DNA from: an uncultured Alphaproteobacteria bacterium
GTDB taxonomy: Bacteria; Pseudomonadota; Alphaproteobacteria; Sneathiellales; Sneathiellaceae
Assembly: GCA_913062525.1 (NCBI GenBank)
Contig: CAJXWA010000004.1
Span: 1-52,757, forward strand
Reading direction: 5' to 3'
DNA: 52,757 nt
The translations under genes and the position numbers were made by a program. The stretch's first letter is position 1; each line of letters opens with the position of its first letter. The notes below the pieces were generated by a model. That model ran no database searches, was not told the origin of the DNA, and saw nothing but the letters and a program-made list of their open reading frames with translations. Below are positions 1 to 52,757 of this stretch, piece after piece.

Positions 1-936
1 GCCTGCGGAACGTCCTATTATGCTGGAATGGTTGCTAAATACTGGTTTGAAAAACTGGCAAAGCTCCCTGTTGAAGTGGATATTGCCTCTGAATTTAGAT
101 ATCGGAGTATGCCGTTACCCAAAGGCGGTTTAGCGCTCTTCATCTCTCAATCAGGAGAGACTGCAGATACACTGGCCGCCCTTAGATACGCAAAAGAGCA
201 GGGGCAGCATATTGCATCCATCATCAATGCAGAAGAAAGCTCCATGGGCCGGGAAAGTGATTTTGTGTTCCAAACCCAAGCCGGACCAGAAATCGGTGTG
301 GCGTCTACCAAAGCCTTTACCTGTCAATTGGTTACGCTGGCCTGTATCGCAATTCACGCTGGCAAGCAGCGGGGAACATTAACAGCGGAAGAAGAAGCAG
401 AATACAGCCGAGCACTGACAGAGGTTCCCGCGCGAGCCGCTGAAATCCTGGCCAATGACGAGAGTATCAAAGAGCTCGCCAAAAAAATATTTGAAGCCCG
501 AGATATTCTTTATATTGGTCGTGGTCCTGGCTACCCGATTGCCATGGAGGGGGCTCTAAAATTGAAAGAGCTGTCCTACATTCATGCCGAAGGCTACGCA
601 GCAGGAGAGCTAAAACACGGACCAATCGCGCTTATTGATGATGCTGTGCCAGTAATTGTCATTGCACCAACGGATCATTTTTTCGAAAAAACTGCGTCAA
701 ACATGCAAGAAGTTATGGCGCGGAACGCCCAAGTGATTTTCATGTCCGACAGCGAAGGCATGCAAAAATTGGGTGATAAGGCGTTGGGGTCAATCGAAAT
801 TCCAACAGTAAACCCGTTCGTTGCACCGATTTTATACGCCATACCTGTACAAATCCTCGCCTATCATGTGGCAGTATTAAAAGGCACGGACGTTGATCAG
901 CCAAGAAATCTCGCCAAATCAGTTACAGTGGAGTAG
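1..936 (+). CDS. glmS: glutamine--fructose-6-phosphate aminotransferase, C-terminal SIS domains (5' truncated by window edge)
   Basis: Frame is open from base 1 (ACGTSYYAGMVAKYWFEKLAKLPVEVDIASEFRYR) and ends DQPRNLAKSVTVE, typical of GlmS. Confidence 0.95.
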   Translation, partial: ACGTSYYAGMVAKYWFEKLAKLPVEVDIASEFRYRSMPLPKGGLALFISQSGETADTLAALRYAKEQGQHIASIINAEESSMGRESDFVFQTQAGPEIGVASTKAFTCQLVTLACIAIHAGKQRGTLTAEEEAEYSRALTEVPARAAEILANDESIKELAKKIFEARDILYIGRGPGYPIAMEGALKLKELSYIHAEGYAAGELKHGPIALIDDAVPVIVIAPTDHFFEKTASNMQEVMARNAQVIFMSDSEGMQKLGDKALGSIEIPTVNPFVAPILYAIPVQILAYHVAVLKGTDVDQPRNLAKSVTVE

Positions 937-972
937 TTTCAACTAGGGCTTTGAATTCAGATCGATGTATTT

Positions 973-2508
973 ATGACAATAAAACAAAGTAGTTGGTTCT
1001 TTATTTGCTGGATCTTGCTGAGCGCCCTCATTGTTGCGTTGCTCACCCTTACTGAATTTTCCAAGCAAAAAGCAGAACTCATTGGCAAGGCGACTTCATT
1101 GCATCGGTTGGTGTCCCAGCGGGCGGATCAGCATGATGCCCATTTAACCGGTCTGTCTGCGTTAGCGTCTGCAAATGAAAAACCACTCACAGGGATGATG
1201 TTGAACTTGTCCGAAATGATACGGAAGTATTATTCCCGCATATCGCACATCGATTTGATTAAGTTGGACAAAACAAAACCCATTTCAATTTTCTCCACCC
1301 GCGCTACCCGCCAAGATAAAAAGCAGATCAATTTAATTCGGGACGCGGCATATGCGTCAACGGGACGCTTACAAATTATTCCATTACTGGATGGATATTC
1401 TCTTGTAAAACGGTCGCCAAATTCTAATAAAGTCCGGTATGGACTGGCGTTGTTTATTGACGGTCAGAAGCTTTTGGAAAATGACCTAGGATTTGGATCG
1501 CAAACGCAGCTGATCCTGAAAACACAACTTGGTGGCCTGATCTACGAAACACAAGCGCTTGATAAACAGGGCCTGTTAAGCCAAACGGTCCGATATAAAA
1601 GTACGTTGGGTAGTAGAAGTCAGCCTCTTTCCCTGGAAATTATACAGACTATTTCCGCGACAGATTACATTCGTTGGCAATTTATTTTGCCGTTCATTAT
1701 TTTATCTGCTGTTGGTATGGTTTTAACCAGATCATACTTTGATCAAAAGCAAAAAATCCGATTGGCGGAACACCGCGCATTACTAGGTGAACATGAAGCG
1801 CGTATTGCGCAAGCCTCTCGTATCAATGGTTTGGGAGAAATGGCATCTGGGCTCGCCCACGAGATCACACAACCTCTCACAGCTATCCTAAGCCAAAGCC
1901 AAGCCGGCGCGCATTTAGTGGGCGGAAATGCAGAGGAAACGGAGACCCTAAAACAAGTTCTGAAGAGTATCTCAAAGCAGGCAAAACGGGGCGGAGACAT
2001 TATTCAAAGGCTCAGATCTTGGACGACTCATTCTCAAGAAACCATTGAAATATTTGATTTAAATTCTGTTGCTAAAGGTATTCGGGATTTGATGAAGGCA
2101 GATTTAATAGATAGAGAAATTGTTATTGAAACGGCGCTATATTCGGGTAATTTGAAAATCGAAGCTGATCATGTGGCCATTGAACAAGTTGTCTTTAACC
2201 TGGCACGTAACGGTGTCGATGCTATGGAGGGTAAACCCTCTGGTCATCTCGTTCTCTCCACGGACAAAACGGATACTCATGCAATAATTTCTGTGTGTGA
2301 TAATGGCTCTGGGATCTCTGAGAAGGATTTTACGCAGCTTTACGATCCATTTTTTACCACGAAGGAAAATGGCATGGGACTTGGGCTCTCTTTATGTGAA
2401 AATATTGTAAATCGGTACAATGGACATATAGAAATTAAAAATAATCCCTCGGGCGGTGTCACATCTGTCGTAAGCCTACCCCTACTTGAAAATGAGCAGG
2501 GCTTATGA
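973..2508 (+). CDS. membrane sensor histidine kinase (FixL/DctB-type HisKA + HATPase)
   Basis: Two TM segments flank a ~230 aa extracytoplasmic region; H-box GLAHEITQPLTAIL; N box NLARNGVDAM; G boxes DNGSGI and GMGLGLS. Confidence 0.92.
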   Translation: MTIKQSSWFFICWILLSALIVALLTLTEFSKQKAELIGKATSLHRLVSQRADQHDAHLTGLSALASANEKPLTGMMLNLSEMIRKYYSRISHIDLIKLDKTKPISIFSTRATRQDKKQINLIRDAAYASTGRLQIIPLLDGYSLVKRSPNSNKVRYGLALFIDGQKLLENDLGFGSQTQLILKTQLGGLIYETQALDKQGLLSQTVRYKSTLGSRSQPLSLEIIQTISATDYIRWQFILPFIILSAVGMVLTRSYFDQKQKIRLAEHRALLGEHEARIAQASRINGLGEMASGLAHEITQPLTAILSQSQAGAHLVGGNAEETETLKQVLKSISKQAKRGGDIIQRLRSWTTHSQETIEIFDLNSVAKGIRDLMKADLIDREIVIETALYSGNLKIEADHVAIEQVVFNLARNGVDAMEGKPSGHLVLSTDKTDTHAIISVCDNGSGISEKDFTQLYDPFFTTKENGMGLGLSLCENIVNRYNGHIEIKNNPSGGVTSVVSLPLLENEQGL

Positions 2509-3107
2509 GCATTAAAGTCTATTTAGTCGACGATGATGAAGCCGTTCGAGCGGGGTTATGTCTGCTCCTGAAAACCATGAGTTACGATGTCGTGACTTAT
2601 GCAGATCCAACGATATTTTTAAGTGATGTGCGAAACTTGTCACCCGGTTGCATCATCATGGATATTCGAATGCCAATGATTTCTGGTCTAAAAGTTCAAG
2701 AGAAATTGGTTGAGGCCGACTGTTCCTACCCAGTTATTGTAATCAGTGGGCACGGGGATATTAATGCCTGCCGGAAAGCTTTTAAAAATGGTGCCATTGA
2801 TTTCATCAGCAAGCCGGTTGATGAGCAAGACTTGATCGATGCAATTCAAAAGGGCGAGGAAGTTCTTCGAAACATAACCCTAAAAGAAGACGAGATAAGT
2901 GAAGCCAAAACACTTGTTGCAAAACTCACTCCCCGAGAGATAGAAGTGCTTGAAATGATATCGAGAGGGTGGGCGACAAAAGAAATTGCGGCCGCACTTA
3001 CAGTATCGCCCCGCACTGTGGAAAGTCACCGGTCCCATATTTCTGAGAAAATTGGAACAACATCAGTTGCAGAGATGGCGCGGATCGCTATTGAAGCAGA
3101 GCTTTAG
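2505..3107 (+). CDS. FixJ/NarL-type response regulator (REC + LuxR HTH)
   Basis: VDDDEAVRAGL, MDIRMP phosphoacceptor region, LTPREIEVLEMISRGWATKEIAAALTVSPRTVESHR HTH; 4-bp overlap with the kinase gene. Confidence 0.93.
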   Translation: MSIKVYLVDDDEAVRAGLCLLLKTMSYDVVTYADPTIFLSDVRNLSPGCIIMDIRMPMISGLKVQEKLVEADCSYPVIVISGHGDINACRKAFKNGAIDFISKPVDEQDLIDAIQKGEEVLRNITLKEDEISEAKTLVAKLTPREIEVLEMISRGWATKEIAAALTVSPRTVESHRSHISEKIGTTSVAEMARIAIEAEL

Positions 3108-3127
3108 TATCCGTAGGACTACGGATA
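3108..3127. promoter_or_regulatory. perfect inverted repeat TATCCGTAG-GA-CTACGGATA, candidate response-regulator operator
   Basis: 9-bp arms with 2-bp spacer immediately after the RR stop; an additional CTACG half-site at 3141-3145. Confidence 0.5.
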
Positions 3128-3208
3128 GGACCTCGTTGCCCTACGAATTCCGGAACTCTTCCTAACATCATACCTTAATTCCAGAACACACACTTTGGAG
3201 TTAAAATT

Positions 3209-3712
3209 ATGAAAAACATTCGATCTACATTTTTAACAGTCGGTTTTGCAGCGTTTGGTTTAACATTGGCAACATCTGCTATGGCAGCGGAATTGCCAAC
3301 AGCACCTTACCTTCCTCTTGAAATGGCGCAAAAAGCGGCTAATGCCGCCATGCAACAATGTAAAGCGGATGGTTATAACGTCAGTGTCGCAATTGTCGCG
3401 CGTTCCGGCAGCACCAAAGTATTGATTAAAGCAGATGGTTCTGGCCCACACACTGAAGGAAGTGCAACAGGTAAGGCTTTCACATCTGCCAGCATGGGCC
3501 GCGCAACTTTAGGTTTGACGGGCTTTTTAAAAGATCATCGCGAACTTGACGGTTTGAGAGATATGGATGACCGTCTGGTAATCCTTGGCGGCGGCTTGCC
3601 TATCAAAATCAACGGTGCCCTTGTTGGAGGTATCGGTGTTGGCGGCGCACCGGGCGGTGATAAAGATGAGAAATGTGCAAAAGTTGGTTTGGCTGCAATC
3701 GGCGCTGAATAA
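3209..3712 (+). CDS. secreted GlcG/HbpS family (DUF336) heme-binding-like protein
   Basis: Sec signal peptide ending AMA-AE; DUF336-type core (LEMAQKAANAAMQQCKADGYNVSVAIVARSG ... LGGGLPIKINGALVGGIGVGGAPGGDKDEKCAKVGL). Confidence 0.88.
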   Translation: MKNIRSTFLTVGFAAFGLTLATSAMAAELPTAPYLPLEMAQKAANAAMQQCKADGYNVSVAIVARSGSTKVLIKADGSGPHTEGSATGKAFTSASMGRATLGLTGFLKDHRELDGLRDMDDRLVILGGGLPIKINGALVGGIGVGGAPGGDKDEKCAKVGLAAIGAE

Positions 3713-3758
3713 CCAACATCCAAGTTGAGGGTTTGAGTTTTGTTAATGGAAAATAGGT

Positions 3759-4439
3759 ATGAATAAAATCATTTCACTTTGCGCCATATTGTTTTGGTGC
3801 CTTTCAATTTCCAGTGTCAGTAAAGCTCAAACCCCGCCATCGGCAGATGAAAGGGCGCAGTATTCAGCTTTTCATAAAGCCGTCCTTGATGGTGACTTAT
3901 CGAAGGTAAGACAGCTCGTAGCGGATGGTGCAGATATTGAAGAACGTGACGATAGTGGCCGTACCGCCCTCCATATTGCGACTTTCTATTCTCATAAAAA
4001 AATGTTCAGCTTCCTAGTTAAAGCGGGTAGTGACGTAAACGCTTTTGAAGATGACCAGTATGACGTGGTTACCATTGCCGCAGTCGCTAATGATGTTGAA
4101 ATGCTCCAGCTAACTTTGGCGTCCGGCTGCAATCCTAAAAACACAACGAGCCTGTATAAAGGAACTGCGCTAATCGCGTCTGCCCATCTTGGTCATACCG
4201 AAGTCGTCGATGTGCTTTTAAAGGCGAATTCTAACGTGGATCATGTGAACAATTTGGGATGGACGGCATTATTAGAAGCTGTCATTTTGGGCGATGGCAG
4301 CCCAAAATATGTTAAAGTTGTGAAATCATTGTTAGCGTTTAAAGCAGATAAAAATATTGCCGACAATCAAGGGGTAACGCCGCTTGAACACGCCCGGCAA
4401 CGCGGCTACGAAGAGATCATTGAATTGTTGGAAAAGTAA
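3759..4439 (+). CDS. exported ankyrin-repeat protein
   Basis: Signal peptide (MNKIISLCAILFWCLSISSVSKAQ) followed by ankyrin repeats (DDSGRTALHIATFYSHKKMFSFLVKAGSDVNA; LGWTALLEAV). Confidence 0.88.
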   Translation: MNKIISLCAILFWCLSISSVSKAQTPPSADERAQYSAFHKAVLDGDLSKVRQLVADGADIEERDDSGRTALHIATFYSHKKMFSFLVKAGSDVNAFEDDQYDVVTIAAVANDVEMLQLTLASGCNPKNTTSLYKGTALIASAHLGHTEVVDVLLKANSNVDHVNNLGWTALLEAVILGDGSPKYVKVVKSLLAFKADKNIADNQGVTPLEHARQRGYEEIIELLEK

Positions 4440-4462
4440 AAACAAAGACTGTTTGAAACGCC

Positions 4463-5839
4463 TTATAGCAGACACCGGAGTTTCAAGATTGTTCTACGGA
4501 AGTTTGCCTCGATAGCATCTCTTGCTATATGCCTGCCATTTTGAACGTTATGCCGTCCAGCGGACCAGACGTCACTTATGAGTTGATCGTTTGATGCAAA
4601 TACCCAGGCGTCGATTAAGGTATCCCCATTAAGGCCGCAAAGATCTATCGATGACGTATCAAGGGCGATTATGTCTGCCCATGCACCAACTTCTATTGAG
4701 CCACTTTTACGGCCGCTTGCAGCAGCGCCGCCTTGGCAAATGGCGTCGAATAATACTCTGCCATTTGATTTTTCAGGCGAACATAATATGGCGCGTCCCT
4801 TTAGGGAGAGACGTTGAGAATATTCAAGGGCCCGGATTTCATGGACAAGACTAATTGACACGTTGGAGTCAGTGCCAACGCCCATAAGGCCGCCGTGATC
4901 CCTGTAGGAACGAGCGTCAAAAATACCATCGCCTAGGTTTGCTTCTGTAACGGGGCAGAGGCCGGCAACAGCACCGGATAACGCCATATCTAGCATTTCG
5001 GAATCTGTTAAATGTGTTGCATGTACGAGGCACCAGTTTTCTGCCACCTCAAAATTTCCCAACAACCATTCCACCGGGCGTTTGCCATATGCAGCATTGA
5101 TCTCCGAAATTTCTGCGAGTTGTTCGGCTATATGGATGTGAATAGGACCATTTTCATATGTTTGTGTAAGTGCCTGTAAATCAGATTTTGAAACAGCCCG
5201 GAGTGAGTGAGGCGCGATCCCCATGTGATTATCTTGGTGTTTGTTTTGGATGTTGCGGGCGGTGCCGTCCCACAATTTTGAGTATTGATCTAAGTTATTT
5301 TTAAACCGAAGCTGTCCTCCTTGAAGCTCCCGTCCATCGACACCGCCTTGCGCGTAATAAACAGGGAGCAATGTCAATCCAACGCCCGATGTCTCACTCG
5401 CAGTGATAACCCGGTCGCTGGTCTCTGACGGTGCATCATATGGGGTTCCATCGGCTTGATGATGAACATAATGAAACTCTACCACGCTTGCGTAACCGGC
5501 TTCTAACATTTCCATTTGAGCGAATGCAGTGATTGCTTCTAAATCCGTGGGTGTCAAATGTTCAAGAAATGAATACATCAGGGTTCGCCAGGTCCAAAAA
5601 CTATCCTGCCCTGATGCCCCGCGTGTTTCCGTAAGACCAGCTAAAGCCCGTTGGAACCCATGGCTGTGGAGGTTTGCAGGTGCGGGGAGGAGGGATTTTT
5701 CTGTCAAGATGACATCATCATCTAAAGGTATATGGTTTGGATCCACGCGTCTAATTTGTCCCGTGGTATTTATCTCAATACGCACATTTTGGGCCCAACC
5801 CGTTGGAAGAAGAGCATTTTCAGCGAACAAATTGGTCAT
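4463..5839 (-). CDS. hutF: formimidoylglutamate deiminase
   Basis: Amidohydrolase-type protein with NLHSHGFQRALAGLTE and GTDSNVSISLVHEIRALEYSQRL; divergent to hutG. Confidence 0.92.
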   Translation of the reverse strand: MTNLFAENALLPTGWAQNVRIEINTTGQIRRVDPNHIPLDDDVILTEKSLLPAPANLHSHGFQRALAGLTETRGASGQDSFWTWRTLMYSFLEHLTPTDLEAITAFAQMEMLEAGYASVVEFHYVHHQADGTPYDAPSETSDRVITASETSGVGLTLLPVYYAQGGVDGRELQGGQLRFKNNLDQYSKLWDGTARNIQNKHQDNHMGIAPHSLRAVSKSDLQALTQTYENGPIHIHIAEQLAEISEINAAYGKRPVEWLLGNFEVAENWCLVHATHLTDSEMLDMALSGAVAGLCPVTEANLGDGIFDARSYRDHGGLMGVGTDSNVSISLVHEIRALEYSQRLSLKGRAILCSPEKSNGRVLFDAICQGGAAASGRKSGSIEVGAWADIIALDTSSIDLCGLNGDTLIDAWVFASNDQLISDVWSAGRHNVQNGRHIARDAIEANFRRTILKLRCLL

Positions 5840-5860
5840 AGGGTTCCATTTTTCATTGAC

Positions 5861-5882
5861 TTATTATGTCTATACATAATAA
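5861..5882. promoter_or_regulatory. HutC-like operator TTATTATGT-CTAT-ACATAATAA
   Basis: Perfect 9-bp inverted repeat between divergent hutF and hutG; the same core occurs upstream of hutI at 52314-52333. Confidence 0.8.
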
Positions 5883-5940
5883 TCGCAAAATGGGTAAAAT
5901 CAACCAGCCATCACAATAATCTAAAATTAGGAACATACAC

Positions 5941-6738
5941 GTGTCCCCTGTTATTATAGAAGAGGGATCATCCCCGCTAATTCTCGCATTCCCTCATGGT
6001 GGAACAAATGTTCCTCCTGATATTTTTGAAAATTTGACTGAAAATGGTCGAAAGCTTGCTGATACCGATTGGCATATCCACCGGCTTTATGATGGATTGC
6101 TTGAAAATGTAACAACTGTGCAGGCCACCTTTCATCGGTATGTGGTTGATGCCAATAGGGATCCTGCAGGAGTAAGTTTGTATCCGGGGCAAAATACAAC
6201 AGGTCTTTGCCCAGAAACTGATTTTGACGGGCGACCGTTATGGAAAGCCGGATATAAACTGGACAAGGGAGAAATAGAGCGTCGTAGGGAATGCTTCCAC
6301 AGCCCTTATCATGCCGCTCTTGCTCATCAAATCCAACGTGTAAAAAAACAACATGGCATAGCGGTTTTATATGATTGCCACTCCATCAGATCAAAAATTC
6401 CATATTTGTTTGAAGATACATTGCCGGATTTCAATATAGGCACCAATGGCGGTACATCATGTAATTCCAAATTTGAACGAAGTGTCGTCGATGCCTGCAG
6501 CGCCGCGACAAAGTATAGCTCTGTTCTAAATGGGCGATTTAAAGGGGGCTGGACCACCCGACATTATTCAAATCCGACAGAAAATATTCATGCCATTCAA
6601 ATGGAGCTGGCTTTATCAACTTATGCCTCAGAAGAGCAACCTTGGACATATAATAGTGAAGGGGCCGAAAAAATCAGGAATGATCTGAGAAATATTCTTA
6701 AGAGACTAGAAACGTTGTCTTTAACGATCAGAAACTAG
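5941..6738 (+). CDS. hutG: N-formylglutamate amidohydrolase (GTG start)
   Basis: FPHGGTNVPPDIFE ... TDWHIHRLYDGL ... YDCHSIRSKIP; FGase family. Confidence 0.92.
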   Translation: MSPVIIEEGSSPLILAFPHGGTNVPPDIFENLTENGRKLADTDWHIHRLYDGLLENVTTVQATFHRYVVDANRDPAGVSLYPGQNTTGLCPETDFDGRPLWKAGYKLDKGEIERRRECFHSPYHAALAHQIQRVKKQHGIAVLYDCHSIRSKIPYLFEDTLPDFNIGTNGGTSCNSKFERSVVDACSAATKYSSVLNGRFKGGWTTRHYSNPTENIHAIQMELALSTYASEEQPWTYNSEGAEKIRNDLRNILKRLETLSLTIRN

Positions 6739-6745
6739 AAAGACG

Positions 6746-7513
6746 TTACAAATACTTATCGACGATTTGTTGTATTGTGCCATTTTTTTTAAGCTTTAGA
6801 AGAGACGATCTTAGTTTTTGAATTATCTCATCTGATGGTCTTTCTTTATTGCAGGCAAGAACAATGTCCAATCCAACAATAATTAACGGTTTTCCGAAAG
6901 TGGTAGCTGGAGAATAACCGAGATTTTTTGCATCAAAGTAAAAGCCATCAATATTTCCTGCAACAGCATTCAATCGTCCATGAACAAGCATGCGGACGCT
7001 CTCTACATAATCAGTTGTTACTATTTTGGTTAGGCTGTCATCAGTTTCAAATTTTTTGTCAAAACTAACTCCTAGTGGCACTCCAATTTTCAAAGAACTA
7101 AGATTTTCATAGGAGTCTATTGTTTCGTTGGCCGTTGGCAGTATACCCAAACGAATTTGTTTTCCAATAGGTTCGATAATTCTAAATAATGTCTTAGCTA
7201 GTGGAGAGTTTGCGATAAGAGTACAGTCGTGAATATCGGATTTAAATTCCTTTATTAAGCGCTTGAGTGGAACAAGTTTCACATCTGCGGTTTGATCTGC
7301 ATCCTCCAAAATAGCAACAAAGATTTCATATAAATACCCCTGCGGTGCTCCTTTATTATCGAAGAAACTGTATGGGGTTAATTTAAGGATTGGAAACGAA
7401 AGAGGCCTTGTCTCGGTTGCTGCCGCAGCGCTGAGACTGATTGCTAGCGTAATAGTTAGGCTAGCAATCCGTAAAAATCCAGTAATCATCATTTTATTGA
7501 AAATATCCATCAT
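6746..7513 (-). CDS. periplasmic solute-binding protein (SBP_bac_3-like), orphan
   Basis: Signal peptide; FPILKLTPYSFFDNKGAPQGYLYEIFVAIL, C-terminal LKKNGTIQQIVDKYL. Confidence 0.75.
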   Translation of the reverse strand: MMDIFNKMMITGFLRIASLTITLAISLSAAAATETRPLSFPILKLTPYSFFDNKGAPQGYLYEIFVAILEDADQTADVKLVPLKRLIKEFKSDIHDCTLIANSPLAKTLFRIIEPIGKQIRLGILPTANETIDSYENLSSLKIGVPLGVSFDKKFETDDSLTKIVTTDYVESVRMLVHGRLNAVAGNIDGFYFDAKNLGYSPATTFGKPLIIVGLDIVLACNKERPSDEIIQKLRSSLLKLKKNGTIQQIVDKYL

Positions 7514-7550
7514 TGGATCCTTCAGGGTTTGTGATTTGGGTTCTGCGATT

Positions 7551-8177
7551 TTAGGCCGTGCGTCTTATTAATGCAGTTAGGAAACCTGCGCCCATAAGGC
7601 AACTTCCGCTTATGCGGCTAACCAAATTTTGTGTCTTCTGTGACTTGATATGCGCCCGCATTTTATTTGCAAGCATCGCCCACAAGATCACATTGATAAT
7701 GGCGAGCGTTAGGAACGTCGCTTCCAAAATTGCAAACTGTAAAAACACTGGCTGTGATACATCTACAAACTGGGGGACAAAGGCCACAAAGAATATAATT
7801 CCCTTAGGGTTCAACGCTGTTACTGTGAACGCTTTCAGAAACATTTTTTTGTTTTCTGAAGTGTCTGTAACTTCTTTAGCATCAGCAAAAGTCGGCGGTT
7901 TTCGCCACATCTGAAAACCTAACCAGAACAAATAGGCTGCACCTACCAACTTTAGCACTGTGAATAATTCCGCTGATGCAGCTAGAACAGCGCCAGCACC
8001 TAATAACGAAAGCGTAGTTGCAACAAAATCACCAAGAGCGACGCCTGGGACTGTTGCCCATGCCGTCTGTTTACCTTTACCCAAAGCATAACCCACAACA
8101 AGCATAACAGTCGGACCAGGCAGAGCGACAAGGGCAATAGTTGCGATGGTAAATGATATCCAAAGATCAAAAGGCAA
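7551..8177 (-). CDS. LysE/RhtB family amino-acid exporter
   Basis: MPFDLWISFTIATIALVALPGPTVMLVVGYALGKGKQTAWATVPGVALGD is typical of RhtB/LysE. Confidence 0.92.
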   Translation of the reverse strand: MPFDLWISFTIATIALVALPGPTVMLVVGYALGKGKQTAWATVPGVALGDFVATTLSLLGAGAVLAASAELFTVLKLVGAAYLFWLGFQMWRKPPTFADAKEVTDTSENKKMFLKAFTVTALNPKGIIFFVAFVPQFVDVSQPVFLQFAILEATFLTLAIINVILWAMLANKMRAHIKSQKTQNLVSRISGSCLMGAGFLTALIRRTA

Positions 8178-8301
8178 GACTAATTCTCCAATAAGCTAAA
8201 TCAAGAAAGGATTAAAAGCAGTCATAGAAAAGGTTTGCAACATAAAAATTTCTCAGTCTTTAAAGTTTACCCAACACACAATTACGAGGTTCCGTTTTAA
8301 A

Positions 8302-8315
8302 TTGATCTGTATCAA
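8302..8315. promoter_or_regulatory. FNR/FixK-type box TTGAT-CTGT-ATCAA
   Basis: Exact match to TTGAT-N4-ATCAA; AATAAT at 8338-8343 would place the box near -41.5 for the + strand gene at 8377. Confidence 0.65.
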
Positions 8316-8376
8316 TGCCATTGGGAACAGTACAATCAATAATACTAGACGTATTCTAGGTTAGAGGAGGTATTTC

Positions 8377-8817
8377 ATGTTTGAGGCTCCATCTTTAATG
8401 AAACGCGTTGCAATAGGTAAGGGGATTGGTCTGATTATCGGGCTCATCGGTGTTGCCGTCCTCTATTATTTCGCGCCTTCCACCAGTGTCCTTTTTTACT
8501 GGGGCGTCGTTCTTTGGTATACGACACTTGGTGCAATTGTTGGTATTTTTGGCGTATTTACTGAACATCCAATTCTTAAATTCCCAATGCCTTGGTGGCT
8601 ACGCGCGTCTATAATCGGGGGGTGGATGAACTTTGTTCTGACATTCTTTGCCTATGACAGTTTTCAAGTTCTTATGCTTGAAATTTTGGGAGATATTGGC
8701 ATGTCCATCTCTCCGTTTTGGTTCACATTAGAGGGAGCGATTGCTGGGCTTATCATTGGTTGCGTTGCTACACGCTATGGTGGGCAGGGCGAAAATTTGC
8801 CTATAAGTGCGGAGTGA
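8377..8817 (+). CDS. small integral membrane protein of unknown function
   Basis: 146 aa, about four hydrophobic segments, good SD (GAGGAGG) before the ATG. Confidence 0.75.
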   Translation: MFEAPSLMKRVAIGKGIGLIIGLIGVAVLYYFAPSTSVLFYWGVVLWYTTLGAIVGIFGVFTEHPILKFPMPWWLRASIIGGWMNFVLTFFAYDSFQVLMLEILGDIGMSISPFWFTLEGAIAGLIIGCVATRYGGQGENLPISAE

Positions 8818-8833
8818 TTATTGAATTGGAAAA

Positions 8834-9337
8834 TTATTTTGGAACGGCACAAAGAACACCAATAAAATGAGTGATTTCTCCGTCTGAATTTTTTAACGGA
8901 CAGTCGACAGATTCAAATTTCATGATATTTTTTTCAAAAAAACTTAATTCTCCGGTGCAGTAACAGCAAGTATCTTCACCGATGACGGTGTCTAGGTATG
9001 TAGCAAGTTTTTGATCTTCTATTTGTTCGCTTTTGGCTGATATGTTTGTCATGCGATGGGTTTGGCCGATTAAGTAGCCGGCTCTTTGACCGCATAAGCG
9101 ATAGAGGTATCTGCCAGGAGCTATAACTTCTATTAAATATATATGGCTCGCCAGCTTTGGAAGCTTGGTTATGTCAAAGTCTTTACGGCTAGGGGTTTTT
9201 GGAGCATACGATTGCCACCACCCGAAAAGAGATCTTGTAGGGCTACAAGTAAGTTGAGAAATATTCTCTAATCTATTGCGTTTTATAAGCCGGAAATTAT
9301 CCGTACGGTCAGAAGCATCATCTGTGTTCAAAATCAT
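8834..9337 (-). CDS. PAS_5-type PAS domain protein
   Basis: FDITKLPKLASHIYLIEVIAPGRYLYRLCGQRAGYLIGQ resembles the alphaproteobacterial PAS_5 family. Confidence 0.78.
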   Translation of the reverse strand: MILNTDDASDRTDNFRLIKRNRLENISQLTCSPTRSLFGWWQSYAPKTPSRKDFDITKLPKLASHIYLIEVIAPGRYLYRLCGQRAGYLIGQTHRMTNISAKSEQIEDQKLATYLDTVIGEDTCCYCTGELSFFEKNIMKFESVDCPLKNSDGEITHFIGVLCAVPK

Positions 9338-9338
9338 T

Positions 9339-9370
9339 ATGCCTCCTTGAAAAATACGCTATGGAGGCAT
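9339..9370 (-). promoter_or_regulatory. hairpin burying the GGAGG Shine-Dalgarno of the PAS_5 gene
   Basis: Minus strand ATGCCTCC - 16 nt - GGAGGCAT followed by A then ATG; the 3' arm contains the SD. Confidence 0.5.
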
Positions 9371-9386
9371 TATAGACCCTATGTAA

Positions 9387-10319
9387 TTAACTCTCTGTTA
9401 CATTTTGCAAATGACCTTTGATACTTTGTACTTCTATAAACAGGCGTTTAATCGCTGGATGTTTATCTTTTATCTGCCTTTCTAGTCGGGACACGGTTTG
9501 TTCAATTTTTTCGGCAGGTAATCCGTCAATAAAGTCGACGCTGATGTTTAGTAAAATATCCTCTGGCCCTAAATGCATAGTCAAAAGCTCATTCAAGGCA
9601 AGGATGTCAGCCTCTGAGTTGATGATATCTTCAATATCTTGCCGTGTTTCCTTTGAGGCCGCTTCCCCAATAAGCAACCCCTTACATTCGATGGAAAGTA
9701 TGACTGCCACCATTGCCAAAATAACACCGATAATGATAGAGGCTACGCCGTCAAGTTCTGGAATATCCAAGGCTTGCGATAAATAAATACCAGCAATAGC
9801 CACGACCAAACCCAAGAGTGCCGCAGTATCTTCTAACAGGACGGTAAATATGGTTGGATCTTTACTATGCTTGATAGCCTTCCAGAGAGACTGGTCGCCA
9901 ATGGTTTTTTTAAATTCACGGTAGGCGACGGACCAAGCCCAGCCTTCGAAAATAATGCCTAACCCCAAAATTACATAGTTCCAAAGGGGATTGGTCATGG
10001 GGTTAGGTGCTTTTAGCGCATGTATTCCTTCATAGATGGAGATGCCGGCACCGAGGGCGAAAATTAAAACAGCAACCATGAATGACCAGAAATATATTTC
10101 CATGCCATAGCCAAAAGGATGATCTTTGTCTGGACCCTTCTGTGAGCGACTAAGCCCCAAAAGCATCAATCCTTGATTTCCTGTATCAACAAGGGAGTGA
10201 ACGCCCTCGCTTAACATGGCGGAACTGCCGGTTAGGGACGCTGCTGTAAATTTTGACACTGCGATCAATGCATTACCTGCAAGTGCCGCGTAAATTACTT
10301 TTTTTGATCCACTTGCCAC
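9387..10319 (-). CDS. cation diffusion facilitator family transporter
   Basis: AALAGNALIAVSKFTAASLTGSSAMLSEGVHSLVDTGNQGLMLLGL ... DHPFGYGMEIYFWS. Confidence 0.93.
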   Translation of the reverse strand: MASGSKKVIYAALAGNALIAVSKFTAASLTGSSAMLSEGVHSLVDTGNQGLMLLGLSRSQKGPDKDHPFGYGMEIYFWSFMVAVLIFALGAGISIYEGIHALKAPNPMTNPLWNYVILGLGIIFEGWAWSVAYREFKKTIGDQSLWKAIKHSKDPTIFTVLLEDTAALLGLVVAIAGIYLSQALDIPELDGVASIIIGVILAMVAVILSIECKGLLIGEAASKETRQDIEDIINSEADILALNELLTMHLGPEDILLNISVDFIDGLPAEKIEQTVSRLERQIKDKHPAIKRLFIEVQSIKGHLQNVTES

Positions 10320-10532
10320 TAGAATGCCTGCCTACGGTAATTTTATTACAAAGGGACGTTATTCTGAAGCGTGAAATTTTGCAATTATTTTGCAATTTAT
10401 TTTAAAGTTATGTGATCCCCATTAAGTATATTAATGCAACACAGTTTTTCTGGGCAGATCGTCATTGCGAAGCGCATTTTTCTGCCCTAAACTCTTGCCG
10501 ATATTTAACGAAGATGGCGAGGAGCCGCGTTC

Positions 10533-12014
10533 ATGCAAAACGAGTTGAAAAATACAATTGATCTAAAAGACCCTAGCTTATTTCGCGAGCAAGGTTTGAT
10601 TGACGGTACTTGGTGTGACGCAGATAGCGGCAAAACAATCGAGGTTACCAACCCTGCAACTGGCGAGGTTATCGGAACTGTGCCTGAAATGGGCGAGAGT
10701 GAAACTCGCCGCGCCATCACTGCCGCTAAGGCGGCAATGCCTGCATGGGCGGGAAAAACGGCGAAAGAGCGTGCGACAATATTAAGAAAATGGCACGATC
10801 TTATGTTGGAAAATACAGATGACCTTGCGCGCCTTATGACCATAGAAATGGGAAAGCCACTTGCGGAGGCAAAAGGCGAAGTGGCCTATGCCGCATCTTT
10901 CATTGAATGGTTCGCAGAAGAAGGTAAGCGTATTTACGGCGATACAATTCCTGAACATCAAAGCGATAAACGCATTATTGTTTTGAAGCAGCCTATTGGC
11001 GTAACTGTTGCGATCACACCTTGGAATTTCCCTATTGCAATGATTACACGTAAAGCGGCACCGGCACTCGCTGCGGGCTGTCCGATGGTTATTAAACCCG
11101 CCGAAATGACACCATATTCGGCCTTTGCAATGGCTGTGCTTGCTGAGCGGGCAGGGATCCCTAAAGGTATTTTGAGTGTTGTAACAGGTGTCCCGCAAAC
11201 CATTGGTGGCGAGATGACAAGCAACACTGATGTGGCAAAACTGACTTTCACAGGATCAACTGCAACCGGCAAACTCCTTATGGAACAATGCGCGAGGACA
11301 GTAAAAAGAACCTCGATGGAACTTGGTGGAAATGCTCCTTTTATTGTTTTTGATGATGCTGACATGGATGATGCTGTGGAGGCCGCCCTTGCGTCCAAAT
11401 ATAGAAATGCCGGACAAACATGCGTCTGTGCGAACAGGCTCTATATTCAAGAGGGCGTGTATGACGAGTTTGCAAGTCGGCTTGCGGCAAAAGTGATGGA
11501 AATGAAAGTGGGTAACGGCTTGGATGCAGGGGTTACTCAAGGTCCCCTTATTAACGAAGCAGCGGTTCGAAAAGTTGAAGACCATATTGCAGATGCTGTA
11601 TCTAAAGGTGCAAAGGTTCTCGTTGGTGGCGATCGTCACGATATGGGAGAGACTTTCTTTCAGCCGACAATTTTGACTGGTGTAACGTCTGATATGCGTG
11701 TTGCCAGAGAAGAAACATTTGGCCCGATGGCGCCATTGTTTAAATTTAAAGATGAAGAAGAAGTCATCGCCCTTGCAAATGACACTGAATTTGGACTTGC
11801 CGCTTATGTTTGTGCTCGCGATATTGGCCGGGTTTGGCGTGTAAGCGAAAAGTTGGAATACGGCATAGTTGGTATCAATACGGGCATTATTTCAACAGAA
11901 GTTGCGCCGTTCGGTGGGGTAAAGCAGTCCGGTATTGGCCGCGAGGGTTCAAAATACGGAATTGATGACTATCTTGAGATTAAATACATGTGTCTGGGTG
12001 GTCTGGACAAATAA
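10533..12014 (+). CDS. gabD: NAD(P)-dependent succinate-semialdehyde dehydrogenase
   Basis: ALDH family: TPWNFPIAMITRKAAPALAAGC, MELGGNAPFIVFDDADMDDAV, NAGQTCVCANR, GIGREGSKYGIDDYLEIKY. Confidence 0.92.
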   Translation: MQNELKNTIDLKDPSLFREQGLIDGTWCDADSGKTIEVTNPATGEVIGTVPEMGESETRRAITAAKAAMPAWAGKTAKERATILRKWHDLMLENTDDLARLMTIEMGKPLAEAKGEVAYAASFIEWFAEEGKRIYGDTIPEHQSDKRIIVLKQPIGVTVAITPWNFPIAMITRKAAPALAAGCPMVIKPAEMTPYSAFAMAVLAERAGIPKGILSVVTGVPQTIGGEMTSNTDVAKLTFTGSTATGKLLMEQCARTVKRTSMELGGNAPFIVFDDADMDDAVEAALASKYRNAGQTCVCANRLYIQEGVYDEFASRLAAKVMEMKVGNGLDAGVTQGPLINEAAVRKVEDHIADAVSKGAKVLVGGDRHDMGETFFQPTILTGVTSDMRVAREETFGPMAPLFKFKDEEEVIALANDTEFGLAAYVCARDIGRVWRVSEKLEYGIVGINTGIISTEVAPFGGVKQSGIGREGSKYGIDDYLEIKYMCLGGLDK

Positions 12015-12053
12015 TCCAAAACTGGGGCGCTGGTTTTATTAAGGAACAATTTA

Positions 12054-13409
12054 TTGACTTACGATTATGACCTCTTTGTTATCGGAGCCGGCTCCGGTGG
12101 TGTGCGGGCCTCACGGATTTCTTCATCTTTGGGAGCAAAAGTTGCTATCGCTGAGGAATTTCGCGTAGGTGGTACATGTGTTATTCGGGGCTGTGTTCCC
12201 AAGAAACTATTTGTATATGCAAGTCACTATGCAGAAGATATTGAGGATGCGAAGAATTATGGCTGGACAGTCGGGGAAGCGACCCACGATTGGAAAACGC
12301 TAATTCGCAACAAGGATACAGAAATTGACCGTTTAGATGCGATCTATCATACGATCTTGTCAAACAACAATGTTGAACTGTATCAAAGTCGCGCTGAAAT
12401 CGTGGATAAACACACTGTTAAAGTGGGCGATAAAATTGTTACGGCTGAATATATCCTGATCGCAACAGGTGGCACTCCCGTAATGCCCGATGTCCCCGGT
12501 ATCGAGCATGCAATTTCATCAAATGAGGCTTTCTATCTTGAAGAAATGCCAAAACGGGTTGTTGTTGTTGGCGGCGGTTATATTGCGGTGGAATTTGCGG
12601 GCATTTTCAATGGACTTGGCGCTGACGTTATTCAGTTATACCGCGGCGAGAAAATCCTTCGAGGGTTTGATCATCATGTTCAACAGATGGTCGCGCAGGA
12701 AATCGTGAAAAAAGGTGTCGACCTTAGAGTTCAGTCAAATCCAGCAAAAATTGAAAAAACAACTACGGGCTTATTGATCACGTTAGAAGACGGCTCAACA
12801 CTTGAAGCCGATGCTGTGATGTATGCGACGGGTCGCCGGGCAAATACAGATGGTCTTGGCCTTGAAAATGTTGGGGTTGAGTTGAAGCCAAATGGCGCCG
12901 TTGCCGTTGATCCATATTCAAAAACCACAGTTGATAACATTTACGCTGTTGGTGATGTGACGGACCGGGTTGCCTTAACTCCAGTTGCAATTCATGAAGG
13001 CATGGCGTTTGCCGAAACCGTTTTTGCGAAGAAACCACGGGCGTTTGTTCACAGCAATATCCCATCAGCCGTTTTCTCGCAGCCGCCAGTTGGATCTGTT
13101 GGGCTAACGGAGGCGGAAGCCCGCCAAGAGTATGGTGACGTTGATATTTACAAATCAGAATTTCGACCCATGAAACAAACTCTGACTTTGGGGAGCGAAC
13201 GGGCCATGGTCAAATTGATCGTTGAACCAAAGTCTGGCCGCGTACTAGGCGTCCATATTGTGGGTGCCGATGCTGGTGAGATTATTCAAGGAATTGGTAT
13301 CGCCGTAACTTGCGGGGCAACCAAAGAACAATTTGATGCGACTGTTGGTGTTCATCCAACTTTGGCTGAAGAAATTGTGACCATGCGGGAAAAATACACC
13401 GGCGAATAA
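12054..13409 (+). CDS. gor: glutathione-disulfide reductase (TTG start)
   Basis: FAD motif GAGSGGVRASR; redox GGTCVIRGCVPKKL; C-terminal GVHPTLAEEIVTM. Confidence 0.93.
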   Translation: MTYDYDLFVIGAGSGGVRASRISSSLGAKVAIAEEFRVGGTCVIRGCVPKKLFVYASHYAEDIEDAKNYGWTVGEATHDWKTLIRNKDTEIDRLDAIYHTILSNNNVELYQSRAEIVDKHTVKVGDKIVTAEYILIATGGTPVMPDVPGIEHAISSNEAFYLEEMPKRVVVVGGGYIAVEFAGIFNGLGADVIQLYRGEKILRGFDHHVQQMVAQEIVKKGVDLRVQSNPAKIEKTTTGLLITLEDGSTLEADAVMYATGRRANTDGLGLENVGVELKPNGAVAVDPYSKTTVDNIYAVGDVTDRVALTPVAIHEGMAFAETVFAKKPRAFVHSNIPSAVFSQPPVGSVGLTEAEARQEYGDVDIYKSEFRPMKQTLTLGSERAMVKLIVEPKSGRVLGVHIVGADAGEIIQGIGIAVTCGATKEQFDATVGVHPTLAEEIVTMREKYTGE

Positions 13410-13571
13410 GTGAAAAATGGCGATTTTTGCTCTATTACACATATGGTTACTGTGAAAATCGCCCTTTTATGTGAAAAGTCATGGCTTTAAGATTGCGTTG
13501 CAGCAAAAAGCCTGTAGATTCTATGGCAATCTATATAACGTTGAGAAAAACGACCTAGGAAAGATAAGATA

Positions 13572-14951
13572 ATGTCAAATCAATGGACGCCTGATAGTTG
13601 GAAAAGTAAACCTGTTCGCCAGGTTCCAACCTATACAGACGAAGCCGCAGTGAAATCCGTTGAAGATGAATTAGGTATCTTTCCGCCACTTGTTTTTGCA
13701 GGTGAAGCGCGCCTTCTCAAAAAGAAACTTGCTGATGTTGCAGAAGGACGTGGTTTTCTTCTTCAAGGCGGCGACTGCGCTGAAAGTTTTGCTGAATTCC
13801 ACCCAAATAACATCCGCGATACATTTAAAGTATTGCTTCAGATGGCTGTTGTCCTGACGTATGGCGGAAATCGTCCTGTGGTAAAAGTGGGTCGTTTGGC
13901 GGGGCAATTCGCCAAGCCACGGTCTGCGGATATGGAAACAATTGACGGCGTGGAACTGCCAAGTTACCGCGGTGATATTATCAATGGTTTTGATTTCACT
14001 GAAGAATCCCGGGTTCCAGATCCAAAACGCATGTTGAAGGCTTACTCCCAAGCAGCATCGACACTTAACCTTCTGCGGGCATTCGCTCAAGGTGGCTACG
14101 CTGATTTACACCAAGTCCAACAATGGAACATGGGTTTTGTCGCTAGCCGCCCGCAAGGTGAGCGGTACAAAGAAATGGCCGTGCGCATTCAAGATGCGTT
14201 GGCATTTATGGAATCTTGCGGTGTCACTGCCGAAAATACGCCTCAAATGGGGAAAACTGACTTTTTTACCTCACACGAAGCTCTTTTACTTCGTTACGAG
14301 CAAGCGCTAACCCGCGTGGACAGCACATCCGGCGAGTATTACGACACATCTGCACATATGCTGTGGATTGGTGATCGCACTCGGAACCCAGATGAAGCCC
14401 ATGTTGAGTTCTTGCGCGGTGTTGCCAACCCAATTGGTGTTAAAGCGGGGCCAAGTCAGGATCCGGATACACTGCTTCGCTTGATTGATACGCTCAATCC
14501 GACCAACGAAGCTGGCCGAATGACTGTAATCTGTCGTTTTGGCGCCGGTGAGGTTGATAAACATCTTCCTGCACTTATCCGCAGAATTGAAAGTGAAGGA
14601 CGTAAAGTTGTTTGGTCTTGCGATCCGATGCATGGCAATACGATTAAATCGTCAACTGGCTATAAAACACGTCCGTTCGACAGAATTTTGAGTGAAGTGC
14701 GTGAATTCTTTGATGTTCATGCTGCCGAAGGTACTTATGCAGGTGGTGTTCATTTTGAAATGACCGGTCAAGACGTAACTGAGTGTCTTGGTGGTGCGTT
14801 TGAAGTTACCGAAGAACGTTTGAGTGATCGCTACCATACTGCCTGTGACCCTCGCTTGAATGCTAACCAAGCTCTTGAACTTGCATTCCTGATTGCTGAA
14901 ATGCTTAAAAATGAAAGAGGAAGTGAGAAGATCGCTGCTGCGGCTTCTTAA
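13572..14951 (+). CDS. class II 3-deoxy-7-phosphoheptulonate (DAHP) synthase
   Basis: [56 protein letters not shown]. Confidence 0.95.
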
Positions 14952-14963
14952 TCCACTGGAAGA

Positions 14964-16109
14964 ATGACCCATCAAAACGTAAAAAACGGAATTTCAGCTA
15001 TAGACCAGTCTATAGCTGAGCATACCGATCAGTATTTTAACAGAACCAAACATGTGGTTGGTAAGTTTGGCGATAAAACAGTTACTTACGCTGTTTTTAT
15101 GAGACGCCCGGTGATCTTTGCGCCGAAGCTGCTTCTGGACTGGTTGGACGGTATTAATCAGGTTCGCGGGAACAGCTTTAAAGTTGAGCCTTGTTTCGCT
15201 GAAGGTGATTGGGTTGGAGCCGGGGAGCCTTTGGTCTATATCACGGGTAGTTTCGTGGATTTGGTCGATCTGGAAACTCTATATCTTCAAAAATTGGGCC
15301 CGGCCTGCGTGGCTGCTAATAATGCCTATTTGATGTGTAGCCATATGCCTGGTTCTGGATTTCTTGCTATGGATGCGCGTCACTGCGCAGGCGCTGAAAT
15401 GGCTGAAATGATGGCATACGCGGCTTCAGTTGGCGGAAAAGTTGCCCAAAAAGAACATGGTGCCACCGGGTTTATCGGCAATGCAAATGACAGCACGGCC
15501 CATTACTTTGGGAATACGCGCGGTCTGGGAACTATGCCCCATGCTCTAATCGGTTACGCAGGCAGTACGCTTCGTGCGGCTGAAATGTTTGTGGAAAGTT
15601 TCCCTGACACGCCACTTACTGTTCTCGTTGATTACTACGGGAGAGAAATTACAGATGCCCTTGCCGTGTGCCGCCGTTTCCCGCAATTAGTGGAAGAGGG
15701 CAAACTTTCCGTTCGCATGGACACGCATGGGGGACGTTTCATAGAAGATTTGGATCCCGCTCAGTCTTATGCTGTTTTGGAACGCCATATGCCAAAAGGT
15801 ATTCGTCAGTATCGTTCCGAAGAAGAGCTTAAATGGCTGGTGGGCACAGGCGTTTCTGCCGCTGCGATTTATTATATGCGTGAAAAACTGGATGAAGCCG
15901 GGTTTAATAAGGCCCGTATTGTAGCCTCATCAGGGTTTTCTGCGGAAAAATGTCGTGTGATGGGAAGCATGAAAGCGCCGATTGATGTTATTGGGACGGG
16001 GTCATACCTGCCGACAAATTGGTCTGAAACCTACGCCACAGCGGATGTCATCTCATACGATAAAGTTCCAAGTGTTAAGCTTGGCCGAGAGTTTTTGCTC
16101 AAAAAATAA
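14964..16109 (+). CDS. nicotinate phosphoribosyltransferase family protein
   Basis: MDARHCAGAEMAEMMAYAASVGGK; GTMPHALIGYAGST; VRMDTHGGRF; VIGTGSYLP. Confidence 0.87.
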   Translation: MTHQNVKNGISAIDQSIAEHTDQYFNRTKHVVGKFGDKTVTYAVFMRRPVIFAPKLLLDWLDGINQVRGNSFKVEPCFAEGDWVGAGEPLVYITGSFVDLVDLETLYLQKLGPACVAANNAYLMCSHMPGSGFLAMDARHCAGAEMAEMMAYAASVGGKVAQKEHGATGFIGNANDSTAHYFGNTRGLGTMPHALIGYAGSTLRAAEMFVESFPDTPLTVLVDYYGREITDALAVCRRFPQLVEEGKLSVRMDTHGGRFIEDLDPAQSYAVLERHMPKGIRQYRSEEELKWLVGTGVSAAAIYYMREKLDEAGFNKARIVASSGFSAEKCRVMGSMKAPIDVIGTGSYLPTNWSETYATADVISYDKVPSVKLGREFLLKK

Positions 16110-16210
16110 ATTCAATTTTTTAATATAGTTTTCTCCTCACTGATTTGGCTTTTTGATCGTTTTTCCTACATTGATTGTGGAACGCACGCTCATGCCTATG
16201 GAGAAAAATC

Positions 16211-16420
16211 ATGTCAGATCACGTTTACAAAAAAATCGAATTAGTCGGAAGTTCTACGAAATCTATCGAAGACGCGATCGAGAATGCTGTTCAAACAGCG
16301 GGTAATTCTGTTCGAAACCTTGATTGGTTTGAAGTGATCGACACGCGTGGGCATATCGTCGATGGCAAAGTTTCTCACTATCAGGTTGAGTTGAAAGTTG
16401 GTTTCCGCCTTGATGGTTGA
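16211..16420 (+). CDS. dodecin family flavin-binding protein
   Basis: [69 protein letters not shown]; start placed at the internal ATG rather than 16175. Confidence 0.92.
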
Positions 16421-16630
16421 TCCAAAAAACTATTTCAAATAATTGTGCCCTGTCATCACAGTCCCCAATTTTCAATCGATTTCACTTTCTGGTTTTGGGG
16501 TCGATAGACCTTTGAAACATGGCCCGGTTTTTATATTAAATAATTAATAAATTAGTCACTAAATTATATGATTATTTAATTTGGCACATATTGTCCTTAG
16601 CGTATTTTACTGATTAGTAAGGAAGTAAAA

Positions 16631-17212
16631 ATGAAAAAATTACTTATTGCAGTTTTAGCTACACTGTTACTCCCAGCCTTCGCAACTCTCTCTCTCGCAG
16701 ATGAATATACAGCTGCCCTTGAAGAACTTGCCAACACCAAGATTAAAAGCTGGGCTAATTCTAGCGAAGTCGTCACAGCTGTTCTGGCGCAGAATGCAAA
16801 ACATAGTTCTCTTGATCAATCTGCCATTGATGCCCTTGATAAAAAATGGCGCGCAGAAACGTCGGCACCAGCTAAACCAATGATAGATGAAGTCCTTGCT
16901 AATAGCTTGTCGGCTTATCTTAAGAACATCAAAGAAGAGTCTGCTGGCGTTTATACCGAAATATTTGTGATGGATAATAAGGGACTAAATGTTGGACAAA
17001 GCGATGTCACTTCAGATTATTGGCAAGGCGATGAAGGTAAATTTAAAAAATCCTTTGGTGCTGGACCTAATGGCCGTCTGATAGACGAAGTTGAATTTGA
17101 TGACTCCTCGCAAACTTACCAGTCTCAAGTGAGTGTCTCAATAGTTGATCCCGCCACTAACTCGGTAATTGGAGCTGTAACGATTGGCGTTAATGTTGAG
17201 TCTCTGGAGTAA
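16631..17212 (+). CDS. secreted single-cache (PDC-like) sensor protein
   Basis: Signal peptide MKKLLIAVLATLLLPAFATLSLA; AGVYTEIFVMDNKGLNVGQSDVTSDYWQGDEGKFKKSF and SVSIVDPATNSVIGAVTIGVNV resemble a cache fold. Confidence 0.75.
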   Translation: MKKLLIAVLATLLLPAFATLSLADEYTAALEELANTKIKSWANSSEVVTAVLAQNAKHSSLDQSAIDALDKKWRAETSAPAKPMIDEVLANSLSAYLKNIKEESAGVYTEIFVMDNKGLNVGQSDVTSDYWQGDEGKFKKSFGAGPNGRLIDEVEFDDSSQTYQSQVSVSIVDPATNSVIGAVTIGVNVESLE

Positions 17213-17265
17213 TCCAGGGACCGTTTTTCAATGTCGTTGTCTAAAAATATATAAGGTCTTGTTAA

Positions 17266-19038
17266 ATGACTAATGAAGAAAATGCATTTGCACCTGCTAA
17301 TGGCAGCCAAAAATCAACTTCTTTTAAAATGACAGTTAGCCGTAAAATTTTGGCTATCGTTTTGGCGACATTTGTTGTTGGCATGTCGCTGCTCGTTTAT
17401 TTTGGTAATGAGAACCAGCGGCAAGATATGGAAAATTTAGCGATTTCCAACAATTTAACAATTACCCAGCTTATGGCCGTTCAAATGTCGGGTGGCTTAC
17501 GATGGAAAAAAGCCGCCAAAATCACAGAAGTCTACAAAGATATGGCGGAACAGGAGGGAAGTGTTCTTGCCGATGTTATATCTTATGATGTTGAGGGAAA
17601 GGTAGTTACCCAATACCGGGCAAAAAATTTGGCTGAATCTAATCTTGCTGTAATTGTCGGTGAAAACACATCTCAATTGTCACAAGACAATGCGCTGTCA
17701 ATTCAAACTAAAAAGCACCACATCATCGTCGCACCCGTTGTAACTGCGAAAAAGGTTTTCGTAGGCTATGTTGCCATAGCCTGGAGCATGGATAAGCTCA
17801 ATAACCAACTGTCGGCAAATCTGTTTGATCAAACCATAATTGCTGTGACCATTCTTGTCGGTATTATGATTTTGTCAGGTTTTATTTTAAGCAAACTTAT
17901 TGGTAAACCTTTAGCTCGGCTGACCGGTGAAATGAGTGCGCTTGCATCCGGTGATCATAGTGTTGACGTTGGCGAACTCACTAGAAGTGACGATGTTGGC
18001 GATATGTCTCGGGCTGTTCAGGTGTTTAAAGAAAATGCGGAACAAATGGACAAACTGCAATTGGAGCAGGAAAAACAATCTGCAGAAAAACTGAACCGAG
18101 AAGAGAAGAGAATAGCAGAAGAAGAGAAGCGGGAGCAAAACGAGGCTGCTCTCCAAAAAGAAACAGAAGATAAAGCGGCTAAACAAAGGATTATATTTGT
18201 AAAGCAATTGGCGGAAAAATTGGAAGAAAGTGTTGATGCAGTTGCACAGCAAATCTCCAATTCAGCGATTGATATGGAAAAACAAGCCAAAACAATGGTG
18301 AAAAGTGCTGAAGATACTGACGGGCTGTCCACAACCATTGCTTCCGCCTCAGAACAAGCAGCCCAAAATGTGAGCGGGGTGGCTTCGGCCGCAGAAGAAT
18401 TATCTGCATCTTTGCAAGAAATTACGCGGCAAGTAAATGTCTCTAGCAAGCTCTCCGAAGAAACACTACATGAAACAGAACGTACTGATAAAGTTGTTGG
18501 TGAACTCGCGGTAACGGCAAGTGAAATTGGGAATGTGGTGAATTTGATTAATGATATCGCCTCTCAAACAAACTTGTTGGCACTCAATGCAACTATTGAA
18601 GCCGCACGGGCAGGAGAGGCCGGTAAAGGATTTGCTGTGGTGGCATCAGAGGTAAAAGGTCTTGCCTCACAGACCACGAAAGCCACAGAAGAGATCAGCA
18701 AGCAAATTGACAGTATGCAAACAGCGACATCTAACGCGGTGACAGCGGTTGAGGGAATTAAGTCTATGATCTCCCGAATTGATGAAACTGTTCAATCCAT
18801 GTCAGTTGCCGTAGAGGAACAAAATACGGCAACGTTAGAAATCACTCAAAATATTCAGATGGCGTCTACACGGACTGAAGAAGTTTCAAAAAGTGTATCC
18901 GATGTCTCTTCAATGGCATCTGTATCTGGCACAGCAGCAGGCAATTTATTGTCGTCAGTCGATCTACTTTCTGATCATTCCACCCAATTGGAAAAAGAAG
19001 TCGAAACGGTGCTCGCCGATATTCGATCTATGGTTTGA
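17266..19038 (+). CDS. methyl-accepting chemotaxis protein
   Basis: Two TMs, HAMP, signalling hairpin [39 protein letters not shown]. Confidence 0.95.
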
Positions 19039-19319
19039 TTAATATCTAGACTTTTGGGAGAGGCGGCAGCGCAAGAAACGTAAAGCCGTCTCTCTTGATC
19101 TCTATCATTAAAACACCCCCCTTAAAAAATATTGCATATTTCACCGAAATAACGGCAACATGAAATCGCGGTTTACGGCCCTTTTCTATGGATCTTTTCA
19201 CAGTTGGATTCAAAGAGGCGTTATCGTCAAATAAAGTGTCGTTTTCAGTATATCCGAAATCTCTAAAATTCATATTTTGCGGTCTGGTTTTTGACGAAAT
19301 AATTTTATCAGGTGTTGCC

Positions 19320-20714
19320 ATGAGAGAAGCCTTATTGGTTTGTTGGCCGCTACTGCTCGGCATTGGGTTATTGATGTTGGGCAATGGGCTACAGGGAAGT
19401 TTGCTGGGCGTACGTGCGACCATTGAAGGGTTCCCAACCGCGGTCACAGGTCTGATTATGTCGGGCTACTACATCGGCTTCTTGATTGGTTCTGTTGTAA
19501 CGCCCAAAATTTTGGAAAACGTTGGGCATGTGCGCGTTTTCGCAGCGCTCGCTTCTCTTGCATCAACTGCGGCATTGGTTCACGCCCTAGTGCCAGATCC
19601 CTATACATGGGGAATTGTCCGAATTGTGACGGGTTTCTGTTTTGCAGGCCTTTATATTGTGAGCGAAAGCTGGCTAAACGACACAGCAACAAACGAGACG
19701 CGCGGCGGTATTCTATCTGTCTATATGATGGTAACATTTGGCGGCATCGCGGGCGGTCAGTTTTTGCTAACTGCGTTTGATCCCAGCGGGTTTGAGCTGT
19801 TTATCGTTGTCTCTGTTCTCGTTTCACTTGCCCTCATCCCGTCAGCATTGACAGCTTCACCAATGCCAAGCATGGAGCAGCCTGAAAAGCTTGAACTTAA
19901 AAAGCTCTACCGTATTTCACCGCTTGGTGTTGTTGGTATGGCTGTTGTTGGAACTATTCAGGGCGGGTTTTTCGCTATGGCGTCGGTTTACGGCGGAATG
20001 ATAGGATTGTCACTGTTGGAGATTTCTGCCTTCATTGGTTTGTCAGTTGTTGGCGGCGCGATAATGCAATATCCCATTGGTTATCTTTCAGACAAGATGG
20101 ATCGCCGGAGGGTCATCGTGATTGCGGCCGCCTTGGCGGGTGCGACTGCCTTATTGGTGTATCAAAGTGAAGGGATGGAGAATAAACTTTGGTTCATGGC
20201 CTCAGCCACATTCTTTGGTGGTTTCTGTATGCCGCTGTATTCCTTGTTTATTGCCCACACCAACGACTACCTAAAACCAGGGCAAATGGTGGCTGCAAGT
20301 AGTGGATTGATTCTTGTAAACGGCGTTGGTGCTATTTTGGGGCCAATTCTTGTATCTGTTTCCATGTCGTTGTTTGGGGTTGCTGCCTTTTTCCTCTGTA
20401 TGGCTACGGCTTGCATTGGTCTCGCCGCATATACATTGCTTCGAATGACTATTCGTCAAGCCATTCCAGTGGAAGAGCAAGTCGACTTTGTTGCTATGCC
20501 TGTTCGGTCTGGTTATGTGGCGGTAAATATGAACCCTGAATCCGAAGAGTGGGAGGAAGAGGAAGAGCCAAAAGCCGAGGAATTTAAACCCCAAGACCTG
20601 TATCACGTCAGTAAAGCGTTTATGTCATTAATGGATGATGATCACTCAGACGATGACGATGATGAGGAGGGCTTAATGGATGATGGTCCCACACTTTGGA
20701 ACAGAAACGGCTAA
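19320..20714 (+). CDS. MFS transporter with acidic C-terminal tail
   Basis: GLQGSLLGVRATIEGFPTAVTGLIMSGYYIGFLIGSV; ~12 TM; start at 19320 preferred over the 19188 ORF start. Tail EEWEEEEEPKAEEFKPQD...MDDDHSDDDDDEEG. Confidence 0.88.
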   Translation: MREALLVCWPLLLGIGLLMLGNGLQGSLLGVRATIEGFPTAVTGLIMSGYYIGFLIGSVVTPKILENVGHVRVFAALASLASTAALVHALVPDPYTWGIVRIVTGFCFAGLYIVSESWLNDTATNETRGGILSVYMMVTFGGIAGGQFLLTAFDPSGFELFIVVSVLVSLALIPSALTASPMPSMEQPEKLELKKLYRISPLGVVGMAVVGTIQGGFFAMASVYGGMIGLSLLEISAFIGLSVVGGAIMQYPIGYLSDKMDRRRVIVIAAALAGATALLVYQSEGMENKLWFMASATFFGGFCMPLYSLFIAHTNDYLKPGQMVAASSGLILVNGVGAILGPILVSVSMSLFGVAAFFLCMATACIGLAAYTLLRMTIRQAIPVEEQVDFVAMPVRSGYVAVNMNPESEEWEEEEEPKAEEFKPQDLYHVSKAFMSLMDDDHSDDDDDEEGLMDDGPTLWNRNG

Positions 20715-20810
20715 TCAATTTAGATACCCGCGGATACGCATTAGCGTTTATTTTAAATTATTTGCAAACTGCCCATTGCTGCAACGGTACAAGGGCGGTA
20801 AAACCATTTC

Positions 20811-22475
20811 ATGACTGATAAATTGCGTATTGCCCTTGCTCAGGCAAACCCAAAACTGGGTGACATTGACGGTAATGTTAAACTGGCACTTGAATTTCGT
20901 AGTGAAGCGGAAGCAAGCGGTGCTGATCTGGTCGTGTTTCCAGAACTCTTCATCTGTGGGTATCCGCCAGAAGATCTTGTTTTAAAAAGGTCTTTTATTA
21001 AAGCGTCGACAGATGCCATGAATTTACTGGCAGAGGCCACACTCGATGGCGGCCCCGCTATGTTAATGACTGGCCCTCTTGAAAATGAAGGTAAGCTTTA
21101 TAACGCGGTTTGCCTCCTTGAAAAGGGTGCAATAACGGCGACACGATATAAAAACAAACTGCCAAATTATGGCGTATTTGATGAAATGCGTGTGTTTGAG
21201 CCGGGACCACTTCCAGGGCCGATCCCATTTAAAGGTGTTCGACTTGGTGTTATGATTTGCGAAGACATGTGGTTCACGGATGTTGCCGAATGTTTGGAAG
21301 AGACTGGCGCTGAAATGCTAATCATTCCAAACGGCAGCCCCTTTGATCACGAGAAAGGTGATGCCCGTCTGAATTACGCGGTTGAACGTGTGGGGGAGAC
21401 TGGTCTTCCGCTGATTTATCTCAATCAAGTTGGCGGACAGGATGAGCTTGTTTTTGACGGTGGCTCTTTCATTCTGAACGCGGATAGATCACTGCCCGTG
21501 CAAATGTCTTGCTGGCGTGAAGATTTGCTTGTTACAGACTGGAGTAAAGGCGCGGATGATAAATGGTCCTGCGCCGTATCAGAGCTAACCGACCCCGGAT
21601 CCTCAATGGAGCGGGTTTATAATGCAATGGTGCTCGGCCTTAAGGATTATGTGAACAAGAACGGCTTTCCGGGCGTTGTGCTTGGCCTGTCCGGGGGTAT
21701 TGATAGTGCATTGAGTGCCGCAGTGGCTGTTGATGCGCTCGGCGCGGATAAAGTTCATTGCGTCATGATGCCATCCCGCTATACGTCTGATGAAAGTCTT
21801 GATGATGCGGCCAAATGTGCTGCGTTTTTGGGAACTGAACTTGATACAGTACAGATTGAGCCAGCGGTTGAAGCCTATAATGGTATGCTTGGGACTTTGT
21901 TCGAAGGTACCAATTCAGACACCACGGAAGAGAACATTCAATCGCGTATTCGGGGCGTAACCTTGATGGCGATTTCCAACAAATTTGGTAAGATGGTTCT
22001 AACCACTGGCAACAAATCTGAGATGTCAGTTGGTTACGCGACAATCTACGGCGATATGTGCGGTGGTTATTCTGTCTTGAAAGACCTATATAAGACGCTG
22101 TGTTTCGATGTGTCGGAATGGCGGAATAATAACTTCAGTAATGGCTTACTGGGTCCAAACGGTCCGGTTATGCCTGAAAACGTTATTATCAAGCCACCAA
22201 GTGCGGAACTCCGCGAAGATCAGAAAGACGAAGATAGTCTGCCGCCATACGAGGTTTTAGATGCTATTTTGCATGCGTTGGTGGAAGATGAGAAGTCATA
22301 TAACGAAATACTGGATGATGGGTTTGACGGCGCAATTGTGAGCCGTATTCAACATCTTTTGTATGTCGCAGAATATAAACGACGTCAGGCACCTCCCGGC
22401 GTTAAAATTACCACTCGGAATTTTGGCCGGGATAGACGGTATCCGATTACCAATGGATTTAGAGATAAACGATGA
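20811..22475 (+). CDS. nadE: glutamine-dependent NAD+ synthetase
   Basis: Nitrilase domain (VFPELFICGYPPEDL, MICEDMWF) plus synthetase domain (GLSGGIDSALSAAVAVDALG, TTGNKSEMSVGYATIYGDMCGGYSVLKDLYKT). Confidence 0.96.
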   Translation: MTDKLRIALAQANPKLGDIDGNVKLALEFRSEAEASGADLVVFPELFICGYPPEDLVLKRSFIKASTDAMNLLAEATLDGGPAMLMTGPLENEGKLYNAVCLLEKGAITATRYKNKLPNYGVFDEMRVFEPGPLPGPIPFKGVRLGVMICEDMWFTDVAECLEETGAEMLIIPNGSPFDHEKGDARLNYAVERVGETGLPLIYLNQVGGQDELVFDGGSFILNADRSLPVQMSCWREDLLVTDWSKGADDKWSCAVSELTDPGSSMERVYNAMVLGLKDYVNKNGFPGVVLGLSGGIDSALSAAVAVDALGADKVHCVMMPSRYTSDESLDDAAKCAAFLGTELDTVQIEPAVEAYNGMLGTLFEGTNSDTTEENIQSRIRGVTLMAISNKFGKMVLTTGNKSEMSVGYATIYGDMCGGYSVLKDLYKTLCFDVSEWRNNNFSNGLLGPNGPVMPENVIIKPPSAELREDQKDEDSLPPYEVLDAILHALVEDEKSYNEILDDGFDGAIVSRIQHLLYVAEYKRRQAPPGVKITTRNFGRDRRYPITNGFRDKR

Positions 22476-23803
22476 CAGCTAAATTTAGATTTGCCCCAAG
22501 CCCAACCGGATACCTCCATGTTGGTAATGCTCGCCTTGCTTTGATCAACTGGCTTTGCGCGAAAAAACTGGATGGTGAGTTCGTTTTACGGCTCGACGAC
22601 ACTGACGCTGAACGGTCTACCGAAGAATATGCCGTTGGCATTCAAGAAGATCTGGGCTGGCTTGGCTTGAAATGGGATGAGCTGAAAAAACAATCAGACC
22701 GGACAGCAGAATATGAAGCTGCATTCGTTAAACTTAAAGCCGCGGGCCGACTATACCCCTGTTATGAGACCGGCGAGGAGCTGGATTATAAACGCAAACG
22801 TCAGCTTGCCCGCAAATTACCTCCTGTCTATGACCGGACGGCGCTCAAACTAACTGACGAAGAAAAAGCTACCTTTGAAGCCGAAGGCCGGAAACCACAT
22901 TGGCGCTTTTTGTTAGATCAAGAAGTCGTCCAATGGAATGATAATGTGCGCGGCAATGTGGAAGTTGACGGCGCTAGCATGTCAGACCCGGTTTTGATCA
23001 GATCTGACGGGCGCCCGCTGTATCATCTGCCATCGGTTGTGGACGATATTGATTTTGAAATCACTCATGTTATTCGCGGTGAAGATCATGTGAGTAATAC
23101 AGCGCTGCACATTCAAATCTTTAAAGCATTGGGTGCGACCGTTCCTGAATTTGCTCATTTACCATTGTTGATGGGCCCAGACGGCGGACCTTTGTCTAAA
23201 CGGGAAGGCAGTCAGTCATTGCGCGAAATGCGCGAAGGCGGCCTTGATCCCATGAGCATCAACTGTATGTTGGCGCGCCTTGGTACGTCCGACAATGTTG
23301 AAATCCATACGGATCTTTCCGGTGTTCTAGCAGGTTTTGATATTTCACGGTTTAGCCGTGCTGCTGCAAAATTTGATCCAACCGAGCTTAAAAACCTGAA
23401 CGCTAAAATCCTTCATGAGTTGTCATGGGATATGGCGAAAGGCAAAATTGGCATCGACGGCGCAACTGAAGAATTTTGGAATGCCGTTCGCGGTAATCTT
23501 CATACTATCGACGAAGCTGCCGCATGGTGGACTGTTGTCACTGGACCGATTACACCTGTTGTCGAAGACGCTGAGTTCTTGAAAAAAGCAGCAGCTTTGT
23601 TGCCAGACGGTGATTTTGACGAGGGCAGCTGGAAAATCTGGACAACAGCTATCAAAGAAGAGCTGGGCGTTAAAGGCAAGGCACTCTTTATGCCGCTTCG
23701 CCAGTCTTTGACAGCGCAAAGCCATGGACCGGAAATGAATAAAATGTTGCCGTTGATCGGGCGCGAGAAAACACTCGCACGCTTGTCCGGTGAAACTGCT
23801 TAA
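22472..23803 (+). CDS. gltX: glutamyl-tRNA synthetase (GltX family)
   Basis: FAPSPTGYLHVGNARLALINWL, VIRGEDHVSNTALHIQIFKALG, LSKREGS; 4-bp overlap with nadE. Confidence 0.94.
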   Translation: MTAKFRFAPSPTGYLHVGNARLALINWLCAKKLDGEFVLRLDDTDAERSTEEYAVGIQEDLGWLGLKWDELKKQSDRTAEYEAAFVKLKAAGRLYPCYETGEELDYKRKRQLARKLPPVYDRTALKLTDEEKATFEAEGRKPHWRFLLDQEVVQWNDNVRGNVEVDGASMSDPVLIRSDGRPLYHLPSVVDDIDFEITHVIRGEDHVSNTALHIQIFKALGATVPEFAHLPLLMGPDGGPLSKREGSQSLREMREGGLDPMSINCMLARLGTSDNVEIHTDLSGVLAGFDISRFSRAAAKFDPTELKNLNAKILHELSWDMAKGKIGIDGATEEFWNAVRGNLHTIDEAAAWWTVVTGPITPVVEDAEFLKKAAALLPDGDFDEGSWKIWTTAIKEELGVKGKALFMPLRQSLTAQSHGPEMNKMLPLIGREKTLARLSGETA

Positions 23804-23820
23804 TTTTAAGGACTAACGAC

Positions 23821-25200
23821 GTGACATTACACATTTACAATACAGCGAGCCGGCAAAAAGAAAAATTTGTCCCCCGCGACCCTAAAAATGTGGGCATGTA
23901 TGTGTGTGGTCCTACGGTTTGGGATTTTGCACATATCGGAAATGCACGGCCTGTTGTCATCTTTGATATTCTCGCGCGCTTGTTGCGAATTGAGTATGGC
24001 AACGATCATGTGAATTACGTTCGTAACATCACAGATGTTGAAGATAAAATCATCGATGCCGCCAAAGCCAACGGCGAAAGTATCGATGATTTGACGACAC
24101 GTACGACTGAGGCGTTCCATGAGGATATGGCGGCACTTGGTGCCCTGCCACCAAACCGGGAACCACGGGCAACAGAGCATATCGAAGACATGGTCGAAAT
24201 GATAGGTACCTTGATCGGTAAAGGTCATGCGTATGAGGCTGAAGGTCATGTGTTGTTTGACGTTCAAAGTATGCCAACTTATGGGAAGTTATCGGGCCGC
24301 AACCGCGATGATATGATTGCAGGCGCGCGGGTCGAAATTGCCCCATACAAAAAAGATCCTGCGGACTTTGTCCTTTGGAAACCATCTACGCCGGATATCG
24401 TCGGCTGGGACAGTCCATGGGGACGGGGGCGTCCGGGTTGGCATATCGAATGTTCTGTTATGTCAAAGGCTGAGCTGGGCGATACGTTTGATATTCATGG
24501 CGGTGGCCGTGATTTGATCTTTCCCCATCATGAAAATGAAGTGGCCCAAAGCTGCTGCGCCCACGGCGAAGAAACATTTGCTCAATATTGGGTGCATAAC
24601 GGCTTTCTAACGGTTGAAGGCGAAAAAATGTCCAAATCTTTGGGCAATTTCCGCACGGTCCGTGAACTTCTCGCTGAAGCACCGGGAGAGGCATTGCGCC
24701 TTAACATGCTCTCAGCCCATTATCGCCAACCACTTGATTGGACGAGTGATGGTGTGAAGCAGTCGAAAACTAACCTTGATCGGTTATATACATCCCTGCA
24801 AAGCTTATCTGATGTGGATGCCGATTTGGACGCCGTTGCAAGCGATGTTCAAGCTGCACTTGAAGATGATATCAATACACCAAAGGCGCTGACAGCATTG
24901 TACGCGCTTTCATCTGCCGCCAATAAAGAAACAGATCCAGAAAGTCGTGCGCGTCTGAAAGGCAAGCTTTTGTCTGGGGGAAAAATGCTGGGCGTGTTAT
25001 TGCAAGAGCCTACTGATTGGTTCCACAATGACACTGATGACGGTATTTCTGGGGACGAGATTGACACCCTGATTGCCGAACGTATTCAAGCTAAAGCCGA
25101 CAAAAATTATGCCCGTTCTGACGAAATTAGAGATAATTTGAAAGAGCAGGGGATTACCTTGGAAGATGGTGCCGGCGGCACAACTTGGAAACGCGTTTAA
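23821..25200 (+). CDS. cysS: cysteinyl-tRNA synthetase (GTG start)
   Basis: MYVCGPTVWDFAHIGNARP, FPHHENEVAQSCC, EKMSKSLGNF. Confidence 0.97.
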   Translation: MTLHIYNTASRQKEKFVPRDPKNVGMYVCGPTVWDFAHIGNARPVVIFDILARLLRIEYGNDHVNYVRNITDVEDKIIDAAKANGESIDDLTTRTTEAFHEDMAALGALPPNREPRATEHIEDMVEMIGTLIGKGHAYEAEGHVLFDVQSMPTYGKLSGRNRDDMIAGARVEIAPYKKDPADFVLWKPSTPDIVGWDSPWGRGRPGWHIECSVMSKAELGDTFDIHGGGRDLIFPHHENEVAQSCCAHGEETFAQYWVHNGFLTVEGEKMSKSLGNFRTVRELLAEAPGEALRLNMLSAHYRQPLDWTSDGVKQSKTNLDRLYTSLQSLSDVDADLDAVASDVQAALEDDINTPKALTALYALSSAANKETDPESRARLKGKLLSGGKMLGVLLQEPTDWFHNDTDDGISGDEIDTLIAERIQAKADKNYARSDEIRDNLKEQGITLEDGAGGTTWKRV

Positions 25201-25418
25201 TGCGGAACTCATTAAGACAAAAATTCGTTGATGTTTGTAACCTGAAAATTGAAAAGAAGGGCCCAACAGTCGGGCTCTCTTTTTATGCGTTTTTTGCTAA
25301 CAGAAACGATGATCCCGAACTGTTGATGGAAGCCGCAACATGGTGGATTGAAACCCATAAACTTGATCATTTCGAAAAAGCGGTAAAAATCAAAGAAATG
25401 ATTGCGATAGGGAAATAA
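25200..25418 (+). CDS. small conserved-looking protein of unknown function, coupled to cysS
   Basis: ATG overlaps the cysS stop (TAATG); 72 aa MRNSLRQKFVDVCNLKIEKKGPTVGLSFYAFFANRNDDPELLMEAATWWIETHKLDHFEKAVKIKEMIAIGK. Confidence 0.75.
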   Translation: MRNSLRQKFVDVCNLKIEKKGPTVGLSFYAFFANRNDDPELLMEAATWWIETHKLDHFEKAVKIKEMIAIGK

Positions 25419-25572
25419 TTTTCCACTTTCTTAAAATATCTGAAAATATTTCCGCAGTCATTTTTGTCAAATATTGCTCTATTGTTGACCGCATAAGGGA
25501 TAACGGTTATTGCATAGAGAGTGCAGTTTATAAGCATTTCAATTAGATAACACTAAATGGGTTTGAGAAATT

Positions 25573-27180
25573 ATGTCCTCCAAAGAGCGGTTATATTTGT
25601 TTGACACGACACTACGCGACGGTGCGCAGACACAGGGTGTGGATTTTAGTGTCGAAGATAAAACGATTATTGCCGAAACTCTGGACAACTTAGGTATTGA
25701 TTATATCGAAGGCGGATGGCCGGGGGCAAATCCTGGTGACACAGAATTTTTCTCCAAAAAAATGACCTTCAAAAATGCCACCTTTACGGCTTTTGGAATG
25801 ACCCGAAGATCGGGACGAAGTGCGTCTAATGATCCGGGTTTAAAAGCTGTTCTGGACGCGGAAACGCCCGCGGTTTGTTTGGTGGGAAAAAGCTGGGATT
25901 TCCACGTGAAAGTCGCCCTAGGCATCGAGTTGGATGAAAATGTCGAGCTGATTTCTAGCAGTATCGCAGAATGTGCACGCCTTGGCCGGGAGCCAATGTA
26001 TGACGCAGAACATTTCTTTGACGGCTATAAAGCAAATCCAGAATACGCCCTTAAATGTGCAAAAGCCGCTTATGATGCCGGTGCTCGCTGGGTGGTTCTT
26101 TGCGATACTAACGGCGGTGCTTTGCCTCATGAAGTCGAAGCAGTAGTAGCTGAGGTCATCAAACATGTCCCGGGTGATCATTTGGGCATCCATACCCATA
26201 ATGATACTGAAAATGCGGTGGCGAATTCATTGGCTGCGATCCGCGCCGGTGTTCGTCAAGTACAAGGTACGCTAAATGGTCTAGGTGAGCGGTGCGGCAA
26301 TGCCAATATTATCAGCCTGATCCCAACATTAATGTTGAAAGAGCCCTATAAATCCCAGTTTGAAATCGGTATCAATGATGAAGGCCTAAAAAGCCTGACG
26401 TCTGTATCGCGTCTATTGGACGAAGTTTTAAACCGAGCACCTAATCGCCATCAAGCCTATGTTGGGGCGTCGGCCTTTACGCATAAAGGCGGATTGCACG
26501 TGTCAGCCGTTCAAAAAGATCCGACGACTTATGAACATGTAGAGCCAGACCTTGTGGGCAACCACCGCGTTATCCCCGTATCTGATCAGGCTGGACGGTC
26601 AAACTTGCTAGCTCAGTTCAAGGAATTTGGACTTGAAATCGATCCTAAAAATCCAAAAGTAGACAGGCTTCTAGAAGAAGTTAAAGAGCGCGAGTACGGC
26701 GGATACAGCTACGATGGTGCACCAGCCAGTTTCGAGCTTATGGCGCGCAGGCGTTTGGGGCAGGTTCCTGAATATTTTGAAGTTGAAAGCTTCCGGGTTC
26801 AAGTAGAGCGCCGCCATAATGCTAATGGTGATCTCGTTTCCGTATCTGACGCGGTTGTAAAAGTAAATGTGGACGGCGAACGTCTGATGTCCGTGGCAGA
26901 AGGAAATGGTCCGGTTAACGCCCTTGATACAGCGCTTCGAAAAGATCTCGGCAAATACTCCGAATATTTAAAAGATCTCCGCCTTGTAGATTTTAAAGTG
27001 CGTATTCTAACGAGTGGTACTGAAGCGGTAACCCGTGTGCTTATTGAAAGCACAGATGACAGTGGTCATCGTTGGTTCACAATCGGTGTATCGCCAAATA
27101 TTGTAGATGCATCATTCGCCGCCTTGCTTGATAGCGTGACGTATAAGTTGCTGCGTGATGACGCACCTCATGGTCACTAA
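25573..27180 (+). CDS. cimA: (R)-citramalate synthase
   Basis: LYLFDTTLRDGAQTQGVDFSVEDK; GIHTHNDTENAVANSLAAI; C-terminal regulatory domain. Confidence 0.92.
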   Translation: MSSKERLYLFDTTLRDGAQTQGVDFSVEDKTIIAETLDNLGIDYIEGGWPGANPGDTEFFSKKMTFKNATFTAFGMTRRSGRSASNDPGLKAVLDAETPAVCLVGKSWDFHVKVALGIELDENVELISSSIAECARLGREPMYDAEHFFDGYKANPEYALKCAKAAYDAGARWVVLCDTNGGALPHEVEAVVAEVIKHVPGDHLGIHTHNDTENAVANSLAAIRAGVRQVQGTLNGLGERCGNANIISLIPTLMLKEPYKSQFEIGINDEGLKSLTSVSRLLDEVLNRAPNRHQAYVGASAFTHKGGLHVSAVQKDPTTYEHVEPDLVGNHRVIPVSDQAGRSNLLAQFKEFGLEIDPKNPKVDRLLEEVKEREYGGYSYDGAPASFELMARRRLGQVPEYFEVESFRVQVERRHNANGDLVSVSDAVVKVNVDGERLMSVAEGNGPVNALDTALRKDLGKYSEYLKDLRLVDFKVRILTSGTEAVTRVLIESTDDSGHRWFTIGVSPNIVDASFAALLDSVTYKLLRDDAPHGH

Positions 27181-27209
27181 TACAATCAGTTTCGGTTAAG
27201 GTATATTTC

Positions 27210-27959
27210 ATGACGGTTATAGGTATTTCCCCGGCTATTATTCTGGTTGAGCCGCAAATGGGCGAGAATATTGGTGCGGCAGCGAGAGCGATGCTGAATT
27301 TCGGTTTAACCGATCTTCGTCTAGTAAAACCTCGCGATGGGTGGCCCAATGACCGCGCCGTTGCAATGGCTGCAGGGGCCGTGGATGTGGTTCAAAACGC
27401 CCAAGTTTTTGAAACAGTAGAAGAGGCCGTGTCGGATCTTCAGCATGTGTATGCGACGACCGCCAGACCGCGGGATATGATTAAGCCTGTGGCAACACCC
27501 AATGCGGCGGCGGCGGAGCTTCGGCAATTCACACAGCTTAATGAGACTTGCGGAATTCTGTTTGGTAAGGAAAGCTCAGGTCTGTCTGGTGACGATGTCA
27601 CTTGTGCCGATACCATAATCACAGTCCCGCTAAATCCTGATTATACATCCATCAATTTGGGGCAGGCGGTGTTGCTCGTGGCCTACGAATGGTACCAGCA
27701 CGCGGATCAAACACCTGCAAAAATCGTTCGAAATGAAGAACGAGTCGCTACAAAACAAGAATTGGGAGCGCTTTATAATCGTATTGAGACAGAACTTGAT
27801 GCCCGCGGGTACTTCGAGCCAATAATGAACCGCCGTTCTGTTATCCTCAGGAATATGAGGAACATGTTCCATCGTTTTGATATGATGGAGTCAGACATTA
27901 AGGGCATGCAGGGCATTGTAAAAGGGCTGTCACTCAATAAAAAGGATACCGGAAAATGA
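27210..27959 (+). CDS. TrmJ-like SPOUT tRNA/rRNA methyltransferase
   Basis: IILVEPQMGENIGAAARAMLNFGLTDLRLVKPRDGWPN; LFGKESSGLSGDDVTCADTIITVPLNPDYTSINLGQAV. Confidence 0.9.
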   Translation: MTVIGISPAIILVEPQMGENIGAAARAMLNFGLTDLRLVKPRDGWPNDRAVAMAAGAVDVVQNAQVFETVEEAVSDLQHVYATTARPRDMIKPVATPNAAAAELRQFTQLNETCGILFGKESSGLSGDDVTCADTIITVPLNPDYTSINLGQAVLLVAYEWYQHADQTPAKIVRNEERVATKQELGALYNRIETELDARGYFEPIMNRRSVILRNMRNMFHRFDMMESDIKGMQGIVKGLSLNKKDTGK

Positions 27960-28864
27960 CGGAAATTACGCAAGGGTTTGCAGATCTAGGGCACATTAAG
28001 TTGCATTACGCTGAAAGTGGTGCTGGTAATGAAGATCTTGTTATCCTTTTGCATGGATTTCCTGAATTTTGGTATACTTGGCGAAAGCAACTCCCTGTCA
28101 TTGGGGAGACGTGCCATGCGGTTGCCCTTGATATGCGCGGATACAATTTATCTGATCGCCCTGAAAATTTAGAAGATTACCGCATCGACAAGCTGGTTAC
28201 TGATGTGATCAAGCTCGCTAAACATTTTGGAAAAGATCAGTTTTATCTTGTTTCCCACGACTGGGGGGCTGCCGTTGCTTTCTCTGTGGCTATTGCGCGG
28301 CCTGACCTGATAAAGGGCATGATCGTCTTAAACGGCGCGCATCCTTACATTTTCTCCAAACTTCTGGAAAAAAACGAAAATCAGATTGCTCATAGCAAGT
28401 ATATTACAGAATTTAGAGAAGAGGGTGTTGAAGACCGCCTTGCCGCAGATAACTGCGAATGGTTATGGGATTGGACATTTAAAGGCCACTATGATCGCGG
28501 CCTGATTACAGATGCAGAAAAGGCCGAATATATAAAGGCTTGGACAATGCCGGGTGCCATTGCGGCAATGCTCAATTATTATCGGGCGTCGCCAGTAAAA
28601 CCGCGACCAGCCTCCCAAGGGGCAAAGCCTCTAAAACTTGACCCAGATATGTTCAAGGTAAACGTTCCGACTTTGATTGTATGGGGGGATAAAGATCATG
28701 CTCTCATGCCGGAAAACCTTGATGGAATGGGCGATTTTATTGATGATCTGGAGGTTGTTCGCTTGCCAGACGTGAGCCATTGGGTAACCCACGAAGCCCC
28801 CGAACGGGTTAGCTCTGAGATATTGCGCTACATAAAACAGCTAAAGGGCAGAAAACTTGACTAA
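27956..28864 (+). CDS. alpha/beta hydrolase (epoxide hydrolase-like)
   Basis: LLHGFPEFWYTWRKQLP, VSHDWGAAVAFSVA, VWGDKDHAL, DVSHWVTHEAPERV; ATGA overlap with the upstream gene. Confidence 0.9.
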   Translation: MTEITQGFADLGHIKLHYAESGAGNEDLVILLHGFPEFWYTWRKQLPVIGETCHAVALDMRGYNLSDRPENLEDYRIDKLVTDVIKLAKHFGKDQFYLVSHDWGAAVAFSVAIARPDLIKGMIVLNGAHPYIFSKLLEKNENQIAHSKYITEFREEGVEDRLAADNCEWLWDWTFKGHYDRGLITDAEKAEYIKAWTMPGAIAAMLNYYRASPVKPRPASQGAKPLKLDPDMFKVNVPTLIVWGDKDHALMPENLDGMGDFIDDLEVVRLPDVSHWVTHEAPERVSSEILRYIKQLKGRKLD

Positions 28865-28870
28865 AAGGCG

Positions 28871-28898
28871 TTGACAAGCTGATTGGCATAAGTATATT
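28871..28898 (+). promoter_or_regulatory. candidate rpsD promoter TTGACA-N16-TATATT
   Basis: Consensus -35 TTGACA at 28871-28876 and -10 TATATT at 28893-28898, upstream of rpsD. Confidence 0.55.
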
Positions 28899-28962
28899 GC
28901 GCACTCCTGTGCAAGCCTCGTCGGCATGCCTTATCCTTTAGATTTAGATTGGAATAAGTTTT

Positions 28963-29580
28963 ATGACAAAACGTATTCAGGCCAAGTATAAAATTGATCG
29001 TCGTATGGGCGAAAACATCTGGGGTCGTCCGAAGAGCCCAGTAAATACACGTGACTACGGTCCAGGTCAGCATGGCCAAGGTCGTCGCGGTAAGCTCTCC
29101 GACTTCGGTATCCATCTTCGTGCAAAACAGAAGCTTAAAGGCTACTACGGCAGCATCACAGAGAAAAGCTTCCGTCGTTTGTATGCAGAAGCTGTTCGTC
29201 TTCGTGGCGATACATCTGAAAACCTCATCGGCCTACTAGAGCGTCGTTTGGATGCTGTTGTATACCGCATGAAATTCGTACCAACTGTTTTTGCTGCACG
29301 TCAGTTCGTGAACCATGGTCACGTTACTGTAAACGGTAAAAAAGTGAACATCTCATCTTACCAAGTTAAAGTTGGTGATGTGATTGAAGTTCGTGAAAAA
29401 TCCAAACAAATGGCTCTCGTTCTTGAAGCTGCTGCAAGCGCTGAACGGGAAGTTCCTGAATACATGGAAGTAGATCACAAGACTATGAAAGGGACATTCA
29501 ACACGATCCCAGGTCTTTCTGATGTTCCTTATCCAGTTGTTATGGAGCCAAACCTTATCGTGGAATTCTATTCCCGCTAA
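28963..29580 (+). CDS. rpsD: 30S ribosomal protein S4
   Basis: [52 protein letters not shown]4 RNA-binding domain. Confidence 0.97.
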
Positions 29581-29605
29581 AATTTGGTTTAAACCTAAGT
29601 TTTAT

Positions 29606-29637
29606 AAAAACCCTGCATGTCATGTGCGGGGTTTTTT
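29606..29637 (+). terminator. intrinsic terminator downstream of rpsD
   Basis: AAAAACCCTGCA - tgtcatg - TGCGGGGTTTTTT: 12-bp stem (one G-U pair) ending in a T run. Confidence 0.85.
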
Positions 29638-29778
29638 ATTGCCAATTTCTGAGATCCCTTTATCCATTTAGTTGTTTTATATATTAGTAAGTTAAAGTTT
29701 TACTAAAATGTAATGTATTTCTGCCAAAATTCATTTTGACTAATCAAATTGCGTTGATTTCACGTAGGAGTGCATTAG

Positions 29779-32013
29779 ATGTTTGGCTTTAATCTCAGGA
29801 TTTCAAAGAAGCTACCCTTGCTAATTGTGACATCTGCTTTGTTGATGGCTCTAATTTTGGGGGTTACGAGTTACTATCAAAGTTCAACAGCGCTTCATGT
29901 TGAAGTTCAAAATAAGTTAAAAACCGCATTGCAGGGAAGAACTACTGCGATGCAGGAATATCTAAAGTCTATTCAGGAAGATCTTCGAATAACTGCGTCA
30001 AATCCTTTGGTTGCCGCCGCGACGGTTGAATTTGGTAAAGCTTGGCAGGATTTGGGTGAGTCGCCTTCCAAAAAACTCCAAAAATTGTATATTGCAGATA
30101 ATCCATTTCCTACCGGTGAGAAGGAGAAACTGGACGCAGCAAAAGATAAATCTAGCTATACTGCAACGCATAAGAAATATCACATTTGGTTCAGAAAGAT
30201 GCTTCAAGAACGTTCCTATTATGATATTTTCCTTTTCGATAAAGAGGGAAACCTGATCTACACAGTTTTTAAAGAGTTGGATTACGCTACCAATTTGATG
30301 AACGGAAAATACCGCGACACTGATCTTGGTAATGCATTCAGAGCTGCAAAAGAAAAACCAAAGGCTGATTTTCAAGCTTTCTTTGACTTTAAACCTTATT
30401 CCCCAAGTCATGGCGCGCCGGCCAGTTTTATTTCGAGCCCAATTTTAAATTCTGAAGGGTCCTTTCTTGGCGTTCTTGCATTTCAGATGCCGATAGATCG
30501 ATTGAACAGCATTATGCAAGATACCGTTGGAATGGGACGAACTGGTGAGAGTTTTCTAGTTGGCACAGATTTTTTAATGAGAAATGACTCTCGTTTTTCA
30601 GAAGAGAGTACAATTTTGAAAAGAACAGTAAAAACACCTCAAGTTGAGCAGGCGTTGGCTGGAAATGTGTCCGCCATGCAATCAGTGGATTATCACAACG
30701 TTATTGTTGAATCGGCATTTGGTTTTATTGATTTCCTAGGAACTCGATGGGCTGTTGTTTCCGAGATTGAGCTAAATGAGTTCGAGGAACCAATCGTGGA
30801 AATGCGCAACATCACTGTTTTAGTTACGATGGTTCTGTTGTTGGTTATTGGTGCTGTCGGTGTAATTTCTTCGCGGGGAATTGTAGTTCCAATCGTAAGA
30901 ATGACCGAAACGATGACGTTACTTGCAAATGGCGATAACTCAGTTGAAGTCCGAGGATATGATAGAAAAGACGAGATTGGTGAGATGGCCAGTGCAGTGA
31001 ATGTATTTAAAGAAAATGCCGTCGAGCGAGCTAGTTTACGTGAAAAAGCAGCGATTGATAATGAACAAGCAAATTTGCAAAAACAAAAAATTCAAACAGA
31101 AAAAGAGCAACAATTAGCGACAGAGCGCGACAGGGAAAAGCGAGAAAGCGCCGAAAAAGAAAAACGAACTGAAATGATTGCAAATATGATAAGTCAATTC
31201 GAAGAAAAAATTGGAACATTGCTCTTAACAATGGATCAAGCGTCAAATACGCTTCAGAATACCGCAACCAGTATGTCAAGTTCAGCGGAAAGCTCAGAAC
31301 AGTTATCGGCGACGGTAGCTACCGCGTCAAACGAAGCATCTGCCAGTGTTCAGAATGTTGCGTCAGCAGCTGAAGAATTATCAGCATCCATATCTGAAAT
31401 CAGCCGGCAAGTAACTCAAGCAACAAATGTCACAGAGGAAGCTGTTCTGGAAGCCAATCAGAGTATTAAAACAGTTAAAGAGTTATCTAATACCTCGCAG
31501 AAAATTAGTGAAGTTGTCAGTATGATTAACGATATTGCCGGTCAGACTAACCTCTTGGCGTTGAACGCCACTATTGAAGCTGCGCGGGCAGGAGATGCAG
31601 GTAAAGGGTTTGCTGTTGTTGCCTCTGAAGTGAAGGCATTGGCTAATCAAACGGCAAAAGCCACTGAGGAAATCTCCAACCAGATCAATGAAATGCAACG
31701 CGTGACTGACAGTTCCGTTGATGCAATGAATAATATCGACGGGATAATTCAGAAAATTAGAGAGTCTACGATTACGATCTCGTCTGCCGTTGAAGAACAA
31801 AGTGCTGCCACGAGCGAAATATCTCGAAACGTTCAGGAAGCATCTTCAGGCACAACTGAAGTGTCTAAAAATATTGTGTTGGTATCAGATAGAAGTAGGG
31901 AAGCGGGCAAAGCCTCAGCAGAGGTTTTATCCTCATCGCAAAACCTTGAAATTGTAGCAAGTAGCCTTAAAGATGATATTGAAATGTTCTTAAATGATGT
32001 GAAAAACGCTTAA
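29779..32013 (+). CDS. methyl-accepting chemotaxis protein with large (dCache-like) periplasmic domain
   Basis: Two TMs ~300 aa apart, [43 protein letters not shown]. Confidence 0.95.
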
Positions 32014-32254
32014 TGGCATTTAGTGCTAGTCGATCAGTTTGTTGAACTTTGATGAATTACTGATCGACAGTTAATCTTGAATAAGCTTTTCCCATAAACA
32101 TGCAAAATGCATATTATTACGCAGAAAAATTTGCCTTTCGGCGACACTCTTTCCCATGTTCAATTCCCAATAGAAAACTAAAAAACGCCTTGTTTTTACT
32201 CAAAACAATCAATATCTATTGCGCTAATGTCTTTTTAAATCAACGGATAATCAG

Positions 32255-32995
32255 ATGTTTTTGATTGAATTATTTTCTGAACCAACAGCAGTTATCGCCC
32301 TTCTAACATTGATTGTAATGGAAATTGTGTTGGGGATAGACAATTTGATCTTTGTCTCCATCCTTAGCAATAAATTGCCAGAACATCAGAGAAAATCTGG
32401 GAGAATGATTGGCATAGGGCTTGCCATGATTTTGCGGTTGGTGCTTTTATCTCTCATTGCCGTTATTGTTTCTTTAACTGAACCTGTACTTACCGTTTTT
32501 GAACATTCATTTTCATGGCGAGATCTAATTATGTTAGGTGGAGGATTATTTCTGGTTTGGAAGGCAACGACGGAAGTTCATCATCATATGCAAGGTGCTG
32601 AAGAAGAAAATGCGGCGGATCCATCTGTTGTCGCTAGTTTCTCTGCGGTCATTGTACAAATATTACTGCTTGATATCGTATTTTCAGTGGACAGCATTAT
32701 CACAGCAGTTGGGATGACTGATGAAATCTCCATCATGGTGATAGCTGTAGTGATCTCTGTTGCTATCATGATGTTTGCTGCAAACCCACTGTCTGAATTT
32801 ATCTCGAAGAACCCAACCGTCGTCATGCTGGCGCTAGGGTTTTTGTTGATGATCGGTATGACTTTGATCGCTGACGGATTGGGTATGCATGTGCCAAAAG
32901 GCTATATCTACGGCGCAATGGCCTTTTCAGCAGGTGTAGAAACCCTAAACCTGCTGACCCGGCGTGTTAAAAAAGGCAAAAAATCTAAAGCTTAA
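32255..32995 (+). CDS. TerC family integral membrane protein
   Basis: [24 protein letters not shown] ... [17 protein letters not shown]. Confidence 0.93.
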
Positions 32996-33642
32996 TCGTC
33001 AGAAACCAACGGATTGGTAAGGGTTGCTTCAGTTTCAGCTGCTCCCACTATGGTGGCGATTGATCCATGAACTTTTACTTTTCTCTCGGCTATCAATTTA
33101 AGCGCGAGAGGGTAAATTCTGTGTTCTTGAACCAAAATACGGTCCGCAAGGATGTCCGCCGTATCACCGGTTAAAATAGGAACCACTGCTTGTACAACAA
33201 TTGGCCCATCATCCATTTCAGGTCTGACGAAATGAACGGTGCACCCAGTAAACCGAGTGCCAGATTCAATCGCACGTTCGTGCACATGCAGACCTTTAAA
33301 CGCTGGCAGCAGTGATGGATGGATATTAATGATGCGGTCACGCCAACGATTAACGAAATCAGGCGTTAGCAGACGCATAAACCCAGCTAGGCAGATCAGA
33401 TCCACCTTTTGCTCTGTAAGATATTTAGACACATCAGTATCAAAATCTTCGCGATTTTCATAATCACGGTGATTTATAACCTTAGTCGGAATATCATTCT
33501 CTTTAGCAAAGTCAAGACCTGCAGCATCTGGATTATTGGATAAAACAGTTACAATTTCAGCCGGAAATCCATCTTGTTTACTCGCACGGACGAGCGCTTG
33601 CATGTTCGAGCCACGCGACGAAATTAAAATTGCTACTTTCAC
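32992..33642 (-). CDS. purN: phosphoribosylglycinamide formyltransferase
   Basis: [45 protein letters not shown]; overlaps purM by 4 bp. Confidence 0.96.
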
Positions 33643-34721
33643 TCGAAAAATGCCTCATCAAGATCATTGATAATCACTTGTTCCTGATCATTGGTGCGGC
33701 TAATTAGGCGACCAATTTCAAAAACCTCTTCGCCTTCATCGGCGAGCAATGTTTTAAGAGCTGCTGCATGAGCAGGGTCAACGGCAACGACCATTCCAAG
33801 ACCACAGTTAAACGTGGTTGCAAGTTCCCGTGGCTTGATGTTGCCAAGTTCCGCCAGCCATTTGAACAGCGGCGGTAGTGGCCATGAAGTCGCATCAATT
33901 TCAGCCACAAGGTTATCTGGCAAAATACGCGGTATATTCTCATAAAGTCCGCCGCCAGTAATGTGCGACAGGGCTTTGATGTATCCAGCGCGAACACCGG
34001 CGAGGCAGCTTTTAACGTAAATTTTGGTTGGAGCAATCAATGCATCACCAAGTTCACGGCTGTCATCAAAGGGGGCCGGAGCATTTAAATCGCACTTAAA
34101 ATCGTCGATTAATCTTCGGACCAACGAATACCCATTGGAATGTACGCCGGATGAGGCTAGTCCCAAAAGAATATCGCCCTCTTTCAAAGTGTCTGAGAGT
34201 AACAACTGATCTCGTTCCACTGCACCAACCGTGAAACCTGCCATGTCGTAATCACCTTTAGCATACATGCCAGGCATTTCTGCTGTTTCGCCGCCGATAA
34301 GTGCGCACCCAGCTTGTTTGCATCCTTCAGCAATACCGCTGATAATGTCGCGGGTTGCCTCAACGTCAAGTCCACCAGTTGCAAAGTAGTCGAGGAAAAA
34401 TAAAGGTTCTGCGCCTTGAACAACTAAGTCATTCACGCACATGGCAACTAGGTCGATGCCAACGGTATCGTGCTTGTTCATATCGATGGCAACTTTTAAT
34501 TTAGTGCCAACGCCATCGGTTGCAGATACCAAAAGTGGATCTTTAAAACCTGCGGCTTTTAGATCAAACAATGCGCCAAACCCGCCAAGATCGGCATTTG
34601 CGCCGGGGCGGCGTGTCATTGCTGCGAGTGGTTTAATTGCATCTACAAGAGAATTACCGGCTTCGATATCGACGCCCGCATCTTTGTAGCTGTAACTTTT
34701 TTTGGAGCTTTCGTGTGTCAT
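33639..34721 (-). CDS. purM: phosphoribosylformylglycinamidine cyclo-ligase
   Basis: [59 protein letters not shown]; start [10 protein letters not shown] at 34721 preferred over the ORF start. Confidence 0.95.
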
Positions 34722-34787
34722 AAGATATGCTCTATCCAATGTCCTGATTCTATTTGGGCCAACATACGTTTTTTCCAGTGGTTTGCA

Positions 34788-35939
34788 ATGACAGAAACAC
34801 AACAAAATAATCGTCTGAACACGACACTCCGAATACTGGTGGCAAGTAGCCTCCTGATTTTCAGTATTTGCAGCAGTGCGCTTGGCTCAGGTTTGTATTC
34901 AATACAAGGGATTGCGGTGGATAAAACCGCTGGATCTGCAAGCGCGGCCAGAGTACTCGCTGTTGCCGAAGGGCAGAGTAGGGCCTTCTCGACGTTGCTG
35001 CGAAAACTCACTCCAAAAAGCTATCACGGTGAATTACCCCGTCTAAGCGATTCTGATCTTACCTCGCTAGTTCGTGGGTTTCAGGTTCGAAATGAGAAAA
35101 CATCGTCTCAAAGATATTTGGCAGATCTCACTTTTGAATTTAAACGGGATCTCGTTCTTCCCATTTTAACCGCAAGAGATATTCCCTATTCAGAAAGTAT
35201 CAGTAAGCCATTGTTAGTTCTTCCGGTGTTTGAAGACAAAGGCATAAAAAATCTGTGGGATGAACCTAATCCGTGGCGAGATGTGTGGGTTGACGTTTTC
35301 GAAGGAGGCAAAGGCCCTAGGGGAAATATCAAACGACAAGATGATTGGGCGCAAAATGCTCTTCTTCCAATCATGGTTCCTAGCGGCACATTGGATGATA
35401 TGAAAATGGTTGACGTAGAAGATGCCATTTATTTACGAGAAGAGGCCATTAATCGTATCTCTGAAGAATATGGGGCCGGTGCAATCCTTGTGGCCTATGC
35501 GAGCCTTCAAAATCAAAATGGTATTCGCCGGCTTGATATTTCCTATCAACGAAGTGATCTTATTTCTCCTGCCGTAATCGAAAGTTTTACTGGTGGTGAT
35601 ACAGATCGCGACATCTACCGGGCTGCTATATTCGATGTTATCGAAAATCTACAAGAAAGCTGGAAAGATCAGAATATTTTGGATCGCAATGTTGAAAATA
35701 GATTAGCGCTGTCCACGTCAATAACCGGTTTGAATGACTGGTTAAACGTACAAAGTAAAACCAGATCCATTCCTGCTGTGCAAGATTTAACAGTACGGGA
35801 AATGTCGGTGGATAGAGTCTTTTGGGAAATCAACTTTGTCGGTGATTTGGCGCAGCTTAAAAGTGCACTTGGACAAAGAGATCTTGTTTTACAAAATGAA
35901 GACGGATATTGGACCCTTCATAAAAAAGAAAATCCATAA
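34788..35939 (+). CDS. DUF2066 family exported protein
   Basis: Signal/TM segment, [38 protein letters not shown]; located between purM and perM; start at the internal ATG at 34788. Confidence 0.78.
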
Positions 35940-36079
35940 CTGCTGAAATTTCAATGTCTGAATTCTAGCTGACAACCCGGATTATGATGTCGTATGACGG
36001 CCTTGCTACCGGGGTGTGGTTATAGTGTGGAACAGGCCGGCGAGAACAATCTACGTGACGATAAATAGGGGATGGATAA

Positions 36080-37168
36080 ATGACTTTGCGAAAACAACTC
36101 AAGTTCTGGGCTGTAGCTATGGCTGTGCTCATTGCGAGTTTGGTGTTGCTGAGTAATATTATGCTCCCATTCGTGTTGGGTATGGCAGTTGCCTATTTCC
36201 TAGATCCGGTCGCTGATAAGCTAGAAGAAAAAGGGATGGGACGTACAGCCGCGACCTCTCTTATTGTGGGTGTATTTTTATTCATCTGTATATTGAGCGT
36301 AATTCTTCTTATTCCAGCTTTAGCCGATCAGTTTATTGGGCTTTTAAAACGTATCCCGCGCTACGTCCAAACCGCCTATGATTTGTTGCTCCCGTTGATC
36401 TCTCAAGTCGTGGATGTGTCTACCCTAACGGAGGACGGTGATTTAAAGTCTGTTATCACCAAGCAAGCCTCTGGCGCCATTAAAAATATCGGCGTTTTAA
36501 CGTCAAATCTGCTAGATCAAGGATTGGCTATTTTCAACGTTATTACCCTGTTAGTTATCACTCCAGTTGTCGCCTTTTATCTGTTGCGAGACTGGGACAT
36601 TATTACTGATAAGGTTGATGTTTGGCTTCCCAGAAGACAGCAAAAAACCATTAGAATACTGGCTAAACAAATTGATGATGTGTTGGCGGGATTTGTTCGT
36701 GGGCAATCTACGGTTTGCCTTATTTTGGCGATTTATTACGGGGTGGCACTTCTGTCTGTTGGTCTGGAGTTTGGTTTAGTCATAGGCATAATAACGGGCC
36801 TGATTTCATTTATTCCGTTTGTTGGGGCCATTGTTGGTCTTACCGCATCGGTCGGGGTTGCAGTATTTCAGTTCTGGCCAGATTTCGCTCAAATTGGCAT
36901 AGTTGCCGCAATATTTGCGGTAGGGCAGGTTCTCGAAGGATACGTCTTAACACCGAAAATGGTTGGTGAGAAAGTGGGCTTGCACCCAGTATGGGTTATG
37001 TTTGGTCTGCTTGCAGGCGGAAGTTTGTTTGGCTTTGTGGGCGTGCTGATCGCCGTTCCTGTAGCCGCTGTTGTCGGGGTTTTAAGCCGGTATGCGCTCA
37101 GCCAGTATATGGAAAGTCCCATTTATGGTGATGTGGATGAGATTGATCATTCAGGAGATGATGTATGA
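36080..37168 (+). CDS. AI-2E/PerM family transporter
   Basis: LPFVLGMAVAYFLDPVADKLEEKGMGRTAATSLIV ... GPP-less C-terminal GQVLEGYVLTPKMVGEKVGLHPVWVMFGLLAGGSLFGFVGVLIAVPVAAV. Confidence 0.92.
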   Translation: MTLRKQLKFWAVAMAVLIASLVLLSNIMLPFVLGMAVAYFLDPVADKLEEKGMGRTAATSLIVGVFLFICILSVILLIPALADQFIGLLKRIPRYVQTAYDLLLPLISQVVDVSTLTEDGDLKSVITKQASGAIKNIGVLTSNLLDQGLAIFNVITLLVITPVVAFYLLRDWDIITDKVDVWLPRRQQKTIRILAKQIDDVLAGFVRGQSTVCLILAIYYGVALLSVGLEFGLVIGIITGLISFIPFVGAIVGLTASVGVAVFQFWPDFAQIGIVAAIFAVGQVLEGYVLTPKMVGEKVGLHPVWVMFGLLAGGSLFGFVGVLIAVPVAAVVGVLSRYALSQYMESPIYGDVDEIDHSGDDV

Positions 37169-37851
37169 AGCAAATCCCTTTGGATTTCACATACAGAACA
37201 GCACTTGGGCGCGAAGATTTTCTTGTCTCCGATCCCAATGAAAATGCTGTTGCATGGATTGATAAATGGCCGGACTGGCCTGGATCGTTTTTATTGGTAA
37301 CGGGACCAGAGGGATGCGGAAAAACCCATTTAAGTCAGGTTTGGGCGAATAAATGCGGCGCGGCCTCAATTGATGCGGAAGAATTGACTACGCTTGATAT
37401 CAACGCACTTGGTGAGCTCTCAATGCGGCCGTTGGTTCTTGAAAATATTGAACCGGGCCTAAATGAACAGAAATTATTTCATCTGTATAATATGGTCCGA
37501 GAGAATAACAGTTTTCTGATGATGACAAGCTGTCTACCCGTTGCCGGTTGGGATATGGAACTCCTTGATTTAAAATCGAGGATGGGTGCTGTTCAAATTG
37601 CTGCCATTGAAGAGCCTGACGATACGCTGTTTGCCGCAATCTTGATTAAACTTTTTTCAGATAGGCAGCTTCAAGTGACTCCTGAGATTATTCAATATTT
37701 GGTCACCCGACTGGAACGCTCATTTAAATCTGCTGTTGAAATCGTCTCTGATCTTGATGGCTTATCACTGGCAGAAAAACGGAAGATAACCATACCACTG
37801 GTTCGAACTCTATTCGAAAATAAGGAAAAACAACATGGACTTTGGGATTAA
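37165..37851 (+). CDS. DnaA-related regulatory protein (Hda/HdaA)
   Basis: QIPLDFTYRTALGREDFLVSDPNENAVAWID, Walker A-like GPEGCGKTHL; downstream of perM with ATGA overlap. Confidence 0.85.
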   Translation: MKQIPLDFTYRTALGREDFLVSDPNENAVAWIDKWPDWPGSFLLVTGPEGCGKTHLSQVWANKCGAASIDAEELTTLDINALGELSMRPLVLENIEPGLNEQKLFHLYNMVRENNSFLMMTSCLPVAGWDMELLDLKSRMGAVQIAAIEEPDDTLFAAILIKLFSDRQLQVTPEIIQYLVTRLERSFKSAVEIVSDLDGLSLAEKRKITIPLVRTLFENKEKQHGLWD

Positions 37852-38614
37852 GGGTCGGCGAGCAATCGTCTGTGCGTCGAGTAAAGGTCTTGGACGTGCT
37901 TGTGCAGAAGCGTTAGCCGAAGAAGGTGTGGATCTGGTCTTAACGGCCCGTACCGAAGGGCCGCTATTGGACACAGCCGCATTTATTGCAAAAAAATATG
38001 GCGTTGATGTCAAGACAATCGCCGGTGACATTACTAGTGTCGAGGGCCGCAGGGCTGTGCTTGATGAATGCGCGAACCCGGATATTTTGATAAATAACGC
38101 AGGCGGCCCACCTCCCGGTGATTTTCATGACTGGACCCTTGAGGATTGGATGAAGGCACTGAATGCAAATATGCTGACAGCCATTGAGTTAATCCGGCAA
38201 ACGGTTGATGGGATGCAAGATCGAAAATTTGGTCGTATCGTCAACATTACATCTGCTTCGGTTAAGGCACCCATTGATATTTTGGGACTTTCCAACGGCG
38301 CACGGGCGGGGCTGACCGGGTTTGTCGCCGGTATTTCCAGAAAAACCGTGGCGCATAACGTTACAATTAACGGATTGCTTCCAGGACCGTTTGAGACTGA
38401 CCGTTTATTGTCGACTATGAAACCTGCGGCTGAGGCCACGGGCAAGCCTATCGAAGATATTATGGCAGAGCGGGCAAAGCTCAATCCCGCAGGCCGGTTT
38501 GGTCAACCAGAGGAATTTGGTGCTGCTTGCGCGTTCTTATGCAGCAGCAAATCGGGCTTCATTACTGGCCAGAATATTCTCTTGGATGGGGGCGCGTTCC
38601 CCGGTACCATGTAA
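37835..38614 (+). CDS. SDR-family protein with non-canonical active site
   Basis: GRRAIVCASSKGLGRACAEALAEEG, NNAGGPPPG, NITSASVKAPIDILGLSNGARAGLTGF (YxxxK replaced). Confidence 0.88.
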   Translation: MDFGIKGRRAIVCASSKGLGRACAEALAEEGVDLVLTARTEGPLLDTAAFIAKKYGVDVKTIAGDITSVEGRRAVLDECANPDILINNAGGPPPGDFHDWTLEDWMKALNANMLTAIELIRQTVDGMQDRKFGRIVNITSASVKAPIDILGLSNGARAGLTGFVAGISRKTVAHNVTINGLLPGPFETDRLLSTMKPAAEATGKPIEDIMAERAKLNPAGRFGQPEEFGAACAFLCSSKSGFITGQNILLDGGAFPGTM

Positions 38615-38635
38615 ATCTTGTAAAGGGGGAACCAA

Positions 38636-39067
38636 ATGAAATTTTTTCTGACGTTATTTACACTTGTTGCTGGAAGTTTTGCGCTGACAGGGACTGCTGC
38701 GGCTGATGTTACTGGGGTCTGGGAAACCGTTGGCGGAAAAAGCCATGTGGAAATAAAATCCTGCAACACTGACAAATTTTGCGGAGAAATTATTTGGCTT
38801 AATGAGCCTAACAATGAGCAAGGTACTCCCAAACAAGATGTAAATAACAGTGAGGAAGATCTCCGGTCTCGGCCTATTCTTGGTATAAGTTTGCTAAAGG
38901 ATTTGGAAAAATCGGGTGCCAATGAATGGGATGATGGAACCATATATAATCCGGAAGACGGCCAGACTTATAGTTCAGAAATGAGCTTAATGGATGACAA
39001 AACATTAGAAGTTAAAGGCTGTGTTCTTTTTATCTGTAAAACACAGACTTGGAAACGCGTACGTTAA
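38636..39067 (+). CDS. DUF2147 family exported protein
   Basis: Signal peptide; GVWETVGGKSHVEIKSCNTDKFCGEIIWL; DDGTIYNPEDGQTYSSEMSLMDDKTLEVKGCVLFICKTQTWKRV. Confidence 0.88.
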   Translation: MKFFLTLFTLVAGSFALTGTAAADVTGVWETVGGKSHVEIKSCNTDKFCGEIIWLNEPNNEQGTPKQDVNNSEEDLRSRPILGISLLKDLEKSGANEWDDGTIYNPEDGQTYSSEMSLMDDKTLEVKGCVLFICKTQTWKRVR

Positions 39068-39170
39068 TCATACATTATCATCAGATGTTGTATGATTGCT
39101 CCCCATTATAAAGGTTAGACGCATTGCCTGTTTAAGGCCGCAGGGCTGACTAGCGACAGATCGGAAAATT

Positions 39171-41324
39171 GTGAATTCTCCAGTTCAGGTTTCAAAAGAC
39201 AAAGGAACTCAGAAAATTGATGCGACTTCGACTTCCAGGTTCATAAACCGGGAATTGTCGTGGCTGTCTTTTAATGGCCGTGTTCTGGAAGAGGCGAGTA
39301 ATAAAGATCATCCTTTACTTGAACGGGTCCGCTTCCTGTCAATCTCGGCTACAAACCTAGATGAATTTTATATGGTGCGTGTGGCAGGCCTGCTCGGGCA
39401 GCTAAAGGCCCGCATCACAACGATGAGCCCTGACGGTTTAACTCCGGTGAAAGTGCTTGAGAGAATTGAAGTTAAAACGGAACGATTGATTGATGAACAG
39501 CAACGCATCTGGAAACAGCTGTTAAATGAAATGGCAAATGAAGGCATATCTGTTGCTGGCCTTAAGCAGTTATCTGAAGCCGATAAAATATGGCTTGAAA
39601 CCTACTTTAACGAACAAATATTTCCAATTTTGACGCCAATGGCCATTGATCCGTCTCACCCATTTCCGTTTATCCAGAACTTGGGTTTTGGCATGATCCT
39701 GCAAATGATAGGACTGGCGGGGGAACCTCGACTAAAAGCCTTACTGCCGTTTCCGCCAGCCATTAAAAGATTTGTTCGACTGCCGGGGCAAGCCATTCGT
39801 TTTATTGCACTTGAAACCATAATAACCTTGTTTTTGGACAAGTTATTTCCAGCCTATCGTGTGGAAGGTGCCGGCTTATTTAGACTAATTCGCGATAGTG
39901 ATATTGAAGTTGAAGAAGAAGCTGAGGATTTGGTTCTCTTGTTTGAATCGGCCCTTAAACGCCGACGCAGGGGAAGTGTTATCCGCTTGAAAGTGGACGC
40001 TGATATCCCTGAAACACTTCGAAGCCTACTTGCAGAACAACTTGGTATTAGTCACCGGGCTATTAACAATGTCGATGGTATTTTGGGAATTTCCCAAGTC
40101 GAACAACTTATTACGGACGAGCGTCCTGATCTTGTTTTTAAGCCAGCTGAAGCGCGACACCCTGAGCGGGTGAAAGATGCAGGTGGTCATGTATTTAATG
40201 CCATAAGTGCGAAGGACTTTATTGTTCATCACCCTTATGAGAGTTTTGACGTTGTGGTGCAGTTCTTGCGGCAGGCTGCCGCTGATCCAGATGTGGTTGC
40301 CATTAAACACACGCTTTACCGGACAACATCCGATAGCCCTATTGTTAAGGCGCTTGTTGAAGCGGCAGAGGCTGGTAAATCTGTTACAGCTCTTATTGAA
40401 CTTAAAGCGCGGTTTGATGAAGAAGCAAATATCAAATGGGCGCGGGATCTAGAACGGGCAGGGGCGCAAGTTATATATGGCTTCCTCGACCTCAAAACCC
40501 ATGCCAAGGTGTCGCAAGTTGTTCGCCGTGAAGGCACTAATCTCAAAAGCTATTTGCATTTTGGGACAGGCAACTACCATCCTGCCAATGCAAAAGTTTA
40601 TTCTGATTTGTCACTATTCACGGATGACCCGATCTTAGCAAAAGATGTCTCGTTGATGTTCAACTACATCACCGGATATTCAAAACCAGTGGGCCTGAGC
40701 AAACTGCATTTGTCGCCCTATAACTTGCGCGGATCACTCACGGATTTAATCCGCCAGGAAATTGAGTTTGCCAAGGCTGGAAAACCGGCTTCCGTATGGG
40801 CAAAATTAAACTCGCTGGTGGATGCGGAATTTATTGATCTTCTGTATGAGGCAAGTAACGCTGGCGTTGATATTCGTTTAGTCGTTCGCGGCATTTGCTG
40901 TCTGCGACCTGGTGTTCCAAACCTTTCTGAAAATATTCATGTGACGAGTATCGTTGGTCGTTTTCTTGAGCATTCAAGGATCGTCTGTTTCGGTAATGGC
41001 CATGAGATGCCATCAGGCGATGCGAAAGTCTTTATTACGTCGGCCGATTGGATGCCGCGTAATTTTGATCGCCGAATTGAAACGCTTGTACCCATTAACA
41101 ATGAGACTGTTCATAGGCAAGTGCTCGATCAAATTATGGTCGCTTGCCTTAAAGATACTCAGCAATGCTGGACGCTAGGGGCAAACGGTGAATATACGCG
41201 ACACGCTGATGCTGAAAATTCGTTCTGTGCCCATAATTACTTTCTGACAAATCCATCTTTATCTGGACGTGGGAAAGCATTAAAGGTTAATAACCCGGTA
41301 CCAAAACTGACACCGCCGATTTAG
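39171..41324 (+). CDS. ppk: polyphosphate kinase (GTG start)
   Basis: FINRELSWLSFNGRVLEEA, KHTLYRTTSDSPIVKALVEAAEAGKSVTALIELKARFDEEANI, HFGTGNYHP. Confidence 0.97.
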   Translation: MNSPVQVSKDKGTQKIDATSTSRFINRELSWLSFNGRVLEEASNKDHPLLERVRFLSISATNLDEFYMVRVAGLLGQLKARITTMSPDGLTPVKVLERIEVKTERLIDEQQRIWKQLLNEMANEGISVAGLKQLSEADKIWLETYFNEQIFPILTPMAIDPSHPFPFIQNLGFGMILQMIGLAGEPRLKALLPFPPAIKRFVRLPGQAIRFIALETIITLFLDKLFPAYRVEGAGLFRLIRDSDIEVEEEAEDLVLLFESALKRRRRGSVIRLKVDADIPETLRSLLAEQLGISHRAINNVDGILGISQVEQLITDERPDLVFKPAEARHPERVKDAGGHVFNAISAKDFIVHHPYESFDVVVQFLRQAAADPDVVAIKHTLYRTTSDSPIVKALVEAAEAGKSVTALIELKARFDEEANIKWARDLERAGAQVIYGFLDLKTHAKVSQVVRREGTNLKSYLHFGTGNYHPANAKVYSDLSLFTDDPILAKDVSLMFNYITGYSKPVGLSKLHLSPYNLRGSLTDLIRQEIEFAKAGKPASVWAKLNSLVDAEFIDLLYEASNAGVDIRLVVRGICCLRPGVPNLSENIHVTSIVGRFLEHSRIVCFGNGHEMPSGDAKVFITSADWMPRNFDRRIETLVPINNETVHRQVLDQIMVACLKDTQQCWTLGANGEYTRHADAENSFCAHNYFLTNPSLSGRGKALKVNNPVPKLTPPI

Positions 41325-41329
41325 ACATA

Positions 41330-42874
41330 TTGCAAAGAGTAGATTACGTGCAAAAACTAATGGAGACCCAAGACAATCGTCTTGATCCTGTTAAATTTCC
41401 GTCATCCAATATGACGGCTGTTATTGATATTGGCTCTAACTCTGTTCGCTTGGTGGTATTCGACGGCCCTTCACGTGTACCCATGCCAAAATTCAATGAA
41501 AAAGTCCTTTGCGGGCTTGGTCGGAATTTGAGTACTTCCAATTTATTGAGCGAACAATCAATGCAAGGTGCCATGACAGCTTTGCGTCGCTATACGGCTC
41601 TGGTCACCCATATGGGAATTGATCGGATTATCGTGGCGGCAACTGCGGCTGTTCGAGAGGCTGATAATGGCTCAGAGTTCGTCTCTGCCATTGAACAGGA
41701 ATGTGATCTCAATGTTCAAGTTCTCAGTGGCCGCCAAGAAGCGCGTTATGCTGGACTAGGTGTTTTGTCAGGCATGCCATTTGCAGATGGCCTTGTTGGA
41801 GACTTGGGCGGCGGTAGCCTGGAGCTTGTTAAGTTACATGACCATAACGTAGAAGATACAGAAACTCTGCCCCTTGGTGCCCTCCGGCTTTCCCAGTTAG
41901 GGATGGCCGAAGAAGATCTTATTGCAGACCTTCAGAATAAATTTCAAAAAATTGAATGGCTTGACGCATTAAGAGGCAAAAATTTCTATGTTGTTGGCGG
42001 CGCTTGGCGGGCTCTTGCTAAATATAATATCTCCAAGTCCGGCCATCCTTTAAACTTGGTTCATAATTACAAGCTCACGTTTGCAAATATGAAATTGCTC
42101 ATCGATGAAATTTTATCGATGAGTGTAGATGAGCTTAAATCCAATCCTCATGTTCAAAGGTCTCGTGCGACAACGTTGCACACAGCAGCGACAATTATGG
42201 ATCAACTTTTCAAAGTTGTTCAGCCGAAGAACGTTGTGTTTTCAGCCAATGGTTTGCGCGAAGGGCTGTTGTTTTCTGAGCTTAAAAAACCTGTAAGGCG
42301 CCTTGATCCTTTGTTGGAAGCCTGCCGAGATATGGCTGCTAAAGAAGGTCGCTTTGCTGAACACGGTGTTCAGATTTTCGATTGGATGACACCCACATTC
42401 CCTGATCTAGATGAAAAAGGAAGACGGTTGGCCCTTGCCGCGGCGACCTTGTCAGACATCGCTTGGTCCATGAGCAGTGATTACAGAGCCGCACAAGCAT
42501 TCAGACGTATTTTTCGCGCGCCCTTTAGCGGCATAGGGCACAAAGGCCGGGCAATTGTCGCATTGACAGTTTATGCAAGGTATAGCGGAAATTTAACAGG
42601 ACATGCGCCCGAAGACGGATTGGCCCTTATGGACGAGGATGCCCAACGCCATGCGTTAAGTATTGGTCTCGCCCTTCGGTTGTCCCACTCGTTAAGTGGC
42701 GGAACAACCGGCATTCTTCCTTTAACCAAATTAGTTTCAACAGATGATGAAATTATTTTGGAAATTCCTGAAAATATGGCCGTATTAAGCGGTGTTCACG
42801 TTGAAAACAGACTTGCATCTCTCGGTGACAGTCTTGGAAAACGATCTTCCATCCGGATTATTCCAGTTCAATAA
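41330..42874 (+). CDS. ppx: exopolyphosphatase/GppA family phosphatase (start uncertain; an alternative GTG lies at 41348)
   Basis: VIDIGSNSVRLVVFDG, AATAAVREADNG, GDLGGGSLEL; immediately downstream of ppk. Confidence 0.92.
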   Translation: MQRVDYVQKLMETQDNRLDPVKFPSSNMTAVIDIGSNSVRLVVFDGPSRVPMPKFNEKVLCGLGRNLSTSNLLSEQSMQGAMTALRRYTALVTHMGIDRIIVAATAAVREADNGSEFVSAIEQECDLNVQVLSGRQEARYAGLGVLSGMPFADGLVGDLGGGSLELVKLHDHNVEDTETLPLGALRLSQLGMAEEDLIADLQNKFQKIEWLDALRGKNFYVVGGAWRALAKYNISKSGHPLNLVHNYKLTFANMKLLIDEILSMSVDELKSNPHVQRSRATTLHTAATIMDQLFKVVQPKNVVFSANGLREGLLFSELKKPVRRLDPLLEACRDMAAKEGRFAEHGVQIFDWMTPTFPDLDEKGRRLALAAATLSDIAWSMSSDYRAAQAFRRIFRAPFSGIGHKGRAIVALTVYARYSGNLTGHAPEDGLALMDEDAQRHALSIGLALRLSHSLSGGTTGILPLTKLVSTDDEIILEIPENMAVLSGVHVENRLASLGDSLGKRSSIRIIPVQ

Positions 42875-42887
42875 TCCGGATTTTTTT
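42851..42887 (+). terminator. intrinsic terminator overlapping the 3' ends of ppx and rnd
   Basis: ATCCGGATTATT - CCAGTTC - AATAATCCGGAT followed by TTTTTT; perfect 12-bp stem. Confidence 0.88.
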
Positions 42888-44009
42888 ACCATTTGCGGTG
42901 AAGGCAATTTTACCTTCTTTGAGCGCTAAGGCGTCTTTACCAAACATCTCGAAGCGCCAGCCTTTAAGGGCAGGGACATCGGCGCCATCATCCGCTGCTA
43001 TTTTTTCAAGATCGCTTGATGAACAAACCAGTTTTTGTGCAACTTCATTTTCCTCGCAGCGCATTTTTAAAAGAACGCGCAGCAGATCCATCAACGGCCC
43101 CATTCCCTTAGGGAGTGGTTTCTTCTGGGCAACAACCGGACAGTCTTCCATTGGAAGTTCAATGCCAGCTTGGATAGCGGCAAGTAAACCCGCACCCATT
43201 TTACCATCAGCAAATTTGCGGCCAATACCCCGAACATGTGAGAGCTTTTCTTCATTCGCCGGTGGATTAGATGCAATTTCAAGTAAGGCTTCGTCCCGCA
43301 TCACACGATTTCGAGGAATGTTCTGGCGATGAGCCTGACTTTCCCGCCATGCTGCTATTGCCTGTAGGATCGCGAGGAAGCGCGGCTTGATATTTCGTGA
43401 TTTAATTCGTTTCCAAGCGTTTTCAGGTGGAATAAAATAAGTTTCTGGAGCTTCCAGAACCTTCATTTCTCCGGTAAGCCATTCTTCACGCCCGGTTTCT
43501 TTCAATTTTTCTTTAAGCTTTGCGTAAACCACCCGTAAATGAGTCACATCTGCTTCTGCATATGTCAGCTGCCGATCACTTAACGGGCGCCGTGACCAAT
43601 CAGTGAAACGTGATGATTTATCGATTTGCGCACCAGTGAGGCTGGCTACCAAAGTATCGTATCCAACAGACTCGCCAAAGCCGCAAACCATCGCTGCAAC
43701 TTGTGTGTCAAAAATAGGTGTTGGAACTTCACCGTTTAGGTGATGGAAAATTTCTAGATCCTGACGGCCCGCATGAAAGACTTTTAAGACCTTGGGGTTT
43801 TGTAAAAGATCAAACAAAGGCTGCAGAGAAATGCCGTCTGCTAACGGATCAATAATCGCAGATTCGTCGTCACTGGCAATTTGAACAAGGCATAGTTCTG
43901 GCCAAAAGGTGCTTTCGCGCAAAAATTCAGTATCAATTGTGACGTATGGATACTCAGACAATCTTTGGCACAAGGTCGAAAGGTCGTCTGTATTTGTGAC
44001 TATTTGCAT
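42858..44009 (-). CDS. rnd: ribonuclease D
   Basis: YVTIDTEFLRESTFWPELCLVQIA, VFHAGRQDLEIFHHL, DWSRRPLSDRQLTYAEADVTHL; HRDC domain. Confidence 0.95.
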   Translation of the reverse strand: MQIVTNTDDLSTLCQRLSEYPYVTIDTEFLRESTFWPELCLVQIASDDESAIIDPLADGISLQPLFDLLQNPKVLKVFHAGRQDLEIFHHLNGEVPTPIFDTQVAAMVCGFGESVGYDTLVASLTGAQIDKSSRFTDWSRRPLSDRQLTYAEADVTHLRVVYAKLKEKLKETGREEWLTGEMKVLEAPETYFIPPENAWKRIKSRNIKPRFLAILQAIAAWRESQAHRQNIPRNRVMRDEALLEIASNPPANEEKLSHVRGIGRKFADGKMGAGLLAAIQAGIELPMEDCPVVAQKKPLPKGMGPLMDLLRVLLKMRCEENEVAQKLVCSSSDLEKIAADDGADVPALKGWRFEMFGKDALALKEGKIAFTANGKKIRIIELE

Positions 44010-44205
44010 TAAGTCTCTTTTTCTTTTTGGGCAGTCTCTCTTCGGATTTAGAGCCTGAATTCAACTAAAATTTCCACTAAACACAAGGTTAGTCCATTTT
44101 ATTACACAAAGGAAGGTTGGCGTGCGTTAAAAAAGCATGTAATACAAGGCCTTTGACGCCCTTCTTTGGGTATCCTGGTCCCTGACAAGCAATAAGAGAA
44201 CCCTG

Positions 44206-45990
44206 ATGCATAGTTATCGTACACATACTTGCGCTGAACTTCGTGACAGCGATGTTGGAAAAACAGTCCGCCTATCCGGTTGGGTTCATCGTAAACGTGA
44301 CCATGGAAATTTGTTGTTTATTGACCTGCGGGACCATTACGGAATTACCCAATGCGTCATTGAAACAGATGTCGACATTTTTCCGCAAGTTGAAGCCGTC
44401 CGTTCGGAAAGTGTTATCACAGTAACGGGAAAAGTTGTGGCTCGCGCAGGCGATTCCATCAACCCGAACTTGCCGACAGGTCAAGTTGAGCTTGATATTG
44501 CAGAATTCGAATTGCAGTCAGCTGCTGAAGACCTTCCAATGCCTGTCTTTGGTGAACAAGAATATCCGGAAGACATTCGCCTTCGTCATCGGTATCTCGA
44601 TCTTCGCCGGGAACGCTTGCATAACAATATCGTCCTGCGCTCAAAAATTATCTCTGCCTTGCGCACATCTATGCAAGATCAGGGCTTCATGGAGTTCCAA
44701 ACTCCAATTTTGACAGCATCATCACCAGAAGGCGCTCGTGACTTTTTGGTTCCAAGCCGTATGCACCCTGGTCAGTTCTATGCATTGCCACAAGCACCGC
44801 AGCAGTTCAAACAGCTCGTTATGATGTCTGGCTTTGATCGCTACTTCCAAATCGCCCCTTGTTTCCGCGATGAAGATGCACGCGCAGATCGTAGCCCCGG
44901 CGAATTTTACCAGCTTGATATTGAGATGGCTTACGTCACTCAAGAAGACGTTTTCCAAGCAGTTGAACCAGTTCTGACCAAAGTCTTCCAAGACTTCGCA
45001 GGCGACCGTGTTGTTGAAACACCGTTTGTGCGTATTCCTTTCTCTGAAGCGATGATGAAATACGGATCTGATAAACCGGATCTTCGTAATCCAATTATCT
45101 TGTCAGACGTTAGTGAAGTCTTCCGCGATTCTGGATTTGGTCTATTTGCAAAATCTGTTGCAAGTGGATCAGTCGTTCGCGCAATTCCAGCACCGGGTGC
45201 AGGTAGTAAAGCACGTAGCTTCTTTGATAAAATGAACGATTGGGCCCGTAAAGAAGGCGCAGGTGGCCTAGGTTACATCATCTTTAAGGATGGCGAGGCA
45301 AAGGGTCCAATTGCCAAAAACCTTGATGCAGATCGCATCGCCCAAATTCAAGAAATCACAGGCGTCTCTGATGGGGACGGCATTTTCTTCGCGTGTGATA
45401 AAGAACTGAAAGCTGCTGAACTTGCTGGTAAAGCCAGAAATATTGTCGGTAACGATCTTGATATCTGCGAAAAGAACGTATTCAAGTTCTGCTGGGTTAT
45501 TGATTTCCCAATGTTCGAATATGACGAAAAAGAAAAGAAACTCGATTTCAGTCATAATCCATTCTCAATGCCGCAGGGTGGCCTTGAAGCTCTGGAGAAT
45601 ATGGATCCTTTGGATATCAAAGGGTATCAGTATGATATCGTCTGTAATGGTATTGAACTTTCATCCGGTGCGATCCGAAACCATCGCCCTGAAATCATGA
45701 TGAAAGCCTTTGAAATTGCAGGTTACGATGCCAGTGTCGTTGAAGAACGTTTTGGCGGCATGTTGAATGCCTTTAAATATGGCGCGCCTCCCCATGGTGG
45801 TATCGCTCCAGGTGTTGACCGCATTGTTATGATGCTGGCTGACGAGCCAAATATTCGGGAAGTTATTTTGTTTCCGATGAACCAACAAGCACAAGATTTA
45901 ATGATGCAGGCGCCGGCGCCAGTTCCGTCAAAAAATCTTCGTGAATTGCATATTCGAACAGTAATGCCGGACCCAAAACCGCAAGGTTGA
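44206..45990 (+). CDS. aspS: aspartyl-tRNA synthetase
   Basis: [88 protein letters not shown]. Confidence 0.97.
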
Positions 45991-46013
45991 TGCCTGCATT
46001 ACCGTTAGAGATT

Positions 46014-46039
46014 AAAAGCCCGGGTAGTTCCGGGCTTTT
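46014..46039 (+). terminator. intrinsic terminator downstream of aspS
   Basis: AAAAGCCCGG - GTAGTT - CCGGGCTTTT then T-rich sequence (ctttgctctttttt). Confidence 0.85.
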
Positions 46040-46098
46040 CTTTGCTCTTTTTTAAGGATTACCCTTGTAGAGTAACTTTAAATTAGAGGGTATGCATA

Positions 46099-47781
46099 GT
46101 GTCAACATCTGAAAAAATGAATGATCTTAGAGACGATAAAGAGCGATTTGTTGCTTTTTCGTTTGCCGCAGCCGATTTGCTGATCGAACTGGATCAGAGT
46201 GGTGTCATTTGCTTTGTCTCAGGTGCCGCTAAAGGTATTACAGGTAAAGATATTAAAGAATTAATGGGAATGAAGTTCGAGGATGTTCTCGACCCCATCG
46301 ATCGACGTGTCATTACTTACCTTCTTCAAAATATGTCTGAAGGTGAACGTATTAGCCCAGTGGGAGCACGGATGGCGAATACAAATGTATCGTCCATTGT
46401 TGGGGCGTGTAGCTTGCCGCGAACCCATGGTCATATTTATCTGACAATTAACGTTACGGGTCTTCCCGCAGCCCAATCTCTTTCTGTTAATCGGGACGGA
46501 GAAACGGGCTTACTAGATAAAAATGATTTTGTGAAACTTGCCAATGATCAATTATCCCTTGCCTCAGAGACTGGGCAAGAGTTGGAACTGACCTTGTTGC
46601 ATTTAGATAATATCCGCGATATGGCGGCGAATACTACAGAACAGGGAATGGATGAGTTCCTTGATAAGATGGGTGGTATTTTGCGGAGTTATTCATTTGG
46701 TGGCGATTCAGCTGGCCGAATTGATGGTGACAAATACGGCGTTTTACACAGTAAATCTTTTGATGGTAAAATCCTGCAAGACAAAGTTGAAAACCTTTCC
46801 GATGAGGTGTCACCTGGCCACGGTATCACAGTTTCTCCTAGCAGTATTGATCTGGATAAGGGACAATTGTCATCGGAAAACGCAAGCAATGCATTGATGT
46901 TTGTCGTGAATAGCTTCGTTAATACAGAAGACAAAATATTCTCAATTCAAAATCTCGCGGATGGTTTGCAAGGGCGCATGGAAAACACCATGAACCGCAT
47001 ATCGACCTTGAAGAGTGTCTTTCAAAAACATCAATTTAAACTCGTCTATCAACCGATTGTCGGTTTGTTGGATGAAAAAATACATCATCACGAGGTGCTC
47101 TGCCGTTTTAAGGACGGAGAGTCTCCGTACGAGACTGTGACGTTTGCTGAGGAAGTCGGAATTATTCTTGATCTTGATTTGGCTGTGGTCAAAAAAGCTC
47201 TGGATTATTTGAAAACATTTAAACCTAAGGGGGAAGACACGCCGAACCTTGCGGTTAATATATCCGGCCACTCTATGGAAAATGACCCCTTCATTGATTC
47301 GCTAAATGTTCTGCTCGACCAGAATAAAGACGTCAGCGGACATATGGGGATTGAGATTACGGAAACCAGCCAAATCAACGATTTGGTTCGCTCAGACAGA
47401 ATTATTCAAAATTTCAGGCAAAAGGGTATTCATGTCAGCCTAGATGATATGGGTGCTGGCGCGGCTTCGTTCCAATATATTAGGGCACTGACCACTGATT
47501 TTGTGAAAATAGATGGTGCCTATGTCAGGGACGTCTTGAACAACGATCGTGATCAGGCAATTCTGCGGTGCATGGCAAGGCTCTGTATGGATCTCAAAAT
47601 AGGAACCATTGCCGAAATGGTAGAGACTAGAGAACAAGCAACCCTACTTAAGCAAGCCGGTGTTGATTACGGGCAAGGATGGCTCTTTAGTAAACCTGTC
47701 GATGAGATAATTTCTCCGAAGGTAAAGCGCACAGTTTCTGTAAATGCACGCCGCAAAGGTTTCAAAACTGGATGGGGTTAA
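46099..47781 (+). CDS. PAS - degenerate GGDEF - EAL domain protein (GTG start)
   Basis: YQPIVGLLDEKIHHHEVLCRF, LAVNISGHSM, IEITETSQI, LDDMGAGAASFQYI, VKIDGAYV; the GGDEF position reads RIDGDKYGVL. Confidence 0.88.
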   Translation: MSTSEKMNDLRDDKERFVAFSFAAADLLIELDQSGVICFVSGAAKGITGKDIKELMGMKFEDVLDPIDRRVITYLLQNMSEGERISPVGARMANTNVSSIVGACSLPRTHGHIYLTINVTGLPAAQSLSVNRDGETGLLDKNDFVKLANDQLSLASETGQELELTLLHLDNIRDMAANTTEQGMDEFLDKMGGILRSYSFGGDSAGRIDGDKYGVLHSKSFDGKILQDKVENLSDEVSPGHGITVSPSSIDLDKGQLSSENASNALMFVVNSFVNTEDKIFSIQNLADGLQGRMENTMNRISTLKSVFQKHQFKLVYQPIVGLLDEKIHHHEVLCRFKDGESPYETVTFAEEVGIILDLDLAVVKKALDYLKTFKPKGEDTPNLAVNISGHSMENDPFIDSLNVLLDQNKDVSGHMGIEITETSQINDLVRSDRIIQNFRQKGIHVSLDDMGAGAASFQYIRALTTDFVKIDGAYVRDVLNNDRDQAILRCMARLCMDLKIGTIAEMVETREQATLLKQAGVDYGQGWLFSKPVDEIISPKVKRTVSVNARRKGFKTGWG

Positions 47782-47828
47782 GCCCAAATACTCTGTCCAA
47801 TTGAACAGAGCATTCAGATTTAGATAAT

Positions 47829-49496
47829 TTACAAAATTGCTGGCAAGTTTAACTCATGTTCACGGGCGCATTCTTTTGCAATGTCATACCCTGCATCAGC
47901 ATGCCTCATCACACCAGTAGCTGGATCATTCCAAAGCACTCTCTCAATTCGTTTTGCAGCTTCGTCGGTTCCATCGCAGCAGATAACCACGCCAGAATGC
48001 TGACTAAACCCCATTCCAACGCCGCCGCCGTGATGGATACTAACCCATGTTGCGCCAGATGCTGTGTTTAACAATGCGTTGAGCAGGGGCCAATCCGATA
48101 CAGCATCGGATCCGTCTTTCATGGATTCTGTTTCTCTATTTGGGGATGCCACAGACCCAGAATCAAGATGATCACGACCGATAACCACAGGTGCGCTCAA
48201 TTCACCTGTTTTGACCATTTCATTAAAGGCCAACCCCAAACGGTGACGATCCCCAAGGCCTACCCAGCATATTCTCGCTGGGAGTCCTTGGAACTCGATA
48301 CGCTCGCTCGCCAAATCCAACCAGTTATGAAGATGTTCATTGTCAGGGATCAACTCACGAACCTTTGCATCGGTTTTTCGAATATCTTCCGGATCTCCAG
48401 ATAGCGCTGCCCATCGAAAGGGTCCGATACCTCTACAAAATAACGGACGGATATAGGCGGGCACGAACCCTGGAAAACTGAACGCAGTCTCCAGTCCTTC
48501 TTCAAATGCCATTTGGCGAATGTTATTTCCATAATCCACTGTGGGGATGCCCGCTTCAGAAAAGGCGACCATAGCCTCGACCTGAACTCTCATAGAGGCT
48601 CTAGCGGCTTTTTCAACGCCTTTGGGATCGTTTTGTTGGCCGTCTAACCACTGGGCCATTGACCAATTTTGCGGAAGATACCCATTTATCGGATCATGGG
48701 CAGATGTCTGATCTGTCACCATATCGGGCCGAACACCCCGTTTGACTAATTCTGGGAATATATCTGCCGCGTTTCCAACTAAACCAACTGACTTTGCCTC
48801 TCCAGCTGCTGTCCATTTGTCGATCATGGCAAGGGCTTCATCTAGTGTATCAGCCTTTTCATCCACATAACGGGTGCGTTTCCTGAAATCAATTTTCTCT
48901 TCGTTACATTCAACAGCTAGGCAGCATGCCCCCGCCATTACAGCGGCCAATGGTTGCGCGCCGCCCATGCCGCCAAGGCCACCGGTTAATATCCATTTGC
49001 CTTTCATGCTACCGCCATAATGTTGGCGTCCGGCTTCAACGAAGGTCTCGTAGGTGCCTTGGACAATGCCTTGGCTCCCAATATAGATCCACGATCCGGC
49101 TGTCATTTGCCCGTACATCATCAAACCCGCTTTATCGAGCTTGTTAAAGTGATCCCAGTTCGCCCAGTTGGGAACTAAATTTGAGTTGGCGATTAAAACA
49201 CGGGGGGCATCTTCATGTGTTTTAAACACACCGACGGCTTTTCCAGATTGAACCAGCAGAGTTTCATCACTTTCAAGCGCCTTCAACTGCTCCGTAATGA
49301 TATCGAAATCTTTCCAAGTTCGAGCAGCCCGACCAATACCGCCATAGACAACGAGCTCATTGGGGTTTTCTGCCACATCAGGATCCAGATTATTCATCAG
49401 CATTCGCAAGGGGGCTTCGGTAAGCCAAGATTTTGCATTTAATTTTGGGCCGCGCGGGGAACGAACTTCACGAATGTTATGACGAGGATTAGTCAT
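47829..49496 (-). CDS. hutU: urocanate hydratase
   Basis: [60 protein letters not shown]; start MTNPRHN at 49496. Confidence 0.97.
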
Positions 49497-49519
49497 TCTT
49501 TTCTCCAATGAATAAGTCT

Positions 49520-51061
49520 TTAAGCATCGATTTTTATGTGAGGAAGGGACGCGTACCCAACTGCAGCGCAGAACTCACCAGTTTTGAGCAATTCTGCCGC
49601 TTTCTCCAAGTCAGGAGATAGATACCTGTCCTCCGCCACTGCTGTGATATCTTGACGAATACGGGCAATACATTTTTCAAGTTTAGGGCTCGTTTTATGA
49701 GGTCCCCGAAACTCAATTCCCTGAGCCGCGCACAATCCTTCAATGCCGAGTATCCGTTCAAGGTTGGCAGTCATTATCAACAATCGCCTTGCCGCGTGAC
49801 AGGCCATGGAAACGTGATCCTCCTGATTGGCCGATGTGGGAGTGGAATCCACAGATGCGGGATGTGCCATTTGTTTGTTTTCTGACATCAATGCCGCAGA
49901 AGTTACTTCAGCAATCATCAGGCCAGAATTCAGCCCAGGATTTGGAGATAAAAAGGCGGGAAGTCCGAAACTCAGTGCAGGATCAACCAACAGCGAGATC
50001 CTTCGTTGGGATATTGATCCAATTTCTGCTACTGCAAGCGCAATTTGATCAGCAGCAAAAGCGACAGGTTCAGCATGAAAATTACCGCCAGAGACAATGG
50101 ATCCATCTGATAGAGTTAAGGGATTATCGGTGACGGCGTTTGCTTCAATTTCCAACGTTTTGGCAGTTTGGCGCAATAAATCAATGACGGCCCCCATAAC
50201 TTGGGGCTGACATCGGATGCAGTACGGGTCTTGGACGCGGGTATCACCTTCACGGTGCGTTTCCCGAATTTCAGACCCCGCCATAAGGGCGCGAAGCGTA
50301 TAACCCGCATCAATTTGACCTTGATGGCCACGAAGCAAATGAATCTCGGGATGAAACGGCGCTCCGGATCCCATCGCGGCATCTGTGGAAAGGGCGCCAG
50401 TTATTAAGGCCGATTGTGCGCAGTTCCAAGCCTTGAACAAGCCAATCAATGCAAGCGCAGTAGAGGCTTGCGTCCCATTTATAAGAGCTAAGCCTTCTTT
50501 TGGTCCCAGAATAAGCGGCTTAATTTCGGCTCTTTGAAGCGCTTCATTGCCACTCATGTGAACGCCATCAAGATATGCCTCGCCTTCACCGATCATTACT
50601 GCGGCCATATGGGCAAGTGGTGCAAGATCACCGGATGCACCGACAGATCCTTGCGCCGGTATAAATGGAATGACGTTCTTTTCCGCCATAACCTCTAACT
50701 GCTCAATAACTTGCCAACGGACACCGGAGGCACCACGGCCCAGTGACAAAAGTTTAAGCGCCATTATTAGGCGGACGATATTCTCATCCAGTGGATCACC
50801 AACACCACTGCAATGAGACAGAATAAGATTTCTTTGAAGAGTTTCAGTGTCTTCTGAGGGTATCTTAATGCTGGCAAGTTTACCAAAACCGGTGTTTACA
50901 CCATAGACGGCTTCACCACCATTTGCTGCGGCGAGGATCAATGCAGCGCTTTTCTCAACAGCCGGTTTGACTGATCTCTCGATTTTAACAGGCGTGCAAG
51001 TTTGGGCAATTTTTCGTAAGTCGGCTAAGGACGCATTCCCGGGGGTTAGGGTAAGTGTCAT
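49520..51061 (-). CDS. hutH: histidine ammonia-lyase
   Basis: MIO motif [26 protein letters not shown]; start MTLTLTPG at 51061, overlapping the hutI 3' end region. Confidence 0.97.
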
Positions 51062-51062
51062 T

Positions 51063-52274
51063 TCAATCTCCGCGAATTGATTGGTAAAGCGGGTTGAAAC
51101 CCACACGATACGATAGTTCAGACGGGTGTTCTACGTTCCAAATGGCAAGCTCTGCCAATTTACCAACTTCGAGAACACCAATTTCGTTTTGAAGGCCAAG
51201 GGCTTGGGCGGCATTACGTGTCGTCCCAGTAAGAGCCTCTTCTGGTGTCAGTTTAAATAATGTACATCCCATGTTCATGGTCAGTAGAAGCGATGTCAGG
51301 GGGGATGAACCCGGATTACAGTCAGTTGCAAGTGCCATGGGCACGCCTGCGCTCCGAAGGGTATCAATGGGCGGAAGCCTACTTTCCCGAAGCGTGTAGA
51401 AGGCACCGGGCAGGATTACAGCAACGCTGCCCGATTGTTTTAAAGCCTGCACGCCGTCTTCATCCAAATATTCAAGATGATCTGCTGATAGAGCACCGTA
51501 GGATGCGGCAAGGGCAGCCCCTCCCAGATTTGAGAGTTGTTCTGAATGAATTTTAACGGGCAATGATAGCTCAGCTGCTTTGTCAAAAACCCGTTTAACT
51601 TCGCCTGGAGAAAATGCAATCCCCTCGCAGAAGGCGTCTACCGCATCTATGAGATTTTCAGCAGCACCAAGATCCATAGCAGGCAGGCAAACTTCCAACA
51701 GATACTCATTATTACGGCCAGCATATTCTGGCGGTAATGCATGAGCCCCGAGGAAGGTTGTTTTAATTCGAACGGACCGCAGCTTTTCAAGCTGACGGGC
51801 AGCGCGCAGCATTTTTAACTCATCAGCAATTGTTAAGCCATATCCCGATTTAATTTCGATCGTTGCCACGCCTTCGCTAAGCAATGCGTCAAGGCGGGGC
51901 AATGCATCTTGCACCAATTCACTTTCAGACATCTCTCGAGTGTTGCGGACGGTTGACATAATACCGCCGCCACTTCGTGAGATTTCCTCGTAACTTGCGC
52001 CTTTTAACCTAAGTTCAAATTCCCGTGCCCGATTGCCACCGTAGACAAGATGTGTGTGGCAATCAATTAGGGCGGGGGTCGTCAAACGGCCTTGCAGATC
52101 AATGCGTTCCCAACGATCGTCACTGTAAGTCGCGGGTAAATCTCTGGCAGCACCTATCCACTGGATTTTGCCGTCAGAGATGACAATTGTCCCGTTCTCT
52201 ATCAAACCATAGTCGTCAGAAATAGCCGGAGATAGTGTTGCTAAAGTCGTATTTATATAAATCTTCTCGGTCAA
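51063..52274 (-). CDS. hutI: imidazolonepropionase
   Basis: [77 protein letters not shown]. Confidence 0.97.
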
Positions 52275-52313
52275 AGTAGGTCCTTTAAGGATTGCTTTGT
52301 GTAGTCATATTGA

Positions 52314-52333
52314 TATTATGTATAGACATAATA
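52314..52333. promoter_or_regulatory. HutC-like operator TATTATGT-ATAG-ACATAATA
   Basis: Perfect 8-bp inverted repeat between divergent hutI and hutC; reverse complement of the hutF/hutG site core. Confidence 0.8.
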
Positions 52334-52443
52334 CGTCAATCAAATTAATTGAAAATATTGAAAAGGTTGGTATCAGGGCCTTGATCAAGTTTACGAGATA
52401 CAGGTATGTTATTGTTTTAAGGGAATAATTTTGGGATACGTTC

Positions 52444-52757
52444 GTGAAAACACCTAAATTGTCGTCATTTCAGGCCATAAAAACAGATATTATGGCGAAA
52501 ATTAAAAGCCGGCACTGGCCTGTAGGCGAAATTATCCCAGGCGAAGAGCAACTCGCAGCAGATTATGGCTGTTCCAGAATGACAGTGAACCGCGCCTTGC
52601 GGGAGCTTGCTGAAGATGGAATAGTCGAACGAAAACGTAAATCGGGAACACGGGTTGCCCATCAGCCGGCGAGAGCCGCAAAATTACAAATTCCCATTGT
52701 GCGGAAAGAAATTGAAGCAAAAGGCGCCGCATACAGATACGCGCTCATAGAGAACAC
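52444..52757 (+). CDS. hutC: GntR-family histidine-utilisation repressor, 3' truncated by window edge (absent from the ORF track)
   Basis: GTG start; translation MKTPKLSSFQAIKTDIMAKIKSRHWPVGEIIPGEEQLAADYGCSRMTVNRALRELAEDGIVERKRKSGTRVAHQPARAAKLQIPIVRKEIEAKGAAYRYALIEN... Confidence 0.92.
   Translation, partial: MKTPKLSSFQAIKTDIMAKIKSRHWPVGEIIPGEEQLAADYGCSRMTVNRALRELAEDGIVERKRKSGTRVAHQPARAAKLQIPIVRKEIEAKGAAYRYALIEN

What the first reader, a model, noticed from the sequence alone, without database searches (positions are those of the whole stretch)
973..4439. Candidate HbpS-SenS-SenR-like system: two-component pair + secreted DUF336 protein + periplasmic ankyrin protein
Seen: a membrane kinase with a ~230 aa extracytoplasmic domain overlaps a FixJ/NarL-type regulator by 4 bp. 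About 100 bp later comes a signal-peptide-bearing DUF336 (GlcG/HbpS) protein, then an exported ankyrin protein, all co-directional with no obvious terminator. Known: in Streptomyces the extracellular heme-binding DUF336 protein HbpS modulates the SenS/SenR two-component system and affects oxidative-stress genes; a periplasmic ankyrin protein (AnkB) supports catalase KatB in Pseudomonas. Inference: this could be a Gram-negative heme/redox sensing module with an accessory sensor in the periplasm.
Basis: partly seen in the sequence, partly recalled or inferred. Interest (0 to 1): 0.62.

Follow-up and report, generated by a model that had tools for sequence, protein, structure and literature searches.

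The report
Portable kinase–regulator–DUF336–ankyrin signalling module
A sensor kinase and its partner regulator are almost always inherited together with an exported small-molecule-binding (DUF336) protein, often with an exported ankyrin protein too, and the regulator appears to switch on only that one promoter; the set moves between distant bacteria as a unit and seems not to have been described.

Summary
In 61 of 62 loci from Alpha- and Betaproteobacteria and one Deinococcus plasmid (60 chosen by the kinase sensor alone), the DUF336 gene directly follows the response regulator; ankyrin adjoins in about half. Flanking genes differ and several copies lie on plasmids.

The RR–DUF336 gap holds a conserved operator (7-2-7 inverted repeat, third half-site) with a −10 'TA' exactly 22 nt downstream in 17 of 17 close loci. 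It occurs once per genome in 16 of 16 searches, orphan DUF336–ankyrin cassettes keep it, and it changes where the regulator's recognition helix changes. DUF336–ankyrin is most likely this two-component system's dedicated output.

It is not a member of HbpS-SenS-SenR: the kinase is HisKA/dCache-type, not HisKA_3; export is Sec-like, not Tat; the studied heme and iron residues of HbpS are absent. It resembles that system in gene layout. Whether DUF336 feeds back on the kinase, and what it binds, is untested. No description was found in the library searched. New variant of a known kind.

The parts
973..2508 (+). membrane histidine kinase, 511 aa: TM1, ~205-aa periplasmic dCache-like sensor, TM2, HisKA, HATPase_c
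   Evidence: Pfam HisKA 1.1e-8, HATPase_c 1.4e-20; AlphaFold pLDDT 90 for residues 1-265; Foldseek to dCache sensors KinD, CqsR, PctC
1060..1680 (+). periplasmic sensor domain of the kinase (no Pfam family)
1117..1149 (+). signature QRADQHDAHLT just after TM1; Q, R, A, D, Q, H invariant in 20 aligned sensors
2505..3107 (+). FixJ/NarL-type response regulator, 200 aa, overlaps kinase gene by 4 bp
   Evidence: Response_reg 3e-26, GerE 4.9e-18
3108..3127 (.). operator: inverted repeat TATCCGTAG-GA-CTACGGATA (core TCCGTAG-NN-CTACGGA, 7-2-7)
   Evidence: conserved in relatives
3141..3148 (+). third operator half-site CTACGAAT, 22 bp downstream of CTACGGA, overlapping the expected -35 position
   Evidence: pattern unique in the genome
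3171..3176 (+). -10 element TACCTT; TA exactly 22 nt after CTACGAAT in 17 of 17 close loci
   Evidence: 0 of 2000 shuffles reach it
3209..3712 (+). exported DUF336 (GlcG/HbpS-like) protein, 167 aa; signal peptide about 3209-3286
   Evidence: PF03928 E=4.8e-30; nearest solved structure HbpS 3fpv, E=2.6e-34; Cys51, His81, Lys89, Asp153, Cys156 invariant in 32 module copies
3759..4439 (+). exported ankyrin-repeat protein, 226 aa; signal peptide about 3759-3827
   Evidence: Ank_2 E=8.7e-29; neighbour in about half of the loci

Best explanation
A self-contained, horizontally mobile signalling module. A dCache-type membrane kinase detects a signal in the periplasm and phosphorylates its partner FixJ/NarL-type regulator. 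The regulator binds a private operator (a 7-2-7 inverted repeat plus a third half-site at the -35 position) and activates one promoter, which makes an exported DUF336 protein and, in about half of the copies, an exported ankyrin protein. These are the dedicated output: DUF336 most likely captures or converts a small harmful or informative periplasmic molecule, with ankyrin as its scaffold. By removing that molecule, or by touching the kinase, DUF336 most likely closes a feedback loop. Supported by sequence evidence: gene linkage, operator, promoter geometry, uniqueness of the target, regulator-operator covariation. Inferred: activation rather than repression, ligand binding, scaffold role of ankyrin, feedback. 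Unknown: the ligand.
For: Linkage: 61 of 62 loci have DUF336 directly after the regulator, among them a Deinococcus plasmid in the same order. Kinase, regulator and DUF336 trees all recover group I of 17 loci as one side of a branch. Of 24 congeners only the two that hold the kinase hold the close DUF336. Operator: exactly one match in each of 16 genome searches, always in the module, none in the reversed control. In 385 alphaproteobacterial genomes all 4 kinase carriers have it, and the 9 other matches lack the -10 spacing (P = 8e-7). TA at offset 22 in 17 of 17. Three orphan DUF336-ankyrin cassettes keep operator and -10. Recognition helix of the SxRT..(S/T)HR type goes with CTACSGA in 46 of 49 loci and never with CTACCTA; S(V/A)RTIDAHR goes with CTACCTA in 9 of 11.
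Against: No expression or binding data. The DAHR regulators may be one lineage, so the covariation may be a single event. One kinase-regulator locus (G727) has no DUF336, so the kinase can exist without it. Ankyrin is absent next to about half of the copies. Weaker operators elsewhere in the genome would be missed by an exact pattern.
Confidence: 0.68

Rival explanations
1. Three-component sensing as in HbpS-SenS-SenR: the DUF336 protein is the primary ligand or redox sensor and directly gates the kinase's dCache domain; its own induction is secondary. (Partly compatible with the best explanation.)
For: Near-absolute linkage of kinase and DUF336; matching trees; a heavily conserved juxtamembrane helix QRADQHDAH in the kinase that could be a contact site; HbpS gates SenS (PMC3754957); a Vibrio plasmid shows a DUF336 gene divergent from an unrelated OmpR-type pair.
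Against: DUF336 has its own regulator-controlled promoter, which is what an output gene looks like; orphan DUF336-ankyrin cassettes exist without an adjacent kinase; HbpS residues needed for SenS contact (Ser26, His28) are not conserved.
Confidence: 0.4
2. Heme- or iron-stress module: the kinase responds to periplasmic heme or iron, and DUF336 binds or degrades heme.
For: Fold family and annotation as heme-binding; HbpS and PduO bind heme (PMC4923194); AnkB supports a catalase in Pseudomonas (cited in PMC2830190).
Against: HbpS Thr113, Lys108, Glu78/Glu81 and His28 positions are not conserved; no flanking gene family recurs in the neighbourhoods apart from generic transporters and regulators.
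Confidence: 0.2
3. Reactive-carbonyl or other small-molecule module: DUF336 uses the conserved Lys-Asp pocket that binds formaldehyde in EfgA.
For: Lys89 and Asp153 are invariant in 32 module copies, with the same 64-residue spacing as EfgA Lys57-Asp121 (PMC8153426).
Against: This Lys-Asp pair is general to the DUF336 family (PMC3754957), so it is not specific evidence; by spacing the EfgA Ser114 position is a glycine here.
Confidence: 0.2
4. Passive neighbours: the four genes are only together by descent, without a functional link.
For: None beyond proximity.
Against: Conserved across orders, classes and one other phylum while flanks change completely.
Confidence: 0.02

Closest known systems
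HbpS-SenS-SenR (Streptomyces)
   Same: exported DUF336 protein encoded beside a kinase and a GerE-type regulator; regulator predicted to act on the DUF336 gene
   Different: kinase is HisKA plus dCache, not HisKA_3; Sec-like not Tat signal; HbpS heme and iron residues absent; DUF336 gene lies downstream with its own operator; ankyrin partner; no visible catalase target
FixL-FixJ / TtrS-TtrR type two-component systems
   Same: HisKA kinase with a FixJ-type regulator
   Different: regulator scores 176 bits against a FixJ cut-off of 255; no PAS-heme or PhnD sensor found in the window kinase
dCache sensors such as KinD, CqsR, PctC
   Same: predicted fold of the sensor domain
   Different: no sequence family assigned; different signature residues
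EfgA (cytoplasmic formaldehyde sensor, DUF336)
   Same: DUF336 fold and conserved Lys-Asp pocket spacing
   Different: EfgA is cytoplasmic, acts on translation and has no conserved genomic context
AnkB (Pseudomonas aeruginosa periplasmic ankyrin)
   Same: small exported ankyrin-repeat protein
   Different: AnkB is paired with catalase KatB; here paired with DUF336

Membership tests
HbpS-SenS-SenR | exported DUF336 protein encoded beside a two-component pair | tested here: met
HbpS-SenS-SenR | SenS-type kinase (HisKA_3) | tested here: not met
   HisKA_3 in the kinase beside the S. chartreusis HbpS homologue; HisKA in the window kinase
HbpS-SenS-SenR | Tat export of the DUF336 protein (PMC3754957) | tested here: not met
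   no twin-arginine motif in MKNIRSTFLTVGFAAFGLTLATSAMA
HbpS-SenS-SenR | Ser26/His28 contact, Glu78xxGlu81 iron site, Lys108, Thr113 | tested here: not met
   equivalents are Ala32/Tyr34, Gly84/Thr87, Arg117, Arg122 in the window and vary among 32 copies
HbpS-SenS-SenR | regulator controls the DUF336 gene | tested here: inconclusive
   strong operator and promoter evidence, no experiment
HbpS-SenS-SenR | regulator controls catalase or oxidative-stress genes | tested here: inconclusive
   operator found once per genome, at the module only, but with an exact pattern
HbpS-SenS-SenR | DUF336 protein modulates kinase autophosphorylation; heme binding | not testable with these tools
   needs purified proteins
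DUF336 / HbpS-like (PF03928) | profile match above curated cut-off | tested here: met
   104.7 bits, cut-off 25
FixJ equivalog (NF006900) | score above 255 bits | tested here: not met
   175.9 bits
dCache sensor domain | dCache fold | tested here: met
   predicted structure only; Foldseek TM about 0.7 by target length to KinD; no Pfam match
AnkB-KatB | exported ankyrin protein beside a catalase gene | tested here: not met
   exported ankyrin present, no catalase adjacent

The most novel reading that the evidence does not exclude
A widespread, horizontally mobile three-component system of Gram-negative bacteria and Deinococcus, convergent with HbpS-SenS-SenR but built on an unrelated dCache kinase, in which the exported DUF336 protein is both the sole regulated product and the ligand-binding partner that gates the kinase, with a periplasmic ankyrin protein as scaffold.
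Probability: 0.38. Interest if true: 0.72.

Novelty: new variant of a known kind. Interest (0 to 1): 0.52.

Why it matters
DUF336 proteins are widespread, but few have a known role. In 2016 only actinobacterial hbpS-like genes were reported clustered with a two-component system (PMC4991794). This module shows the pairing also arose with a different kinase type and spread through Proteobacteria and to Deinococcus plasmids. It supplies a defined operator, a single predicted target promoter and many natural variants, so the question of what exported DUF336 proteins bind and do can be tested directly by reporter screening in harmless soil and marine bacteria.

Tried and rejected
PDB sequence search with the sensor profile: only chance hits; Pfam: nothing convincing. 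Literature: no paper in the held library combines DUF336 with two-component and ankyrin; the 2026 heme-Cache paper concerns DUF3365, a prefix match, and its CXXCH motif is absent here. A wider regulon with 2 mismatches gave no more hits than the reversed control. A single clade of module DUF336 proteins against others is neither shown nor rejected (p-AU 0.27; two outgroup rows, L011 and L032, were read on the wrong strand and add noise). Conserved flanking genes: none recurrent apart from generic transporters and regulators. Reading the palindrome after the regulator as an intrinsic terminator: rejected, since no T-run follows and a conserved half-site and -10 lie downstream. DUF336 elsewhere in G727: no match, which by itself shows little. 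Kinase in trans for the orphan cassettes could not be tested, as only their plasmid records were held.

Full report
What is there. Window 973-4439 holds four co-directional genes: a membrane histidine kinase, a FixJ/NarL-type regulator overlapping it by 4 bp, an exported DUF336 protein and an exported ankyrin-repeat protein. Upstream is glmS; downstream, on the other strand, hutF. The genome holds three further DUF336 genes on other contigs.

Conservation near and far. Among 24 congeners, two carry the kinase, and the same two carry the close DUF336 relative (82-86% identity), as kinase-regulator-DUF336-ankyrin but with different flanks. A scan of GTDB genomes with the kinase sensor alone found loci in Martelella, Nitratireductor, Sedimentimonas, Aliiruegeria, Kaistia, Microvirga and Roseomonas; all 16 intact ones have DUF336 immediately after the regulator, and the seventeenth (L092) is a fragment. 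A phylum-wide sample added members outside the class, five of the six examined with DUF336. They are taken as Betaproteobacteria because Variovorax, which groups with them, is one. A 279-genome sample of one alphaproteobacterial family that includes Ensifer- and Martelella-related genomes gave 31 loci that were fetched, all with DUF336. Annotated plasmids show the same order in Variovorax, Maritalea, Pseudosulfitobacter, Defluviimonas, Martelella (ankyrin upstream), Paracoccus and Gemmobacter (no ankyrin), and in Deinococcus, a different phylum. After removing two duplicates the counted set is 62 loci, 61 with DUF336; ankyrin adjoins in about half. Sixty of the 62 were chosen by the kinase alone; two plasmid records (L174, L176) were reached through the ankyrin protein. 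The DUF336 count is therefore not a selection effect. Trees of kinase, regulator and DUF336 each recover the same group I of 17 loci.

Sensor domain. It has no Pfam family. AlphaFold with 20 homologues gives pLDDT 90, and Foldseek places it with dCache sensors such as KinD, CqsR and PctC. Just after TM1 it has the signature SQRADQHDAHLT, nearly invariant in the aligned set and looser in some of the more distant kinases. Deinococcus and G727 kinases carry an additional PAS domain.

Operator and promoter. Directly after the regulator's stop codon, and in most relatives including that stop codon, lies an inverted repeat TCCGTAG-NN-CTACGGA, followed 21-22 bp later by CTACGAAT. In 17 close loci a TA stands exactly 22 nt after CTACGAAT, 11 of them as TANNNT; none of 2000 shuffles matched this. 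That is the geometry of an activator overlapping the -35 position. The pattern TACSGA-N13..16-CTACGAAT occurs once in each of 16 module-bearing genomes (one genome appears under two handles), always in the module. In 385 alphaproteobacterial genomes it is found in all 4 kinase carriers; the 9 other matches lack the repeat and the -10 spacing. Plasmid cassettes with only DUF336 and ankyrin (Agrobacterium F2, Roseateles XES5, Shinella) keep the operator and -10, and a Deinococcus cassette keeps a diverged form. Loci whose regulator recognition helix reads S(V/A)RTIDAHR have CTACCTA-type half-sites (9 of 11), against 0 of 49 loci with other helices, of which 46 have CTACSGA. Together this is strong evidence that the regulator's conserved target is the DUF336-ankyrin promoter.

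The DUF336 protein. Its nearest solved relative is HbpS (E=2.6e-34). Two cysteines (51, 156), His81, Lys89 and Asp153 are invariant in 32 copies. HbpS has neither cysteine at the aligned positions. [quoted passage not shown] The cysteine pair could be a structural disulfide or a redox switch; this is inference, and some other exported DUF336 proteins also have it (sequences).

How it most likely works. Signal, dCache kinase, regulator, one promoter, exported DUF336 and ankyrin. The step from regulator to promoter rests on sequence evidence. That DUF336 then binds a small molecule follows from its family. That it feeds back on the kinase is inference from the tight linkage and the HbpS precedent.

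Known or new. It resembles HbpS-SenS-SenR in layout but fails the kinase-type, export and key-residue tests. Busche et al. 2016 state that only actinobacterial hbpS-like genes cluster with a two-component system, and I found no later report in the library; most subscription papers are not held. I rate it a new variant of a known kind.

Noticed in passing
window 4463-6738 and 47829-52274: Histidine-utilisation genes are split: hutF and hutG directly after the module, hutU-, hutH- and hutI-like genes at the far end of the window about 41 kb away.
   Followed up: no
L172 7753-9120 and L077 11514-12827: A chromate efflux gene (chrA) lies directly downstream of the module in two different alphaproteobacteria.
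   Followed up: partly
L200 1784-4498 (Vibrio tubiashii plasmid p251): Another DUF336 gene stands divergently beside an unrelated OmpR-type two-component pair, a possible further independent DUF336-two-component pairing.
   Followed up: partly
L191 3456-4679, L193 3441-4675, L194 3441-4666, L199 3836-5010: Orphan DUF336-ankyrin cassettes without adjacent kinase or regulator; three keep the full operator and -10, the Deinococcus one a diverged form.
   Followed up: partly
L152 8570-11300 (G727): Kinase-regulator pair of the same type with operator-like sequence after the regulator but no DUF336 or ankyrin gene found.
   Followed up: partly
L078 6721-7883 and L192 1-1146: In Martelella the ankyrin gene sits upstream of the kinase together with a nucleoside/cytidine deaminase gene.
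   Followed up: no
L174 841-2718 and L152 8570-10579: Kinases of this type in Deinococcus and G727 carry an extra PAS domain between sensor and HisKA.
   Followed up: no
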